64,000 nt of DNA from Phycisphaerales bacterium. GTDB taxonomy: Bacteria; Planctomycetota; Phycisphaerae; Phycisphaerales; UBA1924. The translations under genes and the position numbers were made by a program. This document shows positions 1-64,000 of this stretch, one piece after another. Each line of letters begins with the position of its first letter. The stretch's first letter is position 1. The stretch is taken from assembly GCA_020847535.1 (NCBI GenBank), contig JADLBU010000031.1, positions 1-64,000 on the forward strand, read 5' to 3'. Under the pieces are notes generated by a model that was not told the origin of the DNA, did no database searches, and saw only the letters and a program-made list of their open reading frames with translations.

Positions 1-1
1 C

Positions 2-289
2 TTCCTGATCGTGGACGGCCACCCCGTGCACAAGTCGGCGCGGGTGCGGCGGTTCCTCGGGGCCAACGCCGCGAGGATCGAGCTGTTCCTGCTGCCGGCG
101 TACAGCCCGGACCTCAACCCCGACGAGTTCCTGAACCACGACGTGAAGGCCGACGCGCTGGGCCGCCGCCGTCCGGAGGACCGCCGCGAGATGGTCACCG
201 GCGTCCGCGCCTACCTCCGCAGCACGCAGCGCCAACCCGAGATCGTCAAACGCTACTTCCACGCCGACTCCGTCCGCTATGCCGCCTGA
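2..289 (+). CDS. IS630-family transposase, C-terminal part (cut by window edge)
   Basis: This frame is open to the left edge, so only the end of the protein is visible. It carries the last two acidic positions of the DDE catalytic triad of IS630/Tc1-like transposases: Asp in LIVDGHPVHKS, and Glu in PAYSPDLNPDE. The family cuts and joins DNA at TA dinucleotides. About 95 residues are visible, ending at a normal TGA. The usual aromatic residue after the NPxE motif is not obvious, so this may be a diverged or inactive copy. Whether the element is complete depends on sequence outside the window. Confidence 0.75.
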   Translation, partial: FLIVDGHPVHKSARVRRFLGANAARIELFLLPAYSPDLNPDEFLNHDVKADALGRRRPEDRREMVTGVRAYLRSTQRQPEIVKRYFHADSVRYAA

Positions 290-386
290 GCAACAACTGT
301 CAAAACAACGGTGGCCGGGGTAATAGCGCCGTCGACGGGATGTTGTGCTCGAGGGGCCGGTGTGCCGGGAATGTGGACGAATGGAT

Positions 387-1367
387 CTACTTCGAGAGCT
401 GCGCCGCCGTGAACATTTTGCCCGTCGAATCGCGTTGCCAAGTCCATGCCGGGCCGTGCTTGGCCTCGTAGAAGGTCCAGAGCTCGAACCAGTAGCTGCG
501 GAAGGCCTGGTCTTCCATGGGGGCGAAGTGCTTGTGGACGCGTTTCATGATCTGGGCGGAGGAGCCGCGGAAGCCCAGGACCATTTTGCCGTGGCGGACG
601 CTCTCGGTGTCGAGAGGTAGGCGAGAGTATCGCCCCAGGAGCTGCATGATGTTCGCCGCGGCGTAGGGGCCGATGCCGGGAAGCTCGAGGAGCGCCTCGA
701 ATACCTGGTCGTCCGGGGTCGCCGGATCCTCAAGCCACGCCGCATCGACGGGCGCCAGTTCCTTCTTCTTGATGCCCGTCACCACTTTCTTGCCGGAGAA
801 GAGCATCGCGAGCTCGACGATGCGGGTGTCTCGGTAGCCGACGGAGCATCGTCCACGGAGCAAGGCGGGGGCGGTGCGGGCGAGCTTCTGGGGTGTGGGG
901 AATGCGCCGCTGCGGCCAAAGCACTCGCAGAGGCGGCGATTCATCAGGATCGTGCTTCCCCAGGTGACGTTGCAGCTGGTGACGGTCTTGATGACATCTT
1001 CGAAGAGCGTGGGGGAGCGCATCAGGCGGAAGCGGCCGGACTTCTTGAATCGGGGATCGAGCCCGTGGAAGCGATCCGCGTGCGCTTTGTCTTCATCGAG
1101 GCGGAACATGCGGGTGATCTGATCCCGCGCGGTGTTGCGATCGACTCCCGAGAGCGTGCGGCCCGAATCGACGCGCAGGGCCGCGCCGGCGCCCTTGGCC
1201 TGTGTGATGCGCAGGGTTGCGGGGCCGTCTTTCAGGTCGAGGATGCGCGTGAAGACGGATTCGGCGGGGTCCCAGTTGTTGGGGAAGAGCAGGAAGTAGC
1301 CGTAGGAGCAGGCATCGCGCGGGAGGTTGAAATCGGCGGGGACGGGGATGGTGAAGCGGGAGGGCAT
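387..1367 (-). CDS. HhH-GPD DNA glycosylase (OGG1/AlkA-like)
   Basis: Predicted base-excision repair glycosylase of 326 aa that removes damaged bases in the cytoplasm. The helix-hairpin-helix LPGIGPYAAANIMQLLGRY lies near residues 229-247, followed by the catalytic-Asp segment PLDTES near 252-257. The N-terminal half (PRDACSYGYFLLFPN, about residues 15-30) resembles the beta-sheet domain of OGG1/AlkA-type enzymes. I do not see an obvious catalytic Lys in the hairpin, which would favour an AlkA-like monofunctional enzyme over OGG1. The ORF track begins at an upstream GTG (residue -33), but that extension has no family similarity; the ATG at 1367 fits better. Its substrate cannot be read from sequence. 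Confidence 0.8.
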   Translation of the reverse strand: MPSRFTIPVPADFNLPRDACSYGYFLLFPNNWDPAESVFTRILDLKDGPATLRITQAKGAGAALRVDSGRTLSGVDRNTARDQITRMFRLDEDKAHADRFHGLDPRFKKSGRFRLMRSPTLFEDVIKTVTSCNVTWGSTILMNRRLCECFGRSGAFPTPQKLARTAPALLRGRCSVGYRDTRIVELAMLFSGKKVVTGIKKKELAPVDAAWLEDPATPDDQVFEALLELPGIGPYAAANIMQLLGRYSRLPLDTESVRHGKMVLGFRGSSAQIMKRVHKHFAPMEDQAFRSYWFELWTFYEAKHGPAWTWQRDSTGKMFTAAQLSK

Positions 1368-1472
1368 GGGAAAGCTCAAATGGCAAAGCTCAAAGCAGCA
1401 AATCAGAGGCGGCCGGGTGCGGCGACGCGGTGCATCATGGATCACGACCCTGTATCGCGAGCTCACTCGCCA

Positions 1473-2216
1473 TCATGCGCCGACGAGCGCACCCTGGCGC
1501 TTGGCGAGCGGGAAGAGGTAGGTGGCGAGGTTGACGCACAGGCGATCGGCCAGGCGTGCGAACATCTCGTAGTGGGCATCGGCCTGGGCGGCGATCTGGG
1601 CCTTTGTGATGCCGGCGCGGGGCATGAGGGTGCATTCGGAGCAGAATGCATCGATCATGGCCCGATCGCACTCGGGGTGGTACTGGAAGCCGATGGTGCG
1701 CTGGCCGATGCGGAAGACCTGGTTCTTGCAGGCCTTGGAGCTGCCCAGGAGGGTCGCGCCGGCGGGGAGTTGCTTGATCTCGTGGCCGTGGGAGCTGAAC
1801 TGCGGGGAATCCCAGGCGATCCCGGACAAGAGGACATCGACCTGGGCGGTCGTGTTGAGGCTGACGTTGACGAAGCCGACTTCGGGGGTTGTCATGGGCC
1901 CAACCTGTCCGCCGAGGGCGGCGGCGATCATTTGAGCGCCCAGGCAGATGCCGATGACGGGGAGTTCGCGCTCGTGAGCACCCTTGATGTAGGCCATCTC
2001 GTGGTTGAGCCACTCGTGAGGTTCCCCGATGTTCTGCTCTCCGCCGAGGGCGAGCACACCCTCGACGTTGTCGTAGTCCTTGGGGACTTTCTTGCCGCCT
2101 GCGTGGGTGGGCAGGTCGAGGCGGTGGATATCGAGTTTGAAGCCGTGATCCCGGAGCGTGACGCCGAAGCGGCCGGGGCCGACGTGTGAGCCGTGCTGAA
2201 ATACGACGATTGCCAT
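1473..2216 (-). CDS. Class I glutamine amidotransferase (GMP-synthase-like domain)
   Basis: A stand-alone class I glutamine amidotransferase of 247 aa. The nucleophile Cys is in GICLGAQM (near residue 92) and the His-Glu pair is in FQYHPE (near 180-182), so the full catalytic triad is present. Proteins of this type resemble the GuaA amidotransferase domain but lack the synthetase half; several hydrolyse gamma-glutamyl compounds or act on unknown partners. The ATG at 2216 leads directly into the first beta strand (MAIVVFQHG), so the longer ORF start is rejected. It lies 25 bp downstream of the zinc-ribbon membrane protein on the same strand and may share a transcript. The substrate is unknown. 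Confidence 0.82.
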   Translation of the reverse strand: MAIVVFQHGSHVGPGRFGVTLRDHGFKLDIHRLDLPTHAGGKKVPKDYDNVEGVLALGGEQNIGEPHEWLNHEMAYIKGAHERELPVIGICLGAQMIAAALGGQVGPMTTPEVGFVNVSLNTTAQVDVLLSGIAWDSPQFSSHGHEIKQLPAGATLLGSSKACKNQVFRIGQRTIGFQYHPECDRAMIDAFCSECTLMPRAGITKAQIAAQADAHYEMFARLADRLCVNLATYLFPLAKRQGALVGA

Positions 2217-2241
2217 AGGGGCCAGAGTGTAGAACCCGCTG

Positions 2242-3378
2242 TCACGGAGCGGCGGGTGGCGCTGGTTCGTCGCCGGAGACTGGGGATGCGGGAGCGCTGG
2301 CCTCGACGACATCGACGGTCCGTGTCCATCGGAACTCGCGGACGATGGCGCCATCGGGTGGAATCACCGCGCCATCGATCGCGTAGCGGATGTGGGATGC
2401 GGGCATTCCGATGACGAGCCACGCGGAGAACGTGGCCTTGACCTGGCCGGGCTTGTCCGGCGCGGTGACGGAGCCGTTGGCGAGCGTGCGCCAGGTGAAC
2501 ATGTCCTGGGCGGGGAGGAGGTTCTCCGAGCGGAGTTGCGGCGTGTAATCATCCCCGAAGAGGACACCGCCGATGCAGACCTGGGGGACATCGGCGACTC
2601 CGGCCCAGCCATCCATGAATCGCCCGGTCGCGGTGAGCTTCACCCGCTCTCCGGCGCGCATGATCGTGGGCATCTCGACGCGCAGCTGGAACATCTCCCC
2701 GAACCAGCGATCCACCATCGGCGTTGAGATCTGGTTCTTCAACACCCAGAAATGCACACCGTCGGTGAACTCGGGAGCGAGCGGGAGTCCACGGGTGCGG
2801 CGATCCATGATGGCGCTGGCGAGTTCGTTGCGAAGGCCCGGATCGTTGTAGCTCTGGCGGAGGAGTTCCTTCCAGTCGTCGAGGGCATCGGTGAGGAGGG
2901 CGCTCTGGACCGTCTTGAGCATCGCCCAGCGCGGTTTGACGGGGCGCAAGAGTGTCTGGTCGAGCGAATCGGCGATCCGCGCTGAGATGGGGAGGGCAAG
3001 GAGCCCCACGCCGATCCACACGAGTCCGGGCCTGCCCGCGCGCAGGCCCGTGGTGCGGCCGTCAAACCATCGCCACGGAGCGCCACATTCCTGACAGTGG
3101 TTGAGGAGGATGGATTGGTCTTCGGTGTACTCGTGCCCGCAGGCAGCGCAACGGGGTTCGGTTCCCTGTCGCATCGGCCAGCCGCAGCCGATGCAAATGC
3201 ACCCGGCAGCGCCGATCATGCCGAGGACCAAGATGGGGAATGTGCGCAGCGTGGCGACCTGCCAGTCGCCCCAGCGGTGGTATTGGGACCAGGTCCAATG
3301 GCCAACAAGCGCGAGAATGATTCCTGCGGCGAGCCAACCGATGAGTACCGGGCTGCGAGCCATGCCCAGAGCCTCCAT
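2242..3378 (-). CDS. Membrane protein with N-terminal zinc-ribbon cysteines, function unknown
   Basis: 378 aa if started at the ATG at 3378; an ATG at 3363 (MARSPVLIGW) is almost as good. Two hydrophobic helices occupy about residues 10-60. They are followed by several cysteine pairs (CIGCGWP, CAACGHE, CQECGAPW), which look like a zinc ribbon facing the cytoplasm, then a third helix (VWIGVGLLALPIS). The last 250 residues look soluble and probably extracytoplasmic, ending in a Pro/Ala-rich tail. I recognise no family. Similar CxxCG membrane proteins occur twice more in this window (33171 and 34945), suggesting a lineage habit rather than a shared operon role. Confidence 0.65.
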   Translation of the reverse strand: MEALGMARSPVLIGWLAAGIILALVGHWTWSQYHRWGDWQVATLRTFPILVLGMIGAAGCICIGCGWPMRQGTEPRCAACGHEYTEDQSILLNHCQECGAPWRWFDGRTTGLRAGRPGLVWIGVGLLALPISARIADSLDQTLLRPVKPRWAMLKTVQSALLTDALDDWKELLRQSYNDPGLRNELASAIMDRRTRGLPLAPEFTDGVHFWVLKNQISTPMVDRWFGEMFQLRVEMPTIMRAGERVKLTATGRFMDGWAGVADVPQVCIGGVLFGDDYTPQLRSENLLPAQDMFTWRTLANGSVTAPDKPGQVKATFSAWLVIGMPASHIRYAIDGAVIPPDGAIVREFRWTRTVDVVEASAPASPVSGDEPAPPAAP

Positions 3379-3494
3379 CCCTGTATGGACGATACGGGCG
3401 GGGCGGATCGGGGGTTCAGGGCGAGGGTGGATGTTCGGGTGGCCGGGCGGGCATGGGGCTGGTGGCTGTAGGTGGGGTAGGCGGGGGTGCGGCG

Positions 3495-4415
3495 TCAGAC
3501 GCGGACCATCGCGGTGTACTCGGCGATTCGGCGATCGAGTTCTTCGCGCTTGAGGGTCTTGAGCCGATCGAGGCTGAAGGCCTCGATGTTGAAGCTGGCG
3601 ACCACGGTGCCGGCGACCAGCGACTTGCGGACGGTGTTGAAGGCGCCGGGCTCCTTGGAGGCCTCGGGGGCGCCGGCGATCCATCCCATCATGCCGCCGG
3701 CGAAGCTATCGCCGGCGCCGGTGGGGTCGATGACGATCTCGGCGGGGTACGCGGGGAGGGCGGCGATCCCATCGCGGTGGGCGAGCAGGGCGCCGTGCTC
3801 GCCCTTCTTGACGATGACGAACCTGGGGCCCATCTCGAGGATGTGGCGAGCGGCGGCGACGCTGTTGGCCTTGCCGGTGAGGAGTTCGGCCTCGTCGTAG
3901 TTGAGAACCAGGCCGTCAACCCTGCGCAGGAGGACGAGGAGTTCGGGCTTGGCGATGTTGATCCAGAGGTCCATCGTGTCGGCAACGACAAGGGGCTTGC
4001 CCTTGATCTGGGAGAGCAGATCCATCTGGACGGAGGGGTGGGAGTTGGCGAGGAAGACGAACTTGCTGTCGGCGAAGACTTCGGGGACGCGCGGGGGCGC
4101 CTCGGCGAGCACACCCAGGTCGGTGAAGAGCGTCTCGCGGGTGTTCATATTCTGGTGGTACTTGCCACCCCAGGCGAACGTCTTGGATCCCTTGCGGGTC
4201 TCGAGGCCGCGGAGGTCGACGTTGGGGAAGGAGGCGAGTACATCCCGGAAGGCGGGGGGGAAGTCATCGCCGACCGCCGCGACCATGCGGACTGGGGTGA
4301 AGAAGGAGGCGGCTGCGCAGAAGTAGGTGCAGGATCCGCCGAGGATTCGCTCGGCGGTGCCGGTGGGTGTGTGGACGGTATCGATGCCGATGGTACCGGT
4401 GCAGATGAGTGACAT
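3495..4415 (-). CDS. PfkB-family carbohydrate/nucleoside kinase
   Basis: 306 aa ribokinase-fold kinase that phosphorylates a sugar or nucleoside hydroxyl with ATP. The family signature DPTGAGDSFAGG lies near residues 230-241 with the catalytic Asp in GAGD; the N-terminal glycine motif is GGSCTYFCAAA (about 26-36). The length matches the family. The KGSKTFAWGGKY segment, and the absence of a clear ribokinase N-terminal GD..D..., put it near the adenosine-kinase-like/unknown-specificity PfkB group. The start at 4415 is an ATG giving MSLICTGTIGID. Purine-rich short repeats lie directly upstream (see the repeat at 4440). Confidence 0.85.
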   Translation of the reverse strand: MSLICTGTIGIDTVHTPTGTAERILGGSCTYFCAAASFFTPVRMVAAVGDDFPPAFRDVLASFPNVDLRGLETRKGSKTFAWGGKYHQNMNTRETLFTDLGVLAEAPPRVPEVFADSKFVFLANSHPSVQMDLLSQIKGKPLVVADTMDLWINIAKPELLVLLRRVDGLVLNYDEAELLTGKANSVAAARHILEMGPRFVIVKKGEHGALLAHRDGIAALPAYPAEIVIDPTGAGDSFAGGMMGWIAGAPEASKEPGAFNTVRKSLVAGTVVASFNIEAFSLDRLKTLKREELDRRIAEYTAMVRV

Positions 4416-4439
4416 GGGGGGAGAGGGTATTCAGGAGAG

Positions 4440-4459
4440 GGCAGTGGGGAGTAGGCAGT
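4440..4459 (+). repeat. 20-nt direct repeat, copy 1 (GGCAGTGGGGAGTAGGCAGT)
   Basis: An exact copy of this 20-mer occurs again at 29178-29197. Both copies lie on the same strand, within about 40 bp upstream of the start codon of a minus-strand gene. Around this copy the repeat decays into further GGCAGT/GTAGGGGGGAGGAGC units up to about 4495. Confidence 0.8.
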
Positions 4460-4527
4460 GGGCAGTAGGGGGGAGGAGCGGTAGGGGGGAGGAGCAGAAG
4501 GGGTCCGTTGGGCCGGGGCCCCGCGCC

Positions 4528-4533
4528 TAATAT
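4528..4533 (+). promoter_or_regulatory. Possible -10 element for tRNA-Glu
   Basis: TAATAT stands out in very GC-rich flanks, 14 nt before the tRNA 5' end. It matches the sigma-70 -10 consensus at four of six positions. I see no good -35 box at the right spacing, so this is tentative. Confidence 0.3.
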
Positions 4534-4547
4534 TGGCGGCATTCGAC

Positions 4548-4622
4548 GGCCCCGTCGTCTAGCCTGGTCCAGGACACCACCCTTTCACGGTGGTGACATG
4601 GGTTCGAATCCCATCGGGGTCA
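4548..4622 (+). tRNA. tRNA-Glu (anticodon UUC)
   Basis: A complete cloverleaf can be drawn. The acceptor arm GGCCCCG pairs with CGGGGTC, followed by discriminator A. The anticodon stem CCACC/GGTGG encloses the loop CTTTCAC, giving anticodon TTC. The T-arm TGGG-TTCGAAT-CCCA is canonical. It is 75 nt long. CCA is not encoded (CTTT follows the discriminator base). Confidence 0.95.
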
Positions 4623-4651
4623 CTTTCTTGCCCGCGCCTCCAAACTGGGGC

Positions 4652-5635
4652 TTACCAGTTCGGGCTGGACTTCCCAGATCCGTCGATCTTCTCCCAGCCG
4701 CTGCCGGGGTCGAACGCGGTCACGCTCGCGGGGTTGAAGTCCTCGTTGCAGTCCTTCTCGTACACCTTCCCATCCGGCCCGACGATGAACGTCATCACGC
4801 CGGTGACGTTGTATTCCGAGGGGTACGCGAGCCACGCGAAGCCTTCGGTGAGGCGGCCGTTCTTCATGTAGGACTTGGTGCCGCCGGGCGCGGCTGGGCC
4901 TTGAGCGGGGAGCATCTTGAAGAGATAGCCGTTGTAGCCGTACGTCGAGTGCCGCGCTGCCTCGGCATCTCCCTCGGCGACCGAGGGGCCGAGGGGCGAC
5001 TGGGGCTCATCTCCCTCGCTGGGCCAGTAGAGGCCATCGTGCTTGCCGGGACTGCTCAGGAGCTTGCTCGCGTACTCGCGCACGCCATCGCCGTTGTGGT
5101 CGGCGGTGATGTATTGCTGCTGGGCCGCGGGTAGCGCCTGGAGGAAGCGGATCGTGCGGGTCTCGTTGAAATCGATGCGCATGTCGGTGATCGCCTCGAC
5201 GCCGGCGAGCGTGTCGAAGGACCAGCGGCCATCGACTTGGTGCAGCGGCACAGGGAACTCGTTGCCCTGATCCCCGATGATGATGCTCGCGGTGCCGTCG
5301 CCATGACGGACGATGTCACGGCGGCGATCCATGGATGCGGCGAACTGGGCCAGTTCCCGCGCGCTTTGCGCAGCATCTCCTGACGAGATTTCATCGATCT
5401 CGGGCCCGAAAATCTCGTGCAGGTACTCGCGATCCTGGTTCGCGGCCGCGTAATGAAGGGCCTGGACGGCATCCTCGGCGGAAGCGAACGAGAGCTGGGT
5501 GACGGTGCCGGAAGTTGAGCTGCTGGAATTGCTGGAGCTGCCGGAAGAAGAGCATCCGGCGTTGAATGTCAGCAGGGCCGGGGTCAGCAGGAGGCCTGCC
5601 ACAAGGACGGTTGCGGCGGGTTGAGAGTGGTTCAT
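4652..5635 (-). CDS. DUF2950 family lipoprotein
   Basis: 327 aa. It starts at ATG 5635 with a signal peptide ending in a lipobox-like FNAGC (Cys near residue 28), then a Ser-rich linker, which suggests membrane anchoring outside the cytoplasm. The body matches the DUF2950 family as I know it: an early SAEDAVQALHYAAANQD segment and late GYLFKML, GFAWLAYPSEY and GVMTFIVGPDGKVYEKD motifs. The function of DUF2950 is unknown. It is often next to a DUF3300 protein, as here: that gene is the next one on the same strand, with its stop about 75 bp upstream of this start, so the two are likely cotranscribed. Confidence 0.85.
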   Translation of the reverse strand: MNHSQPAATVLVAGLLLTPALLTFNAGCSSSGSSSNSSSSTSGTVTQLSFASAEDAVQALHYAAANQDREYLHEIFGPEIDEISSGDAAQSARELAQFAASMDRRRDIVRHGDGTASIIIGDQGNEFPVPLHQVDGRWSFDTLAGVEAITDMRIDFNETRTIRFLQALPAAQQQYITADHNGDGVREYASKLLSSPGKHDGLYWPSEGDEPQSPLGPSVAEGDAEAARHSTYGYNGYLFKMLPAQGPAAPGGTKSYMKNGRLTEGFAWLAYPSEYNVTGVMTFIVGPDGKVYEKDCNEDFNPASVTAFDPGSGWEKIDGSGKSSPNW

Positions 5636-5709
5636 CTGGTTCTCCAGTCGGGTAGGCGACGGGTTGGGTGAATCAACGAGGAGACGATGCGGGGGAAGGT
5701 GGAATAGGT

Positions 5710-7068
5710 TCAACGCCTGCCGCCGCCACCGCGCCCACCGCCGCCTCGTCCACCTCCACCGCCCGAGCGCCCGCCGCCGGATCGACCACCGGCGGATCGG
5801 CTTCCCGAAGACCGGCTGCCGGAATTGAACGCCGAGGGCTGTCGTGATGGACTGCTGCCCGCCGAGCGGCTGGGCGTTGAACTCCGCTGGGACGGGGGGA
5901 TCGCCGGCCGCTGCGTCGTCGGGCTTGAGGGTCGAGTGAACGACTGCGAAGGTGGGCGGGCTGGGGTGGTTGGCCGCGCAGCGTTCGTCGCGGATCGGGG
6001 GGCCGCGGTCGTTGGTCTTGCAGCTCCGGCCGCGGGCCTGGCGCCCGCGGTTGAGGGGCGAGCGCCGCCAGCGGCCCGGTTGGCCGAGGGGCGCGGGGCG
6101 GGGCGCTGTGCGATCGGCTTGGCGCCGGCGGCGCGGTTGGGGATGCGCGAGCTGCCCTGTGCGCCGGCGCCTCGGAACCCCGAGAGCTCGCTGGCGCGGC
6201 CTGCGGCCAGGTCCCGGTTCATCGCGGACTTGTTGGGCTGCCAGCGTCCGCCCTCATCTCCGGGTCGCCGGTTTCCAATATTGTTGTTGTTTCCGATGTT
6301 GTTGATATTGGTGTTGCGGTTGAAGTTGTTGTTGATGTCGACATCGACATCCCCGTGGCCCCAGGAGCACCACCCGCCGTGCCAGTCGCAGTCCATGTTG
6401 GCGAGGATTGCTCCGCACGCGATTCCCGCGCCGAAGCCAATGACGCCCGCGACCCACTCATCGTCGTCATCGTCGACATAGACCACCGATGGGTTGTATG
6501 ACGGCACGTAGACGACATCGGGCTGGGCAGGCTGGATGACGATGGTGTCACCGGAGGTGGTGACGGTCTGCTGCGGTGTGGTGGTAAGAGCGCCGTTTGC
6601 CTGGGCTCTGGAGCGCAGGCGCTGCACGGCATCCATGACGTCCTTGGACTGAAGGATGTACGCCTCGCCGAGGGCCTTGGTCCAATCGGCGTACTGGTTC
6701 ATCATCTTGATCGCATCGGGCACGCGGGCGACGGCCTTCACCGGAGGCTCCCACGGCTGGGCGTCGATCTGCTCTGGTGTGCCGTTGCGGGCGACCAGCT
6801 CTCCGGCGGCCTTGACCTGATCGGGGTAGACCGAGGAGGCGAGCACGTTGGCCAGCAGCGTGTCGGGGTAGAGGGCGATCGGAGCGAGGAAATCCTCGAG
6901 CTCAGCGCCCGAGAGCTTGGCGTTGCTGCCCGGGATCGCGGGCTTGGCGGGCTGGGGCGTCTGCCCCGCCGGCTGCTCGCCATTGATGTCTGCCGCGATC
7001 ACGGGTGCATACGCCATCGCGATAAACGCACCGACAAGGGTCGCACGGCGGAGAGAAACCGTAAGCAC
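5710..7068 (-). CDS. DUF3300 family exported protein with Asn-rich and Arg/Gly-rich tail
   Basis: About 452 aa from a GTG start at 7068, which sits behind GCGAGG and begins a clear signal peptide (cleavage likely after APVIA). Residues about 45-210 carry DUF3300 features: LEDFLAPIALYPDTLLANVL, PDAIKMMNQYADWTKALG and VQPDVVYVPSYNPSVVY-like segments. A short hydrophobic stretch is followed by an Asn-rich region (NNFNRNTNINNIGNNNN), then a long disordered Ala/Pro/Arg/Ser tail ending in repeated GGGR units. The longer ORF in the track uses an out-of-family N-terminus. The function is unknown; pairing with DUF2950 is recurrent across bacteria. The low-complexity tail could bind polyanions, but that is speculation. 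Confidence 0.82.
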   Translation of the reverse strand: MLTVSLRRATLVGAFIAMAYAPVIAADINGEQPAGQTPQPAKPAIPGSNAKLSGAELEDFLAPIALYPDTLLANVLASSVYPDQVKAAGELVARNGTPEQIDAQPWEPPVKAVARVPDAIKMMNQYADWTKALGEAYILQSKDVMDAVQRLRSRAQANGALTTTPQQTVTTSGDTIVIQPAQPDVVYVPSYNPSVVYVDDDDDEWVAGVIGFGAGIACGAILANMDCDWHGGWCSWGHGDVDVDINNNFNRNTNINNIGNNNNIGNRRPGDEGGRWQPNKSAMNRDLAAGRASELSGFRGAGAQGSSRIPNRAAGAKPIAQRPAPRPSANRAAGGARPSTAGARPAAGAARPTTAAPRSATNAARPTTPARPPSQSFTRPSSPTTQRPAIPPSQRSSTPSRSAGSSPSRQPSAFNSGSRSSGSRSAGGRSGGGRSGGGGGRGGGGRGGGGRR

Positions 7069-7304
7069 AGCCCACCTCGCTTTGAATAAATCGACCACCC
7101 GATGGCGCGAGCCGTGCCGGCGCGGTCCCGGCGGCTCGTGATTGCGGATGCCCCGGCCCCACGACCGGCGATCGCACGCGAGCGACATGATACCAAGATC
7201 GCGCGAGAGGCAAGCGGGCCCCGGCGGAGCATCGGCGGCGCTGAGGGTGAGCCTCCGCACGCTGTTTGTTCGGGCCACGAACCCCGCGCGCCGTACACTC
7301 CTGC

Positions 7305-9143
7305 ATGCCACGCAAGAGCCTATTTGCCCGGGCAGGCACGATGGTGCGGGTGGTGTGCCTTGCAATCGCTCCGATCATCACCGGGTGCGTCGGCGGACGG
7401 GGTGGGCCGGGATCGTTGGCTGCGGGGCCAGGCATTTCGTATGTGTTGAAGTGTGACGCACGGGTGGCGGATCCGAGCCTGCGCGTTGAGGTCAGGGCGT
7501 GGGGGTTGGATACCACCACGAGAGAGGTGCATCTGCTGTTGCCGAATTTCGGCGAGTGGCACGAAGTCGATGCGCTCTACGTCCGGAACCTGGAGGGAGA
7601 GCCCGGGATCAGGATGTCTGACGGGGATCCGGGTCGATGGGAGTTCGATGTTCCCGAAGGGTGGGATGGCTCGCTGCGGGCGTCATACTCACTTCCGCTG
7701 ACGGGTGTGGGTTCGCGCCTCCACCAGCGTCACGGCCTGCTGCCGTGGCATGTGCCGGGCATGGAGGATCAACAGACGTACGCGACCGCCCTGTCGGAGA
7801 ACACGCTTGCTCGCATCGTCGTGGGCGATCAGGTTGTGCGCGTGCCGACCGAGGTTGAGATCCACACCGCGCCGGGCGCGGGGATTGCCAGCGGATGGGC
7901 GGGAGGTGCGAATGGGGCGCAGAGTCATGTGATGGAGGCCGGGCTTCAGGAATCGCCGTATTTCTTCGGCTCCGCACGCGCAGGACGGACCAGCCGCGAT
8001 GGCGCCGAGATCGAGGTGTTCCAGTTCACGGCCGGTGAGGATGTGACCGGCCCGATCGTGGAGCTTGTTGAAAAACTGACCGCCGCGTACATGTCGGGCA
8101 CGGGCCGGCGGGTTGATCGCCCGGTGCGCGTGTTCATGGTTGACAAGGGCGGCGGGCAGTGGATGCAGCGCGGGTTGCTGATTCAGCGGGCCAGCGCGGA
8201 AGAGGTTGCATCTCCCTACTACAGACACCTTGTTGCGCACGAACTCTTCCATCAGTGGCTTGGCGGGTATGCGCACGCAGCCGATGAATCGCTGGTGTGG
8301 TTCCAGGAGGGGTTCACCGACTACCTCTCCCTGCTCCATCTGACGCAAACGGGGATGGCCCGGCCGGAGTGGTTCCTGGAACGGCTGCAGGAAATCAATC
8401 AGGAGGCTCGCAGCAGCGCTGCGCACGGGAAGATCGCCTTTGGTGATCCGGCCGTGGGTTGGCGAGACGGCGATGGAACCAACGAGACGCTCGCGTACAA
8501 AGGTGGGGCGATCCTGGCGTTCTGCATCGATGCAGCGCTCTTTGAGCAGGGTCAGCCCCGGCTCGCACGCCTCATCGGAGAGCTGGGCCAAAGCGGGGAT
8601 GGATCGTTCTCGCTGGAAGCTGTCTGCGAAGTGCTGAACGCTCGCGGAATGGGAGAACTGGTGTCTCGACATATCCACAAGCCGGGCCTGCCGGATCTGG
8701 ATTACGCGTTACGTGCCGTTGGTTGCCAGCGCCAAGGAGTGGATCTGGGCTACGTCGGAGTTGCGACAACCGGCGATGGTGGGCTGGGTGCGATTACAGG
8801 GATCGATCCGGAAGGCCCCGCGGCGGGCAGTGGGCTGGCGATCGGAGATGTCATCGGCGGCGCGTGGATATGTCGGTCGGTTCGTCCTCGGATAGGGCCG
8901 GAGGTGGCCCGCGAGTACGGATTCGGGCTCGACCTGTTTGATCCGGCCGGTGAGCCGGTGAACATCGCGGTGTCGCGAGCAGGTGAGGAGAAGGCATTTC
9001 AGGTGCGGCCGCGAGCCATCAGCGGAGGGTACCTGTGGGCGCCGGCGAACGATGGCATGTTCCGAGCGTTCCTTGATGGCAAGGCGGGTATAGCGCCGCG
9101 CGGGCCGGGCCGACCCGGAAGCAACTCGTCAGGCGGATACTGA
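7305..9143 (+). CDS. M61-like zinc metallopeptidase lipoprotein with C-terminal PDZ domain
   Basis: 612 aa from ATG 7305 (ATG 7341 is possible). The N-terminus is a lipoprotein signal with ITGC near residue 28. An N-terminal beta domain is followed by HELFHQW (about 312-318) and a downstream LVWFQEGFTDY glutamate, the gluzincin pattern of the M61 glycyl-aminopeptidase group. The last about 110 residues form a PDZ-like domain (GLGAITGIDPEGPAAGSGLAIGD). The predicted location is the outer face of a membrane. It diverges from the DUF3300 gene across about 240 bp. A second M61-like peptidase is at 53893. The substrates are unknown. Confidence 0.83.
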   Translation: MPRKSLFARAGTMVRVVCLAIAPIITGCVGGRGGPGSLAAGPGISYVLKCDARVADPSLRVEVRAWGLDTTTREVHLLLPNFGEWHEVDALYVRNLEGEPGIRMSDGDPGRWEFDVPEGWDGSLRASYSLPLTGVGSRLHQRHGLLPWHVPGMEDQQTYATALSENTLARIVVGDQVVRVPTEVEIHTAPGAGIASGWAGGANGAQSHVMEAGLQESPYFFGSARAGRTSRDGAEIEVFQFTAGEDVTGPIVELVEKLTAAYMSGTGRRVDRPVRVFMVDKGGGQWMQRGLLIQRASAEEVASPYYRHLVAHELFHQWLGGYAHAADESLVWFQEGFTDYLSLLHLTQTGMARPEWFLERLQEINQEARSSAAHGKIAFGDPAVGWRDGDGTNETLAYKGGAILAFCIDAALFEQGQPRLARLIGELGQSGDGSFSLEAVCEVLNARGMGELVSRHIHKPGLPDLDYALRAVGCQRQGVDLGYVGVATTGDGGLGAITGIDPEGPAAGSGLAIGDVIGGAWICRSVRPRIGPEVAREYGFGLDLFDPAGEPVNIAVSRAGEEKAFQVRPRAISGGYLWAPANDGMFRAFLDGKAGIAPRGPGRPGSNSSGGY

Positions 9144-9158
9144 GGATTCAACCGCAGC

Positions 9159-9899
9159 ATGGATGCCCCAACGAACCACCCGCCAGCTCTGGTTACACCG
9201 TTACCGGCGTCGGTTCGCGCGCAGCCTTTTGCCGACACGGGCCTGATCCTGGTGGGCGGTACGTTTGATCCTCCACATGTTGCGCACACGCAGCTCCCGG
9301 ATGCGGCGAGGCGGAGTATCGGCGCGGAGAATGCGTGGCTGGTGTTCGTACCCGCGGGGGTTTCTCCGTTCAAGGTCGGGGGAGAAGGCGCGGTGGGCGG
9401 GGCCTCCGCCCTGGATCGCCTGGCGATGCTGGGCCTGGCGATCGCGGATCTGCCCAGGGCGGGGATCTGGACCGATGAGATCGATCGAGGGGATTCGCCC
9501 AGCTACTGGATCGACACGTTGCTGAGGCTGCGATCGCTCATCGGACCGGCGGTGAAATTGTGGTTCGTTCTGGGCACCGACCAGGTCGCCCAGTTTCATC
9601 GCTGGCGGCGATGTGAGGAGATTCTGGGGCTTGCCGAGCCGCTGGTGCTGCCGCGAGAGCCGATTGCAAGCGCTGCGGCGATGGAGGCAGCGCTCCGGGT
9701 TCCGGGGGTCTGGCAGGACGAACGGATCGCCTGGTGGCTGAAAAGGCGGATCGGCCTGCCCGTGATGGGGGTTTCTGCGACCCGGATACGTGCGCAGGCC
9801 GCGAACGTATCCGGGTCGGGGCTTCTGGCGGATGTGGATCCGGATGTGCTTGCCTATATCCGGGAGCACCGGTTGTACGGCATGGGCCTGCGTGGATGA
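9159..9899 (+). CDS. nadD: Nicotinate-nucleotide adenylyltransferase
   Basis: 246 aa cytoplasmic enzyme that adenylylates nicotinic acid mononucleotide with ATP to make deamido-NAD in NAD synthesis. The nucleotidyltransferase motif is GGTFDPPHVAH near residues 33-43, and the ISSTxIR-equivalent is GVSATRIR near 205-212; PSYWIDTLL and LGTDQVAQFHRW match family positions. The usual (H/T)xGH here reads HVAH, with Ala for Gly. The N-terminus has about 25 extra residues before the first strand. It starts 15 bp after the M61 peptidase stop and may be cotranscribed with it. Confidence 0.88.
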   Translation: MDAPTNHPPALVTPLPASVRAQPFADTGLILVGGTFDPPHVAHTQLPDAARRSIGAENAWLVFVPAGVSPFKVGGEGAVGGASALDRLAMLGLAIADLPRAGIWTDEIDRGDSPSYWIDTLLRLRSLIGPAVKLWFVLGTDQVAQFHRWRRCEEILGLAEPLVLPREPIASAAAMEAALRVPGVWQDERIAWWLKRRIGLPVMGVSATRIRAQAANVSGSGLLADVDPDVLAYIREHRLYGMGLRG

Positions 9900-10004
9900 G
9901 GGATTGTCCACAAGGACACCTCCGGCCAATTCGTGCAAATTGACTGGCTTGGAGGGGACAACCGGCAGATAATTAAGGCGGATCTCGAGACGAGGAAGGC
10001 CACC

Positions 10005-10412
10005 ATGGGTATCTCCCATTGTTCCGATTCCGTCACCGAAGGCATCCGGGTCCGTGTCGAGCCCGCGTATCTGCCCGAGCACTCCGAACCCGACGATCGG
10101 CGATTTGTCTTCGGGTACCGTGTGACGATCCGCAACGAGAGCGAGGCGTGGATCAAGCTCATGTCCCGGCAGTGGGTCATCGTGGATTCCACCGGAAAGT
10201 GCGATGAAGTTGTGGGGGATGGCGTCGTCGGCCAGCAGCCCGAACTCGAGCCCGGCGAGAGTTTCTCATACACAAGCCATTGCCCGCTTACTAAGCCTTG
10301 GGGCACCATGGAAGGCGCCTACCAGATGTTGCGGCAGGATGGGCAACTGGTCGAGGTCAAGATCGGGCGATTCTTTCTCGTTGCCCCGCAGGAAGTTGTG
10401 GCGGAAGCCTGA
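10005..10412 (+). CDS. apaG: ApaG-family protein
   Basis: 135 aa single-domain beta protein of the ApaG/DUF525 family. It shows the typical series VRVEPAYLPEHSEPD, FVFGYRVTIRNE, QLMSRQWVI-like and the GVVGQQPELEPGESFSYTS motif (about residues 75-95), then PWGTMEGAYQM. Its molecular role is not settled; it was linked to Co2+ resistance and diadenosine tetraphosphate levels in enterobacteria. The ATG at 10005 has an upstream GAGGAAGG, which decides the start over the longer ORF beginning at 9933. Confidence 0.92.
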   Translation: MGISHCSDSVTEGIRVRVEPAYLPEHSEPDDRRFVFGYRVTIRNESEAWIKLMSRQWVIVDSTGKCDEVVGDGVVGQQPELEPGESFSYTSHCPLTKPWGTMEGAYQMLRQDGQLVEVKIGRFFLVAPQEVVAEA

Positions 10413-10437
10413 GACAGCCCAGACCGACGTCAGACGA

Positions 10438-10466
10438 TTGATCGGCCCCCAGCGCGAGCCTAGAGT
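10438..10466 (+). promoter_or_regulatory. Candidate sigma-70-type promoter for rpsO
   Basis: TTGATC and TAGAGT are separated by exactly 17 nt, each matching four of six consensus bases. They lie about 45-75 nt ahead of the rpsO ATG. A small hairpin AGAGT-TTCC-ACTCT overlaps the -10 and early leader. Confidence 0.4.
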
Positions 10467-10511
10467 TTCCACTCTGTACACACACGGGCCGAACACAATA
10501 CGGACTTCACG

Positions 10512-10781
10512 ATGGCTGTCCTGACCGAGCAACGCGCCGATATCGTCAAAAGCTACGCCACGCACGCGAAAGACACGGGTTCGCCGGAGGTGCAGATCGC
10601 GCTTCTGTCGGCCCGGATCTCGGAAGTGGCTGAGCACCTCAAGCTTCACGACCATGACTACCACAGCCGCCGCGGGCTGATCATGCTCGTGGGCAAACGC
10701 AACCGCCTGCTGAGGTATCTGGCGCGCACCGATCCCCAGCGATACCAGACGCTGATCGGCCGCTTGGGCCTGCGCAAGTAG
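10512..10781 (+). CDS. rpsO: 30S ribosomal protein S15
   Basis: 89 aa, the standard S15 length, with the family core GSPEVQIALLSARI, HLKLHDHDYHSRRGL and LVGKRNRLLRYL. It binds 16S rRNA in the small-subunit platform. It is followed by a strong terminator and then pnp, the common bacterial rpsO-pnp order. Confidence 0.98.
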   Translation: MAVLTEQRADIVKSYATHAKDTGSPEVQIALLSARISEVAEHLKLHDHDYHSRRGLIMLVGKRNRLLRYLARTDPQRYQTLIGRLGLRK

Positions 10782-10792
10782 ATGCACATTCG

Positions 10793-10828
10793 CGGCCCGC
10801 TGTCTTGAACGACAGCGGGCCGTTTTCT
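10793..10828 (+). terminator. Rho-independent terminator after rpsO
   Basis: A 12-bp perfect stem CGGCCCGCTGTC/GACAGCGGGCCG with a six-nt loop is followed by TTTTCTTT. It separates rpsO from pnp. Confidence 0.9.
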
Positions 10829-11060
10829 TTCCCGGCTTTGTTGAGTGTCCCGCCCCGAGTGGCAGTGGGCGAAGCGCGGTCGACAACCAGGCCTGCCGAA
10901 TGGCCAACGATCGACCGCGTTACGCCTTCTGCCTCTCAATGAGCGGTGGGGAGCCGGGTGTTACATCCAGGCGTGCCCGCCCGGTCCTCGGGCGATTGTC
11001 GCCGAATCGGCGACGCCCGGGCGCACCCCAGCGCGGGCCTTTGGCTCGAGAGGTATCTCC

Positions 11061-13226
11061 ATGACAAGCTTTGTCTCGTCCCTTCCCTACGTTCATCGCG
11101 TCGAACGTGAGATCGGCGGTCGCACACTGATCCTCGAGACCGGCGCAGTGGCTCGCCAGGCCGGCGCTGCGGTGATGGCGACCTACGGCGGCACCACCGT
11201 GCTGGCGACCGCCCTGCGTGCGGCCCCGCGCGAGGGGATCGACTTCTTCCCCCTCACCGTCGACTACCGCGAGAAGACCTCGGCCGCGGGCAAGTTCCCC
11301 GGCGGCTTCCGCAAGCGCGAGGGTCCGCCCAACGAGAAGGAAGTCCTGACGATGCGGATGATCGATCGCCCGATCCGTCCGCTCTTCCCCGACGGCTTCA
11401 TCGACGAGGTCCAGGTCCAGGTCTTCGTCATGAGCCACGACGGCGAGAACGACAGCGATGTGCTTGCCGGCACCGCCGCCTCGGCCGCCCTTGCGATCTC
11501 GGACATCCCCTTCGAGGGCCCGATCGCCACCGTCCGCGTCGGCCGCATCCACACCGATGCCGGCCCGCAGTACGTGGTCAACCCCACGATCTCACAGCTT
11601 GACTACTCCGACCTTGACCTGGTCCTCTCGGGCCACAAGGACGGCATGAACATGATCGAGGTCGGCGCTGCCGAGGTCGATGAGGCCGGTGTGCACGGCG
11701 CGATCGCGTTCGGCTACGACAACATCAAGAACATCCTCTCGCTCATCGATGAATTGACCGCCCGCGCGGGCCAGCAGAAGGTGATCGGGGAGCTGGCGCT
11801 CCCGGCGGCCGACGTCGTCGAGAAGGTCAAGATGTACGCCGAAGCCGAGATGGTGGCGGCGCGCAAGGTCCCCGGCAAGCACGACCGCGGGGATGCCGTC
11901 GATGCGCTCAAGAAGAAGATCCTCGATGCGCACTTCGCGATCAACGAGGGCGGCACCTACGGGGACTACGCCCGCAGCGTGAAGGCCCGCAACCACGCCA
12001 AGGATGCCCTCAAGCGCCTCGAGGAGAAGGTCACCCGCCGGCTGATCGTCGAGTCCAAGGTCCGCGCTGACGGCCGCGGCCCCCGGGAGATCCGCAAGAT
12101 CACCGGCTCGGTCGGTGTGTTCGCCCGCACGCACGGCTCGGCCTTCTTCCAGCGCGGGGAGACCCAGAGCCTGGTGTCGGTCACGCTTGGCACCGGCAAG
12201 GATGAGCAGATCGTCGATGGGCTGATCCCCGAGTACAGCAAGAAGTTCCTGCTCCATTACAACTTCCCGCCATTCTCGACCGGCGAGGTCAAGCGCATCA
12301 GCGCTCCCGGACGCCGCGAGATCGGCCACGGAGCGCTCGCCGAGCGCTCGCTCCTGGGCGTCCTGCCCAGCCCGGATGTATTTCCCTACACCGTCCGCGT
12401 CGTCAGCGACATCACCGAGTCCAACGGCAGCTCGTCGATGGCCTCGGTCTGCGGCGGGTGTCTGGCGCTCATGGATGCGGGTGTTCCCATCCGCGCCACG
12501 GTCGCGGGCATCTCCGTCGGCCGGTTCGCCGACGACAACGACCAGAACGAGATTTTCGTCACCGACATCATCGGCGAGGAAGACTTCTTCGGGGACATGG
12601 ACTTCAAGGTCTCGGGCACCAGGGATGGGATCACCGGCATCCAGCTGGACCTCAAGACCCGCGGGCTGAACCTGGAGCAGATCTCCCGCATCTTCGCCCA
12701 GGCCAAGGAGGGGCGCCTGGAGATCATCAACACGATGGAGGGGATCATCCCCGCCCCGCGTGCGGATATTTCTCCGCTGGCGCCGCGCCTGGTCACGATC
12801 CAGATCGACCCGGAGAAGATCGGCAAGCTCATTGGCCCCGGCGGCAAGATGATCCGCGGCCTGCAGGACAAGTGGGGCGTCACCATCGACGTCGAGGACG
12901 ACGGCACGGTCATGCTCGCGGCCTCCAACGGGGAGTCCCTCCAGGGCGCCCAGCAGGAGATCGAGGCGATGTGCGCCGAGATCAAGGTGGGCGCGACGTA
13001 CACCGGCAAGGTCGTCAGCGTCAAGGACTTCGGCGCGTTTGTCGAGCTCGCCCCCGGCACCGACGGCATGTGCCACATCTCCGAGTTGGCCGATGGTTAC
13101 GTCAAGGCCGTCTCGGATGTGGTTCGGGTCGGGGATGTGGTGAAGGTCAAGGTGATCCTGGTGGATGACCAGGGCCGCATCAAGCTCAGCCGGAAGGCGG
13201 CGATGGCCGAGGATAGCAAGAAGTAG
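11061..13226 (+). CDS. pnp: Polyribonucleotide nucleotidyltransferase (PNPase)
   Basis: 721 aa from ATG 11061, the usual PNPase length. It degrades RNA 3' to 5' with phosphate. It contains two RNase PH domains (first from about residue 10 with YGGTTVLATALRA; second with THGSAFFQRGETQSLVSVTLG near 360), the connecting alpha region, a KH domain (IGKLIGPGGKMIRGLQ near 590) and an S1 domain (GKVVSVKDFGAFVELAPGTDGMCHISEL near 650-680). The phosphate-site DITESNGSSSMASVCGG is intact. The longer ORF start at 10845 reads through untranslated leader. Confidence 0.97.
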   Translation: MTSFVSSLPYVHRVEREIGGRTLILETGAVARQAGAAVMATYGGTTVLATALRAAPREGIDFFPLTVDYREKTSAAGKFPGGFRKREGPPNEKEVLTMRMIDRPIRPLFPDGFIDEVQVQVFVMSHDGENDSDVLAGTAASAALAISDIPFEGPIATVRVGRIHTDAGPQYVVNPTISQLDYSDLDLVLSGHKDGMNMIEVGAAEVDEAGVHGAIAFGYDNIKNILSLIDELTARAGQQKVIGELALPAADVVEKVKMYAEAEMVAARKVPGKHDRGDAVDALKKKILDAHFAINEGGTYGDYARSVKARNHAKDALKRLEEKVTRRLIVESKVRADGRGPREIRKITGSVGVFARTHGSAFFQRGETQSLVSVTLGTGKDEQIVDGLIPEYSKKFLLHYNFPPFSTGEVKRISAPGRREIGHGALAERSLLGVLPSPDVFPYTVRVVSDITESNGSSSMASVCGGCLALMDAGVPIRATVAGISVGRFADDNDQNEIFVTDIIGEEDFFGDMDFKVSGTRDGITGIQLDLKTRGLNLEQISRIFAQAKEGRLEIINTMEGIIPAPRADISPLAPRLVTIQIDPEKIGKLIGPGGKMIRGLQDKWGVTIDVEDDGTVMLAASNGESLQGAQQEIEAMCAEIKVGATYTGKVVSVKDFGAFVELAPGTDGMCHISELADGYVKAVSDVVRVGDVVKVKVILVDDQGRIKLSRKAAMAEDSKK

Positions 13227-13298
13227 CCTGCCGATTTCGCCGTGCCGCACCAGGCGGCCCGGTACGAATCCAAGCTCTTACAACATGGACGCTTACAT

Positions 13299-13325
13299 GC
13301 CCGCTCCCGATCGTCGGGGGCGGGC
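13299..13325 (+). terminator. Stem-loop after pnp, probable terminator
   Basis: GCCCGCTCCCGA pairs with TCGGGGGCGGGC (one G-T pair) around a TCG loop. The 3' side is TGTTCGTT, not a clean U run, so termination strength is uncertain. Confidence 0.5.
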
Positions 13326-13363
13326 TGTTCGTTACACGGTCGGCCTCGTATACACAACAGGCG

Positions 13364-13391
13364 TTGACCTGACTCCCGGCGATGGTACATT
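13364..13391 (+). promoter_or_regulatory. Candidate promoter for the cold-shock gene
   Basis: TTGACC (five of six -35 bases) and TACATT (four of six -10 bases) are separated by 16 nt. Transcription would begin near 13398, about 250 nt before the ATG at 13649. Confidence 0.5.
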
Positions 13392-13648
13392 GATAGTGCC
13401 GCGCGAGGGGTTCTCTCTGGTGCGGACAGTGGCGGGGCCGCGTAGAGAGACCGGACCCGTCCTGGCGATACATATGGCTGCGGGCGCCCGCGCACAGGAC
13501 GCACGGGCTTTTTGCGGAGGGAGAGTTCGCCGATGCGCCGGTCTGGGAGCGGTGTGCACCCCGACGGGCAACGGTGCCTGGCAGCCCGGAACCGACACAT
13601 TGTGTCGGGTGGCCGGGTAGTGGGGTCTCTTCGTAAAGGACCGGGCAC

Positions 13649-13936
13649 ATGAACGACCAGACGCCACAGTTGCTCCAGGCCACGGAGGGTGTCGTCAAGT
13701 GGTTTGATCCGCGCAAGGGCTTCGGATTCATCGTCGGTCCCGAGGGGCAGGACATCTTTGTTCACTACTCCGTGATCGAGGGTGACGGGTACAAGGTTCT
13801 CAAGGACGGGTCCAAGGTCACGTACGATGCCCAGAAGTCCGACAAGGGCTGGAAGGCCACGCGCGTGATCCGCGTCGAGACCGTGGAGGTCACGGTGGTT
13901 CCCAGGCGCGGGTATACGCGATCCCCCCGGCGATGA
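13649..13936 (+). CDS. Cold-shock domain protein (CspA family)
   Basis: 95 aa single-stranded nucleic-acid-binding protein. A cold-shock domain spans about residues 12-80, with RNP1 KGFGFIVGPEGQDIFVHYS and RNP2-like IFVHY. The C-terminus adds a basic tail (VVPRRGYTRSPRR) that most 65-75 aa Csps lack. The long leader with its own promoter and hairpins suggests post-transcriptional control by RNA structure, as known for cspA, but this is inferred from layout only. Confidence 0.93.
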   Translation: MNDQTPQLLQATEGVVKWFDPRKGFGFIVGPEGQDIFVHYSVIEGDGYKVLKDGSKVTYDAQKSDKGWKATRVIRVETVEVTVVPRRGYTRSPRR

Positions 13937-13962
13937 TCGGCGCGCGGAGACCGGTTCGTATC

Positions 13963-13989
13963 CCCGCAGCGCAGCTTCGGCGCTGCGGG
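13963..13989 (+). terminator. 10-bp stem-loop after the cold-shock gene
   Basis: CCCGCAGCGC and GCGCTGCGGG pair perfectly around AGCTTCG. CGTCCTT follows, so this is a weak terminator or an mRNA 3'-end stabiliser. It ends 17 nt before the histidine kinase start. Confidence 0.55.
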
Positions 13990-14006
13990 CGTCCTTCAAT
14001 CCATCG

Positions 14007-14969
14007 ATGTCCGATGCACTTTCATTCATCACCGGCGGTGTGGTCGGCAGCGCCTTGGCCGCGCTGATCGCCCGCTGGATGGTGCGACGGGTCATCCGCC
14101 GCAACCGCGCTGCCGAACGGCGGGCGCGGGATGCCGAGCGGCTCGCCGACCTGGGCGCGATGACCAGCGGCTTGGCCCACGAGATCAAGAACCCACTCTC
14201 GACCATCGGGCTCAACGCCCAGCTCCTGGGTGAGGCCGTCGATGAATCGGGCCTGGATGGCGAGTCGCGCGGCCGACTCTCGCGGCGGATCGCCTCCCTG
14301 CGCCGGGAGGTCGAGCGCCTCAAGGGGATCCTCTCGGACTTCCTTCAGTACGCCGGGGAACTCCGCCTCCAGCCGGGGCCGGCGGACCTGAACCAGGTGG
14401 TTGATGAACTGGTGGACTTCTTCCTGCCCCAGGCCGAGCACCACGGCGTGCGCCTGCGGGCCGACCTGACCGGCGGGACGGTGTGGGCGGAGATCGATGT
14501 CCCCCTGATCAAGCAGGCGGTCCTGAATCTCATGCTCAACGCGGTTCAGGCGATGGCGGGGCCATTCAGCGCCGATGAATCCGCGGCGGGTCGCCATCCG
14601 TCGAACTTTGGAGAGTTGATCCTGCGCACGCACACCGGCCGGGATACGGATGGTTCTGCGACGGTGATCCTGCATGTCATCGACACGGGGCCGGGGATAC
14701 CCGCCGAAGCGCTCGCGAAGATCTTTCAGCCCTACTTCACGACCAAGTCCGGGGGCACCGGCCTAGGACTGCCTACGACCCGCAGGCTCATCGAAGCCCA
14801 CGGCGGGCGGATCGATGTCTTCACGCAGCCCGGCAAGGGAACCGATTTCATGGTTGTGCTTCCGGCGGCAAGCCCTCCCGCCGTGCAGACCTCAGCGCCG
14901 ATGTCCGGCGCGGCGGCGGAGAGCAACAGCGCTGCGGCCGGATCGGTCGGCGCCCGGTCGCCTTCATAG
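14007..14969 (+). CDS. Sensor histidine kinase (NtrB-like HisKA-HATPase core)
   Basis: 320 aa. One N-terminal membrane helix (about residues 8-25) is followed by a short Arg-rich coiled segment, then HisKA with phosphorylatable His in LAHEIKNPLSTIG (about 55-68). The ATPase domain shows the N box QAVLNLMLNAVQAM, G1 DTGPGIP, F box IFQPYFTTK and G2 GGTGLGL. There is no sensor domain such as PAS or a periplasmic loop, so the signal is probably intramembrane or comes from a partner. No response regulator is adjacent. The C-terminal 40 residues are Ala/Ser-rich and disordered. Confidence 0.9.
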   Translation: MSDALSFITGGVVGSALAALIARWMVRRVIRRNRAAERRARDAERLADLGAMTSGLAHEIKNPLSTIGLNAQLLGEAVDESGLDGESRGRLSRRIASLRREVERLKGILSDFLQYAGELRLQPGPADLNQVVDELVDFFLPQAEHHGVRLRADLTGGTVWAEIDVPLIKQAVLNLMLNAVQAMAGPFSADESAAGRHPSNFGELILRTHTGRDTDGSATVILHVIDTGPGIPAEALAKIFQPYFTTKSGGTGLGLPTTRRLIEAHGGRIDVFTQPGKGTDFMVVLPAASPPAVQTSAPMSGAAAESNSAAAGSVGARSPS

Positions 14970-15080
14970 GGATTCCGTCAGCAGCGGGGGAGCCGTGATC
15001 GCTCGCGGCGGTCAAGATCAAAGGACCAGTTCAAAGTCCTGCATAACCTCCGGGCGTCCATCGGCCGATATCCTCGCTTG

Positions 15081-16235
15081 ATGCGTTACGCGATGATCAT
15101 GGCGGGCGGCGCGGGGACCAGGCTCTGGCCCATGAGCCGCCGCGGCATGCCCAAGCAGTTGATCCGGTTCATTCCAGCGCCCGGCGGGGATGCAGAGGCG
15201 CCGCAGATATCCCTGCTGGATCTGGCCGCCCGGCGGCTGGAGGGGCTGATCGAGCCGACGCGCCGCTTCATCTGCACCGCCGAGGCGTATCGCGAGGTGA
15301 TCCGCCGGGAGATCCCCGGCTTTGACAGCGCCGATGGGGATGCCCGGATCCTGGGTGAGCCGGCCGGTCGCGACACGGTGAATGCCGTCGCGTTCGGCGC
15401 GGTGGTTCTCCAGAAGATCGATCCCGATGCCGTGTTCGCCGTCCTGACCGCCGACCACATCATCGAGCCATTGGATGTCTTCCGGACGCGCATGGAGCTG
15501 GGCTATCGCCTGGTCGAGCAGGATCCGCGTCGGCTGGTGACGTTCTCGATCAAGCCCACTTACCCGGCGACCGGGTTCGGGTACGTCGAGCGCGGGACAC
15601 CTATCCGAGGCATCGACGGCGCGGAGGTCTCCGGGCAGCACATCGCCTTTCACGTCGAGCGCTTCGTCGAGAAGCCCGATCTGCCCAAGGCGCAGGCGTA
15701 CGTGGAATCGGGCGCGTTCGGATGGAACAGCGGCATGTTCGTCTGGAAGGCGGCGACGTTCCTTGATGCCCTCAAGAAGTACCGGCCGGAGAATCACGAA
15801 GGGATCATGAAACTCCAGACCGCCTGGGGCACACCCGAACAGCAACGCGTGCTCGCCGATGTCTATCCGCAACTGGGAAAGATCAGCGTGGATTACGCCG
15901 TGATGGAGCCGATCACTAAGACCAAGGATCGGCAGTTCTCGGTATGCACCGTGCAGATGGACCTGCGGTGGCTGGATGTGGGAAGCTGGCCCAGCTACGG
16001 AGAAACCGTGTCGCCCGATGATGCCGGCAACCGGTTGGTTGGGCCGACGCCGCCGACCGTGCAGAAGGGCCGAAACAACCTGGTGGTCAGCGCGGTCCCC
16101 GGTCACACGATCGCCCTCCTGGGCGTCGAGGATCTGATCGTCGTGCATACCGCCGATGCGACGCTGGTGATGCCGCGTCAGCGGGCAGAGGAACTCAAGG
16201 ATCTGCACGCCAAAGTCGACGAAAAGCTCCGCTGA
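15081..16235 (+). CDS. manC: Mannose-1-phosphate guanylyltransferase
   Basis: 384 aa. It makes GDP-mannose from mannose-1-phosphate and GTP for glycan synthesis. The nucleotidyltransferase signature GGAGTRLWPMSRRGMPKQ lies at about residues 8-25; the metal-binding region LTADHIIEP and the sugar-site FVEKPDLPKA and WNSGMFVW follow in order. It is the short form without a phosphomannose-isomerase domain. The preceding TTG in the ORF track is ignored in favour of ATG 15081. The two GT2 glycosyltransferases at 19250 and 33861 are possible users of nucleotide sugars, but there is no operon link. Confidence 0.9.
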   Translation: MRYAMIMAGGAGTRLWPMSRRGMPKQLIRFIPAPGGDAEAPQISLLDLAARRLEGLIEPTRRFICTAEAYREVIRREIPGFDSADGDARILGEPAGRDTVNAVAFGAVVLQKIDPDAVFAVLTADHIIEPLDVFRTRMELGYRLVEQDPRRLVTFSIKPTYPATGFGYVERGTPIRGIDGAEVSGQHIAFHVERFVEKPDLPKAQAYVESGAFGWNSGMFVWKAATFLDALKKYRPENHEGIMKLQTAWGTPEQQRVLADVYPQLGKISVDYAVMEPITKTKDRQFSVCTVQMDLRWLDVGSWPSYGETVSPDDAGNRLVGPTPPTVQKGRNNLVVSAVPGHTIALLGVEDLIVVHTADATLVMPRQRAEELKDLHAKVDEKLR

Positions 16236-16843
16236 ACACCTCGTATCAGCGCTAGCTTTATAAAAATAATCTCTTGTTTCTTACCGGACAATCTGCGATC
16301 CTGCGGTGGATCGGATGAAAGGTTCTCTATCTACTTGGTCTTTGTTATGGTAACAGGTTCAGAGAGAGAGTTCGGCGCCTTTTTCATGCGGTTCAACCAG
16401 CTCCCTCAGCGGGGCGCACGGCGAGGCCGGGCTGTCGCGTCGCCGCCATCGACCCGAATCTGCGCAGTCAGGGCGTGCAGATTTGACCGATGGTGACGGC
16501 GTCCCGGCTGGGCGTTGGGCGGCAACGCTCGGTGCCGGTGGGTCATTCCGGCGCATTTCTGGATGCGAGCGAGATCCTGATGTCCAATATCGCGAGCAAC
16601 GTTGGCGTGTTCTGAGCGATTTGCGAAAGGCGTGTACGAGATAGATGTTCTATTTCTGCAAGGTGTTCGGGGCCTGCTGTTCCGATGTTTCGGGAACACC
16701 CACCGTCAGGGCTCCGTACCGGGCAGGACATAACCGGGGCGGTCGGAGCGGAAGGTCCGCGCTGATCCAGGGCATCGCATCGGCTGTGTCTGAGAGAGAG
16801 TTCGTCAGGGGTTCTTCTCGTCTTAATCTCGTTGGGGAAACGG
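16236..16843. other. 608-bp intergenic region, AT-rich at its left end
   Basis: No gene is supportable here. About 16255-16350 is strikingly AT-rich for this window (TTTATAAAAATAATC, TTTGTTATGGTAAC), typical of a promoter or horizontally acquired scrap. The 13-mer GAGAGAGAGTTCG occurs at 16362 and again at 16792. ORFs in this stretch are short and composition-driven. A long leader for the downstream subtilase is possible. Confidence 0.5.
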
Positions 16844-18709
16844 ATGGGTAACATGATCATTTCCGTCTGTTGCGGGCTTCGCGGCGCGCTTCGGTGTGCA
16901 GCCGCTGGAATTCTACTGTCGGGTGTCGGCGCTGCTCCTGCGGCGGCCGCCGAATTACCGGACGTTGCGCCGCCAGCGTTCAAGCCTGTCCGGGGTGTGC
17001 GCGAGTACTCGGGTCAGTTGATCGTCAAGCCCCGCGCCGGCGTGGTGGCGAGCACGCCGGGTGCGCTGCCGCGCGGCGCATTGATCGCCGGGGTGGTGTC
17101 GGATACAGGGGAGTGGATCGTCCGCCTGCCCAAGGGCGCCGATGATGGCAAGTCCGCGATGAGCATGACGTCCTCGGGTCGCTTTGTGTACGCCGAGCCC
17201 GACTGGATCGTCTTCCCCGCAGGCCTTCCCAACGACACGCTCTACTCGGCCCAGTGGCACCACGAGCGCATCGGGGATCCGGCGGCGTGGAACTTCTGGA
17301 CCGGCTCCGGCGGCATCACGGTTGCGATCGTGGACTCTGGTGTCGATCTGACGCACCCCGACCTGGCTTCGTTGCTGGTGAGCGGGTACAACGCCGCGAG
17401 CAAGCTGGAGCAATCCGCGGGCGGGGATGTCTCGGACATCTCATCGGTCGGGCACGGCACGGCCGTGGCGGGGTGCGCGGGCGCAGCGGGCAACAACAAC
17501 TACGGTGTTGCGGGGATCGGCTGGAACTTCCGCCTGATGCCGATTCGTGCATCCAATGATCCGACCGGGTCGGCTGTACTGAGCGTGGTGCTTCAGGGTG
17601 CGCGCTGGGCGGTCGATCACGGCGCCAAGGTGATCAATGCCAGCTATGCCGGCGTTGCCTCGACCAGCGTGCAGTCGACGGGAGCCTACATCCGGGATCG
17701 CGGCGGCATCCTGGTCTGGGCGGCAGGCAACAGCGGCATCGTGCTGGGCCCTTCGGTCGATTGGCCGGACGTGGTGATCGTCGGCGCCACCGATCAGAAC
17801 GATGCACGTCCTCCGTGGGCCAACTACGGGGCCGCGCTGGATGTGGTCGCCCCGGGCACTGCGATCAAGACGACGACCAAGGGTTCGGCGTTCGGGGACT
17901 ACGAGGGCACGAGCTTTTCATCGCCGATCGTTGCCGGCGCCTTGGCGCTGGCGTGGTCGGTCGATCCGACGCTGACGCGAGCGCAGGTGCTTGATTCGGT
18001 GCTTCTGTCCACGGAGGATCTCGGGGCCATCGGTGAGGATGACAGCTTCGGCCGCGGCATGGTCGATTCGTTCGCCGGCACGCTGCGTGCCTGGCGCGAG
18101 GCGCATGTCTTGAGCGCGCCGTTCACGGACCTGGCCGTGGCGGGCCCGGTGGATCCCATCCACTGGCCGGTGCGCCCCCTGCAAGCCGTGGAGCAGGTTC
18201 ACTTCGGGGACGACCTCAACGCCCCGGCGTTGCAGATGATTTCCGGGGAGATCATGGAGAGCACGTCGATCGACCTGGCGGGGGCGCTACCCGGCAGGAC
18301 GCAACTGCGGCTCTGGACGTTCCAGGAGCTGGACTTCTACGAGGCGACAATCGATGTAGAGTTCCTGGCGAACGACGGGTCGTGGTCGATGCTGGTGGAC
18401 AACGCGGCGTTCCTCGAGGGCCCGCACGAGCACGCGTGGTTCTTGCCCGACGAGGCGATCCACGACAGGTTTGCGATCCGCATGACCGCGGTGGGCTCTC
18501 CCGGCGCATCGGTGTACACGTCCACCGTGACGGTGGGTGAAGGATGCGTTGCCGACTTCGACCACAGCGGGTTTGTCGACGTCGACGACTTCATTACGTT
18601 TGTCGAGGCGTTTGAGATGGGCGACCAGTCGGCGGATGTCGATCTCAGCGGTTTCGTCGACATCGACGACTTCACCAGCTTCGTGACCTCGTTTGGCGTG
18701 GGCTGTTGA
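16844..18709 (+). CDS. Secreted S8 subtilisin-like protease with C-terminal calcium-loop (dockerin-like) tail
   Basis: 621 aa. The signal peptide ends near AAPAAAAE. A propeptide-like part (QLIVKPRAGVV) precedes the S8 catalytic domain: Asp in VAIVDSGVDLTHPDL (near residue 163), His in GHGTAVAGCAG (near 204), oxyanion Asn in WAAGNSG and Ser in GTSFSSPIVAG (near 358). The last about 55 residues contain two DxSGFVDxDDFxxF calcium-loop units and end in GVGC. The metzincin at 21971 has the same tail, which probably serves in sorting or anchoring. Start chosen at ATG 16844; the in-frame TTG at 16832 and ATG at 16853 are alternatives. Confidence 0.93.
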   Translation: MGNMIISVCCGLRGALRCAAAGILLSGVGAAPAAAAELPDVAPPAFKPVRGVREYSGQLIVKPRAGVVASTPGALPRGALIAGVVSDTGEWIVRLPKGADDGKSAMSMTSSGRFVYAEPDWIVFPAGLPNDTLYSAQWHHERIGDPAAWNFWTGSGGITVAIVDSGVDLTHPDLASLLVSGYNAASKLEQSAGGDVSDISSVGHGTAVAGCAGAAGNNNYGVAGIGWNFRLMPIRASNDPTGSAVLSVVLQGARWAVDHGAKVINASYAGVASTSVQSTGAYIRDRGGILVWAAGNSGIVLGPSVDWPDVVIVGATDQNDARPPWANYGAALDVVAPGTAIKTTTKGSAFGDYEGTSFSSPIVAGALALAWSVDPTLTRAQVLDSVLLSTEDLGAIGEDDSFGRGMVDSFAGTLRAWREAHVLSAPFTDLAVAGPVDPIHWPVRPLQAVEQVHFGDDLNAPALQMISGEIMESTSIDLAGALPGRTQLRLWTFQELDFYEATIDVEFLANDGSWSMLVDNAAFLEGPHEHAWFLPDEAIHDRFAIRMTAVGSPGASVYTSTVTVGEGCVADFDHSGFVDVDDFITFVEAFEMGDQSADVDLSGFVDIDDFTSFVTSFGVGC

Positions 18710-18788
18710 GCTGGGGCCCTGGGCTTGCCGCGATGCATCCCGTGGGGGACGATTCCCCGGAGCGCCCGCGCGTCGCCTGAAGGGTCGC

Positions 18789-19454
18789 ATGCCCCCGACT
18801 ATCCCATCCACCGCCGCGGAGAACCGATGGCCCGTGCGGGCGTGGCTCGATGCCTCCACCCAAGGGCCAGCCTTGGACCAGCTCGAGTCGGTCTACGCCG
18901 ATCTGCGCACGCGGACCGCACTGCGGCGGCCGATCTGCCGCTCGTCGGGTCGCTGCTGCAACTTCGACGCATGGGGCCACCGGCTGTACGTCACGGGGCT
19001 CGAAGCGGCGTACGCGTGGGTCAGGCTCGAGCGAGCCCGTCGGCCGACGATCGAGGTGATCACGAGTGCCAGGGCCAGCGGCGGCTGCCCGTTCCAGTCC
19101 GGCACGCTCTGCTCGATCCACGAGATCAAGCCGCTTGGGTGTCGGGTGTACTTCTGCGACCAGACGAGCGATCAGTGGCAGCAGGAGGTCACCGAGCAGA
19201 TGCTCGCCCGGCTCCGCGCGGTGCATGAATCAATGGGACTGGGGTATATCTACGCCGAGTGGCGAGAGCTGCTGGAAGCGCTGGCGGCGACCCCGGGCGC
19301 GGCCGATTGGCCGACCCTGACTTCCACGATCGGGTGCTCAAGCTCGCCATTGGCCGATTCGGGCTCCGGCGGAGCCACGGGTTCGAGCGCGGGTTCGGTG
19401 GGCCTGACGATCGACCGGCGGATCGTCGATCGCCGGAGCGACGATCCGATCTGA
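18789..19454 (+). CDS. YkgJ-type cysteine cluster protein
   Basis: 221 aa. It has the spaced cysteines of the CxxxxxxCC zinc/iron cluster family: CRSSGRCCNF (near residues 52-61), GGCPFQSGTLCSIHEIKPLGCRVYFC (near 98-123). Such proteins are thought to bind Fe-S or Zn; no reaction is established. The C-terminal about 65 residues are low-complexity (Ser/Gly, then Asp/Arg) and overlap in antisense with the end of the glycosyltransferase gene. The start at ATG 18789 removes an unrelated 32-residue extension. Confidence 0.78.
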   Translation: MPPTIPSTAAENRWPVRAWLDASTQGPALDQLESVYADLRTRTALRRPICRSSGRCCNFDAWGHRLYVTGLEAAYAWVRLERARRPTIEVITSARASGGCPFQSGTLCSIHEIKPLGCRVYFCDQTSDQWQQEVTEQMLARLRAVHESMGLGYIYAEWRELLEALAATPGAADWPTLTSTIGCSSSPLADSGSGGATGSSAGSVGLTIDRRIVDRRSDDPI

Positions 19455-21562
19455 AGGTCCAGCAGAGTTCGGAAGGCGCGGCCATCGGGCGTGACCGCCA
19501 CGGGCAGACGCGGTGTGCGGCTCAGAAGTCCGCCCGTCGCGCCGCGAACCACGGCCCACTGGCGTTCGAGGTTGAGGCCGGCGAGTCGGTGAGCCCAGGC
19601 CCATCCTGCCAGAGCGCCCCAGCAGCGAGAGAGGCCGCGGCCGTGGCGGCGAGCCAGCCACAGCCAGTTCCGTGTGGCCAGCCGGCACCAGCGAGCGGTC
19701 TTGCTGCGGGCGACCGGGCTGTCGTGCCAGACGATCCATCGCGGCGAGAACGCAACCCCCCGACCCGCGGCGAGCAGCTTCATCGCCAGGTCGGTGTCGT
19801 TGCGGTACAGGAAGAACCTCTCGTCATAGCCGCCGACGTCGAGCCATGCCTGGCGGCGGACGAGATTGCCCGAGCCCATCACCGGCCAGTCCTCACGGGC
19901 AGGCTGGTCGGATGCACGCTCTCGGTCGAACCCATCTTCGGCGAACGGCCATTCGCCCAACCCGGTGGATGGATGGCGCGGGAGGAAGGCGATCGCGGCC
20001 AGATCGGGCCGTCGTTGCAGGCAGGCGAGGCCGGCGCGGAGCGAATGCACATCGGGTCGGGCATCGTCATCGAGCACCAGGACGAGTTCGCCATCGGCGG
20101 CGGCGACCCCGCGGTTGAACCCGGCGACGCCGAGATTGGCATCCAGCGGGATGATGCGTGCGGCTGGGAACTCGGTTCGCACCATCTCAGCGCTGCCATC
20201 GGTTGAGGCGTTGTCGACGACGATGACCTGGGCGCCCCGCGTCGGCTCGTCGGTTTGTAGCGATCGCAGCGTGACGCGCAGTGCATCCCGGCGGTTGAAG
20301 CTCAGCACGACGACGGTCAGGTCGATTCGCGCAGCGGCGCCGGCGCTGTGGTGAGATGGGCCGGGCGCCACCTGCGGGAGATCCGAAGGCCCGGGCGGCC
20401 TTGCCCACAGCGCCACGGCGCTGCGGAGGCCTGAAATCCCGGCGAGCATCGCGCGGAGGAGCGGGCGCGGCCATCGCGGATGGATTTCGAGCTCGCGATC
20501 CTGATCACGGAGGATCATCGTATTTCCGGCGAGCCAGGCATCCGGACCGCCCTTGGCGGGGACGACTGCCAGATCCGTCGGCGGTCCCAACAGGAGGCGC
20601 CGCAGCAGCGAGGCCCGCACCGCGCGGGGGCGACTCGAGGGATCCTGGATCTTCCGCATCGGCGCGATGCGAAGCGGCACGGGCGCCGCCCCGAGGCGTT
20701 GGCGATTCGCGGCGGCCCGCAAGCCATCCAGGTGCAGCTGCGCCAGGTCGTCTCGGCCCATCAGGGCCTGGTTCAAGGCGCGGCGCACCTCGACAAGGGC
20801 CCTGCGGAAGTTCGCGCGGCGACCCAGTTCGAGCGAAGCAATCACACCGAAGCCGTTGCGAGCCTGGTAGAACCTGGCAAATGTGGGGTAGCGGTCGAAT
20901 CGCGGGTGGTATGCGCGGGCGATCGGATTCACCAAGACGGGCCTGCCGGTGGCGCGGGAGATCTGGACGCACCATTCGGCATCGTCGCCGTTCAGGAAGA
21001 CATCGGGCATCAGGCCGATCCTGGCGACCACATCGGCGCGGACCAGGGCGCAGCAGGAGGCGATGTAGTCTACCTCGAACGGGGCTCGCGGGTCCGGTCG
21101 AGATCTCGGTGCCGGCATTGCGGGCCCGAGTCGGCCGGTTCGGCGATCTACATGGCCGCCGACTTCATGGGGCGGCATGCATGGTCGTTCTGCAAGGGCT
21201 GGGCCGATCGCCCAGGCATCGGGCCTTGCCAGCGCGGTCTCCAGCAGCAGCCGCAGGCAATCGGAATCGAGCCGGGCATCGCTGTCGAGGAGCCAGAGAC
21301 AGTCCGGCGGGCTGGCGGATTCCAAGGCGGCCTTCATGCCGGCGTTGAAACCGCCGCTGCCGCCGAGGTTGACAGGCAGGCGGAGAACCTGGACAGGCAG
21401 CCCGGCGCAGTTGGGTGGTTCCAATGGACGGGGGGATCCGTTGTCTATGACCAGGATTCTCAGGTCCGCAGGGCTGCCATTGACGCATTGAAGGTCGGCG
21501 AGAAGCGCAACCAGTTCATCTGGGCGGTCATAGCACGGGATGACAGCGCAGATGGCGGGCAT
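19250..21562 (-). CDS. Tandem-domain GT2 family glycosyltransferase
   Basis: 770 aa with two GT-A glycosyltransferase domains. The first begins at once (AVIPCYDRPDELVALL), with a LLDSDARLDSD metal motif near residue 95-105 and NGDDAEW; the second starts near residue 415 (VVVLSFNRRDALRVTL), with LVLDDDARPD near 495 and YRNDTDLAMKL. A linker of about 130 residues joins them. Such proteins transfer sugars from nucleotide donors, often to cell-surface glycans; specificity is not readable. The C-terminal about 70 residues are encoded opposite the YkgJ-type gene. No membrane helices are evident. Confidence 0.86.
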   Translation of the reverse strand: MPAICAVIPCYDRPDELVALLADLQCVNGSPADLRILVIDNGSPRPLEPPNCAGLPVQVLRLPVNLGGSGGFNAGMKAALESASPPDCLWLLDSDARLDSDCLRLLLETALARPDAWAIGPALAERPCMPPHEVGGHVDRRTGRLGPAMPAPRSRPDPRAPFEVDYIASCCALVRADVVARIGLMPDVFLNGDDAEWCVQISRATGRPVLVNPIARAYHPRFDRYPTFARFYQARNGFGVIASLELGRRANFRRALVEVRRALNQALMGRDDLAQLHLDGLRAAANRQRLGAAPVPLRIAPMRKIQDPSSRPRAVRASLLRRLLLGPPTDLAVVPAKGGPDAWLAGNTMILRDQDRELEIHPRWPRPLLRAMLAGISGLRSAVALWARPPGPSDLPQVAPGPSHHSAGAAARIDLTVVVLSFNRRDALRVTLRSLQTDEPTRGAQVIVVDNASTDGSAEMVRTEFPAARIIPLDANLGVAGFNRGVAAADGELVLVLDDDARPDVHSLRAGLACLQRRPDLAAIAFLPRHPSTGLGEWPFAEDGFDRERASDQPAREDWPVMGSGNLVRRQAWLDVGGYDERFFLYRNDTDLAMKLLAAGRGVAFSPRWIVWHDSPVARSKTARWCRLATRNWLWLARRHGRGLSRCWGALAGWAWAHRLAGLNLERQWAVVRGATGGLLSRTPRLPVAVTPDGRAFRTLLDLQIGSSLRRSTIRRSIVRPTEPALEPVAPPEPESANGELEHPIVEVRVGQSAAPGVAASASSSSRHSA

Positions 21563-21970
21563 GGAGTGAACGGGGTGGTTTGTGGGTGCCTTGGCCGGCA
21601 AAGCGGGGTGAGTGTAGGGGGCGGTCGCAGGCGATTCGGGGCTGGCTGGGTAAGGCCGGCCGACGGCCGGCACTAGGTCCGGTCAAGGGTGTAGGGAATC
21701 ACGGAAGGGGGCAACTGGGCGATCCACCAGGGCGTATGGCAACTCGGAGGCTTCGAGGGGGCGCGGGTATTCCCGCCACAAAAGGTCTTGCGTTCGTTAC
21801 ATGGTTAGCGCACAATACCCGACATCTTTCCCCAGTTTGGGGGATCCCACGTGTGACGGGAGGTCAATCCGCGCATGCTTCCTTCCCGGCATGCGCGGCC
21901 GTGGATCTTCACCAAGGCCGCGGTTCGAACGGGTCGATTTGACGTGATCGTGTGGTTCTGGAGTGATGCG
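21563..21970. other. 408-bp intergenic region between divergent genes
   Basis: No gene is supportable. It contains a perfect 7-bp hairpin GCCGGCC-GAC-GGCCGGC at 21655-21671. It must also hold divergent promoters for the GT2 gene and the metzincin gene, though none is convincing by eye. Confidence 0.4.
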
Positions 21971-24172
21971 ATGATGAAGAGCAAAGCGGTGTGCATCTCC
22001 GCGGGCGTGACCGCGGCTGCGTTGGTTGCGGTGGCCGGTGCGGGTCCGGATGGTTCTCGGACCACTCCGCCCAGCCTGGCGGGAGCGGCGGCGTGGGCTC
22101 CGCGCGACCTTTCGGTGTTCGAGGGCGGCAGTGTTCCTCCGAACCACGTGCGTCTTGTGGTCTCGGATATCGGGCCCGTGTTCGTTCCGGCCGATGATGA
22201 CTCCGACCACTACCTGCGGACGTGCCCGGTCATGGCGTGCTACGACCCGGAAAACCCACCATCGGCCGAGATGATGGCGTGGATGGATGAGAATCTCTAC
22301 GGCGGCGGCCTGAGCAACTGGGATTCGGGCTGGGGCGACAACTACAACCTCGGGGCGCGATGGTCACCGGGGTCTCAGGGCGACCCGTACAACCTGACAT
22401 GGAGCCTGGTGCCCGATGGCCTGAACATCCCCAGCGGCGTCGGTGAGCCCGCGGGCCCCTCCAACCTCTTTGCGAAGATGGATGCCCGCTACGCGCGCGC
22501 GACCTGGCTCGGCTACTTCCAGAACTGCTTTGACCGCTGGTCGGCGGTCAGCGGCATGAACAACCTTCGCGTGAAGTCGGGCGCCAACGACTGGGATGAC
22601 AATTCGGCGTGGGGCACCTCGGGCAACGACACCACGCGCGGCGATGTGCGGATCGGCTCCCACAACATCGACGGCTTCAACGGCATCCTGGCGTACAACT
22701 CGTTCCCGCAGAACGGGGACATGGTGCTGGATTCGGGCGACATGGCGGGCACGGGCAACTTCTACTCGACCACGAACTCGTCGCGGTTCCTGCGCAACGT
22801 CGTTCAGCACGAGCATGGCCACGGCCTGGGCTTCAACCACGTGTGCCCGGCGAACAGCACCAAGCTGATGGAGCCGTTCATCTCCGTCTCCTACGACGGC
22901 GTGCGGCACGATGACATCCGTGCGGTCAACCGCCACTACGGGGATGTCAACGAGGCCGACAACTCCACGGGCGCCAGCGGCACGACGCTCACGCTCGGGA
23001 CGATCGCCGTCGGTTCCAACGTCACGCTGGGCGCTGTGCCGGCCCCGCTGACGGGCTCTTCGCCGGCCAACAGCTCGATCCTGAGCCTCGATGCCAACGG
23101 GGAGCAGGACTACTACAAGTTCTCCGTCGGCGCGACTCCGATCCTGGTCAACGTGACCATCGCGCCCCAGGGGCTCGACTACGCGAGCTACACGCAGAGC
23201 GGCAACTGCGACACCACCACCGTCAACATCGACTCCAAGGAGCAGTCCAACCTAGCGGTGCAGGTGATCGATAAGAACGGCACCACGGTGCTGGGCGAGG
23301 CGTCGGCGGCGGCGCTTGGCATCAACGAGGTGCTTGCCAACGTGCTGGTCTCTCCCACGGGCGACTTCTTCGTGCGCGTGTACGAGACGGCGACCCAGAC
23401 CCAGAGCCAGTTGTACACGATCAACGTGACGGGCACGGCGGCGGCCTCGGTGTCGGCGACCGATGGCGCCTTCACCGACAAGGTGCGGGTGACCTGGACG
23501 GCGATCCCCAACGCGGGGACGTACAGCGTCAAGCGCAACATCGTCAACAACCTGTCCACCGCGACCACGATCGCGACTGGTCAGGCGGGACTCTTGTACG
23601 ACGACATGACGGCGACCTCTGGACAGTCCTACTTCTACTGGGTGACCACGACCCAGGGCGCGGGCACCGACCGGCCGATCGCCAATCCCGACTCGGGCTT
23701 CCGCGTCGGCGGTTCGCCCCCCGGCGCGTTCAGCCTGACTTCGCCGGCCGACGGCAGCGTGGGCGTCAGCCTGACCCCGACGCTGACCTGGACCGCCTCG
23801 TCGGGCGCTGTCACGTACACGGTCATCATGGACGATGAGCCTTCGCTGGCGACACCGTTCCTGACGCAGGGCGGCGTGGGATCCACGTCGTTCAACGTCC
23901 CGGCCAGCACGCTGACGACCTGCACCCAGTACTACTGGGGCGTTCAGGCCGTCAACGGGACGGGCACGACCAACTCGACGCCGGTGTCGTTCGGCTTCGA
24001 GACCTACCGCCCGGCCGACTTTGACGGCAGCGGGTTCGTCGACGGCGAGGATTACAACGCCTTCGTGCTCGCCTTCGAGGCCGGGGATGAATCCGCCGAC
24101 TTCGACGGCACCGGGTTCGTCGACAACGAGGACTTCAACGCCTTCGTGGTCGCATTCGAGGCTGGATGCTAA
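21971..24172 (+). CDS. Secreted metzincin-type metalloprotease with pre-peptidase domain and calcium-loop tail
   Basis: 733 aa. Signal peptide (VTAAALVAVAGAG), then a catalytic domain with the metzincin zinc motif HEHGHGLGFNH near residue 280-290, followed by a candidate Met-turn in STKLMEPF. This resembles matrixin-type enzymes. A pre-peptidase C-terminal-like beta domain (QDYYKFSVG), fibronectin-like repeats (GTYSVKRN, SPADGSVGVSLTPTLTW) and a tail with DGSGFVDGEDYNAF and DGTGFVDNEDFNAF ending in EAGC follow. The start at ATG 21971 has TGGAG upstream. The tail is shared with the S8 protease at 16844. Predicted extracellular or surface-bound. Confidence 0.9.
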   Translation: MMKSKAVCISAGVTAAALVAVAGAGPDGSRTTPPSLAGAAAWAPRDLSVFEGGSVPPNHVRLVVSDIGPVFVPADDDSDHYLRTCPVMACYDPENPPSAEMMAWMDENLYGGGLSNWDSGWGDNYNLGARWSPGSQGDPYNLTWSLVPDGLNIPSGVGEPAGPSNLFAKMDARYARATWLGYFQNCFDRWSAVSGMNNLRVKSGANDWDDNSAWGTSGNDTTRGDVRIGSHNIDGFNGILAYNSFPQNGDMVLDSGDMAGTGNFYSTTNSSRFLRNVVQHEHGHGLGFNHVCPANSTKLMEPFISVSYDGVRHDDIRAVNRHYGDVNEADNSTGASGTTLTLGTIAVGSNVTLGAVPAPLTGSSPANSSILSLDANGEQDYYKFSVGATPILVNVTIAPQGLDYASYTQSGNCDTTTVNIDSKEQSNLAVQVIDKNGTTVLGEASAAALGINEVLANVLVSPTGDFFVRVYETATQTQSQLYTINVTGTAAASVSATDGAFTDKVRVTWTAIPNAGTYSVKRNIVNNLSTATTIATGQAGLLYDDMTATSGQSYFYWVTTTQGAGTDRPIANPDSGFRVGGSPPGAFSLTSPADGSVGVSLTPTLTWTASSGAVTYTVIMDDEPSLATPFLTQGGVGSTSFNVPASTLTTCTQYYWGVQAVNGTGTTNSTPVSFGFETYRPADFDGSGFVDGEDYNAFVLAFEAGDESADFDGTGFVDNEDFNAFVVAFEAGC

Positions 24173-24220
24173 GAGCAGAAGGCATCGGGCACTGGGCATC
24201 GGGCATCAGTGAGAACCATG

Positions 24221-24249
24221 AAGACCCGGCCACGAGGCCGGGTCTTTTT
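24221..24249 (+). terminator. Rho-independent terminator after the metzincin gene
   Basis: AAGACCCGGCC pairs with GGCCGGGTCTT around ACGA, and the 3' arm runs into TTTTT. Confidence 0.92.
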
Positions 24250-24310
24250 CTTGCGCCGGTATCGGGGGCGCGAGCGCCATCCTGGCTGATCCGGGTCCGT
24301 TACACTGCCG

Positions 24311-25261
24311 GTGTTGACATCACGATCATCTGCATCAGGATCCGAGGCACAGGTCTGGACCACCCGCCGGCTGCTGGCGTGGATGGGGGAAGCCTTCACG
24401 CGCAAGGGCCTGGAGTCACCCAAGCTGATGGCCGAGATGCTCCTCTCGCACGTCATCGGCTGTGATCGCCTGCGGCTCTACATGGACCAGGACCGGCCGG
24501 CGACACCCCTGGAACGCAGCACACTGCGGGACCTGGTCGCCCGGGCCCTGGATCACGAGCCGGTGCAATACCTGACCGGGGAATCCTGGTTCTTCGGGAT
24601 GCAGTTCAAGGTTGACCGGAGGGTGCTGGTGCCGCGTCCGGCGAGCGAGACGATCGTCGAGCAGGTTCTGCGGCACGCGCGCGCACAACCGGGCTTCGGC
24701 GGCTCGGGGTTGGGGATGGGCGGAGAGGGGATCCTGATTGCGGATGTCTGCACCGGCTCGGGATGCATCGCGATCGCGATCCTCAAGCACTTGGCAGGGG
24801 CCAGGGCGGTCGGGACCGACATTTCGCCGGCCGCCCTTGAGGTCGCCGCCGATAACGCCCGCCGCCACGGGGTGTCCGACAGGCTGGATCTCTGCCAGGG
24901 TGACCTGGTGGAGCCGCTCCTGGACTTCCCGGCGACCCGAGGAAAGGGGACGCTGCACTACCTGGTCACCAACCCGCCGTACATCCCGGATGACGAGTGG
25001 GAAGCGGTTCCTCCGAATGTGCGCAATCATGAGCCACACAACGCCTTGCGCGGCGGGGTCGATGGGATGGATTTCGTCCGCAAGCTCGTGGAGCAGGGTG
25101 TCGAACTCCTGCGTCCGGGTGGTCTGTTCCTGGTGGAGGTTGCCACATCCCGCTCAGGAGCCGCCAGGGAGCTGCTGGCCGGGAGCGGAATGCTCGGGGA
25201 GGTGCAGGTGCTGCGCGACTTTGAGGGGTTGGATCGCGTGATCGCAGCCCGCAGAGTATAG
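24311..25261 (+). CDS. prmC: Peptide chain release factor N5-glutamine methyltransferase
   Basis: 316 aa. It methylates the GGQ glutamine of release factors using S-adenosylmethionine. An N-terminal helical domain (about residues 10-90) is followed by a Rossmann methyltransferase with motif I ADVCTGSGCIAIAI (about 143-156) and the catalytic NPPYI near 220. There is an insert (PGFGGSGLGMGGEG) just before motif I. No ATG is available near the conserved N-terminus, so a GTG at 24311 (or TTG at 24314) is the likely start. Nearby TTACACT could be a -10 element. Confidence 0.9.
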   Translation: MLTSRSSASGSEAQVWTTRRLLAWMGEAFTRKGLESPKLMAEMLLSHVIGCDRLRLYMDQDRPATPLERSTLRDLVARALDHEPVQYLTGESWFFGMQFKVDRRVLVPRPASETIVEQVLRHARAQPGFGGSGLGMGGEGILIADVCTGSGCIAIAILKHLAGARAVGTDISPAALEVAADNARRHGVSDRLDLCQGDLVEPLLDFPATRGKGTLHYLVTNPPYIPDDEWEAVPPNVRNHEPHNALRGGVDGMDFVRKLVEQGVELLRPGGLFLVEVATSRSGAARELLAGSGMLGEVQVLRDFEGLDRVIAARRV

Positions 25262-25381
25262 TTTGGGTTGTGTTTGGTTTGTGCCGCCTTTGAAGAGACT
25301 GGGGGCGAGGTATCCGATATCATCCAGACCTTAACGCGGTGGACGGCCTCCGGTTGAGCGGCACCCGTCCCACGAACCTTC

Positions 25382-26215
25382 ATGAGTAGACGAATCGCCA
25401 ATCCCTCCATGCAGTCCTTCGGCCGCTTCCAACTGGTTCGCCCCTTGGCGAACGCCGGGGCGGGGGATTTTGGAGAGCGGTGGCTTTCGCTGCACGAAGA
25501 CAACCATTCCAGCCATGTGGTCTATCGGCTGGGGGCTCTAAATGACAAGCTTGCCCAGCGGCGATTCCTCTCGGCGGCGGAGTGTTGTGCCGCGGTTAAG
25601 GAATCGCACCTGCTGGAGATCGAGCACTTCTCGTTCGATGCCGTCGGCCGGCCCTGCATCGTGACTCCCTACCTGGGGAACCAGGAGGGTTTGGTGACGC
25701 TGCGATCCCTGGCGGGGGTCAAGGGCGGACGGCTGTCGGCCCTGGAGACCGAGCGGGCAATCGTGCATGTGCTGGAGGGTCTGCGGTTTGCTCACCAGCA
25801 CCTGGGCGCCTCGCACGGGGCCCTGGACATGGAGGGCCTCTTGGTGGATCGCCGCGGGCGGGTCGGGATCGAGCTGTACGGGCTGCAGCGGCGTATGAAG
25901 GCGCTTCCGATCGGCAGCGCGGACCTGGTTCAGGATGAGATCCGCTCGGTGGTCGAGATTGCCTATGAGCTGCTCACCGGGCTGCCTGCCGAGGAGCCCA
26001 GGATCGCCGTCGGCCGGCTGGTGAAGAAGCTGGATCCGGCCTGGGAAGCCTGGCTGGATCGTGGGCTGAGCGGTTTTGAGGGGTTTGCGAGCGCCGATGA
26101 AGCGCTGGCGAGGCTGCCCTCTTCGGGGGATCCGGTGATCCGGGAGCCCAAGCCAGCGGGGCCGGTTCGGTCGCTCTTGTCACGGTTCCGCTGGCCGACG
26201 CGCATCGGCGGGTGA
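25382..26215 (+). CDS. Protein kinase-like fold, predicted pseudokinase
   Basis: 277 aa. The overall order follows a Hanks-type kinase: FGRFQLVRPLANAGAGDFGERWLS as a glycine-loop region, a C-lobe helix (ERAIVHVLEGLRFAHQHLG), then SHGALDMEGLLVD where HRDLKPxNILVD is expected and ELYGL where DFG is expected. The beta-3 lysine position reads VVYRL. So the Lys, HRD Asp/Arg and DFG motifs appear lost while the scaffold remains; ATP transfer is unlikely. No transmembrane segment is seen. A regulatory or scaffolding role is inference. It is monocistronic between prmC and a convergent gene. Confidence 0.7.
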   Translation: MSRRIANPSMQSFGRFQLVRPLANAGAGDFGERWLSLHEDNHSSHVVYRLGALNDKLAQRRFLSAAECCAAVKESHLLEIEHFSFDAVGRPCIVTPYLGNQEGLVTLRSLAGVKGGRLSALETERAIVHVLEGLRFAHQHLGASHGALDMEGLLVDRRGRVGIELYGLQRRMKALPIGSADLVQDEIRSVVEIAYELLTGLPAEEPRIAVGRLVKKLDPAWEAWLDRGLSGFEGFASADEALARLPSSGDPVIREPKPAGPVRSLLSRFRWPTRIGG

Positions 26216-26244
26216 CCTTTCACGACAATTGGGAAGTGAACTCC

Positions 26245-26260
26245 GTAAGCAATTGCTTAC
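26245..26260. repeat. 16-bp perfect palindrome
   Basis: GTAAGCAATTGCTTAC is fully self-complementary and spans the stop codon of the downstream oxidoreductase gene in the space where two genes converge. No U run follows. Confidence 0.8.
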
Positions 26261-27417
26261 CAGGGGTCCATCCATTCAAAGCCGGATGGCTGGCCGAGTT
26301 TCTCCAGGGTTTCGCTCCGGCGGGTCCAGTTGCGGGCGGCTTCGAGGATCTCGGCGACGATGATGTTGAAATCGATGCTGGACAGCGGATCGACGGGGCA
26401 CCGGCCGCGAACAACCTCGCGGAGGTAGGTCCACTCGTTGTCGAGGGGGGACGCGTTGGGGGTTGGGTCGATCTTGCGTGGCGGCTGGTTGGGATCGCGG
26501 ATCGCCAGGTCGTTCCATTTGCCGGCGTGGATGGATCCGCGATCGGTGTAGACATCCATTTCTTTGTTGTCGTGGGTCCAGCACCAGGAAGCCTGGATGA
26601 CCGCGGTGGCGGTGGGGTAGGTGAGGATGATGGTGGCATCGTCATCGACGATGGGGTAGAGATCGGGCTTGAGGGTCGAAGCGCTGGCGACCACGGAGGT
26701 GGGGCGCTGGCCGTTCATGAGCCAGGTGGAAAGGACCGCGCCGTAACAGCCGAAATCGACGATGGCGCCGCCGCCGGCGAGGCGGTAGTCGGTGAGCCAG
26801 GCGAGGAACTCCTCGGAGCAGCCGATCTCGCGGGGGCCCCTGTGGCCGTGGCGGAAGTTGAGGCGGCGGATGGGGGAGAGCTGCCCGGAGGCAAGCAGGC
26901 GCTGGGCCTCGCGGATGGAGGCGTACCAGCTTGTTTCGTAGTTGGTGAGGGCGAGCACACCGTGCTTGTTCGCGAGACCGGCGATCTTGTTGGCATCGGC
27001 GGCGGTGTAGGCGAGCGGCTTCTCGAAGAGCATGTGGATGCCGCGCGGGGCGCAGAGGCGAGCGACGGCGACGTGATCGCGGTTGCAGGTCATGACGCTG
27101 ACGGCCTCGGGGCGAGCGTTGTCGAGCATCTCCTCGGGATCGTCGTAGCGGAGGGAGGGGTCGAGGTTGTACTTGCTCGCGTAGCGGTCGAAGAGGGCTT
27201 TGTCGGGTTCGAAGATGGCGACGATCTGGATGTCCTGGCGCTGGGTGGAGTTCCAGAGCGGACCGTGGGCGTGGTCATGGGTGAGGCGGAAGATCGCCAG
27301 CCGGAGGGGGCCGGTCTGAGTGGAGTAGTTGGTTCCACGGTCCTCCGTTGGAGCGGGGGTGCTAGAGCAGGCGGCCAGAAGAACGAGCAAGGGGAGCAGG
27401 AAGAGAATGCGGAGCAT
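26257..27417 (-). CDS. Gfo/Idh/MocA-family oxidoreductase with lipoprotein signal
   Basis: 386 aa. Starting at ATG 27417 the protein opens with a lipoprotein signal (LLPLLVLLAACSS, Cys near residue 17), then a Rossmann-type NAD(P) domain and the family's FEKPLAYTAADA segment (the EKP motif) near residue 135, and a C-terminal alpha/beta domain with GGGAIVDFGCYGA. The family oxidises or reduces sugars. Export of a nicotinamide-dependent enzyme is unusual, though lipoprotein or Tat forms are known in planctomycetes. It is the last gene of the carbohydrate cluster, 40 bp after the permease, so it probably acts on the same sugar. Confidence 0.85.
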   Translation of the reverse strand: MLRILFLLPLLVLLAACSSTPAPTEDRGTNYSTQTGPLRLAIFRLTHDHAHGPLWNSTQRQDIQIVAIFEPDKALFDRYASKYNLDPSLRYDDPEEMLDNARPEAVSVMTCNRDHVAVARLCAPRGIHMLFEKPLAYTAADANKIAGLANKHGVLALTNYETSWYASIREAQRLLASGQLSPIRRLNFRHGHRGPREIGCSEEFLAWLTDYRLAGGGAIVDFGCYGAVLSTWLMNGQRPTSVVASASTLKPDLYPIVDDDATIILTYPTATAVIQASWCWTHDNKEMDVYTDRGSIHAGKWNDLAIRDPNQPPRKIDPTPNASPLDNEWTYLREVVRGRCPVDPLSSIDFNIIVAEILEAARNWTRRSETLEKLGQPSGFEWMDPW

Positions 27418-27457
27418 CTCCAGAGCATACCGATGCGAAACAGCGGCCAGTGGGCGA

Positions 27458-28201
27458 TCACTCCTTGATTCCCGTCGCGGCGACACCATCGATGAAGAAG
27501 CGGCGGGTGAAGATGTAGATGAGCAGGACGGGGGCGGCGGTCATGCAGCTGGCGGCCATGACCAGGTTCCAGGGGGCCTGGCCGTGCTGCTGGTTGAACA
27601 TGTGCAGGCCCAGTGAGAGGGTGTATTGGTCCTGGTGGTTGAGGAAGAGGAGCGGGCCGAGGAAGTCGTTCCAGGAGGCGATGAACTGCATGAGGGCGAC
27701 GGCGGCGAGCGCGGGAAGGGCGGCGGGGAGGATGATGCGTGTGAAGACGCCCCAGTGTGAGCAGCCATCGATGCGGGCGGCTTCATCAAGCTCGCGGGGG
27801 ATGGTGAGGAAGAACTGGCGGAGGAGGAAGATGGAAAAGCCGCCGCCGAAGCACATGGGGAGCCAGAGGGGGAGGAGCGTGCCGATGAGGCCCAGCTTCT
27901 TGAAGAGGATGTAGAGCGGGGCCATGACAACGACGGGGGGGATCATGAGAGTGGCTAGCACGAGCATGAATACGGCATCGCGGCCGCGCCAGCGCAGGCG
28001 AGCAAAGCCGTAGGCGGAGATGGCGCTGGAGGCGGTCATGCCCGCGACCGAGAGGATCGCGACCAGCGTGGAGTTGCGCAGGTACGTGGGGAAATCGGCG
28101 ATCGGGGAGTTCCAGACCTGCGTGTAGTTGTCGATGGTTGACTGCACGCCGAGGGAGTTGGCGGGGGCGGGTGCGCGCATCGAGACGAGGAGCATCCACA
28201 C
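27458..28201 (-). CDS. Sugar ABC transporter permease (MalG-like)
   Basis: 247 aa from the first recognised start codon (GTG 28201). It has the inner-membrane permease domain with the EAA loop IPRELDEAARIDGCSHWGVFTRIILP near the middle and the usual C-terminal helices, ending in FFIDGVAATGIKE, a typical CUT1 ending. However, the start lies inside the first membrane helix. The same frame stays open upstream to the stop codon of the preceding permease and encodes RPSSRQRLSRFILIWGVGLA, exactly the missing basic N-terminus and helix. A GGAG sits 8 nt before an in-frame ATC at 28285, giving a 275-aa protein. See findings. Confidence 0.88.
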   Translation of the reverse strand: MWMLLVSMRAPAPANSLGVQSTIDNYTQVWNSPIADFPTYLRNSTLVAILSVAGMTASSAISAYGFARLRWRGRDAVFMLVLATLMIPPVVVMAPLYILFKKLGLIGTLLPLWLPMCFGGGFSIFLLRQFFLTIPRELDEAARIDGCSHWGVFTRIILPAALPALAAVALMQFIASWNDFLGPLLFLNHQDQYTLSLGLHMFNQQHGQAPWNLVMAASCMTAAPVLLIYIFTRRFFIDGVAATGIKE

Positions 28202-28288
28202 GAGCGGGATCGCGTAGGCGAGCCCTACACCCCAGATCAGGATGAAGCGGGAGAGGCGTTGGCGGCTGGAAGGGCGTGAGGGGATGGA

Positions 28289-29170
28289 TCAGGCTCCGCG
28301 GTAATAGACAGCGCGGCGAGCCAGCCACAAGAGGCCGCCGGTGAGGATGAGGGTGAAGCAGACCTGGATCCAGGCCATCGCCGAGGCGTAGCCCATGCGT
28401 CCATAAAAGAAGGCGTTGAGGTAGACGTAGACGGAGTAGACGAGCGTGGAGTCATCGGGGCCGCCCTTGGTCATGATGAGCGGGGGAGCGAAGACCTGGA
28501 GGGACCAGATGAGCGACATCACGGCGTTGAAGAGGACGGCGGGCGAGATCATGGGGAGCGTGATGTGGGCGAACCGGCGCCAGGGTCCGACACCATCCAG
28601 CTCGGCGGCTTCGTAGAGAGATGCGGGGACACCCTTGAGGGCGGCCGAGTAGATGATGATGGGGCTGCCGATCGACCAGAAGCTCATGATGATGAGCGCT
28701 GGCATCGCCAGGGCGCGGCTGCCGAGCCAGTCGGGGCCTTGGACATCCAGAAGCGAGAGTGATTGGTTGATCAGGCCCTGCTCGTTGTTGAAGAGCCAGA
28801 GCCAGCTCATGCAAGAGGCGACGATGGGAACCAGCGCGGGGGCGAAGACGATGGCGCGAACAAGGCCGGCGCTGCGGAGCGGCGCTTCGAGGAGGAGGGC
28901 GATCCCGATCGAGAGGATCGTCGAGCCGATGACGGAGGCGATCGCGTAGGTGATGGTGTTGGTGAGCGAGGTGGCGAACAGCTTGTCGGAGAGGAGTTCG
29001 CGGTAGTTTTCGAGGCCGATGAAGACGGGGCCTTCGAGGAGCGAGTCGTCGGTGAGGCTGTAGTAGAGGCTCATGGCGATCGGCGCGAGGAGGAAGAGTG
29101 CAAAGCCGATGAGCCAGGGGCTGATCCAGGCGAGACCGCGGAGGAGGTGGGGGAGTTGGCGATCGGGCAT
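28289..29170 (-). CDS. Sugar ABC transporter permease (MalF-like)
   Basis: 293 aa, six predicted membrane helices, with the EAA loop VPASLYEAAELDGVGPWRRFAHITLPM near residues 200-225. It forms the CUT1 permease heterodimer with the following gene, whose coding frame begins within a few bases of this stop. The start at ATG 29170 (MPDRQLPHLL) is preferred over the ORF start because the upstream stretch is a short purine-rich repeat. It lies between the binding-protein gene and the second permease. Confidence 0.92.
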   Translation of the reverse strand: MPDRQLPHLLRGLAWISPWLIGFALFLLAPIAMSLYYSLTDDSLLEGPVFIGLENYRELLSDKLFATSLTNTITYAIASVIGSTILSIGIALLLEAPLRSAGLVRAIVFAPALVPIVASCMSWLWLFNNEQGLINQSLSLLDVQGPDWLGSRALAMPALIIMSFWSIGSPIIIYSAALKGVPASLYEAAELDGVGPWRRFAHITLPMISPAVLFNAVMSLIWSLQVFAPPLIMTKGGPDDSTLVYSVYVYLNAFFYGRMGYASAMAWIQVCFTLILTGGLLWLARRAVYYRGA

Positions 29171-29177
29171 GGGGATA

Positions 29178-29197
29178 GGCAGTGGGGAGTAGGCAGT
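29178..29197 (+). repeat. 20-nt direct repeat, copy 2 (GGCAGTGGGGAGTAGGCAGT)
   Basis: Identical to 4440-4459 and in the same orientation. It starts 8 bp upstream of a minus-strand start codon (29170). Confidence 0.8.
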
Positions 29198-29209
29198 AGG
29201 GGAAGGCAA

Positions 29210-30574
29210 TCAGGACGTTCGGCGAGCGAGTCGGCGTTGGGCGGCGAGATGCATGAGTTGCTGGGCGCGGGATTGGATGTCTTTGAGGACGGGTTCGATG
29301 GGTTGGCCGTTCCAGGCCTGGTCGAAGGCGCGGGAGGTCATGTCGGCGTACTGCTGCCAGACGCGGGTTTGGGGGAGGATGAGGGCTCGCGGGCTTTTGA
29401 CGATCGAGTCGAAGGTTGTAACAAACGGGTTGGGGTGAGCGCTTGTGAACTCGGTGGAGACAGCGCGGAGTGGGGAGCTCTTGCCGTGGGCGGTGGCGAG
29501 TTCTTCCTGGACATCCTGGCGCTGCATGAAGCGGATGAATTGCCAGGCCTCGCGTGGGTGGCGACAGCCGCGCGGGACCATCAGGATGTCGGCCTCGACC
29601 ATGCCCAGGGGCGCGGAGGGGTCGAGGAGTGGATCATGGACGGGCGGCGATGCGCACGCGAACCGGAGATTGGGGGCCTGCGTGCGGGCGAAGTTGGCGA
29701 GCCAGGGGCCCTGGATCACCATGGAGGCCCGGCCGGAGAAGAACGGATCGCCGGCGGTGTGGTAGGAGCGATCGAAGGTGCGTGCGAGCGAGCGGGATTG
29801 CTGGATTCCCAGGCGAGCGGCGGTGCGTGAGATCCAGTTGAAGGCGGAGAGCCCGGATGGATCGGCGAGCGTGGCGCGGTCGCTCGCCGGGTCGTAGAGC
29901 GTTCCGCCGAAGAGGATGGGCCAGAAGTAGGGCCACCATTGCGGGAGGTTCTGCTGGAAGCCGGTGCGGGTGAGGTTGCCGTAGGTGTCGCGCTGGGTGA
30001 GTTGGTCGGCGAGCGTGTCGAGTTGGGAGATGGTCTGAGGGAGGCGGGTGGGGTCGATGCCGGCTTCTTGGAGATGATCGAGGTTGCAATAGAGGCCCAG
30101 GGCGTAGCAGCTTGTGACGGCGGCCCATTGGCGATCGCGGTAGGTGAGCAGCGAGCGGATGGAGGGGGCGTAGATCTCGGGGTCGAGCGGTTCGGTGGGA
30201 GTGGCCAGCTCATCGAAGGGGATCGCGGCGAGCGATTCGGCGAAGTGGGGGATGTTGAAGCTGTAGAGGCCGACAAGGTCGGGGGGATCTCCACCGCCGA
30301 TCGCGACCATGGCCTTGGGGACGATGTCGGCGATCGGTATGCGGCGGATCCAGATGCGATCCTGCGTTGTGTTGAAGCGATCGATGATGCGGTCGAGTGC
30401 GAGGCCTTCGATGCCGGTCCATTTCTCCCAGTAGTCGAGGATGGTGCGGCCGGCGGGAATGTTGGCGTGGGAGCGCGGGGTGCGTGGCCAGAGGAGAGCG
30501 CTTGCGGCGGCAGCGCCGGCGATTCCGAGGGCAGCGCGGCGGGTGATCCTGGCTGGGCGCGTGGTACTTGACAT
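29210..30574 (-). CDS. Sugar ABC transporter substrate-binding protein
   Basis: 454 aa. It starts at ATG 30574 with a signal that contains a twin-arginine-like RRAALGIAGAAAASAL, so Tat or Sec export is possible. The body resembles CUT1 extracellular solute-binding proteins: DYWEKWTG near the mature N-terminus, DPPDLVGLYS-like and FSGRASMVIQGPW late. It binds the sugar outside and delivers it to the two permeases downstream (spacing about 40 bp). The ATP-binding subunit is not in the window, as is common for CUT1 systems that share one ATPase. The neighbouring fucosidase suggests a fucose-containing substrate. Confidence 0.88.
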   Translation of the reverse strand: MSSTTRPARITRRAALGIAGAAAASALLWPRTPRSHANIPAGRTILDYWEKWTGIEGLALDRIIDRFNTTQDRIWIRRIPIADIVPKAMVAIGGGDPPDLVGLYSFNIPHFAESLAAIPFDELATPTEPLDPEIYAPSIRSLLTYRDRQWAAVTSCYALGLYCNLDHLQEAGIDPTRLPQTISQLDTLADQLTQRDTYGNLTRTGFQQNLPQWWPYFWPILFGGTLYDPASDRATLADPSGLSAFNWISRTAARLGIQQSRSLARTFDRSYHTAGDPFFSGRASMVIQGPWLANFARTQAPNLRFACASPPVHDPLLDPSAPLGMVEADILMVPRGCRHPREAWQFIRFMQRQDVQEELATAHGKSSPLRAVSTEFTSAHPNPFVTTFDSIVKSPRALILPQTRVWQQYADMTSRAFDQAWNGQPIEPVLKDIQSRAQQLMHLAAQRRLARRTS

Positions 30575-30600
30575 GGTCGCCGTGTCGGGACACAAAGCAG

Positions 30601-30698
30601 CTCACCACAGAGGACACAGAGAAAACACAGAGCGCGATCAGAGGGGCTTGTGTTTGCCCTTTTATTTCTTGCCTTTCATCTGTGCTCTCTGTGGTGAG
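30601..30698. repeat. Imperfect inverted repeat with CACAGAG arms
   Basis: CTCACCACAGAGGACACAGAG at 30601 is mirrored by TCTGTGCTCTCTGTGGTGAG at 30679 (the outer 12 bases are perfect). The interior is unusually AT-rich. The element fills the gap between the fucosidase and the binding-protein gene and resembles short dispersed intergenic repeats. Confidence 0.8.
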
Positions 30699-30715
30699 GC
30701 TTCTTCCCCCGTCTT

Positions 30716-32875
30716 TCAGTGTCGGTGCTTGAGTTCGCTGACCGGGACCTGCTGCTTCTTGATGCCGGGGCCGGCCCAGGTCACGACCAGCTCGTGCCCG
30801 CCCGTGTTCTCGAAGTAGGTGACTTCAATGGGGTGCCAGCCGGCGGCGAGCGGGATGTGACCGAAGCGGTCCTGGGGGCTGTGGGGCTTGTCGTTATCGA
30901 CGACGAGACGATCGGCGATCCGGAGCTGGCTGCCATCATCGGATCGCGTGCCGAAGCGGTACATTCCATCGCGGGGGATGTGGATGAAGCCGCGGAAGCG
31001 GTAGGCCCAGTTGTCGTGGGTGGGGTGGGATGAGGTGTCAAAGCCCGTGGAGATTCCGGTGCGGATGGGTGTGAGCGAGGCGAGCTCGTTGACCGACTTG
31101 ATTGCGGCGTTGAACTGTTCGAAGGCGAGGCCATCGGACAATCCCGTCGTTTCGACCGCCGGGATCGGCGCAACCTGGGTGAACGTGCGGCGGGCCACAG
31201 GGCTGACGGGTTGATCCCCTCGGAAAGAGCGGGCAGACAGGGTGCAGGTGCGGCGGATCGTGACCGGCTTGCCTTCGGCGCTCAGAGAAGTCGCCGTCGG
31301 ATCGCTGCCATCATTGGTGTAGCGGATGGTGACGCCCGTGCGATTCGAAGTCAGATGGACCGGGATCTGGTCGACGAACTGGTCGGAATCCGCCTCGATC
31401 ACGGGAGGTGCACTGAGGTCTGGTGCGCCAGTGATGTCCAGTGCGATCACGGAGTCGTAGGGATCTGGGGCGGATCCCGAGACATGGACGATCAGGTCAT
31501 CGCCGCGGCGGCTGCATTTTTGGTACCCGCGAGCCGCAGGAATGGATGTGGAATCGGCGATCCCATCGCCGTTGAGGTCTGTCCCGGATCCCGAGATGCC
31601 ACGCGGGGAAAGCACATGAACCGCCGTCGCCGTGTTCATCAACCCTGGGAGGACGATGTCTCCGTTCGTCGGCCAGTCAAAGACGTGCAAGTACAGGCGC
31701 GTTTTGTGACGATCGAGCTGCTTCTGTGTGATGCAGCCCCACGCGAGCGGGGCATCGTACGGGCTGGCCTGTGTTCCGTAGATCGATTCGCCGTAGTTCT
31801 TCATCCAATGCCCGATCGCGGCGAGACGGTCGAGGCTCTCGGGCGGGATCTCTCCTTCGGCGGTCGGACCGACATTGAGGAGGAAGTTGCCACCCTTGGA
31901 GGCGATATCGGCGAGCTTGCGGATGAGGTCGGTGGTGGTCTTGAAGTTCTTGTCGGCGGCGTTGTATCCCCAGTGGCCGTTCATGGTCATGCAGGTTTCC
32001 CAGGGCACCTTGCGGAGGGCGCTGGCGGGGATCTCCTGCTCGGGGGTTGCGTAGTCGCCGGGCATGTTGCCATCCTCATCCATGCCCCAGGCTGCGCCGC
32101 CGCGGCCGACGCGGTTGTTGATGATGATGTTGGGCTGGAGGGAGCGGGTGTAGTTCTCGAGGTCGCGGCCGCGGACATCGTTCCACGTGCCCTCCCACTG
32201 GCCATCGAACCACAGGACGCCGATGGGGCCGTAGTTGGTGAGCAGCTCGGCGAGCTGGCCTTTCATGAAGCTGACGTAGCGGTCCATGTCTGCGCCGGTA
32301 TCGGGGCGCTGGTCCTTCTCCCACGGGCGGCGGGGCGTGTAGTCGGGGTGGTGCCAGTCCATGATCGAGTGGTACCAGCACATGGCGATCCCGTGGCGGG
32401 CGCAGGCATCGGCGAGCTCCTTCATGATGTCGCGCTTGAAGGGGGTGGACATCACATCCCAGTCAGTCATCTTTGAATCGAAGAGGGCGAAGCCATCGTG
32501 GTGCTTGGAGGTGATGACGATGTACTTCATGCCCGCGTTCTTGGCGGCGAGCACGATGGCATCGGCGTTGAACTTGACGGGGTTGAAATCGGCGAGGAAC
32601 TTGTCGTACTGGTCGACGGGGATGCGGCCGGTATCGCGGATCCACTCGCCGTGGTCGGTTCGATCTCCCCACTTGCCGGCGGGGACGGCGTAGAGGCCCC
32701 AGTGGATGAACATGCCGAAGCGGGCATCGGTCCACCAGGCGAGGCGCTTGTCGCGCTCGGCGATCGCGGCGGCGGATGCCTTGTTCGTGCCGGCATCGGT
32801 TGTGTGGGTCGTGGTGCTCGCGCAGCCGGCGGAGAGGGAGAGGATCGCGGCGAGCGGGATCGAGAACTTGAGCAT
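30716..32875 (-). CDS. GH29 alpha-L-fucosidase with C-terminal PA14-like domain
   Basis: 719 aa lipoprotein (LSLSAGCAS, Cys near residue 18). It hydrolyses terminal alpha-L-fucose from glycans. The GH29 fold is recognised from WWTDARFGMFIHWGLYAVPAG, the YHSIMDWHHPDY substrate-site segment and the nucleophile Asp in VLWFDGQWEG (near residue 220). After the barrel come a sheet domain, a chitobiase-like beta module and a PA14-like domain (GMYRFGTRSDDGSQLRI). It is first in the minus-strand cluster with the ABC importer and oxidoreductase. ATG 32875 is chosen; the ORF extension is leader. Confidence 0.93.
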   Translation of the reverse strand: MLKFSIPLAAILSLSAGCASTTTHTTDAGTNKASAAAIAERDKRLAWWTDARFGMFIHWGLYAVPAGKWGDRTDHGEWIRDTGRIPVDQYDKFLADFNPVKFNADAIVLAAKNAGMKYIVITSKHHDGFALFDSKMTDWDVMSTPFKRDIMKELADACARHGIAMCWYHSIMDWHHPDYTPRRPWEKDQRPDTGADMDRYVSFMKGQLAELLTNYGPIGVLWFDGQWEGTWNDVRGRDLENYTRSLQPNIIINNRVGRGGAAWGMDEDGNMPGDYATPEQEIPASALRKVPWETCMTMNGHWGYNAADKNFKTTTDLIRKLADIASKGGNFLLNVGPTAEGEIPPESLDRLAAIGHWMKNYGESIYGTQASPYDAPLAWGCITQKQLDRHKTRLYLHVFDWPTNGDIVLPGLMNTATAVHVLSPRGISGSGTDLNGDGIADSTSIPAARGYQKCSRRGDDLIVHVSGSAPDPYDSVIALDITGAPDLSAPPVIEADSDQFVDQIPVHLTSNRTGVTIRYTNDGSDPTATSLSAEGKPVTIRRTCTLSARSFRGDQPVSPVARRTFTQVAPIPAVETTGLSDGLAFEQFNAAIKSVNELASLTPIRTGISTGFDTSSHPTHDNWAYRFRGFIHIPRDGMYRFGTRSDDGSQLRIADRLVVDNDKPHSPQDRFGHIPLAAGWHPIEVTYFENTGGHELVVTWAGPGIKKQQVPVSELKHRH

Positions 32876-33170
32876 GAGGTGGCTCCTGCTGAAGAAGGGC
32901 GTTCTGCGGTCTATGCATGCGGTGATGGGCAATCGGCGTAGGCGAGATGGGTAGGTTGTGAGGGGCAGTCTCGCAGCTTGCCCACGAAAAGACAAGCGGA
33001 CGACTGGATCGCGGGTAGAGGATGACGACAGGCATGGCCCGCGCACGCCCTACGGGCCGCATGCGGCACCGATGTCATCGAGGGTTATGGCGCTGGCGCT
33101 GGCCACAGTCGCTTCAGTTGTCGATGACGATACGGGGCGCTGTGGTTGGAGTGGCGCAGGGAGACCGAGA

Positions 33171-33860
33171 ATGTCGCGAAGCCTACGGAAAGCACAAGTC
33201 CGAGCCTGGGGAGTCTGGACGGTCACCAGCGGACTGGCGGGCGTGCTTGCGGTTGTCGGCTTCAGGCCCGAGACGATCGAAGAGGGCCTGATGGAGCTGG
33301 GCCTTATCTTCGCCGCCTACGTGATGTCGATGGGGGTGATTGCTCGTCACGCCAAGGATGCCTCCACGCTCCTGGTGATGATCTGGGGCGGGATGTTCGG
33401 GATGTGGTGCCATAGTTGGCACGGGCTCTGCGACAAGGCGGTGGACCAGTTCCTGCCGAAGCTGGGGGTCGGCCCGCAGGTGGTGGAGTCGATGGACCTG
33501 CCGGCGGCGATCGCGGGCGCGGGGATGGTCAGCGCAGCCCTCTTGCTGGTCGCAACGAAATCAACACGGGTTGCCTGGTCCACGGTCGCGGCATCGCTTG
33601 GCGGGGCGGTGGTGCCGCTCATCGCGGATGACCCATCCACAGCACTGCCGTGGGTCGCCTTCGGTTGGCATGCGGTGGTGGCGGCGGCGATGGCGTTCTG
33701 GGCGGTCGATGAGGCGATGCGAGGTTCGGGGGCGAGGTGCCAGGCCTGCGGATCGGATGTGCAGGGCCTCAGCAGTCCGGTGTGCCCGCATTGCTCGGCC
33801 CCGCTGGGGGCGCATGTGCGCGACATCTTCGCGCCGCTGCCGGATCGCCGGCCGGTGTGA
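33171..33860 (+). CDS. Small polytopic membrane protein with C-terminal zinc ribbon
   Basis: 229 aa from ATG 33171, preceded by GGGAGACCGAGA. Four hydrophobic helices lie at about residues 12-30, 40-60, 100-125 and 145-180. The cytoplasmic end has paired cysteines CQACGSD and CPHCSAPL, a zinc-ribbon knuckle. No known family is recognised. Its stop codon abuts the stop of the convergent GT2 gene with no spacer. Confidence 0.7.
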   Translation: MSRSLRKAQVRAWGVWTVTSGLAGVLAVVGFRPETIEEGLMELGLIFAAYVMSMGVIARHAKDASTLLVMIWGGMFGMWCHSWHGLCDKAVDQFLPKLGVGPQVVESMDLPAAIAGAGMVSAALLLVATKSTRVAWSTVAASLGGAVVPLIADDPSTALPWVAFGWHAVVAAAMAFWAVDEAMRGSGARCQACGSDVQGLSSPVCPHCSAPLGAHVRDIFAPLPDRRPV

Positions 33861-34835
33861 TCAGGGCCTCGGGCCATCCGCGAGCTCGCGAGCGAGGCTT
33901 GACCAGCCTGCGAGCTTTCCGCGGCGCTCGGCGATCCGGACTTGACGGCGCAAGGGTCGCCAATCAAACAGCAGGGTTTTGAGGTACTGCCGCTTGGCGC
34001 GGGCGGTTTCGTCGTCGGCGCGGGTCGCCCACAAGGGATCGCATCCCTCGGCGATCCAGCGGAGTTTGGGATCGCCGCGGCAGATGCTCTCGCGCAGGCG
34101 TGCGAGGTATTCGGGGGTCTGGCGAGCGGCGGGGATGCGGTGAAGCATGGGTGCATCGGGCTCGTACCAGACTTCCCAGCCTGCCTGGCGGATGAGGAAG
34201 CAGACTTCGGCATCCTCAGCGCCGCATTCGAGGGCGGTGCCGGTGCGGGCGACCAGCTTGGAGTCGGTCATCCAGCGAGATTCATCGAAGGCCTGGCGGC
34301 GGATGCCCAGGGAGGCGCCCATGAGGAAGCTTCGGGAATCATCGAGACGCATGCGGCTTGGCCCGAAGTCTTGATCTCCCAGTGACTGGACGTAGACCCG
34401 TGCGAGTCGCGTTGGACCCGCTTCCCATTTGGGCTTGACCGGGCCGCTGGCGATCCCGGCTCGCGGGTGGTCGTCGAGCAGTTGCGTCAGGGCGGCGGCC
34501 CACCTCGGCGCAGGGAGGGTGTCATCATCGGTGAGCATGATGTAGGGTTCGGTGGTGATGCGGAAGAAAGTGCGCATCGCCTCGACCTTGCCGGGCTTGG
34601 GTTCGCGGACGACCTCGATGGGTATCTGGGGGTGTTTGGCGGCAAACGCCTGAACAGCGCCGGAGGTGTCGTCGGTCGAGTTGTTGTCGATGACAACCGT
34701 GCGCGTGATGCGTCCGCCGAGGCGATCCTGGCCGGCGATCGCCTCGAGGGTGGGGATGATGCGTGTGGCGGCGTTGTAGGCGCAGATCCCGATGACAACC
34801 GTGGGCGGCGAAGAATCTGGAGCGTTCGGGGGCAT
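33861..34835 (-). CDS. GT2 family glycosyltransferase
   Basis: 324 aa GT-A glycosyltransferase. The N-terminus begins the fold at VVIGICAYNAATRIIPTLEAI, followed by VIDNNSTDDTS (nucleotide-binding) and LTDDDTLPAP, the metal-binding DxD equivalent, near residue 105. The CGAEDAEVCFLIRQAGWEVWYEP segment (about 220-240) is typical of the acceptor-site region. No transmembrane helices are seen. The acceptor is unknown. Start at ATG 34835. Confidence 0.9.
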   Translation of the reverse strand: MPPNAPDSSPPTVVIGICAYNAATRIIPTLEAIAGQDRLGGRITRTVVIDNNSTDDTSGAVQAFAAKHPQIPIEVVREPKPGKVEAMRTFFRITTEPYIMLTDDDTLPAPRWAAALTQLLDDHPRAGIASGPVKPKWEAGPTRLARVYVQSLGDQDFGPSRMRLDDSRSFLMGASLGIRRQAFDESRWMTDSKLVARTGTALECGAEDAEVCFLIRQAGWEVWYEPDAPMLHRIPAARQTPEYLARLRESICRGDPKLRWIAEGCDPLWATRADDETARAKRQYLKTLLFDWRPLRRQVRIAERRGKLAGWSSLARELADGPRP

Positions 34836-34944
34836 GAGCGGGGATGGTATTGCCGCAGAAACGAGCCGGAGTCGGGCCGCCGATGCGTGGTGGAGGATCT
34901 GGCGGGAACAATCCGGCCTGGCGGGGCGTTTGTAGTGAGGTCCG

Positions 34945-35466
34945 ATGCGGATTCCGCTGCACAAGGTCTACAGGGCGTTTCCCGAGCTTGATCGCTTCAC
35001 GGATGCGGAGTGCGAGCGGTACATCGCGTACATCCTGAAGAGCCGTGGTCGCGGCCGGCTCATTTCGCTGGCCGTCAGCGCTGTCGGATCGCTGGTGGTC
35101 GTTGTCGTATCGGCGCCATTTCTGATGTTCGCGGCGCGGCGGCTGAGCAATTTGCTCGCGGACACCAAGTGGATGCCTTCGGGAGGGATGAGCGTCGAGA
35201 TCACGACCGTGCTGCTGCTGGTGCTGTCGGGGGCGCTGGGGATCGGGTGGCTGGTGTGTGGCGATGTGTTGCTGCGACGGCTGTTGTTTGCACGGCTGAA
35301 GGAGTCGCGATGCCCGGGATGCGGGTATTCTCTGCTGGGCCTGGCCGTGCTGGAGCAGGGGCGGGTTCTGTGCCCGGAGTGCGGACAGTACACGTATCTG
35401 TCGGAACAGCAGTTGAGCCGGGAGGACCTGCTGGCGCCTGGGGAGGGTGGGAAACTCCCGGGATAG
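34945..35466 (+). CDS. Two-helix membrane protein with zinc ribbon, function unknown
   Basis: 173 aa. A basic N-terminal segment with possible regulatory helix (PELDRFTDAECERYIAYIL) is followed by two strong membrane helices (about residues 45-65 and 85-108) and a cytoplasmic zinc-ribbon CPGCGYSLLG...CPECGQYTYL near 125-155. I know no named family. It is divergent from the GT2 gene, 109 bp apart. Confidence 0.7.
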   Translation: MRIPLHKVYRAFPELDRFTDAECERYIAYILKSRGRGRLISLAVSAVGSLVVVVVSAPFLMFAARRLSNLLADTKWMPSGGMSVEITTVLLLVLSGALGIGWLVCGDVLLRRLLFARLKESRCPGCGYSLLGLAVLEQGRVLCPECGQYTYLSEQQLSREDLLAPGEGGKLPG

Positions 35467-35593
35467 CCGTATCGGCGGGAATGTCGCCGGGGTGACCATA
35501 TACTTTCCGTGGGGGCCGGAGGTGCTGCGTGCAGCGCTGATGGGAGCCAGACCACGCCCTTGACGCGGACGAGTGCCGCGAGGTGAAGCCGCC

Positions 35594-36862
35594 ATGACGA
35601 CCGCGATCAATCAGCCCAAGGTTGACCTCCAGCGTTCGACCGATCCGCTTCAGTTGATCGATGTTGATCACGTGCGGTTCCACGTGGGGAACGCCAAGCA
35701 GGCGGCGTTCTTCTACGCGCACTGCTTCGGGTTCCAGATCGAGCAGGTGTGCGACCTGACGACGGGTTCGCGTGATGCGGCCCATTACCTCCTGACGCAG
35801 GGGAACATCCGATTTCTGCTGACAAGCGGGCTCTCGACGGAGCATCCGGCAGCGCTCGAGGCGGCGATGTACGGAGACGGCGTGAAGGATGTCGCGTTCA
35901 CGGTGTTTGATGCGGAGAAGGCGTATGACCGGGCGATCAAGAACGGGGCGACGCCTGCGCCGGGCGGAGAGCCGCGGACGGTGCGTGATGAGCACGGGGC
36001 GATCACCACGGCAAGCATCCGGACGTACGGCAAGTGCATCCACACGTTCGTGAGCCGCGGGGGTGGGTACGACCTTGTGAATGTGAAGAAGGGCGGGGTG
36101 TTCGCGCCGCGATTCAAGAGGCTTGAGGGGTCGCACGATGCCTGTGATGCGACCGGCTGCGGGCCACAGAGCGGGGTGGGCAGCTCGATACTGTCGATCA
36201 ACGAGTACAACCGCAAGAACCCGTGCGGGCTCAAGTACGTGGACCACCTGGTGGGCAATGTCGAGATGGGGAAGATGAACTATTGGGTGAAGTTCTACGA
36301 GGATGTGCTCGAGTTCAGCATGTTCAAGCACTTCGACGATGCGGATATCTCGACGGAGTATTCCGCGCTGATGTCGAAGGTGATGGCGAGCGGGAACAAC
36401 CTGATCAAGATGCCGATCAACGAGCCGGCGGAGGGGAAGAAGAAGAGCCAGGTGCAGGAATACCTGGACTGGCACAACAACACGCCGGGCGTGCAGCACC
36501 TGGCGCTGCGGACGGATGATGAGCTCTACTCGATCGCCGCCCTGCGGGCGCGTGGGGTCGATTTTCTCTCGCTGCCGGATGCGTATTACGAGCAGGTCTG
36601 GGCACGCGTCAACAAGATGCTGACCGATCACGGGCATACACCCGTGAAGGAAGACCATCAGAAGGTCCGGGACCTGGGGATCCTGGTCGATGCGGATGAC
36701 GAGGGGTACCTGCTGCAGCTTTTCACCAAGCCGCTGCAGGACCGGCCGACGCTGTTCTTTGAGATCATCTGCCGCCGCGGGTCGCAGTCGTTCGGGAAGG
36801 GGAATTTCAAGGCGCTGTTTGAGGCGCTTGAGATTGAGCAGGAGAAGCGCGGGAATCTGTAG
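35594..36862 (+). CDS. hppD: 4-Hydroxyphenylpyruvate dioxygenase
   Basis: 422 aa two-domain vicinal-oxygen-chelate enzyme that converts 4-hydroxyphenylpyruvate to homogentisate in tyrosine degradation. Iron ligands are recognisable: His in YVDHLVGN, His in GVQHLALRT and Glu in LFFEIICRRG. The long form with extra GSHDACDATGCG linker resembles eukaryotic-type and some bacterial HPPDs. ATG 35594 gives MTTAINQPK. No homogentisate dioxygenase or regulator is adjacent. Confidence 0.95.
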   Translation: MTTAINQPKVDLQRSTDPLQLIDVDHVRFHVGNAKQAAFFYAHCFGFQIEQVCDLTTGSRDAAHYLLTQGNIRFLLTSGLSTEHPAALEAAMYGDGVKDVAFTVFDAEKAYDRAIKNGATPAPGGEPRTVRDEHGAITTASIRTYGKCIHTFVSRGGGYDLVNVKKGGVFAPRFKRLEGSHDACDATGCGPQSGVGSSILSINEYNRKNPCGLKYVDHLVGNVEMGKMNYWVKFYEDVLEFSMFKHFDDADISTEYSALMSKVMASGNNLIKMPINEPAEGKKKSQVQEYLDWHNNTPGVQHLALRTDDELYSIAALRARGVDFLSLPDAYYEQVWARVNKMLTDHGHTPVKEDHQKVRDLGILVDADDEGYLLQLFTKPLQDRPTLFFEIICRRGSQSFGKGNFKALFEALEIEQEKRGNL

Positions 36863-36880
36863 AGCGCCGCGAACGGCTTC

Positions 36881-37828
36881 TTACCGGCTTGTAGCGGTTC
36901 GGAAGACATCGGTGCTCAGGTATTTGAGGCCCGAATCCACCATCAAGGTCACGACCTGGGCATCGGGTCCGAGGCGCTGGGCGATCTGGATCGCCGCGAG
37001 CACGTTGGCGCCCGATGAGGTTCCGGCGAACAGGCCCTCTTCGCGGGCCAGACGCCTTACCATCTCCTTGGCATCGGCGGTCGGGACCGGGATGACCTCA
37101 TCGATGAGGCTTGGCTCCCACAGGGGAGGCTGGTAGCCGATGCCGACACCCTCGATCTTGTGGGGGCCGGCTTGGCCACCGGAGAGGACCGCGGATTCTG
37201 CGGGCTCGACGGCGAACACCTTGATGGCGGGGTTGCAGCGCTTCAGCGCGGTCGCGGTGCCGCGAATAGATGCGGCGGTGCCGATGCATTGCACGAACGC
37301 ATCGACCCGCCCGGCGGTCTGGTTCCAGATCTCTTCACCGAGCGGGAAGTAACCGGCGATGCTGTCGAGGTTGTTGAGTTGATCAGTCCAGTAAGTTCGG
37401 GGCTCCCGGCTGATTTCTCGTGCGGTTTCGATCATGTCGAATATCAGCTTGCGGGTGGTCAGGCCGCCCTCGCTGGGGACAAGGGTGAGCCGGGCGCCCA
37501 GGGCCGTCATGTGATCGAGCTTCTCGCGGCTGAACGCATCGGATGTGACGATGCGGATGGGGTAACCCTTGGCGCTGCAGATGAACGCGAGCGATGTGCC
37601 GGTGCTGCCGCCGGTGTACTCGGCGACCGTATCGCCGGGCTTGAGTCTGCCATCCTGCTCGGCTTGCGAGATCATCGCCAGCGCTGCCCGGTCCTTCATG
37701 CTCCCGGTCGGGTTCTCCCATTCGAGCTTGGCGAACACTTTCCCGCTGCCGGGTGAAACGACTCGTTGCAGCTCGACCAGGGAAGTATTACCGATCGCGT
37801 GGAGGATTGGGCTATCGCGCGTGCTCAT
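36881..37828 (-). CDS. Cysteine synthase-like PLP enzyme
   Basis: 315 aa fold-type II PLP enzyme of the O-acetylserine sulfhydrylase/cystathionine-beta-synthase group. PLP lysine in NPTGSMKDRAA (near residue 45), substrate loop YTGGSTGTSLAFI (near 71-83), phosphate loop CIGTAASIRGTA (near 180) and C-terminal TLMVDSGLKYLSTDVF match the family. The TGGSTG loop is normally TSGNTG in CysK, so specificity may differ (for example CysM-like). ATG 37828 overlaps the end of the upstream GNAT gene by 17 bp, suggesting translational coupling. Confidence 0.85.
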   Translation of the reverse strand: MSTRDSPILHAIGNTSLVELQRVVSPGSGKVFAKLEWENPTGSMKDRAALAMISQAEQDGRLKPGDTVAEYTGGSTGTSLAFICSAKGYPIRIVTSDAFSREKLDHMTALGARLTLVPSEGGLTTRKLIFDMIETAREISREPRTYWTDQLNNLDSIAGYFPLGEEIWNQTAGRVDAFVQCIGTAASIRGTATALKRCNPAIKVFAVEPAESAVLSGGQAGPHKIEGVGIGYQPPLWEPSLIDEVIPVPTADAKEMVRRLAREEGLFAGTSSGANVLAAIQIAQRLGPDAQVVTLMVDSGLKYLSTDVFRTATSR

Positions 37829-38366
37829 CGCCGACTGCCCCATCCGCCGCGAGATCGCGGTAGTAGTAGGTTGTGGCGCATGGTTCGCCCCTTGGCATGA
37901 GAGCATAGCGGGGGATGACACCGACACGGACCCAGCCGAGGCGCTCGTACAGGCGAGCGGCATCGCCATCGGTGACGGCATCGAGCACCAGCAGCGTCTT
38001 GCCGCATTCGCGAGCCACTTGCTCGGCGGCGCGCATGAGGGCGGCTCCCAGGCCCTGGCGCCGCGCGCGGCGATGCACGAGCATCTTTGCGAGGTCGGCG
38101 CGGTGCGGCTGGTTGTCGGGCTGGTCGAGGATCAACTGCACGGTGCCGCAGATGCCATGGGCATCCTCGGCGATCAGGAGGGCGCGGTGGTTGGCGGCAA
38201 CACCGCGGGCGACCTGGTCCCAGAAGGCGATGGCACGCTCGCGTGACAGCGGGAGCATGAAGCTCACTGATGCGCCGCCTTCAACACAGTCGATCAGGAG
38301 GTCGGCGAGCTGCTCGATCTGCTCGCGAGTGACGGTGTGCAGTCGGTGTGGATGCGAGGCGGTCAT
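37812..38366 (-). CDS. GNAT-family N-acetyltransferase
   Basis: 184 aa. It has a GNAT fold with acetyl-CoA loop RRQGLGAALMRAAEQ (the RxxGxG/A motif) near residues 105-119 and LYERLGWVRVGVIPRYAL near 150. The substrate is unknown. It overlaps the cysteine-synthase-like gene, so it may act on amino-acid-related metabolites, but that is only context. ATG 38366 is preferred over the longer ORF start. Confidence 0.85.
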   Translation of the reverse strand: MTASHPHRLHTVTREQIEQLADLLIDCVEGGASVSFMLPLSRERAIAFWDQVARGVAANHRALLIAEDAHGICGTVQLILDQPDNQPHRADLAKMLVHRRARRQGLGAALMRAAEQVARECGKTLLVLDAVTDGDAARLYERLGWVRVGVIPRYALMPRGEPCATTYYYRDLAADGAVGDEHAR

Positions 38367-38404
38367 CGCGGCCTCCGGGGTGCGGCTTGGCTTACGGTAG
38401 CGGC

Positions 38405-38899
38405 TCACCTCGTGGGCAGGTGATCGGCCCGCACGATGAGTTGGCGCTGATCCGCCAGGCGCACCCGGATCGCCAACGGTCCCGCATCGTTGATCGACAC
38501 GGGATTGAGGGCGAATTCGGCGATTGTTGACTCAAGGAAGGAGGAGCCGATGCCCAGGAGCAGATCTCGCTTGGCGTCGGGGCCGATGAATACACCAAGC
38601 GAACCACCGTTTGGAGTTGCGTAGAAGACGCGGTGGCTGGCGTTGTTGATGAGGACGCCGTGGAAACTCTCGAAGCCGGCGGTGGTATCCACGAGCGGCA
38701 GGTGCTCGCCCCCGGTCGTCGTGAACACGGCGGAGCCGCCATTGCGGAGCGTGGCGCAGAACGCGACCACGCCGGCATCGTTCATGGTGGGGAACAGGCC
38801 CAGTCCGGTAAACGCATCTCCGGTCTCGGCAATTGCGGCCGTGTTCTTCCCGTGTTTAGCATGCGCCAGGAAGCACCATGCGGGGTCTGGAAGGCCCGC
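38405..38899 (-). pseudogene. Remnant of an NxxGxxAF tandem-repeat protein
   Basis: An open stretch of about 165 codons, no good start codon, encodes repeats such as MNDAGVVAFCATL, GGSAVFTTTGGE and SINDAGPLAIRVRL, which belong to tandem-repeat surface proteins of planctomycetes. The N-terminal region that such proteins need (signal peptide and more repeats) is absent: upstream sequence belongs to the ArsR gene. It reads as a 5'-deleted remnant. Confidence 0.6.
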
Positions 38900-38900
38900 C

Positions 38901-39239
38901 CTAAACCTTCCCCTTGGGGCTCTGCTCCGCACGCAACTTGATTCGGTTGAGTTGATGCATCCAGAACCGTTCGTATGCACTCACCCAGTCGTGGATGGGC
39001 TTGAGCGTTTTGGCGTTGAGTTCATAGACGCGATGTCTCCCCTTTCTTTGCACGGCGACAATGCCGACATCGCGCAGAACCCCGAGGTGCTTGGAGACCG
39101 CCGGCTGCGGCAGCTTCAGGATCTGCACCAGGTCTCCGACGGGGCTGGGCCCGGCGCTGGCGAGCAGGTCGATGATGTCGCGGCGCCTCGGTTCGGCGAT
39201 CGCGTTGAAGGCGTCGGTGGTGGTGGGGGCCCGGGGCAT
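38901..39239 (-). CDS. ArsR-family transcriptional regulator
   Basis: 112 aa winged-helix repressor. The HTH lies at KLPQPAVSKHLGVLRDVGIVAVQRKGRHRVYEL (about residues 41-75). Helix 3 lacks the arsenic CxC of ArsR proper, so it more likely belongs to the broader ArsR-like group that works with SRPBCC/AHSA1 partners. The start at ATG 39239 (MPRAPTTTDAFNAI) gives the standard size. No obvious target gene is next to it except the antiporter upstream. Confidence 0.88.
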   Translation of the reverse strand: MPRAPTTTDAFNAIAEPRRRDIIDLLASAGPSPVGDLVQILKLPQPAVSKHLGVLRDVGIVAVQRKGRHRVYELNAKTLKPIHDWVSAYERFWMHQLNRIKLRAEQSPKGKV

Positions 39240-39310
39240 GCCACAGCATATTCCCATGCTGGAATACGTCAAGCGGCCCCTTTGGGGGTTCGCGGGAAGC
39301 GCCTCGGCGG

Positions 39311-41974
39311 CTAACCGCGTACGGTTGCCGGAGGGCGCTGCTTCTCGCGCACCAATTCAGCCACTTCCATGATCGTTGAGGCACGGCGCAGGCGATCGGT
39401 GATTGATGGATCCCCCGCGACTTGGGCGATCTGCGCCAGCAGGGCGAGCTGGACATCCGTCCGCTCCGCGGGCGTCACCAGGAGGAACACCAGACGAACC
39501 GGTTGGGATGAGCCGGCGGAGAAAACGATGCCCTCGTTCGATCGTCCGAGCACAACCATGGGGGTGAGCAATCCCGGGCAGCGCGCGTGGGGGATCGCCA
39601 CACCCACACCCAGGTCGGTGGACACCTCGGCCTCACGTGTCAGGGCTAGGTCGGCAACGCGTGTCCCCGGCGGGAGCTTGTCGGCGGGGATTGTGCCCGA
39701 CAGCTCCGCGATCGCCTGAGCCGGGGTGCGGGCGCCCAGATCCACCAACCTGCCGCTCTCGGAGATTGCATCGGCCAGAGATACGGAAGCTTCGCGGGGG
39801 TATTCATCCTCGATGCGCCCGACGACGCGTTCTAGGACATCCTCCAGCGTGACAAGCCCCAATGGGAATCCGGCATCCTCGACCAGGTACATCGATGCGC
39901 CATGGTTCTGCATGTGCATGAGCGTCGATTCGACATCCGCGTCGGGGCTGACGGTCTGGAGCGGGCGCATCAGGCGTTGCCAGTCGTCCGGACCCGAGGC
40001 CTGGGCGATCAGGTCCTTGGCGAGCAGGTAGCCGATCGCCTTACCCGACCCTGGTTCGACGACCGGCCAGCGCGAGAAGCGCTGCTGCGCGATCAGGCCG
40101 AGCACTTCCTCTCGGCTGGCCGATGCGGGGAGCCTGCGCACGCGGCTCCAGTGGATCATGATGCCGCGCACGTTCTGGGCGCGGATGTTCGACATGTTCT
40201 CGAGGATGAGCCGGAGTCGCAGGTCGCGCACCTTGCGTTCGGCATTTTCTCGGTGGACACCCGTGTCGGCCAGCACCAGCCGCGCCAGCGCCACCGCCGC
40301 CTCAGCTTCCTCGAAGACGGCGGCGTTCGCACCCGCACGCTCCAGGTCCTCCCGCTCACGCAGGTATCGGGCACGGACCAGCACCCTGATCCTGGGGTTC
40401 AGCAGTCTGGCGGTTGCGACCACGGCGGCACGGTCCGATGAGTGCGGCAGGGTCAATATGAAGTGGGTGGCCCGACGCACACCCGCCTGCTCGAGGATGC
40501 TCTCGTGCGCGGCATCTCCGTAGATCGCCGGCTGACCCTGCGTGGTAAGGTCAGACACGGTGTCAATGTTGAGATCAACGACGACGGTCGCAAGGCCGGC
40601 CTCTTGAAGCAGGCGATGCACGGATTTGCCTACCGGGCCGTACCCGGCCACCACCGCGAGCTGGCGATTAGCTTCCGCTTTGGCGATCTGATCAGAAGCG
40701 AGGCTGTTGGTCTGGCTCGCCCGCCGTTCGGCGCGGCCGTTGAGCAGCTTCCACAGTCCCGGCCGGGCTTGCAGCCAGCGTTCGATGCGAGGCAGCGATC
40801 GGAAGATCAGGGGGTTGAGCGTGATCGAGATGATTGCCGATGCGACAAGGACGTTGTGCCCGGCATCCGTCATCAGGCGGTGCTCGCGCGCCAGGGCGGA
40901 GAGGATGAACGAGAACTCTCCGATCTGGGCCAGGCCCAGGGCGACCGTCAGCGCTGTGCGCGCCGAGTGTCCCAGAATCGTGACGATCAGGAGCGCTGCC
41001 AGCGGCTTGGCGACCAGGATGATCCCCAGTGCGGCGGCGATCATCAGCGGCTGCTGGATCACGAACGAGGGGTCAAAGAGCATCCCGACGGAGACAAAGA
41101 AGAGCACGGCGAACGCATCCCGCAGCGGCAGGGCCTCGGCGGCGGCCTGGTGGCTCAGGGGCGATTGTGCGACCACCATCCCGGCGAGGAATGCACCCAG
41201 GGCCATCGATGCCCCGAAGAAGACGTAGGAGCCGGCGGCGATCGCGATCGAAAAGACCAGCACCGTGAGGGTGAAGAGTTCGCGCGATCGCAGCTTGGCG
41301 ACCTTCATCAGGATCCACGGCACGATCTTGGAGCCGGCGAACATGACGATGAGCACCAGCGCGGCCAGCTTGAGCAGGGCCAGGCCGAGCGTTGCCGCCA
41401 GCCCGTAGCCGTGCTCCGGGGTCGCGTGTGTCTCCGTTCCCGTGCCCGTCACCGCGGGTCCGCCGAGCACGGGGATCAGGACCAGCAGCACGACCGTGAA
41501 GATGTCCTCCACGATCAGCCAGCCCACGGCGACGTGGCCCTGGGGGGAGTTGAGGGCATCGGCATCCATCAGGACGCGCATCAGCACGACCGTGCTGGCG
41601 ACCGCCAGTGCCATCCCGATCACCGCCCCGGTCGTCATCGGCACCCCGAACCACGAGAACACCGGTATCGCGATCAGGGTCGCCACCAGGCTCTGTCCGA
41701 CCGCCCCCGGGATCGCGACACCCTTGACTGCGAGCAGGTCCTTGAGGTGGAAATGCAGTCCCACGCCGAACATCAGGAGGATGACGCCAACCTCGGCGAG
41801 CTGCTGGGCGATCTGGACATCTCCCACAAAGCCCGGCGTGTGAGGCCCGATAAGAACGCCCGCGAGCAGGTAGCCGATGATCGGTGAAAGCCCGAGCCGC
41901 TGAGTTAGCAGGCCAAGGATCCACGCGGCCGTGAACCCGGCCGCGATCGTGGTGATGAGGGGCAGGTCGTGCAT
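39311..41974 (-). CDS. CPA2-type cation:proton antiporter fused to RCK, CBS and EIIA-like domains
   Basis: 887 aa. The N-terminal about 400 residues form a Na+/H+-exchanger (KefB/CPA2) membrane domain. Then come a TrkA-N/RCK Rossmann domain with VVAGYGPVGKSVHRLLQEAG near 430-450, a pair of CBS domains (EVLGLIAQQRFSRWPVVE; VESTLMHMQNHGASMYLVED) near 590-715, and a PTS EIIA-fructose-like domain (VGVAIPHARCPGL) near 800. The start is ATG 41974; the track begins at GTG two codons earlier. The ligand-sensing modules predict nucleotide-controlled K+ or Na+ flux, possibly including c-di-AMP, NAD(H) or ATP. Confidence 0.88.
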   Translation of the reverse strand: MHDLPLITTIAAGFTAAWILGLLTQRLGLSPIIGYLLAGVLIGPHTPGFVGDVQIAQQLAEVGVILLMFGVGLHFHLKDLLAVKGVAIPGAVGQSLVATLIAIPVFSWFGVPMTTGAVIGMALAVASTVVLMRVLMDADALNSPQGHVAVGWLIVEDIFTVVLLVLIPVLGGPAVTGTGTETHATPEHGYGLAATLGLALLKLAALVLIVMFAGSKIVPWILMKVAKLRSRELFTLTVLVFSIAIAAGSYVFFGASMALGAFLAGMVVAQSPLSHQAAAEALPLRDAFAVLFFVSVGMLFDPSFVIQQPLMIAAALGIILVAKPLAALLIVTILGHSARTALTVALGLAQIGEFSFILSALAREHRLMTDAGHNVLVASAIISITLNPLIFRSLPRIERWLQARPGLWKLLNGRAERRASQTNSLASDQIAKAEANRQLAVVAGYGPVGKSVHRLLQEAGLATVVVDLNIDTVSDLTTQGQPAIYGDAAHESILEQAGVRRATHFILTLPHSSDRAAVVATARLLNPRIRVLVRARYLREREDLERAGANAAVFEEAEAAVALARLVLADTGVHRENAERKVRDLRLRLILENMSNIRAQNVRGIMIHWSRVRRLPASASREEVLGLIAQQRFSRWPVVEPGSGKAIGYLLAKDLIAQASGPDDWQRLMRPLQTVSPDADVESTLMHMQNHGASMYLVEDAGFPLGLVTLEDVLERVVGRIEDEYPREASVSLADAISESGRLVDLGARTPAQAIAELSGTIPADKLPPGTRVADLALTREAEVSTDLGVGVAIPHARCPGLLTPMVVLGRSNEGIVFSAGSSQPVRLVFLLVTPAERTDVQLALLAQIAQVAGDPSITDRLRRASTIMEVAELVREKQRPPATVRG

Positions 41975-42318
41975 GCGCACGCACCATACACCACCCGGAC
42001 GGCCGTTTCGATGGGTCGGTGAGAATGCCTATCAGCATCCGCACAGGCGGAGCGGTGTGGAGCGACCTCCCGTGACCGCATCGGTTTCGTGGCATGCATC
42101 TCATAGCTTGCCGTGGGTGAAACCGAGCTGCGAGCGGCGAGTGCTCGCGCGGCGTCGCTTTTTGCATGTTTCTAGAGCCTTGGACGATGCGGTGCGTACA
42201 GACCCGACCGTGGGATCGGCCCCGGCGCGGTCGTTGTCGCGCGGGGGGGAACGGGGATGGATGTCGTTTCTTTCCGGCCTATGCGTTGCCGGCGATCCAT
42301 TGTGCATGGGAGAGAATC
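41975..42318. other. 344-bp intergenic region between divergent genes
   Basis: No coding region is supportable. It separates the antiporter gene from the PEP-CTERM gene and must hold their promoters. A GGGAGAG at 42309-42315 is the probable ribosome-binding site of the downstream gene. Confidence 0.4.
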
Positions 42319-42840
42319 TTGAAGAATTCACTGTCCGCCCTTGTTGTCGTTGTCGGCGCGGCGGCCTTTGCCGCACCCGCCCTTGCCGGGTTTGGCGGTC
42401 AGACGATCCTCGGGCCCCTGGGCCCGGAGAGTATTGTCTCGGGGGATACCACCGGCGCCTCGAACGATAACGACGGCTGGTACAGCGGGGATCATATCTT
42501 TGATCTGTGGGATGGCGGGGATGATGTGTGGCAGCTTGATTGGCCGGGCGGCAACATTGTGCTCGACATGTTCTACGACAACTTCGTCGCCGATCCCGAT
42601 CTCTTCCTGTACACGCCGAGCAACCTGGATGAGTCGGCGCTGGACAGCTACATCAACACGGGCCACGACCACATCGAGATGGCCAACGCGCCGGCCGGAA
42701 CGTACTACGTTCTGGTCGACTGTTCGGCCGGCGCTGAGGGCGAGTATCGCCTGACCGTCGGCCCGGTTCCGGCGCCCGGCACGCTCGGGCTTGTGCTCGC
42801 CGGCCTGGTCGGCATCGGCCGTCGCTCGCGCGGGCGCTGA
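42319..42840 (+). CDS. PEP-CTERM-like exported protein
   Basis: 173 aa from a TTG start at 42319, chosen because GGGAGAGAATC precedes it and it opens the signal peptide (LKNSLSALVVVVGAAAFAAPALA). The mature part is Asp/Gly-rich with PPC-like features (DVWQLDWPGG, APAGTYYVLVDCS). The C-terminus is PAPGTLGLVLAGLVGIGRRSRGR: a variant PEP motif, a helix and a basic tail, the planctomycete-style sorting signal handled by exosortase. It is followed by a strong terminator at 42901. Confidence 0.82.
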   Translation: MKNSLSALVVVVGAAAFAAPALAGFGGQTILGPLGPESIVSGDTTGASNDNDGWYSGDHIFDLWDGGDDVWQLDWPGGNIVLDMFYDNFVADPDLFLYTPSNLDESALDSYINTGHDHIEMANAPAGTYYVLVDCSAGAEGEYRLTVGPVPAPGTLGLVLAGLVGIGRRSRGR

Positions 42841-42900
42841 GATTCGGCCGGGCGTCGGCACGCCGCATTGCCGGTCTATTTCATCCGTATCGATCTACTC

Positions 42901-42931
42901 GCCGCGAACCGCCAACGGTTCACGGCTTTTT
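42901..42931 (+). terminator. Rho-independent terminator after the PEP-CTERM gene
   Basis: GCCGCGAACC pairs with GGTTCACGGC (one C-A mismatch), loop GCCAAC, then TTTTT. Confidence 0.88.
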
Positions 42932-43024
42932 CATGCGCCAGTGAAAGTGCCTTGCGGGCCTACAGTGACCACGAATCGACTGATACGGCCCGGAGGGCAC
43001 GACCAGAGAATCGGGGTGGATTCC

Positions 43025-44197
43025 ATGAGATGCTTCAGCGCTATGTCCGCACTTGTGATCGGTGTTTCCGTGCTCGCCGTCCGGCACGATCCGGTTTGGG
43101 CGTCCGCCGGCCAACCGACCACCGCACCTGCAACTCCCCCAGCTCCTGTTTCGCCCGACACCAAGCCCCAGTCGCCCTCCGGCATGATCTGGATCGCGCC
43201 GGGCGAGTTTGTCATGGGGACCGACGATCCCAACAGCATGGCCAACGAGCGACCGGCACATCGCGTCAAGGTCAGCGGCTTCTGGATGGATGAGCATGCC
43301 GTTACCAACGCCCAGTTCCGCCGGTTCGTCGAGGCCACCAGGTACCAGACGACCGCGGAGCGCAAGCCCGACTGGGAAGAGTTGAAGAAGCAGGTGCCGC
43401 CCGGAACTCCCAAGCCCGATGATGCAGATCTGGTTCCCGGGTCACTGGTCTTCACACCGCCAGCCACACCGGTTCCCTGGAACGATCTTGCGGGATGGTG
43501 GAAGTGGGTGCCCGGGGCTGATTGGCGACATCCGGATGGGCCGGAGAGCAATATCGAGGGCAAGGACAACCACCCCGTCGTGCAGGTCTCCTGGGATGAT
43601 GCGATCGCCTACGCCGCGTGGGCCGGCAAGCGCCTCCCGACCGAGGCCGAGTGGGAGTTTGCTGCCCGCGGCGGACTGAAAGCCGCGCGGTATCCCTGGG
43701 GAGATGAGTACGCGCCAACCGATGCCGCCGGTCGTCCGCGGCACCTCGCCAACACCTTTCAAGGCCAGTTCCCCAACAAGGACACGGGCGAAGATGGATT
43801 CAAGGGCGTCGCCCCGGTCAAGAGCTTCCCACCCAACGGCTTCGGGCTCTACGACATGGCGGGGAACGTGTGGAACTGGTGCTCCGATCAATACCGTGTC
43901 GATACCCATGTCGAGGCCGCCAGCCAGGGGCTCTGTGAGAACCCTACGGGACCGACCAGAACCTTCGATCCCACCGATCCCTATGTCCCCGTCAAGCGAG
44001 TCATCAAGGGCGGCTCATACCTCTGCCACATCTCCTACTGCGAGAGCTACAGGCCCAGTGCTCGCCGTGGCACACCACCCGACACCGGCTCCAGCCACGT
44101 CGGGTTCCGGTGCGTCGTGACCGCGCAGATGCTGGAGAAGCAGCAGGTAGCGCCCGCGGGCGATGGCAGGGACGACAAGAAAGAGACCGGCAAGTGA
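43025..44197 (+). CDS. Exported formylglycine-generating enzyme-like protein (SUMF1 family)
   Basis: 390 aa. The signal peptide (MSALVIGVSVLAVRHDPVWASA) and a Pro/Thr linker precede an FGE-sulfatase fold beginning at MIWIAPGEFVMGTDD. Core motifs WDDAIAYAAWAGKRLPTEAEWEFAARGG, YDMAGNVWNW and GGSYLCHISYC are present; the two cysteines (near 334 and 339) match the catalytic pair of true FGE, which converts Cys to formylglycine in sulfatases. The C-terminal SYRPSARRGTPPDTGSSHVGFRCV also fits. No sulfatase is encoded in the window. ATG 43025 is the start; the longer ORF is leader. Confidence 0.88.
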   Translation: MRCFSAMSALVIGVSVLAVRHDPVWASAGQPTTAPATPPAPVSPDTKPQSPSGMIWIAPGEFVMGTDDPNSMANERPAHRVKVSGFWMDEHAVTNAQFRRFVEATRYQTTAERKPDWEELKKQVPPGTPKPDDADLVPGSLVFTPPATPVPWNDLAGWWKWVPGADWRHPDGPESNIEGKDNHPVVQVSWDDAIAYAAWAGKRLPTEAEWEFAARGGLKAARYPWGDEYAPTDAAGRPRHLANTFQGQFPNKDTGEDGFKGVAPVKSFPPNGFGLYDMAGNVWNWCSDQYRVDTHVEAASQGLCENPTGPTRTFDPTDPYVPVKRVIKGGSYLCHISYCESYRPSARRGTPPDTGSSHVGFRCVVTAQMLEKQQVAPAGDGRDDKKETGK

Positions 44198-44285
44198 GGC
44201 GTGCTTCCCGGACGCTCGCAACAGAGCTGATTGCCCCACCGGCGATGCCGGGGCGTTCCGGTCAATGAAGAACACGCGGAAGACG

Positions 44286-44846
44286 ATGCGTGACACCGCG
44301 TCCCGGCGATTCAATACAGTTTCTGTGATGCAAACTCCGCGTTCAGCCCCCGGTGATTTGGCAGCCATCCACATCCGTCACCAGATCCAGGCCGGTGATC
44401 TGGGCTTGATCGCCCGCGCGCATGGACTGATCTACTCTCGCGAGTGCGGCTTCGATGAGACCTTCGAGGCGTACGTCGCTACGCCGCTGGCCGAGTGCGT
44501 CATCCGGCGATCACCCAGTGATCGTCTCTGGATCGCCGAGCGGGCGGGGCGGTTTTTCGGGTGCATCGCGATCGTTGAGGCATCGCCATCGCGGGTCCAG
44601 CTTCGCTGGTATCTGGTCGATCCCGCCGCTCGCGGTATTGGGCTGGGCAAGCGACTGCTTCAACTGGCAGTCGAGTTCTGCCGGGAGCGGCGGTACGAGA
44701 CGTGCATTCTCTGGACAGTTGCGCAACTGACCGGGGCCGCGAACCTGTACCGATGGGCGGGCTTTCGGAAGATCCAGGAGAAGCCCGGCGTGATGTGGGG
44801 CGTTCAGGTGGTGGAGGAGAAGTACGAACTGCGGATCACGAGCTGA
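44286..44846 (+). CDS. GNAT-family N-acetyltransferase (MarR-less)
   Basis: 186 aa. The GNAT fold has AARGIGLGKRLLQLAVEFCRERRYE as the acetyl-CoA loop and helix, and LYRWAGFRKIQ near the end. It resembles the acetyltransferase half of some MarR-GNAT fusions (RHQIQAGDLGLIARAHGLIYSRECGFDETFE) though no HTH is present. ATG codons at 44265, 44286 and 44328 are possible; 44286 has GGAAG upstream. The substrate is unknown. Confidence 0.82.
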   Translation: MRDTASRRFNTVSVMQTPRSAPGDLAAIHIRHQIQAGDLGLIARAHGLIYSRECGFDETFEAYVATPLAECVIRRSPSDRLWIAERAGRFFGCIAIVEASPSRVQLRWYLVDPAARGIGLGKRLLQLAVEFCRERRYETCILWTVAQLTGAANLYRWAGFRKIQEKPGVMWGVQVVEEKYELRITS

Positions 44847-44866
44847 CCCTCGTGTGCGATCCATCG

Positions 44867-45676
44867 ATGATCACTCGAGAATCCGCGAATCACTTTGCCC
44901 GAAGCTGGATCGCGGCGTGGAACAGCCACAACCTCGACCGGCTCGCAGACCACTACGCCGACGATGTCGAGCTCGCATCGCCCTTCATCGCCTCGGTCGG
45001 CGGGGAGACTTCCGGCATTCTGCGCGGAAAGGACAATGCCAAGGCCTACTGGGCCAAGGCGCTTGCTCGCTTCCCCGACTTGCATTTCACCCTGCTGGGT
45101 TGCCACGCAGGCGCTTCAAGCATCGCCCTGAGGTACCAGTCGATCCTGGGTCTCACCGGGAACGAGGTCTTCTTTCTGAACGCGGAACGCAAGATCACCA
45201 AGGTCGCCGCCCACTACGACCAGCCAGATATCACCGTTGCCCAGAAGGACCGCCAGGAGCATTACGCCTGGCTCGGTGTTTCTCACGTCACACCCATCCT
45301 CAACGTCTCGAACCTCTCCGATAGTTTCGTGTGGTTTGAGAAGCTGGGCTTCCGCAAGTGCTGGGATTGGGGTGATCCACCCAGTTTCGGCTCGGTGGGC
45401 GCCGGTCAGATCGAGATCTTCCTCTGCCACAACGGCCAGGGCGGCCGCGGCAATCTCGCATCAACCGGTGGATCCAAGGGCGGCGATGACCGCGACAAGG
45501 GCGTTTGGATGTCGCTCTGGGTGGATGATGTCGATGCGGTCCATCGCCGCTGCGTGGATCACGGCTTGGAGGTCACTCGGACTCCGACCGATGAACCGTG
45601 GGGTGTTCGCGAGATGCACGTGCGACACCCCGATGGGCACGTGTTCCGCATGAGCAAGGGCAAAGAATGTATGTGA
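44867..45676 (+). CDS. SnoaL-like/NTF2 domain fused to a glyoxalase-type domain
   Basis: 269 aa. The first about 125 residues form a SnoaL-like polyketide-cyclase/NTF2 fold (FARSWIAAWNSHNLDRLADHYADDVELASPF). Residues about 140-265 form a vicinal-oxygen-chelate (glyoxalase/bleomycin resistance) domain (VTPILNVSNLSDSFVWFEKLGFRKCWDWG ... EMHVRHPDGHVFRMSKG). The product is a two-domain small-molecule binding or modifying protein; no catalytic activity is assigned. It begins 20 bp after the GNAT stop, so likely cotranscribed. Confidence 0.83.
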   Translation: MITRESANHFARSWIAAWNSHNLDRLADHYADDVELASPFIASVGGETSGILRGKDNAKAYWAKALARFPDLHFTLLGCHAGASSIALRYQSILGLTGNEVFFLNAERKITKVAAHYDQPDITVAQKDRQEHYAWLGVSHVTPILNVSNLSDSFVWFEKLGFRKCWDWGDPPSFGSVGAGQIEIFLCHNGQGGRGNLASTGGSKGGDDRDKGVWMSLWVDDVDAVHRRCVDHGLEVTRTPTDEPWGVREMHVRHPDGHVFRMSKGKECM

Positions 45677-45708
45677 TGTGGCCTGAGAGTCCGGCATGAC
45701 ACCGCTGG

Positions 45709-47043
45709 CTACTTGCTCATCTGCTCGAACAGCTTCTTCTCTGCCTCGCGATACTTCACGAACGCGGCATCCAGCTCCGCCATCCGCTCGGCAACCGTCT
45801 GGGGGTTGACGGTCACGGTGTCGGTGTTTTCCGCGACCGTCGTCTCAAGAGCCTCGCTCGCGGCCCGCAGGTCGCTGACCGCAGCCGCGTACGTGCGAGC
45901 AGAATCGTAAAGGAGCTGCTGTTGCAGCTCCTTGGTGTTCGGCTGAACCAGGAGCCGCCAGGGTTGAGCCCGGATCTCGATCAGGGCCAGCTTGAGCTGG
46001 TCGGTCGCCAGGCGGGTGTTCGCCAGCATATGCCTGATGTTGGGCCCTTCAGTTGCGACCATGGTGTCCAGCCGCTCCGAGAGCGATGCGAAGTTGGCCA
46101 TTGCATCGCGGGTCTGGGTCATAAGCGGATCGAGGTTGGTGTTGAGCTGGGCCGTAGCGCGGTCGATGTTGTCGATGATGCCGTCGATCTGCGGGCGGTT
46201 GTCGTTGATGACAGCCCGGCCATCGGCAATCAGACCGCGGCCGTCGTTGATCAGGCCGCTGGCGTTGTCGCGGAGGTCAACCAATCCCTTGCTGGCGCTG
46301 TCAGCATTGGCAAGGATGTCATCCACGCTGCCGGTCCAGGATGGAACCTTGTCTGAGAAGCCCTTGATCGCGCCCTTGGCATCCCCGACCCCGGCGCGGA
46401 TATCCGCCAGCGTCTGGTTGATCAGGTCCTCGTTGTCGTTGATCAGGCCGTTGATCTTGGAGATCGCATCCTTGGCCTGGGCGATCATCTGCTTGATATC
46501 CACCACCTGCTCGGTCCCGACGCCCGCCTGAGCCAGGAATGAGGGTGGGGCGATGTGCCCCATCACAGGCTCCTCGGGCATGAGCTGTGGGCTGGGTCCG
46601 ATCTGCTGGTCCGCCCGCAGCGACTCGACATCGCCCAGTGAGGCGATGTTGATCGAGGTCAGGGAGCCCAGGAGGGGCTTTTCCAGGTAGAACAGGGCGT
46701 TGTCGTAGAGCGTGAATTCGGAGCTGACAGAGACTTCGATGTCGATGCTGCCGCGGGGGGCAGCGGCAATCGTCCCGGTCTTGTCTCCGCTCGCCGGCGT
46801 CTGGGGCTTGATGATCTCGACATCTATGACCTTGCCGACCGGCTGCCCACCGAGCAGGACCGGGGAACCGGACTTGATGCCCGCCGCCCCATCGGCGATC
46901 GAGAACCGGATGGTGTACTCGGTGGTCGCCTTCAGGCGCTCCTTGAAGTCCGAGAGCACGAAGCTGGCGATCACCCCGAGGGCGAGGGACACCAGAAGGA
47001 ACGACCCGGCGAGGATGTTGTTTCGGGAGGATGACGCGGCCAT
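45709..47043 (-). CDS. MlaD-type MCE domain protein
   Basis: 444 aa. One N-terminal membrane helix (about residues 9-30), then an MCE domain (YTIRFSIADGAAGIKSGSPVLLGGQPVGKVIDVE near 43-76), which in MlaD/Mce proteins forms hexameric lipid tunnels between membranes. The remainder is a long helical region with repeated Asn/Asp-Ile segments (LINDNEDLINQ, LINDGRGLIADGRAVINDNRPQIDGI). The MlaE permease and MlaF ATPase are not adjacent. Predicted role: phospholipid transport at the envelope. Confidence 0.86.
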   Translation of the reverse strand: MAASSSRNNILAGSFLLVSLALGVIASFVLSDFKERLKATTEYTIRFSIADGAAGIKSGSPVLLGGQPVGKVIDVEIIKPQTPASGDKTGTIAAAPRGSIDIEVSVSSEFTLYDNALFYLEKPLLGSLTSINIASLGDVESLRADQQIGPSPQLMPEEPVMGHIAPPSFLAQAGVGTEQVVDIKQMIAQAKDAISKINGLINDNEDLINQTLADIRAGVGDAKGAIKGFSDKVPSWTGSVDDILANADSASKGLVDLRDNASGLINDGRGLIADGRAVINDNRPQIDGIIDNIDRATAQLNTNLDPLMTQTRDAMANFASLSERLDTMVATEGPNIRHMLANTRLATDQLKLALIEIRAQPWRLLVQPNTKELQQQLLYDSARTYAAAVSDLRAASEALETTVAENTDTVTVNPQTVAERMAELDAAFVKYREAEKKLFEQMSK

Positions 47044-47134
47044 GAGACTGCAAGGGTACAGCGCCCGATGATTCCCTGCCCGGGCTCATCAGAAACCGCT
47101 CGTCGGCGGACTTTGAAGCCACCCGAGTACCCGA

Positions 47135-49114
47135 TCACGGGTTTGGGCCGGTCTTGAGCGATTCGGTGATCGAAACTTCCTGCAGCCGAACGCTCTGGCG
47201 ATCCAGGCGATCCTTGGCCTGGTGCAGCTCGTTGGCATCCGCGGCTTGCCAGTCGGCTCCCGCGGCATCCACGAGCGCCCGCAGTTCATCGATATATTTT
47301 TCCAGTGATGCCCGGTATTCGGGATCGAGCAGGTGCCCGAACTTGGTCAGGCGATCCCCGATCCACTTCAGATCAAGTCTGCTATTGACCACCAGATCCA
47401 CGATCCGGTGCCGGGTCATGTCCTCCCGGGCGTGGGTCAGCGATTCCCGCTCGATGCGATCAACCTCTTCACGGGTCAGCCCATGATTCGGGATCACCTG
47501 TACCGCGGCGCGCCGCCCCGATCGCCGCTCGATCGCCGAGACATTCAGCACGCCGTTGGAATCCACGAGAAACTCGATCCCCAACTGCGGAATCCCGGCC
47601 GGCATGGGCGGGATTCCGCGTATGTGGAACAGTCCCAGGCTTCGGCAGTCGGTCGCCATCTCCCGTTCACCCTGAAGGATGTGGATCTTGATCGAGGTCT
47701 GCCCATCGACGCTGGTCGAGAACATCTCGCTTGCCCGCGTCGGCACCGTGGAGTTGCGGACGATGATCTTGGCGACCGCCCCGCCGACGGTTTCGATTCC
47801 CAACGAGAGCGGGATGACATCAAGGAGCAGTTGGCCCGTGGTGGTCCCGGCCAGGATTGAAGCCTGTACCGCCGCTCCCAGGGCGACGACCCGGTCCGGA
47901 TCGAGCGCGGTATACGGCTCCTGCCCGAAGAGCTCCCCGACGCGCTGCCGGACAAGCGGGATCCGTGTTGAGCCGCCCACGAGCACGACCGAATCGATCT
48001 GGTGGGATCCCGGGGATTTCAGCCGTCGCTGTGCGTCGGCCAGTGCGGCTTGGCAGCTCTGCAGGGATCGCTCCACCCAGGGCTCGATCAGGGCTTCCAG
48101 CTCCGCACGCGTGACCTGACGCTCGAGCTGGGCGCCCGAATCCAGCGTCATGCGTATTTCAACCCGTTCCGAATCGCTCAGTTTGCACTTGGCACGTTCG
48201 GCCGCCGCGATCAGCCTCTGCAGTTCCGCAGGCGTGAGCGAGCCGCGGGATCGATCCCCCAGCACCAGGTCCACGAGCATCCGATCGACATCATCCCCGC
48301 CGAGGTGGGTATCCCCCGCGGTCGCCAGCACCTGGAAGAACGATGTCTCCGCCCCATCCGAGATCGCGCTGGAGAGCTTGAGTATCGAAATGTCGAAGGT
48401 TCCGCCTCCCAGGTCGTACACCGCGACCACCCGGGGCCCCTTGTTGCGATCGCTCGCCCGGTCCAATCCCAGCCCGTACGCCAGCGCTGCTGCGGTCGGC
48501 TCGTTGACGATGCGAACCACCTCCAGGCCGGCGAGTCTTCCGGCATCCCTGGTTGCCTGCCGCTGGGCATCATCGAAATACGCCGGCACGGTGATGACCG
48601 CCTTGCGGACCTCGACGCCCAGCGCTGCCGATGCCTGATCCTTCAGCACGCGCAGGATGTGGGCTGAGATCTCCTGTGGGGACACCAGTCGGTCGCCCTG
48701 GGGAGTTGGTATGACAACGCGAGCGGTGTCCTGGTCACCCTTGGCGACTCGGAACGAGAGGTACGGGATGTCCCCGGCGGCGTCGGCGAGCGAGCGTCCC
48801 AACAGCCGTTTGACGCTGCTGAACGTGCTTTGAGCAAAGTCCGCGGCACCGGCCCGTGCCTCGTGTCCAACGATGGGCTCGAGCGATCCACCCGCCGCGG
48901 GCATGAGGCGTACCACGCTGGGCAACTGCCCTCGACCCTGGGAATCCGTGAGGATCCGCGGCCCCCGTTCATCGCATACGGCGACCAGGCTGTTGGTCGT
49001 GCCCAGATCGATCCCGACGACGACCTCGCGGGCTTGCTCGGGAATCTGTGCCTTGGGGGCGGTCGTGGCGGCGGTCGTGGGGGTGGTCGTGGGGGTGGGG
49101 GTGGGGTCGGACAC
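47135..49114 (-). CDS. Hsp70-family chaperone, HscA-like
   Basis: About 659 aa from GTG 49114 (TTG 49123 is an alternative). After a Pro/Thr-rich head (TPTPTTTPTTAATTAP), the ATPase domain has VVGIDLGTTNSLVAV near 30-44, VPAYFDDAQRQATRDAGRLAGL, and AVYDLGGGTFDISIL. The substrate-binding region includes the DVIPLSLGIETVGG motif. The overall pattern resembles HscA, the Fe-S-assembly Hsp70, more than DnaK; no DnaK-like C-terminal EEVD tail is seen. It is 26 bp downstream of an Nfu-N domain gene, which supports Fe-S or related assembly. No HscB/J-protein is adjacent. Confidence 0.9.
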   Translation of the reverse strand: MSDPTPTPTTTPTTAATTAPKAQIPEQAREVVVGIDLGTTNSLVAVCDERGPRILTDSQGRGQLPSVVRLMPAAGGSLEPIVGHEARAGAADFAQSTFSSVKRLLGRSLADAAGDIPYLSFRVAKGDQDTARVVIPTPQGDRLVSPQEISAHILRVLKDQASAALGVEVRKAVITVPAYFDDAQRQATRDAGRLAGLEVVRIVNEPTAAALAYGLGLDRASDRNKGPRVVAVYDLGGGTFDISILKLSSAISDGAETSFFQVLATAGDTHLGGDDVDRMLVDLVLGDRSRGSLTPAELQRLIAAAERAKCKLSDSERVEIRMTLDSGAQLERQVTRAELEALIEPWVERSLQSCQAALADAQRRLKSPGSHQIDSVVLVGGSTRIPLVRQRVGELFGQEPYTALDPDRVVALGAAVQASILAGTTTGQLLLDVIPLSLGIETVGGAVAKIIVRNSTVPTRASEMFSTSVDGQTSIKIHILQGEREMATDCRSLGLFHIRGIPPMPAGIPQLGIEFLVDSNGVLNVSAIERRSGRRAAVQVIPNHGLTREEVDRIERESLTHAREDMTRHRIVDLVVNSRLDLKWIGDRLTKFGHLLDPEYRASLEKYIDELRALVDAAGADWQAADANELHQAKDRLDRQSVRLQEVSITESLKTGPNP

Positions 49115-49140
49115 GCCGGACAATATGCCGGCCCGGCCAA

Positions 49141-49458
49141 TTACCCGGTCGGGGATGAGCCGAGCTCTTGCCGTAGGATCCGTTCCAGCCCCTGCTTAAT
49201 CGGCTTCCAGTCCTTGCCGGGCTCCCGGTTGATGGTGAGCCACAAGTCGGCGATCAGGACGTTGACGACCCCGGGGATGCCGAAGATCGCGCTGGCGAGC
49301 GGATCCTCCTTCCCCGTCTCTGCGGAGGAATAGGAGCGAGGCCCCGGTCGCCCCGGCAGCGCGGGGATGGGCTGCTCCACCACGCACTTGATCGCGTTGG
49401 GATTGGGTGTGTCCTGGTAGCGGATGCCCGGAGATTTCGCGTTGGATGACCCAGCCAT
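49141..49458 (-). CDS. Nfu/NifU N-terminal-domain protein
   Basis: 105 aa. It matches the Nfu N-terminal domain (PF08712-like): YQDTPNPNAIKCVVEQPI near the start, then DPLASAIFGIPGVVNVLIADLWLTINR. Family proteins usually carry a C-terminal NifU CxxC Fe-S domain, which is missing here, so it is a stand-alone N domain. The longer ORF in the track (466 aa) is the shadow of cdaA. ATG 49458 is close to the divergent cdaA promoter. It probably works with the Hsp70 gene that follows. Confidence 0.83.
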   Translation of the reverse strand: MAGSSNAKSPGIRYQDTPNPNAIKCVVEQPIPALPGRPGPRSYSSAETGKEDPLASAIFGIPGVVNVLIADLWLTINREPGKDWKPIKQGLERILRQELGSSPTG

Positions 49459-49614
49459 GACCACGCCTCGGTACGCGAAACATCGAAGATCGGCCGTCAC
49501 TTGCATGAGGCTCGGGCCGCAACGCCGAATACACTGAGAGAGTAGCCTCGCAGGGGAGTCGTTGCCCCCTCGGGGCAGCAACCCCACACGTCCCAGGGGT
49601 ATGCGGAGGATTGC

Positions 49615-50619
49615 GTGCGGCTCTGGACGCCGATTCAAGACCTGCTGGATCGCATCTCGGCCTACCCGCCGTACGTGGTGGTCGCCGAGCTGCTGCTCAT
49701 CTGGCTGGTTGTCTACGGCATCCTTCGCTTCGTCCAGGGAACCCGCGCCGCGGGCGCCCTCAAGGGCATGCTCGTCGTGCTCATCATCGCCGCCGTGGTT
49801 TCCCGCGTCCTGGGCGTCACCGAGGCCTTCCAGCGGATCTCCTACCTCTACGAGCGATTCGTCGCCCTGGTCGCCGTCGCTCTTGTGGTTATCTTCCAGC
49901 CCGAACTGCGGAGGGCCCTTGTCCGGCTGGGCGAAACCCCCTTCTTCCGCAGCACCCCCTCGGATATCGCCTACACAGTCAACGAGATTGCCGAGGCCAG
50001 CGCCTTCCTCAGCCGGGCTCGTTTCGGGGGGCTTATCGTCATCGAGCGCAGCGTGGGGCTCACCGGCCTGCTCGAAGGCGGCACGGTTCTCAATTCCGAA
50101 CTCAGCGCCCGGCTGCTGCAGACGATCTTCTTTCCGGGCTCGGCCCTTCACGACCTGGCCGTCATCGTCCGCGGACGCCGCATCCACGCCGCGGGCGTGC
50201 AACTCCCGCTCGCCGACCCCAGCGACATGCCCGATCCGCGCTTTGGATCCCGCCACCGCGCTGCCGTCGGGCTGACGAAAGAGTGCGATGCACTGGTTGT
50301 CGTGATCAGCGAGGAAACCGGCGGGATGCGCATTGCAGAACGAGGCAGGCTCTCGGCTCCCATGGATGAGGATCAACTCCGCGACGAGCTCAGAGCCCGC
50401 CTGACCCGTGCCCAGAAGGCAGCAGCCGCCGCCGCCAAGCAGGCTGCCGCTTCCGCGCCCGACCCGGCCGTCGGCAGCGATGGCCATGGTGCAACCGGCG
50501 AAGTGGATGGGCAGGATCCCAATTCCATGGCCGAGCATCACCCTGACGCCGAAGATGAGAGCCGGATTGCTCGGGATCTCCCACCCGATGAGCCTAGATC
50601 CGACAAGGAGGTTGCATAG
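49615..50619 (+). CDS. cdaA: Diadenylate cyclase CdaA (c-di-AMP synthase)
   Basis: 334 aa from GTG 49615 with GGAGG just upstream. Three N-terminal membrane helices (residues about 20-40, 50-70, 75-95) precede the DAC domain, which makes c-di-AMP from two ATP. RHRAA near residue 213 and VVISEETGGM are intact; the catalytic DGA motif, however, reads LHDLAV near residue 178. The Ala/Lys-rich C-terminal tail is unusual. It is followed after three bases by cdaR, the standard partner. Confidence 0.92.
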   Translation: MRLWTPIQDLLDRISAYPPYVVVAELLLIWLVVYGILRFVQGTRAAGALKGMLVVLIIAAVVSRVLGVTEAFQRISYLYERFVALVAVALVVIFQPELRRALVRLGETPFFRSTPSDIAYTVNEIAEASAFLSRARFGGLIVIERSVGLTGLLEGGTVLNSELSARLLQTIFFPGSALHDLAVIVRGRRIHAAGVQLPLADPSDMPDPRFGSRHRAAVGLTKECDALVVVISEETGGMRIAERGRLSAPMDEDQLRDELRARLTRAQKAAAAAAKQAAASAPDPAVGSDGHGATGEVDGQDPNSMAEHHPDAEDESRIARDLPPDEPRSDKEVA

Positions 50620-50622
50620 GCC

Positions 50623-51657
50623 ATGTGGGATCGCGTCAAGACATTCCTGCTGGTGACCGTCATCACGGCGATGATCTGGACGTTCGCCGAGGCCGAGAGC
50701 CTTACTAGCAGGGCCCTGCGCGTCGAGGTGGCCTTCATCACCGATACGCAGACTGGCCGGTTTATTGATGTATCCGAGGGCCAGGGCTGGACCGGCCGGG
50801 CCGAGGTCACCTTCGAGGGCTCCACGTCATCGGTCGGGGAACTCGAATCCATCCTCCGGCGCGGCGTCAGCCTTCGGGCCGGCATGGAGGGTGTGCCCTC
50901 CGAGCCCGGCGAATACCTCTGGAATCTTCACCAGGCTTTGCGCGCCGTCCCTGAGCTTGATAACACGGGCGTCACGCTTGTCAAGGTCGATCCCCCGACC
51001 CTTCGGATCGCCGTTGACACCCTTGTGAGCCGCGAACTGAAGATCTCCGCCGATGCCCCCGGCGTGGTGGTTGACGGCGTGATCGAATGCAAGCCCGCAC
51101 AGGCCAAGCTCATCTACCCGGCCACTCTGGCAAGTCACCTTGCCCCCGAAGCCGTCATTACGGCGCGAGTCGATGAGCAAGCCGTCGGAAAGCTGGTTCC
51201 CGGCAGGCTGGAGGTCGTCCCGGGAGTGCCCCTCCTGCCCCCCCTATCGCTGGCCGGCCAGCCGCGGGTCAGGATCGAGCCCGACCGCGCGGAGGTGACC
51301 CTCAAGCTCCGTTCTCGCACCGATTCCTACACGATCGCCAGCGTCCCCGTGCATCTCAAGATCGCCGCCGGGGAGTTGAGCCGCTGGAACATCGACATCC
51401 CCGACGAGGACCGGTTCGTCCGGGATGTCAAGGTCAGCGGACCCAGCGAGCTTGTGGACCGGGTCCGCCGCGGAGAAATCCGCGTCACCGCGGTCCTTCC
51501 GCTCTCCTTCGATGAGCTCGAACGCGGTGTCACCAACAAGGATGTTGTATTCGCCGAGATCCCCACGGACCTTACGTTTGATGCCGATCGCCTCAACATC
51601 CGGCTCAAGATCACCAAGCGTGAGGCGCCCGATCCCTCCCGCCCCCCATCCGAATGA
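50623..51657 (+). CDS. cdaR: CdaR-like YbbR-domain protein, regulator of CdaA
   Basis: 344 aa with an N-terminal membrane helix (TFLLVTVITAMIWTFAE, residues about 7-25) and extracytoplasmic YbbR repeats (for example ISADAPGVVVDGVIECKPAQAKLIYPA and VPVHLKIAAG). In other bacteria CdaR binds CdaA and tunes its activity at the membrane. The very short gap behind cdaA supports cotranscription and function. The sequence is diverged and its repeat number is not certain by eye. Confidence 0.85.
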   Translation: MWDRVKTFLLVTVITAMIWTFAEAESLTSRALRVEVAFITDTQTGRFIDVSEGQGWTGRAEVTFEGSTSSVGELESILRRGVSLRAGMEGVPSEPGEYLWNLHQALRAVPELDNTGVTLVKVDPPTLRIAVDTLVSRELKISADAPGVVVDGVIECKPAQAKLIYPATLASHLAPEAVITARVDEQAVGKLVPGRLEVVPGVPLLPPLSLAGQPRVRIEPDRAEVTLKLRSRTDSYTIASVPVHLKIAAGELSRWNIDIPDEDRFVRDVKVSGPSELVDRVRRGEIRVTAVLPLSFDELERGVTNKDVVFAEIPTDLTFDADRLNIRLKITKREAPDPSRPPSE

Positions 51658-51703
51658 ACCAGCCGCCCCACCGGCGCCCCGAACTTGCTAGCCTGAGCAC
51701 CAC

Positions 51704-53119
51704 ATGCGGCACTTTGACCTCTGTGTGATTGGTTCTGGCGCGGGCGGGCAGCGTGCGGCGATCCAGGCGGCCAAGCTCGGAAAGCGGGTCTGCGTCGTCG
51801 AACGTCGCGAGGTTGTCGGCGGCGCGGCGGTCAACACCGGCACCATCCCCTCCAAGGCCCTGCGCGAGGCGATCCTCCAGGCTTCCGGCTGCCGGGTCGC
51901 GATCCCGGGGGGCGCGGATTTGCTCCAGGTCCGCGGCCTTGACATGCCGCACCTCATGAACTCCTGCCAGGAGGTCATCAATGCCGAGATCAACCTGCTG
52001 CGAGGCCACTTCAACAGCAACGGCATACACCTCATCAACGGGCTCGGCAAGTTCAAGGATGCCACAACCATCGAGGTCGTCGGTGAGCACAGCGCCGAGA
52101 CGGTCCAGGCCGACCACACCGTGATCGCCGTCGGCACGACCCCCGCCAAGCCATCCGACGTCCCCTTCGACGCCGACAACATCATCACCTCCGATGAACT
52201 CCTTCAGCTCAAGATCCTCCCTCGTTCCATGATCGTCGTGGGGGGCGGGGTCATCGGCACCGAGTACGCCTCGATGCTCTCGGCAATCGGTGTCAAGACG
52301 ACGCTCATCGAGGGCAAGTCCCGGCTCCTGGATTTCGTGGACAGCGAGATCCTCGAGGCGTTTCAGTATCACGCCCGCCAGGGCGGCATGACGCTTCGCA
52401 TGGGAGAAAAGGTCGTCAAGATCTCCTCCATCGAAGCTCCCGCCGGCGCCCGCACCAGCGATGGCGTCATGGTCGAGGCGATGCTCGAGAGCGGCAAGAC
52501 GCTGCGTGCAGATGCGCTCCTTTACGCGATCGGGCGCCAGGGCGCCACCGAGGGCCTGGGTCTTGAGAACGCGGGCCTCGCCGCCGACAACCGCGGGCGT
52601 ATCAAGGTCAACGAGCGTTACCAGACCAGCGTTCCCAACATCTACGCCGTCGGGGATGTCATCGGTTTCCCGGCGCTTGCCAGCACCAGCATGGAGCAAG
52701 GCCGGCTTTCGGCATGCTACATGTTCGGGGAGCAGTGCGAGCGCATGGATGAACTGCTTCCCTACGGCGTCTACACGATCCCCGAGATCTCGATGGTCGG
52801 CTGGACCGAGGAGCGACTGACAGCCGAGGGCATCCCGTACGAATCCGGGCTGGCCCAGTACAAGGAGATCGCCCGTGGCCAGTTGATGGGGGATGACATC
52901 GGCATGCTCAAGATGCTGATCCATCAGGAATCGCACGCGATCCTCGGCGTGCATGCGATCGGCACCGGGGCGACCGAACTCATCCACATCGGCCAGACCG
53001 CGATCGCCTTCAAGGCGACGGCCGAGCACTTCGTCAACACCGTCTTCAACTACCCGACGCTGGCCGAGTGCTACAAGGTGGCAGCGCTCAACGGGCTCAA
53101 CAAGCTGCGCAGTGTCTGA
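51704..53119 (+). CDS. sthA: Soluble (Si-specific) NAD(P)+ transhydrogenase
   Basis: 471 aa flavoprotein of the disulfide-reductase fold that transfers hydride between NADPH and NAD+. FAD-binding CVIGSGAGGQRAAIQAAKLGKRV starts near residue 6. The region that is CxxxxC in lipoamide dehydrogenase here reads GGAAVNTGTIPSKALREA, lacking the redox cysteines, as is usual for SthA. NAD(P)-site VVGGGVIGTEYASML near 178 and C-terminal HAIGTGATELIHIGQ follow. ATG 51704. Confidence 0.95.
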   Translation: MRHFDLCVIGSGAGGQRAAIQAAKLGKRVCVVERREVVGGAAVNTGTIPSKALREAILQASGCRVAIPGGADLLQVRGLDMPHLMNSCQEVINAEINLLRGHFNSNGIHLINGLGKFKDATTIEVVGEHSAETVQADHTVIAVGTTPAKPSDVPFDADNIITSDELLQLKILPRSMIVVGGGVIGTEYASMLSAIGVKTTLIEGKSRLLDFVDSEILEAFQYHARQGGMTLRMGEKVVKISSIEAPAGARTSDGVMVEAMLESGKTLRADALLYAIGRQGATEGLGLENAGLAADNRGRIKVNERYQTSVPNIYAVGDVIGFPALASTSMEQGRLSACYMFGEQCERMDELLPYGVYTIPEISMVGWTEERLTAEGIPYESGLAQYKEIARGQLMGDDIGMLKMLIHQESHAILGVHAIGTGATELIHIGQTAIAFKATAEHFVNTVFNYPTLAECYKVAALNGLNKLRSV

Positions 53120-53133
53120 GTGCAGCGCGGCGT

Positions 53134-53784
53134 TCAGAAAATCCCGTGCGCACGCAGGTGTGCCTCGATCTGGCTTGCCGTATCACCCGTGTGATCGATC
53201 TGCTCGGCGATCCACCCACACGACTTCGCGGTCGCGATGTTGTCCGGCAGGTCATCGAAGAACAGGATCTCCGCGGGCGTGCGGCCTACCGCGAGCGCAA
53301 ATGCTTCGTAGATTCTCGCATCCGGCTTGGCGTGCCCCATCAGGTGGCTTGCGAACTTGTGCCTCAGCCGGCCGGCGGTCGGGAAGTGCGATAGCCCCGA
53401 GGGGTGCGGCGATTGTCGTGCCCAGTGATGCGGGTTGGTATTGCTTAGTAGCCCCGTCTCAATGTGCGCCAGGGCATTGAGGCGATCGACGATGCTGTCC
53501 ACACCGTCATACTCGCGCACCAGCCACGCGGCATGTACCCGCTCGACCTCCTCGGCCGTGTACAGGCGCTCCATCGATTCGGCCATGCGCTGAAAGTACT
53601 CAGCCTCGGAGAGCTTGCCGACTTCAAACTCGCGCGAGAGCGGCCGGCGCTTGGCCGCCCATTCCGGCGTCGCGCTTGGGCCCCGCACCGGCAGCCCCGC
53701 CGCTGCGCAGCCCTCCGTCCACGAGCGGCAGATCCGCAGGATGACACCGCCCCAGTCAAAGCACACCATCTTGATCTGACCCAT
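53134..53784 (-). CDS. HAD-family hydrolase
   Basis: 216 aa. HAD motif I is FDWGGVILRI (Asp near residue 9-11; the usual DxD reads DWGG), motif II is LLSNTNPHH, motif III Lys HAKPDARIYE and motif IV ILFFDDLPDNIATAKSCG. The DWGG form is seen in HAD subgroup I enzymes of uncertain substrate, so phosphatase activity is likely but not assured. ATG 53784 is chosen. Confidence 0.86.
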   Translation of the reverse strand: MGQIKMVCFDWGGVILRICRSWTEGCAAAGLPVRGPSATPEWAAKRRPLSREFEVGKLSEAEYFQRMAESMERLYTAEEVERVHAAWLVREYDGVDSIVDRLNALAHIETGLLSNTNPHHWARQSPHPSGLSHFPTAGRLRHKFASHLMGHAKPDARIYEAFALAVGRTPAEILFFDDLPDNIATAKSCGWIAEQIDHTGDTASQIEAHLRAHGIF

Positions 53785-53892
53785 GGCCCAACAGTACACC
53801 ATCGCCGCGGCGATCATCCCGGGCCTCACCGCCTCCGCGTGACGGATCGGCCGTCCAAGCGCATCCGGTGCCCTGTCTACGGAGATTGAGAG

Positions 53893-55578
53893 ATGCCCCG
53901 ATCAGGCCCGAAACTACTCGCCCTTGTCCTGGCGATCGCCTCACCTGCGCTTGCTGAGCCCGATATCCGCTACACCATGCAGCGAGGCGTGGGTGGCCAG
54001 TCGGTTATTGTGATATCCACGTTCCCAGGCGATCCCGACGGCACCACCGAGATCGCACTCGAGAAGCAGTGGGGCGGCAACAGCACCGACGAACGCGATG
54101 TTGAGAGCATTTCCGCGACCGGAGCGGATGGCAAGCCCCTTTCGATCATCAAAGCGGAGGGCTGCTCCTGGTCGATCGCCCACGATCCCGGCGAGGGGAT
54201 CAGGCTCACTTACAACCTGCGCGAACCGGCTCGCGAACCCCTGGGTCCGGGTCACAACGACTATCGAAATCGAATCCGGCCCGATCTCTTCCAGATGAAC
54301 GGCAACCACGGCATCCTCTATCCCGGCCACCTTGCCGACGGTAAGGAGCGAGCGCACACCATCGAGTGGAGGGGCTTCGATCTCCCGGGTTTCCACGCGA
54401 TCTGCTCGTTCGGACCCAATGCGACCGAGTCCATCACCACCGATGCCGACACCTTCCGACACTCGCTCTTCATCGCAGGCAAGCTCGCCTACACCCAGCG
54501 CGAGATCAACGGCAACCAGGTGGGCCTGGTTGTCAGCGGGGATGACTGGGGCTTCAGCGCCGGCCAGCTCGCCGACCTCGCGGCCCGGATCATCAAGACC
54601 GAGCGCGACTTCTTCGACGATCACTCAGATCCCTGGTACCTGATCTCCATAACCCCCGAAGGAAAGGCCAGCGCCAGCTCCTTCTCTCTCGGCGGAACTG
54701 CGCTCACCAACTGCTTTGCCCTCTACTGCAACGCCGGCCTCTCGCTCGCCGAGGGATCTCCTCATATCCAGCAGGTCTACCATGTGCTCGCGCACGAGTA
54801 CTTCCACACCTGGAACGGCATCAAGTTCCACCTCGACGATCCCGAGGGCTCCAACTACTGGTTCTCCGAGGGATTCACCGAGTACTTCACCAGGCGCATG
54901 CTCCGCAACGCAGGCCTCTGGGATGACCAGGCCGTCTTGAGCGATATCAACCGATCGCTCGCCGAGCACGATGGCAACCCCAGGCGGAACGCGCCCAACG
55001 AAGAACTCAAGCAGCAGTTCTGGACGAATGCGGACATCTCACGCCTCCCCTATCGCCGTGGGGACCTGCTCGCGCTGGCGATCGACGAAGAGATCCGCCG
55101 CGTCAGCAGCGGTCGCCGCTCCCTCGATGATGTCTTCCGCGAGATGATCAAGGCTCACCGGGACCGTTCGACGATGCCCAACCGCGAACGCCTGCTGGCG
55201 ATCTTCGAGCAGGAGACGAGCAAATCCTTCATGGATTCCATCCGCAGCACCATCGAGACAGGCGCGGACCTGGATCTCCCGCGAACACTCACGGAGTTTG
55301 ATGTCCGTCTCACCGTCGGCAAGATGCAGGGGTTCGATCCCGGGTTCGATCAGCAGGCAAGTCATGCGAAGAAGCAGCTCGTGAGCGTCAAGCCGGGCTC
55401 GGGCGCAGCCAAGGCGGGCCTTGCCGATGGAATGCCCTTCCGCAAGGGCAGCATCGGCGGCGGGAATGGCCGGGAAGCGCCCAAGGGCCAGGTCGAGGTG
55501 CAGGTCGATGGGCAGTGGAAGACGATCGACTACGAGGCAGTCGGCCCTGTGCATGAGGTCCGTGCCTACAAGAAGTGA
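53893..55578 (+). CDS. M61-like zinc metallopeptidase, exported
   Basis: 561 aa with signal peptide (LLALVLAIASPALA). HEYFHTW near residue 300 with downstream YWFSEGFTEYF Glu provides the gluzincin zinc site of M61 glycyl-aminopeptidase-like proteins. The N-terminal beta domain resembles that of the peptidase at 7305; a PDZ-like domain near the end (LVSVKPGSGAAKAGLADGMPFRKG) is short. It converges with the PPK2 gene across three bases. Confidence 0.86.
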   Translation: MPRSGPKLLALVLAIASPALAEPDIRYTMQRGVGGQSVIVISTFPGDPDGTTEIALEKQWGGNSTDERDVESISATGADGKPLSIIKAEGCSWSIAHDPGEGIRLTYNLREPAREPLGPGHNDYRNRIRPDLFQMNGNHGILYPGHLADGKERAHTIEWRGFDLPGFHAICSFGPNATESITTDADTFRHSLFIAGKLAYTQREINGNQVGLVVSGDDWGFSAGQLADLAARIIKTERDFFDDHSDPWYLISITPEGKASASSFSLGGTALTNCFALYCNAGLSLAEGSPHIQQVYHVLAHEYFHTWNGIKFHLDDPEGSNYWFSEGFTEYFTRRMLRNAGLWDDQAVLSDINRSLAEHDGNPRRNAPNEELKQQFWTNADISRLPYRRGDLLALAIDEEIRRVSSGRRSLDDVFREMIKAHRDRSTMPNRERLLAIFEQETSKSFMDSIRSTIETGADLDLPRTLTEFDVRLTVGKMQGFDPGFDQQASHAKKQLVSVKPGSGAAKAGLADGMPFRKGSIGGGNGREAPKGQVEVQVDGQWKTIDYEAVGPVHEVRAYKK

Positions 55579-55581
55579 AGA

Positions 55582-56391
55582 TCAGTCCCCGATGAAGAGC
55601 TCCGACGCCTTGAAGGTTCCCCTCGGCGGCCTGGGGTTCATCCGCTCCATCGTCTTGACCAGGATCTCAGAGATCGCCCAGTTGCGGTACCACTTTCTGT
55701 CCGCCGGGATAATGTGCCACGGCGCCCACTCCGTCCCGCACTTGCCGAGCACATCCTCGTACGCGGCCATGTAATCGGCCCAGTGCCTGCGCTCGGTGAC
55801 ATCCGTCTGGTTGAACTTCCAGTTCTTCTCCGGATCCTTGATCCGGTCCAGCAGCCGCTGCTTCTGCTCATCCTTGCTGATGTGCAGGAAGCACTTGACG
55901 ATCGTCGTCCCCTCCCCGGTGAGCAGCCCTTCGAACTCGTTGATCTGCGCGTACCGGCGGCTCCACACGGTCCTGGGAACCAGCCCATGCACGCGCACCA
56001 CCAGCACATCTTCGTAGTGGGAACGGTTGAACACGCCGACCTCGCCGCGGGCGGGAGCCGCCTCGTGAATCCGCCACAGGAAATCGTGGTCCATCTCCAC
56101 TTCGGAGGGCTTCTTGAACGACGTCACCCGCAGCCCTGTCGGGTTCATCCCGGTCAGCACGTGGCGAACCACGCCGTCCTTGCCCGAGGTATCCATGCCC
56201 TGCAGCACCAGCAGGATCGCACGCTCGTTCTCTGCCCACAGCCGGTATTGCAACTCACCAAGCTTCTCACGATTGGCGGCGAGCCTTTGCTCGGCCTCGG
56301 CCCTGTCACGAACGCCCGGCGTGCGTGCGGCGTTCCTGTCTAGGAGCTTCACGCGTTTCCCCGCCGGCAGTTGAAGTTCATTGCTCGCCAT
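55582..56391 (-). CDS. Polyphosphate kinase 2 family protein
   Basis: 269 aa. P-loop LQGMDTSGKDGVVRHVL near 62-78 (Walker A-like GxDxxGK), EVGVFNRSHYEDVLVVRVH (the lid and Walker B-like Asp), FLHISKDEQKQRLLDRIKDPEKNWKF and ERRHWADYMAAYED match PPK2. PPK2 enzymes use polyphosphate to phosphorylate nucleoside mono- or diphosphates. Class (I, II or III) is not decided here. ATG 56391 gives the family's usual N-terminus. Confidence 0.94.
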   Translation of the reverse strand: MASNELQLPAGKRVKLLDRNAARTPGVRDRAEAEQRLAANREKLGELQYRLWAENERAILLVLQGMDTSGKDGVVRHVLTGMNPTGLRVTSFKKPSEVEMDHDFLWRIHEAAPARGEVGVFNRSHYEDVLVVRVHGLVPRTVWSRRYAQINEFEGLLTGEGTTIVKCFLHISKDEQKQRLLDRIKDPEKNWKFNQTDVTERRHWADYMAAYEDVLGKCGTEWAPWHIIPADRKWYRNWAISEILVKTMERMNPRPPRGTFKASELFIGD

Positions 56392-56539
56392 GCCCACACG
56401 ATACCACGCGGGGATGTCAGTGGAGCGGCGGTGCGATGCGAGCATGCTCACGGGAGCAACGGGATGCACGGCAACCGTCAGGCCGGCATACGTTCGGAAC
56501 TCCTGACCAAGAGGCCGGGCTCCCCTTTGCGGCTACCGT

Positions 56540-58009
56540 CTACCCGGCGACCTTGGCGAGTCCCGCCTCAATGCAGGCAAAGACCCGCGGCCAGTCCTCT
56601 TCCTTCATCACCCCCAGGGGCGGCAGCACCCGCAGGTGGTACGGGCCGTGCCCGCAGTAGAAGAGAACCACGCCGGCCTCGAAGATCGCCTTGCAAGCCG
56701 CCTGGACCTTGTCCTTCTTCCCACCGAAGGGTGTGAACCGCATCATCCCGCCCACACCGCCGGCGAAATCGGAGATCTCGGGCACCTTGGGGAACCACTC
56801 GGGCCTGCGGCTCGCCAGCGCCTTGACCTGCTCCTTGAACCTGGCGTGGTTCCGCTCGATCCGCCCGTTCTCCCCGTAGTAATCTCCATCCCGCAGCCGC
56901 TCGATGACCCGGCGGCCGACCTCGAACGAGACTCCCTCGCCCACGAACGTCCCCGAGAGCAAGCCGGGCTTGGGGTTGTACTCCTCTGTGTAGAGCGTTG
57001 CGCACACCTGCGTCATCTTGCCGATGCAGAAGACATCGACGTACTCCCCGAGTTGGTAGTACTCGTACGCGAACATCCGCGGCAGGCGGCCAAAGGTCTG
57101 GATCTCATCATCCCAGACGGCGATCTTCTGCGACTTGCAGACATCCATCAGCGCCTTGAAGAAATCGCGGCGTCCCGGGTTGAACCCGCCCTCACCCTGG
57201 GCGAGCTCGAAGATGAAGCAGGCGTGCTGGCCCGGGTAGCGGGCGATGTACTGGGCAAGCTGCCCCACCGCGCGGTCGATGAACTTGGCCTGCCCGATCC
57301 CCTCGGCCTGGACCTCATCGTAAAACGGCATGTAATCGACATCCGCAACAATCGGCAGCCCGACGCGACCCTCGTGCGAATCCCCGATCGAGGCCATCAT
57401 CATCGACCGGCCCATGAAGCAGTCGTTGAACGCCAGGATGCGCCGGGCCGGGTAGTGCTTCTGGAAGCACACCTTCAGCGCGTTCTCGTTGGCCATGCAC
57501 CCCGATGTGCTCAGGTACGCGTACTTGAGCTTGCTGTTCTTGGCGGCCTCGGCGAGCAGGACCTCGCTGAAGGCGTGGGGCTCGAAGTTGGCCTGCAGGT
57601 TCCCCTGCTTGATCGTGTCGGAGATGGATGCCCGCAGGGCTGCCTCGATCAGCTCCGGATCCGAGTGGCCGAAGAACTGGACGCCGATGCCGGAGATCAT
57701 GTCCCACTTCACCGAGCCGTCCGCGAGCTCCACCAGCGCTCCGTTGCCGAGCCCGGATCCGATGTACGGATACAAGAGCGCCCGCCCGCGCACCGTCGCC
57801 GCCCGCGCCATCAGGGCGTCGTAGCTCTCCTTCAGTCCCGGGTTCGGTCCCCGCACATCCGTGATCTGGGCGCTCTTTGCTTTCACCTCGGCGACGATCG
57901 ACTTGATCGCCGCATCGATCGCCGGGCTGGCGGCGAGCTGGCGACCCAGCGGCTGGGCGCTGCCGGAGGCCGACACGGGACTTGCGGATGACGATGTGGT
58001 GCTTGCCAT
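56540..58009 (-). CDS. Class III aminotransferase
   Basis: 489 aa PLP enzyme. It has MISGIGVQFFGHSDPELIEAA at the N-terminal side, a YLSTSGCMANENALKV phosphate-cup, CFIFELAQGEGGFNPG, VWDDEIQTFGRLPRMFAYE (Asp for PLP N1) and FCIGKMTQVCATLYTEEYNPKPG, whose Lys is the likely Schiff-base residue. The lysine context is atypical (usually SKA/GK), so specificity is uncertain; the group includes ornithine, lysine and gamma-aminobutyrate transaminases. The 936-aa ORF in the track fuses an out-of-frame shadow of the upstream permease. A permease precedes it on the same strand. Confidence 0.88.
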   Translation of the reverse strand: MASTTSSSASPVSASGSAQPLGRQLAASPAIDAAIKSIVAEVKAKSAQITDVRGPNPGLKESYDALMARAATVRGRALLYPYIGSGLGNGALVELADGSVKWDMISGIGVQFFGHSDPELIEAALRASISDTIKQGNLQANFEPHAFSEVLLAEAAKNSKLKYAYLSTSGCMANENALKVCFQKHYPARRILAFNDCFMGRSMMMASIGDSHEGRVGLPIVADVDYMPFYDEVQAEGIGQAKFIDRAVGQLAQYIARYPGQHACFIFELAQGEGGFNPGRRDFFKALMDVCKSQKIAVWDDEIQTFGRLPRMFAYEYYQLGEYVDVFCIGKMTQVCATLYTEEYNPKPGLLSGTFVGEGVSFEVGRRVIERLRDGDYYGENGRIERNHARFKEQVKALASRRPEWFPKVPEISDFAGGVGGMMRFTPFGGKKDKVQAACKAIFEAGVVLFYCGHGPYHLRVLPPLGVMKEEDWPRVFACIEAGLAKVAG

Positions 58010-58101
58010 GGTGGTTCTTTCGGCAGATTCGGGGCTTGGCAGGAGGCCTGCTCGCAGCCGTCCGGGGAGCAATCGTTCGCCGCGATCGCACGAACGTCCA
58101 A

Positions 58102-59559
58102 TTACGACTTTGCAGCAGCCGTCCTCCGCCGCAGCACCTCCCACACGAAATACACCGGCACCCCCGCCAGCAGCACCCCGATCCACGGCAGCGTCTTCTT
58201 CGGATCCTGCACGATCGACAGTACCGTCATCGCCACACCCGCCAGGATGAATACAAGCGGCACAACCGGATATCCCCACGCCCGGTACGGTCTGGGATAC
58301 TCCGGCATCCGCCGCCGGAAAATGAAGATCGCCCACGCCGCCATCGCGTAGAAGATCCACATTGTGAACACGAACGCCGCTGCAAGCTCCGCGAAGGTCC
58401 CAAGGAACCACAGCGCTGCCAGCGACAGAGCCAGCTGCACCCACAGCGAGGTTGCCGGTGTCCGGTATCGCGGGTGAATCCGCCCCAGGAATGCGAACAA
58501 GAGCCCATCCCGCGCCTGCGCAAAGCTGATCCGCGCCCCGGTCATGATCGACCCGTGCGTCGATCCGGCCGTCGACACCAGCACCACCACGGCGATCGCG
58601 ATCGCCCCCGCCGGCCCCAGGAGCTCCTTGGCTACCAACGGCGCCACGTTCGGCACGCCGCGCATCTGATCGAGCGGGATCATCCACATATACACCGCGT
58701 TGACCGCCAGGTACAGGAGCGTCACCGCCGCCGTCCCGATCAGGTAGATCCGCGGCAAGTTTCGCTGCGGGGTTTTCACCTCGCCGGCGATCGCCCCTAC
58801 ATCGCTCCACCCGTCGTATGTCCACAACACGCTGTACATCACCGGCACGATCGCCGCCCATAGCGCGATCGGCAGCCCGGTGTCCGTGTCGATCGGCGCG
58901 GGCCCCGCCACCAGGTTCGCTGCATCCCCCTTCATCAGCAGCAACCCCAGCGCCACGATCGCGCCCAGCGCAAGCGCCTTGAGCACTGTCAGCACCGCCG
59001 CGACTCCGGTCCCCAGCCGCACACCCCGCACATTGATGTATGTAAAGACCGCCAGGAGCACGCTCGTGGTCGCCCGGTGGTCCCACAACAGCCCTGTCTG
59101 TGCTGAAAACCACGCAATGAACGAGCGCATGAACGCCAGCTCGTTGAACTGCTGCGCGAAGACGACCGCGATCCCCGCGGCGGCGACCGGCTTGCTGATG
59201 AGCAGGTACGTCCATCCGAACACGAACGCCACGCACCGCCCGTACGCCTCCCTCAGGAAGACATACACCCCGCCCGATTGCGGGTACATCGTCGCCAGTT
59301 CCGCATACGTCAGTGCCCCGCACAGCGACAGCACTCCGCCCAGCGCCCACATCGCCAGGATGACCAGCGGGTTGCCGAGCTGCTTGGCGACATCCGGAGG
59401 GGTCGCGAAGATTCCCGATCCGATGATGATCCCCGCCATGACCGCCGTGGCGCCCCAGAACCCGATCGCCCGCGGAAGATCGGGACGAGCAGCATTGCCC
59501 CCATTCACCCCGGCCGGAGCTGTGGCCGGATGCTGATCGGTTTCAACCTGGTTCGTCAC
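58102..59559 (-). CDS. APC-family amino acid permease
   Basis: 485 aa from GTG 59559 (TTG 59577 also possible). Twelve hydrophobic helices; first helix motif GATAVMAGIIIGSGIFATPPDVAKQLGNP is the APC signature with the GSGIF unwound segment. Substrate by family: amino acids or polyamines. It lies 92 bp upstream of the aminotransferase on the same strand, which suggests import then transamination of an amino acid. No ATG precedes the conserved region. Confidence 0.9.
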   Translation of the reverse strand: MTNQVETDQHPATAPAGVNGGNAARPDLPRAIGFWGATAVMAGIIIGSGIFATPPDVAKQLGNPLVILAMWALGGVLSLCGALTYAELATMYPQSGGVYVFLREAYGRCVAFVFGWTYLLISKPVAAAGIAVVFAQQFNELAFMRSFIAWFSAQTGLLWDHRATTSVLLAVFTYINVRGVRLGTGVAAVLTVLKALALGAIVALGLLLMKGDAANLVAGPAPIDTDTGLPIALWAAIVPVMYSVLWTYDGWSDVGAIAGEVKTPQRNLPRIYLIGTAAVTLLYLAVNAVYMWMIPLDQMRGVPNVAPLVAKELLGPAGAIAIAVVVLVSTAGSTHGSIMTGARISFAQARDGLLFAFLGRIHPRYRTPATSLWVQLALSLAALWFLGTFAELAAAFVFTMWIFYAMAAWAIFIFRRRMPEYPRPYRAWGYPVVPLVFILAGVAMTVLSIVQDPKKTLPWIGVLLAGVPVYFVWEVLRRRTAAAKS

Positions 59560-59611
59560 GCGGCGAGTGTACTGCAATCGACCGGGCCGCGAGCCTATCC
59601 GGCGGCACGAT

Positions 59612-60028
59612 CTACTTGGGCTTGCGCCGGTGACGCTCGGCCTCGATCTGCGATGCCCGCAGAAGCGATCCCCAGGCCTTCTCGCCTTCCTCGGATCGCT
59701 GGTTTCCGGCCCGCTCGATCACATCCCACACCTGGCGGCGCTTCTCCAACTCGGCGGTGAACTCGGCCTCGGGCATCGCCGCCAGCTTGGCAGTGTCCGC
59801 CTTGGCATCATCGGAGCTGAGCGCCAATCGCTGACGCTCCCGCACCTTGCTGTCGGTCTGGGAGGAACTCTCCGGCCCGCGCATGATCACCAACACAATC
59901 ACGATCGCCAGCACCGGCACGAGGATCGCGGCGATCACTCCAAGTACGAGCGTCCGCCGCGGCATCGCCGTCAGCCGATACCGCAGGTCGTCCATCCGTC
60001 GCCGCAACTCGTACAGATCGATCATCAT
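59612..60028 (-). CDS. Small single-helix membrane protein, unknown
   Basis: 138 aa from ATG 60028 (or 60025). MIDLYELRRRMDDLRYRLTAMPRR leads into one strong helix (VLGVIAAILVPVLAIVIVLVI, about residues 27-48), then a charged, helical extramembrane part (RRQVWDVIERAGNQRSEEGEKAWGSLL). No family known to me. A G-rich run lies directly upstream of the start. Downstream of a small gene on the same strand (60101-60331). Confidence 0.6.
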   Translation of the reverse strand: MMIDLYELRRRMDDLRYRLTAMPRRTLVLGVIAAILVPVLAIVIVLVIMRGPESSSQTDSKVRERQRLALSSDDAKADTAKLAAMPEAEFTAELEKRRQVWDVIERAGNQRSEEGEKAWGSLLRASQIEAERHRRKPK

Positions 60029-60032
60029 CCAT

Positions 60033-60070
60033 CCCCGGACCCCCGCGAACCCCCAACCCCCCAACCCCCC
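60033..60070 (-). repeat. G-rich tract with G-quadruplex potential
   Basis: The minus strand reads five runs of four to six G (GGGGGGTTGGGGGG, then GGGGG, GGGGG, GGGG) separated by two to five bases. This is immediately 5' of the start codon at 60028. Confidence 0.75.
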
Positions 60071-60100
60071 AACTCGTCCACCGGCAATTCACTGCCCGGG

Positions 60101-60331
60101 CTATGCACCCTCTCCATCGCCGCGCCGTTCCCGGGCCGCTTCTGGCCTCAGCTCGATCTCCTCGACCGTCGTCCGGCGAAGAACAACCTTGCCCATCGAA
60201 GTCTGCCGCTCCTCGGTCTGCACATCCTTCCGCACGACCCGCTTTGCCGGATCTGCCTTGATGCCATGAAAGATGTGCCCGAAGAACTGACCGAGCGAAC
60301 GGGCGATGGACTTGTTGCTGGGGTCGGGCAT
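60101..60331 (-). CDS. Small conserved-looking basic protein, unknown
   Basis: 76 aa. MPDPSNKSIARSLGQFFGHIFHGIKADP followed by RVVRKDVQTEE and VVLRRTTVEEIELR. The amphipathic start and charged pattern, plus position between two same-strand genes, support coding. No function is known to me. Confidence 0.55.
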   Translation of the reverse strand: MPDPSNKSIARSLGQFFGHIFHGIKADPAKRVVRKDVQTEERQTSMGKVVLRRTTVEEIELRPEAARERRGDGEGA

Positions 60332-60426
60332 GCCTGGGCACGGATTTCGGAGATTCAAGGGTAGCACTGGACCGATGCCGGCCCCTATCGCCCATCGCCG
60401 TCGATCTCCGGATCAACCCGGCTCGC

Positions 60427-61002
60427 CTATGCCGCTTCCGGCGAGAAACCCGGCAGCACGCGCGGCTTGATCGCCTTGGCTGGGTTACCCACCGCGACTA
60501 CCCATGGGGGAAGATCCCGAAAAACACTCGATCGGGCGCCCACCACCGTCCCATCCCCGATCGTCACCCCCGGGGAGACAAAGACATCCGCGGCGATCCA
60601 CGCCCGTGCCCCGATCGTGATGGGTTTGGGCACCAGCGGCAGGCCCGGATCCTCGTGATCGTGGGTCGCCCCGCACAGGTAGCTGTACTGGCTGACCGTG
60701 GTGTACTCCCCGATCCGGATCGGGCGCACGTTGTAGCAATCGACATCGTCGGCGAGCGTCGCCCCCGCGCCCATGTGCAGGTTTGCCGGCAGCCAGACCC
60801 TGGCCCGCGGATACACACGGGAGCTGGGGTGCAGCCGGGCCCCGAACGCCCGCAGCACCCAGTTTCTCCAGAAGTGCAGGGGCCTGGGTGAGGGCCGGAA
60901 GATCAGCACGTACACAACCCCCCAGGCCACCCGCGCGAGCCGGTTTGTCAGGCTGTGGGGGCTGGCGCCCTCGGGAATCGGGTTGGTCGGCGTGCTGCCC
61001 AT
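60427..61002 (-). CDS. WcaF-like acyltransferase (hexapeptide-repeat)
   Basis: 191 aa left-handed beta-helix acetyltransferase, as in colanic-acid WcaF and related enzymes. Hexapeptide features: IGEYTTVSQYSYLCGATHDHEDPG, ITIGARAWIAADVFVSPGVTIGDGTVVGARSSVFRDLP. The ATG at 61002 gives MGSTPTNPIP. Predicted to O-acetylate a sugar on a surface glycan. It diverges from pdxH across 60 bp. Confidence 0.85.
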   Translation of the reverse strand: MGSTPTNPIPEGASPHSLTNRLARVAWGVVYVLIFRPSPRPLHFWRNWVLRAFGARLHPSSRVYPRARVWLPANLHMGAGATLADDVDCYNVRPIRIGEYTTVSQYSYLCGATHDHEDPGLPLVPKPITIGARAWIAADVFVSPGVTIGDGTVVGARSSVFRDLPPWVVAVGNPAKAIKPRVLPGFSPEAA

Positions 61003-61062
61003 CAGGCTTGATTGGTCCAAGCATACAGCAACGCGGTGCCGCCATCCCGCCAAAGATGAACC

Positions 61063-61779
61063 GTGCTTGAAGAAGTCATCCTCAAACTCGCCGCCGCCGA
61101 ATCCCTCCCCGACTCACTCCCAGCGGATCCCTTGCTGCTCCTGACCCAGTGGTACGAGCAGGCCAAGGCCGCCAAGTCCACCCCCAACCCCGATGCGGTC
61201 GCTCTCGCCACCGCCACACCCGATGGTCATCCCTCCGTCCGCATGGTTCTCTGCCGCCATGTCGAGCCCGACGGCTCACTGATGTTCTATACCAACTACG
61301 ACAGCCGCAAGTCAGCTGATCTGCTCGCGAACCCCCGTGCCGCCGTCGTTTTTCACTGGGACCACCAGGGCAGGCAGGCCCGCGCGGAAGGATTCACCGT
61401 CCACGCCACCGACCAGGAAAGCGATGCCTACTTCAACAAGCGGGCCCTGCTCTCGCGACTGGGTTCGTGGGCAAGCAAGCAGAGTTCGCCCCTGGCCTCG
61501 CGCAAGGACCTGGTCACCGCAGTCGCCCAGGCGGCGACTCGTCTCAGGGTCAGCATTGAATCCCTGTTATCGCCCAAGCCCGCGATCACGATTCCCCGGC
61601 CCCCAAACTGGGGCGGCTTCCGGATCTGGATCGATCGCCTCGAACTGTGGTGCGGAGGAAGCGGCCGCCTGCATGACCGGGCTGCCTGGATCCGCCAGCG
61701 AACCGATGGCCAGTCAACGCTCGCGCCCGGCCAGTTGCCGTCTTTCACTCCTTGGCAGGCCCAGCGACTCTACCCCTAG
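61063..61779 (+). CDS. pdxH: Pyridoxine/pyridoxamine 5'-phosphate oxidase
   Basis: 238 aa FMN enzyme making pyridoxal 5'-phosphate. Core LATATPDGHPSVRMVLCRH near residues 48-66, FYTNYDSRKSADLLANPRAAVVFHW, and the C-terminal RPPNWGGFRIWIDRLELWCGGSGRLHDR match the family. The C-terminus WQAQRLYP replaces the usual W-x-x-x-R-L-x-P in spirit. It starts at GTG 61063; an ATG at 61056 is out of frame. The 5'-strand neighbour is unrelated. Confidence 0.95.
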   Translation: MLEEVILKLAAAESLPDSLPADPLLLLTQWYEQAKAAKSTPNPDAVALATATPDGHPSVRMVLCRHVEPDGSLMFYTNYDSRKSADLLANPRAAVVFHWDHQGRQARAEGFTVHATDQESDAYFNKRALLSRLGSWASKQSSPLASRKDLVTAVAQAATRLRVSIESLLSPKPAITIPRPPNWGGFRIWIDRLELWCGGSGRLHDRAAWIRQRTDGQSTLAPGQLPSFTPWQAQRLYP

Positions 61780-63186
61780 CTACTTGAGCGCTGCCTCAAG
61801 GTCATCCGCGAGCCGGCTCGCGATCGGCTCATCCATCGATATGATCACAGGCCAGAAGCCGTGCTCCTCATCCAGCACGATCCGCGTCGGCCGCATGTCG
61901 CTCACCGGCTGCCCGTTCTCTCCGAGGCCGTGATACCTGCTCTCCACAACCACGCGGGCGCTCTCGGGCAATCGGATTCCGCCATCCTGTTCGCGCGTGT
62001 ACGGGATCCAGGCCACGCGAAGCCGGCACAGCGCCGATCCTTCAACCGCGGGCTGGCGCTGCGGCGACAGGTTGTGGATATGGGCCATCAACACCCGCGC
62101 CATCGGGTCTGTCATCTCGATGCGTACATGCGTCTGGTCGGGGCGCTGGCGATCAAACATCTCCACGATCGCTCCGCCTCCCGAGCGCTTGGCGCGCACC
62201 CCGGCCGTCTTCTCGATATCCAGCATCTTCGGCTGCCCGGTGGCATCGATGAGCAATCCCGCAGCGCCGAGCGTGATCTTCATTGCCTCGGATGATTCCG
62301 GAATGACCGTTGCCTCGAGCTTCTTCGCCAGCCCCACCGGATCGTTGTTCCCGTTGGTCAGGACGATGATCACCGTCCCATCCTCGTGGCGGATCATCTG
62401 GGATGCATATCCCCACACACCTCCCGAGTGCTCGTGTCGCCATCCGCGAGCCCCCGAGCCGATGTACCACCCGCATCCGTACTCACCCAGCCCCGCCGTG
62501 AACATGCGGCCCTTGGCCGTTTCATCAAGCAGTTGATCACCGCGCAGCGCCTTGTCGAACGCGAGCATGTCCCGCGCCGAGGAGACCACACCGCCAGCGC
62601 CCTTGTATCCCCACGCCATCGAGTACGGCTGATCGCTCGCCCGCGCCTTGCGCCCGCCCCGTGCATCCACCCGTGTCGTCACCAGTCGCGGATCCTTAGG
62701 GGGGATGCCGACCATCCTGCTCCCGGTCATCCCTGCCGGCGCCAGCACCTCCTCGGCGATGAACGCTTCGTAGCTCTTTCCGCTCACCTGCTCGATGATC
62801 GCCGCGAGCAGGAAGTACCCGACATTGCTGTACTCCATCTTCGTCCCCGGCGCAAACCGCAGCGGCAGCGCCAACATCCCCTTCACCATCGCCGGCCCCG
62901 TGTCCTCTTGAAACCGACCCTCGTTGGAAACTCCCGATGTATGCGACAGCAGATGCCCCACCGTGATCCCGCTCGCGTGCTCGGGGACATCGTGCAGGTA
63001 CAGCCCGATCGGGGCATCCACCCGCAGCTTTCCTTCCATCTCCAGCCGGAGGGTCCCGCACGCCGTGAAGGCCTTGCTGATCGAGCCGATTTCGAAGAGT
63101 GAATCCGCCGACATCGGCGCCAGCTCGGTGTTCGCCAGCCCGTCCCCCTTGGCGAGCACGACAATCCCGCGATCCGCGACCAGCAC
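61780..63186 (-). CDS. Serine hydrolase of the beta-lactamase/class C family (main part)
   Basis: 468 aa from GTG 63186. The catalytic SxxK is IGSISKAF near residues 33-40 (Ser-Ile-Ser-Lys), the YxN is YSNVGY near 119, and HSGGVWGYASQM near 261 is the HxG region. A C-terminal domain of about 150 residues follows. The GTG start falls right after an in-frame TGA; upstream in the same frame lies a signal peptide. So either the gene is interrupted or the stop is read through (see next entry and findings). A cytoplasmic product from the GTG would lack its export signal. Confidence 0.8.
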   Translation of the reverse strand: MLVADRGIVVLAKGDGLANTELAPMSADSLFEIGSISKAFTACGTLRLEMEGKLRVDAPIGLYLHDVPEHASGITVGHLLSHTSGVSNEGRFQEDTGPAMVKGMLALPLRFAPGTKMEYSNVGYFLLAAIIEQVSGKSYEAFIAEEVLAPAGMTGSRMVGIPPKDPRLVTTRVDARGGRKARASDQPYSMAWGYKGAGGVVSSARDMLAFDKALRGDQLLDETAKGRMFTAGLGEYGCGWYIGSGARGWRHEHSGGVWGYASQMIRHEDGTVIIVLTNGNNDPVGLAKKLEATVIPESSEAMKITLGAAGLLIDATGQPKMLDIEKTAGVRAKRSGGGAIVEMFDRQRPDQTHVRIEMTDPMARVLMAHIHNLSPQRQPAVEGSALCRLRVAWIPYTREQDGGIRLPESARVVVESRYHGLGENGQPVSDMRPTRIVLDEEHGFWPVIISMDEPIASRLADDLEAALK

Positions 63187-63192
63187 CGCGCC

Positions 63193-63342
63193 TCAGAACT
63201 GGCCCAGCGTCTCGCGCTGTATGATCGCATCAAGCGCATGCCCTTGCGTGCCAGCAACCACGGTTTGGCCGTTGACGCCTGCAAATGCGCCACAGACCAC
63301 CAGCGCGTACGCCGCGAAATTCGATAGCAACGCGCATCTCAT
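63193..63342 (-). other. In-frame upstream part of the serine hydrolase, ending in TGA
   Basis: ATG 63342 opens a 49-codon stretch: a signal peptide (FAAYALVVCGAFAGVNG) and the segment ALDAIIQRETLGQF, then TGA at 63195-63193, then GAVLVADRGIVV of the main ORF without frame change. In family proteins this junction is continuous, usually FSGAVLVA-like. Confidence 0.75.
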
Positions 63343-63381
63343 GGTGCTGCATTGTACATATCGTTCCATTCGAGCGAGTCG

Positions 63382-64000
63382 CTACCGAATATCCCTTCCG
63401 CGCACGCCGTCGATTGTGTGCATTCCGTAAACTCCGCCACTGAACCTGCTGCCTTCCCAACCCCCTTCTCCTTTACGATACGGCTCCATAAGCGTCGAAG
63501 CCGGGCTCAATTGCGCGCTACCGTCAATCAACCCGAGCAGCACGCCCTTGCCGATTGCATTCGGAGGCGTCATGACGATTCCGTCGCATTCCGTGAATGC
63601 CGCTTTCTGGGATGGAAACACCACGCTGTCGATCCCGACCGCGCGCCACTGTTCAGGGCCGGTTCGAGTTAATGCGTTCCAGAATTCGGGCTGACTCACC
63701 AGCGTCGCAGAATAAAAGTATGTGCATATGCTGGGAGACCCTGGGCGATAGTGAGATACGTGCGGCATTTTGCCGTCATAGTACAAATGGGACATTCCGA
63801 GACTCCAGACAAAGTACATATCGAAGTAAATCGCCGGAAACTCGCCGCTGTCATGTGGTATCAGCACAATGCCACGTGGATTGGTGAAGTAGGGGAATAC
63901 ACCACGGAACTCCGATGTATAGCTCGCAACATTCGCGCTGTGAGACCGCAGGTTCGCAAGCGACGCCACATCCTTGCCTGCGGTTCGGGATTGTCGTAGC
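63382..64000 (-). CDS. Prepilin-like (type II secretion pilin fold) protein, N-terminus outside window
   Basis: The frame is open to the right edge; only about 205 residues are visible. The leading segment SRTAGKDVASLANLRSHSANVASY resembles what follows the cleaved hydrophobic helix of DUF1559/prepilin-type proteins (SNLRSxx), after which an alpha/beta domain with VFFPYFTNPRG and GLIDGSAQLS follows. The ORF track begins at an internal GTG. No function beyond a pseudopilin-like scaffold is claimed. Confidence 0.6.
   Translation of the reverse strand, partial: LRQSRTAGKDVASLANLRSHSANVASYTSEFRGVFPYFTNPRGIVLIPHDSGEFPAIYFDMYFVWSLGMSHLYYDGKMPHVSHYRPGSPSICTYFYSATLVSQPEFWNALTRTGPEQWRAVGIDSVVFPSQKAAFTECDGIVMTPPNAIGKGVLLGLIDGSAQLSPASTLMEPYRKGEGGWEGSRFSGGVYGMHTIDGVRGRDIR

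Follow-up and report, generated by a model that had tools for sequence, protein, structure and literature searches.

How translation of a membrane protein begins when its reading frame has no AUG, GUG or UUG codon ahead of the first transmembrane helix is the question raised by a sugar permease gene of a Phycisphaerales bacterium. The gene lies in a window of 64,000 nucleotides (contig JADLBU010000031.1, assembly GCA_020847535.1), the whole stretch of DNA analyzed here, which belongs to a metagenome-assembled genome of 134 contigs.

A permease reading frame without a canonical start codon

On the minus strand, the gene order is a GH29 alpha-L-fucosidase with a PA14 domain (30719-33046), an extracellular solute-binding protein (29210 to 30595; Pfam PF01547/PF13416), MalF-like and MalG-like permeases of the same ABC sugar transporter, and a Gfo/Idh/MocA oxidoreductase. 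The malF gene (28289 to 29170) likely starts at ATG 29170, although its frame is also open from TTG 29209, and it ends in CGC GGA GCC TGA, with the stop at 28291-28289. No ATPase gene was found within the stretch read of this fucosidase/transporter/oxidoreductase cluster (26257-33046), and an ATPase shared with other systems may therefore serve the transporter, whose substrate may be fucosylated sugars.

The MalG-like protein matched PF00528 (BPD_transp_1) with 76.4 bits. A profile built from the malG alignment matched 2r6g_G (E 2.9e-38), N-terminal segment included, and in Foldseek searches the AlphaFold model resembled E. coli MalG structures (3puz_G, TM 0.77). Domain, sequence and fold thus identify it as a MalG-like CUT1 ABC sugar permease; because it missed the NCBIfam MalG equivalog cutoff (117 of 261 bits), we do not name it MalG proper. 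It is like the CUT1 permeases MalG, SugB and AlgM2 in fold, sequence and a six-helix core with an N-terminal helix 1, but differs from them in its short first periplasmic loop, also present in the same-genus relative L035, and in its candidate non-AUG start.

After the malF stop, the malG frame continues with TCC ATC CCC TCA CGC CCT TCC AGC CGC CAA CGC CTC TCC CGC TTC ATC CTG ATC TGG, and it remains open to the TGA at 27460-27458. Reading of the sequence and of its translation bore out the preliminary description, in that the 29 codons from 28288 to 28202 include no ATG, GTG or TTG. The earliest canonical codon of the frame is the GTG at 28199 to 28201. Six in-frame near-cognate codons precede it, namely ATC 28285, ATC 28243, CTG 28240, ATC 28237, GTA 28228 and ATC 28210, and only ATC 28285 (28283 to 28285) has a Shine-Dalgarno (SD)-like core at a usable spacing. 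This core, a GGAG at 28294 to 28297 within the final malF codons, lies 8 nt before the ATC, as described beforehand. Counted from this ATC, the gene spans 27458 to 28285, stop included, and encodes the 275 residues initially given.

One way out would be a shorter MalG of 247 residues started at GTG 28201, the first canonical start codon in frame. Some ABC permeases do have five-helix cores. However, the leader from 28202 to 28282 encodes a basic N terminus and most of helix 1, and both elements are present in all 18 aligned relatives (51-68% identity to the window protein). Helix 1 spans residues 7-35 in the AlphaFold model, at a pLDDT of about 80-87 (blocks 2-3). The GTG corresponds to residue 29, so that the open reading frame called from it begins inside the helix, as had been claimed, and would keep just seven helical residues. 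The invariant Pro27-Leu28 of the alignment is encoded upstream of it, and inspection of the sequence before it revealed no suitably spaced SD core. Every full-length relative encodes helix 1, which upholds the proposed N-terminal extension over the five-helix form that homologues starting at the GTG would have suggested. We rejected the view that a normal permease starts at GTG 28201, because such a start would delete a helix common to all relatives, and we consider the short form very unlikely. The true N terminus of the protein lies upstream of this codon, and helix 1 belongs to the protein.

The malF-malG junction in relatives

The preliminary description had left the choice between a rare AUC start and a sequencing error, and had held that relatives with ATG at this position would point to a local mutation or error. 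When the N termini of homologues were compared, exactly such relatives were found. The same-genus relative (L035/L006) reads GTCTATTACCGCGGAACCTGA CCC ATG CAC at the place where the window reads GTCTATTACCGCGGAGCCTGA TCC ATC CCC. From stop to start, the junction is TGA-CCC-ATG in that relative, TGA-CTC-ATG in L007 and TGA-TCC-ATC in the window. The ATC is thus the homologue of a start codon, and the view that it reflects a local mutation or error was correct; the idea of an established AUC start was not supported, as the nearest relatives have ATG. All close relatives have ATG at this position and a single genome has ATC, so that, by parsimony on the aligned sequences, ATG appears ancestral and ATC derived, a local change in one metagenome-assembled genome. 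A lineage-wide conserved AUC start for malG was rejected in view of the ATG at the same base in the nearest relatives. In a mechanical search of 55 malG loci, the window alone had no canonical codon ahead of the middle of helix 1, and the same search of the neighboring malF gene found none among 33 loci.

The window malF and malG genes share one frame, as they do in L035, L007 and L011. A malG start codon would be unnecessary if the UGA of malF were read through to give a MalF-MalG fusion, an arrangement that the common frame allows and in which both termini would be cytoplasmic. Nevertheless, malF and malG of most relatives overlap in an ATGA and differ in frame, and the same-frame relatives start malG with ATG, which makes a fusion extremely improbable.

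The ATG found at this very base in the nearest relatives also raises the possibility of a consensus error or a minority-strain allele, i.e., that the organism truly has ATG and the assembly shows C for G. One G/C difference would account for everything, and the genome was assembled from a metagenome and is spread over 134 contigs. On the other hand, the 41,708 codons aligned from this genome were free of frameshift and nonsense breaks, a count in which substitutions would not show, and base quality therefore looks good; moreover, a random error is a priori unlikely to hit a start codon in the window. We regard an error or strain allele as rather unlikely. The single apparent break, at 56418-56514 of the window, is an in-frame insertion, which speaks against poor assembly in general.

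The coding sequence itself is intact. None of the 48 alignment columns without variation among the other 17 sequences is changed in the window protein, and comparison with L035 gave dN 0.23 and dS 0.88 for malG, and dN 0.19 and dS 0.60 for malF, whose product is 75% identical to its L035 counterpart. The preserved invariant positions and the dN and dS values of malG argue against pseudogene decay. In these alignments, long decay is not evident; a very recent loss is possible, since the purifying selection seen there mirrors the past. Sequence quality and purifying selection together argue against gross error at malG.

Probable AUC initiation in this lineage and proposed translation of malG

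A gene with a rare start of the same class is found in the same genome. Ahead of the conserved RIRIN motif, its infC gene (L061, G000:C19) lacks ATG, GTG and TTG; the sequence there is GGAG-TAGAACAC-ATC, i.e., GGAG-N8-ATC, a layout identical to that of malG. At the corresponding infC site, nearly all relatives read (L062-L091, same family and order) have an in-frame ATC, and one, L084, has ATG. With an infC gene of its own that lacks a canonical start, and ATC in nearly all relatives, this lineage is very probably able to initiate at AUC. E. coli starts infC with ATT, and Streptomyces with ATC (PMC5472188). The candidate malG start and that of infC are alike as AUN-class non-AUG codons in a GGAG-N8-ATC context. 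In contrast with infC, where the ATC is conserved across the relatives read and the rare start is autoregulatory, the rare codon is not kept in relatives at malG, and control by initiation factor IF3 would be incidental there.

To judge the spacing, we used 66 conserved starts of this genome, of which 59 are ATG, five GTG and two TTG. GGAG, GAGG or AGGA precedes 23 of them, compared with 11% of internal ATGs, and spacings of the SD core at conserved starts peak at 5-8 nt. The anti-SD sequence CCTCC is present at the 16S 3' ends of order-level relatives, while the 16S 3' end is absent from the assembly itself. Given the enrichment of SD cores at conserved starts and the identical infC layout, the GGAG-N8 geometry at malG appears plausible. 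The same-genus relative has GGAA in place of the malG GGAG, and the coincidence of a weaker start with a stronger SD is, as a single case, only suggestive. For mRNA structure around the start, z was 0.65 in the window and 0.89 in L035.

We therefore favor, at a probability of roughly 55%, the reading that this is an ordinary CUT1 malG-like gene in which the ancestral ATG one codon past the malF stop has mutated to ATC, in this species or strain, and whose protein is most likely still made, at a lower level, from AUC. The GGAG in the final codons of malF would keep ribosomes that terminate at the malF TGA close to the site, and these would reinitiate with fMet-tRNA at the AUC, whose first base lies three bases past the stop. 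Gene pairs so closely spaced are coupled by termination-reinitiation (PMC10666635). Proofreading by IF3 would work against the AUC and limit the yield of MalG, as at infC; raised IF3 inhibits both initiation at non-canonical codons and SD-less reinitiation (PMC2268962). If the base was called correctly, it is credible that malG has a real, though weak, AUC start.

Reporter assays in E. coli show how weak such a start may be. ATT gave about 0.3% of the activity of ATG (Hecht 2017 as cited in PMC10666635), while ATA reached up to 1% (PMC12864459). Of the AUN codons, AUG alone is a strong start in E. coli, and by analogy MalG might be nearly absent if it is started at one of the others. The mutation would then in effect have silenced malG; hardly any product, if any, would be made, and the transporter would recently have lost its function. 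The presence of the change in this genome only fits that view. Yet malG has kept all 48 invariant positions, the genes for MalF, the solute-binding protein and their neighbors are intact, and the lineage starts infC from ATC at the same spacing. We deem silencing unlikely.

Continued expression from AUC would have known counterparts. An E. coli O104:H4 rpoS mutant (PMC12864459) likewise changed an ancestral ATG to an AUN codon by a single base in an otherwise intact gene, and its product was down at most 5-fold, not abolished (PMC12864459). That ATG>ATA change was laboratory acquired and measured, whereas the malG ATC is environmental and read from sequence. Streptomyces sigR, which starts with a GTC repressed by IF3 (PMC5472188), resembles malG as a gene outside the initiation-factor system that has a non-canonical start and is misannotated by gene finders restricted to ATG, GTG and TTG. 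Its GTC is conserved and experimentally functional, while the malG ATC comes from one genome. The malG gene is thus an additional example of a rare known phenomenon, seen with the ATT or ATC of infC and the GTC of sigR, and the mechanism is not new. If the base call is right, malG represents a natural use of AUC as a start codon other than at infC, and the infC gene of this lineage shares its start layout; malG would then be a good test case for the rescue of a weak start codon by termination-reinitiation. In addition, annotation limited to ATG, GTG and TTG strips the first helix from membrane proteins.

Possible non-canonical starts elsewhere in the genome and the order

To place malG against its genomic background, we took about 1 Mb from this genome and compared it with 1.2 Mb from that of the same-genus relative. 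Among 147 reciprocal-best open reading frame pairs left after filtering, not all of which are real genes, malG and prfB, the latter with its programmed frameshift, were the only convincing genes in which homology begins ahead of the first canonical start; all other flagged pairs looked spurious on inspection. As only these two stand out convincingly, non-canonical starts appear to be rare in the compared stretch, with no genome-wide habit. Together with the 66 conserved starts, all of them ATG, GTG or TTG, this gave no sign that start-codon use is relaxed in general in this genome.

Inspection of the junctions by eye yielded three weaker look-alikes. In L049 (G135:C77), near locus position 1264, a CTG of malG overlaps the TGA of malF (CTGA) where relatives have ATGA; just CTG or ATC is available near the stop, the nearest canonical codon lying about 30 codons inside malF, and CTG is a possible start. 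In L041, identical to L037 (UBA2402), the sole canonical start candidate for the N-terminal part of malG is a GTG within helix 1, and an out-of-frame ATG CGG CTT CGA is found near the junction, which suggests an indel or another mode of initiation. In L221 (G097:C11), a CTG that may serve as start takes the place of the TTG start of close relatives, and a GTG lies eight codons further on. Taken with the window ATC, these cases can be read as near-cognate starts that are tolerated, or selected as an IF3-linked dosage control, at tight malF-malG junctions of Phycisphaerales. The supply of MalG would then track the translation of MalF and the level of IF3. We hold such dosage control to be improbable.

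The prfB gene, which encodes RF2, presented a peculiarity of its own. Its programmed +1 frameshift (L109; G000:C5:17098-17113, minus strand) occurs at CTT TAA C, i.e., at UAA, not at CTT TGA C. In this genome and the same-genus genome, the sequence directly ahead of the frameshift site shows no purine-rich SD-like stimulator. About 30 genomes of the family show CTTTAACTACGA in putative prfB matches. A 2025 survey reported TAA at the prfB frameshift in only 1.4% of genomes and found it not broadly fixed in particular clades (PMC12421855). Set against that survey, the family with CTTTAACTACGA looks like an exception to its conclusion.

Follow-up and report, generated by a model that had tools for sequence, protein, structure and literature searches.

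Organization of the interrupted hydrolase gene

In the DNA analyzed here (a stretch of 64,000 nucleotides, in the following called the window), a serine hydrolase gene on the minus strand is separated from its signal peptide by an in-frame TGA, which raises the question whether this codon is a lesion, an erroneous base of the draft assembly, or a functional element of decoding. The TGA is located at 63195-63193 (minus strand) and represents codon 50, preceded by 49 sense codons from the ATG at 63342-63340. Translation of the upstream part revealed a Sec-type signal-peptide-like segment starting with this ATG (MRCALLSNFAAYALVVCGAFAGVNGQ, 63265-63342, minus strand, boundary set by eye) and ETLGQF as the last residues before the stop. 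In the same frame, GAVLVADRG follows, and the frame stays open until a TAG at 61780. The remainder of the hydrolase (61780-63192, minus strand) comprises a PF00144 domain and a C-terminal domain, otherwise intact. The coding score of this frame was 0.58 upstream of the stop (best other frame 0.16) and 1.13 downstream of it (best other frame 0.20). Since both flanks are coding in frame and a single continuous homologous protein of relatives covers both sides of the stop position, the in-frame TGA in this exported hydrolase gene is a real observation beyond chance. The arrangement described in an earlier sequence-only reading, a TGA between a signal-peptide leader and the main open reading frame, was thus confirmed by translation and coding scores, and the second start it had named just after the stop is present as well (GTG, 63186-63184, minus strand). 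This putative restart codon lies few bases past the TGA, with a candidate weak Shine-Dalgarno sequence (GAGG, 63194-63191, minus strand) at a distance of 4 nt.

Comparison of the GTG-initiated ORF (468 aa) with Pfam resulted in a match to Beta-lactamase PF00144 (E = 1.4e-54; 185.9 bits against a gathering cut-off of 27). Because this match begins only at profile position 20, the GTG-initiated ORF lacks the N-terminus of the domain. Alignment showed intact catalytic motifs on the minus strand, namely SxxK (SISK, residue 87, 63073-63084), YxN (YSN, residue 171, 62824-62832), and HxG (HSG, residue 305, 62422-62430). The best solved relative by sequence was the alkaline D-peptidase 4y7p (E 2.5e-23), and nine matches to the same Pfam fold were found in the genome of the window. 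Judged by domain, motifs, and leader, the interrupted gene encodes an ordinary PF00144 serine hydrolase that is predicted to be exported.

The codon replaced by the stop

The best match in another genome came from a member of the same genus (G001), with 51% amino acid identity over nearly the whole protein, a comparable hydrophobic leader (locus L002), and no internal stop. At the site in question, this orthologue reads TLGQF-W-GSVLVADRG with the codon TGG. Family-level searches revealed TGG at this position in 13 of 20 homologues, the others carrying S, R, or A, and among 25 loci from named GTDB records, a set that shares some genomes with the former, TGG was found in 20, with S or T in the others. 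All long-form relatives that were found possess TGG, and W50 was invariant in an alignment of 13 sequences. A stop at this codon was detected in none of the 20 homologues and 25 GTDB loci; by this comparison, the stop is private to the genome of the window among the genomes examined. A single-sequence scan of genome contigs found no relatives, while an alignment-based scan did. One second apparent internal stop (L011, G020) turned out to be the terminal TGA of that gene, followed by a chance open frame.

The window hydrolase shares SxxK, YxN, HxG, export, and the C-terminal domain with a long planctomycete PF00144 subfamily characterized by the motif LGQFWG, from which it differs by a TGA in place of the invariant Trp codon, in this genome alone. 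The sequence-only reading had assumed a family motif F-S-G-A-V and a change from the serine codon TCA; the closest relatives read F-W-G instead. Because the relatives carry an invariant Trp codon TGG, the codon change deduced from the alignments is a single G-to-A transition that turns the TGG of the conserved Trp-50 into TGA. What held up was its more general proposal of a single-base nonsense change, by recent mutation or base error: the stop is one step away from a conserved codon, and a sense codon, which it had suggested looking for in relatives, occupies the site in the same-locus orthologue and all other relatives.

The state of the remaining protein was assessed by leaving out each full-length sequence in turn and comparing it with its relatives at conserved columns, W50 being excluded since its residue is supplied by reading TGA as W. 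The window protein revealed no departure at about 53 near-invariant columns, the fewest among 11 sequences, and the remaining ten showed 1 to 17 departures each. Apart from the stop, no second disabling lesion was found in the hydrolase gene.

Nonsense mutation versus assembly error

Very probably, an isolated one-base change has turned TGG into TGA at the codon of the conserved Trp-50, in what is otherwise an ordinary exported hydrolase of PF00144. This amounts to a lone nonsense codon or erroneous base in a member of a known family. For annotation, this means one interrupted hydrolase rather than a shorter cytoplasmic enzyme starting at the GTG. Since the protein deviates nowhere at conserved positions, the stop aside, either a very recent mutation or a wrong draft base is indicated, and the odds between the two are roughly equal.

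A real and recent nonsense mutation in the population, which would leave the gene heading for loss and perhaps still yielding some unexported enzyme by GTG restart, has a nearly even chance of being correct. It would need only one transition, and the same-fold paralogues mentioned above could buffer the loss. Furthermore, the gene neighborhood differs from that of the orthologue. Both the window's genome and G001 share the order acetyl-CoA synthetase, hydrolase, and PNPOx-like gene and, farther along, an amino-acid permease and an aminotransferase. Between acetyl-CoA synthetase and hydrolase, the genome of the window additionally harbors three genes that are absent from the G001 locus (from 63382 to the end of the window at 64000 and continuing to roughly contig position 66049; L079:7382-10049, minus strand). 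One of these combines a MauE-like membrane domain and a weak prepilin N-methylation motif (below cut-off) in one ORF. Because the three genes are located directly upstream, the expression context of the hydrolase has changed relative to its orthologue, which is in favor of a real mutation. Against a real mutation stands the lack of a second lesion or of drift at conserved sites, so that such a mutation, if real, must be very young; in addition, a product started at the GTG would be devoid of the conserved G47, W50, and G51 as well as of the export signal.

If the stop is real, translation from the ATG would end after 49 residues, and a secreted stub would be released. Restart at the GTG would provide at most a little of an N-terminally truncated, unexported enzyme, and background misreading at most a little full-length enzyme. 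A functional product arising from restart or from leaky decoding would also be compatible with the downstream frame being intact.

Somewhat short of an even chance is given to a wrong consensus base or a strain-mixture artefact in the draft assembly, with the true gene being intact. The assembly is a fragmented draft (134 contigs, 91% complete), its same-genus relative is a metagenome-assembled genome, and the rest of the gene appears intact and under selection. On the other hand, short-read assemblies with good coverage seldom contain isolated substitution errors.

Decoding of TGA and the RF2 frameshift site

Functional UGA readthrough with insertion of Trp, giving a regulated or dual-location enzyme, is improbable. 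The stop falls exactly on a Trp codon, so that a tRNA-Trp misreading it would regenerate the protein in its ancestral form, and both flanks of the stop are still conserved; however, the stop itself is absent from all relatives. UGA readthrough is known to be promoted by tRNA-Trp variants with a 4-bp anticodon stem, A9C, or G24A (PMC13092985), and the UGA at a Trp position resembles this situation. Among the 49 tRNAs of the window's genome, a single tRNA-Trp (anticodon CCA) was identified, whose anticodon stem has the normal length of 5 bp and whose sequence carries A9 and G24; thus, the known readthrough variants are absent. A stimulatory RNA structure beside the stop was not indicated either, as the fold was no better than those of shuffled sequences (z = -0.58). 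Orthologue conservation of the stop, a stimulatory structure, and a suppressor tRNA feature, by which programmed readthrough would be recognized, are therefore all lacking at this locus.

The sequence-only reading had also raised the option that readthrough produces both cytoplasmic and exported forms, for which neither the relatives nor the tRNA-Trp nor the RNA fold offered support. Because the signal peptide precedes the stop, readthrough alone would lead to the exported full-length form only, and a cytoplasmic form would additionally require restart at the GTG. That TGA is decoded as Trp at a useful rate and, together with the adjacent GTG restart, yields an exported and a cytoplasmic enzyme from one gene is a still more distant prospect. 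If readthrough were shown, it would represent an unusual dual-location device in Planctomycetota; nothing here supports it.

Hardly any credence is left for the GTG as the native start with an unrelated segment upstream, for which the GTG and its possible weak Shine-Dalgarno sequence right after the stop could be cited: this candidate is contradicted by orthologues that run through the site without a stop and possess both a signal peptide and the conserved LGQFWG. A reassignment of TGA to tryptophan throughout the genome or an insertion of selenocysteine, favored by nothing except the TGA codon itself, can practically be dismissed, as an RF2 gene with the SPF motif is present, TGA ends more reading frames than any other stop (315 of 544 terminal stops in 876 kb of the window's genome), no tRNA with a UCA anticodon occurs among the tRNAs of this genome, neither SelB nor a tRNA-Sec above the gathering score was found in it, and the ancestral residue at the site is Trp rather than Cys. 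A screen of the same 876 kb for in-frame stops flanked on either side by coding-like sequence resulted in only 16 candidates (8 TGA, 4 TAG, and 4 TAA), one of which, the TGA discussed here, was compared with homologues. Among these candidates, TGA was not clearly overrepresented relative to its proportion of terminal stops. This screen combined a hexamer coding score with a six-frame check, without which shadow frames swamped it. Overall, neither programmed readthrough nor a reassigned codon finds support; the in-frame TGA shows no sign of a programmed element, and nothing points to novel decoding. The preferred explanation thus remains the one-base change from TGG.

As a side observation, the +1 frameshift site in the RF2 gene prfB was compared among Phycisphaerales. 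In the window's genome (G000:C5), the frameshift region (L171:2528-2602, minus strand) was aligned with loci L172-L196. An almost invariant AGGCGCGGAT-N7-ATCCGCGA block, for which Rfam gave no match, ends just before the slip site, in place of AGGGGG, a Shine-Dalgarno-like element reported to be hyper-conserved at RF2 sites (PMC12421855). The block could form a 7-bp hairpin, with pairing in 98.9% of cells. Since no two-sided changes (covariation) were found in it among the aligned prfB loci and the copy of the window's genome folded no better than shuffles (z -0.82), this hairpin is a suggestion only. The slip site of the window's genome reads CTT TAA C, not CTT TGA C, and among 26 Phycisphaerales genomes, TAA was found in 20 and TGA in 6. 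Elsewhere, TAA was reported at the RF2 site in 1.4% of 8,164 genomes and not as broadly fixed in any clade (PMC12421855), so that the RF2 sites of Phycisphaerales, being mostly TAA and devoid of the AGGGGG element, are at odds with that survey.
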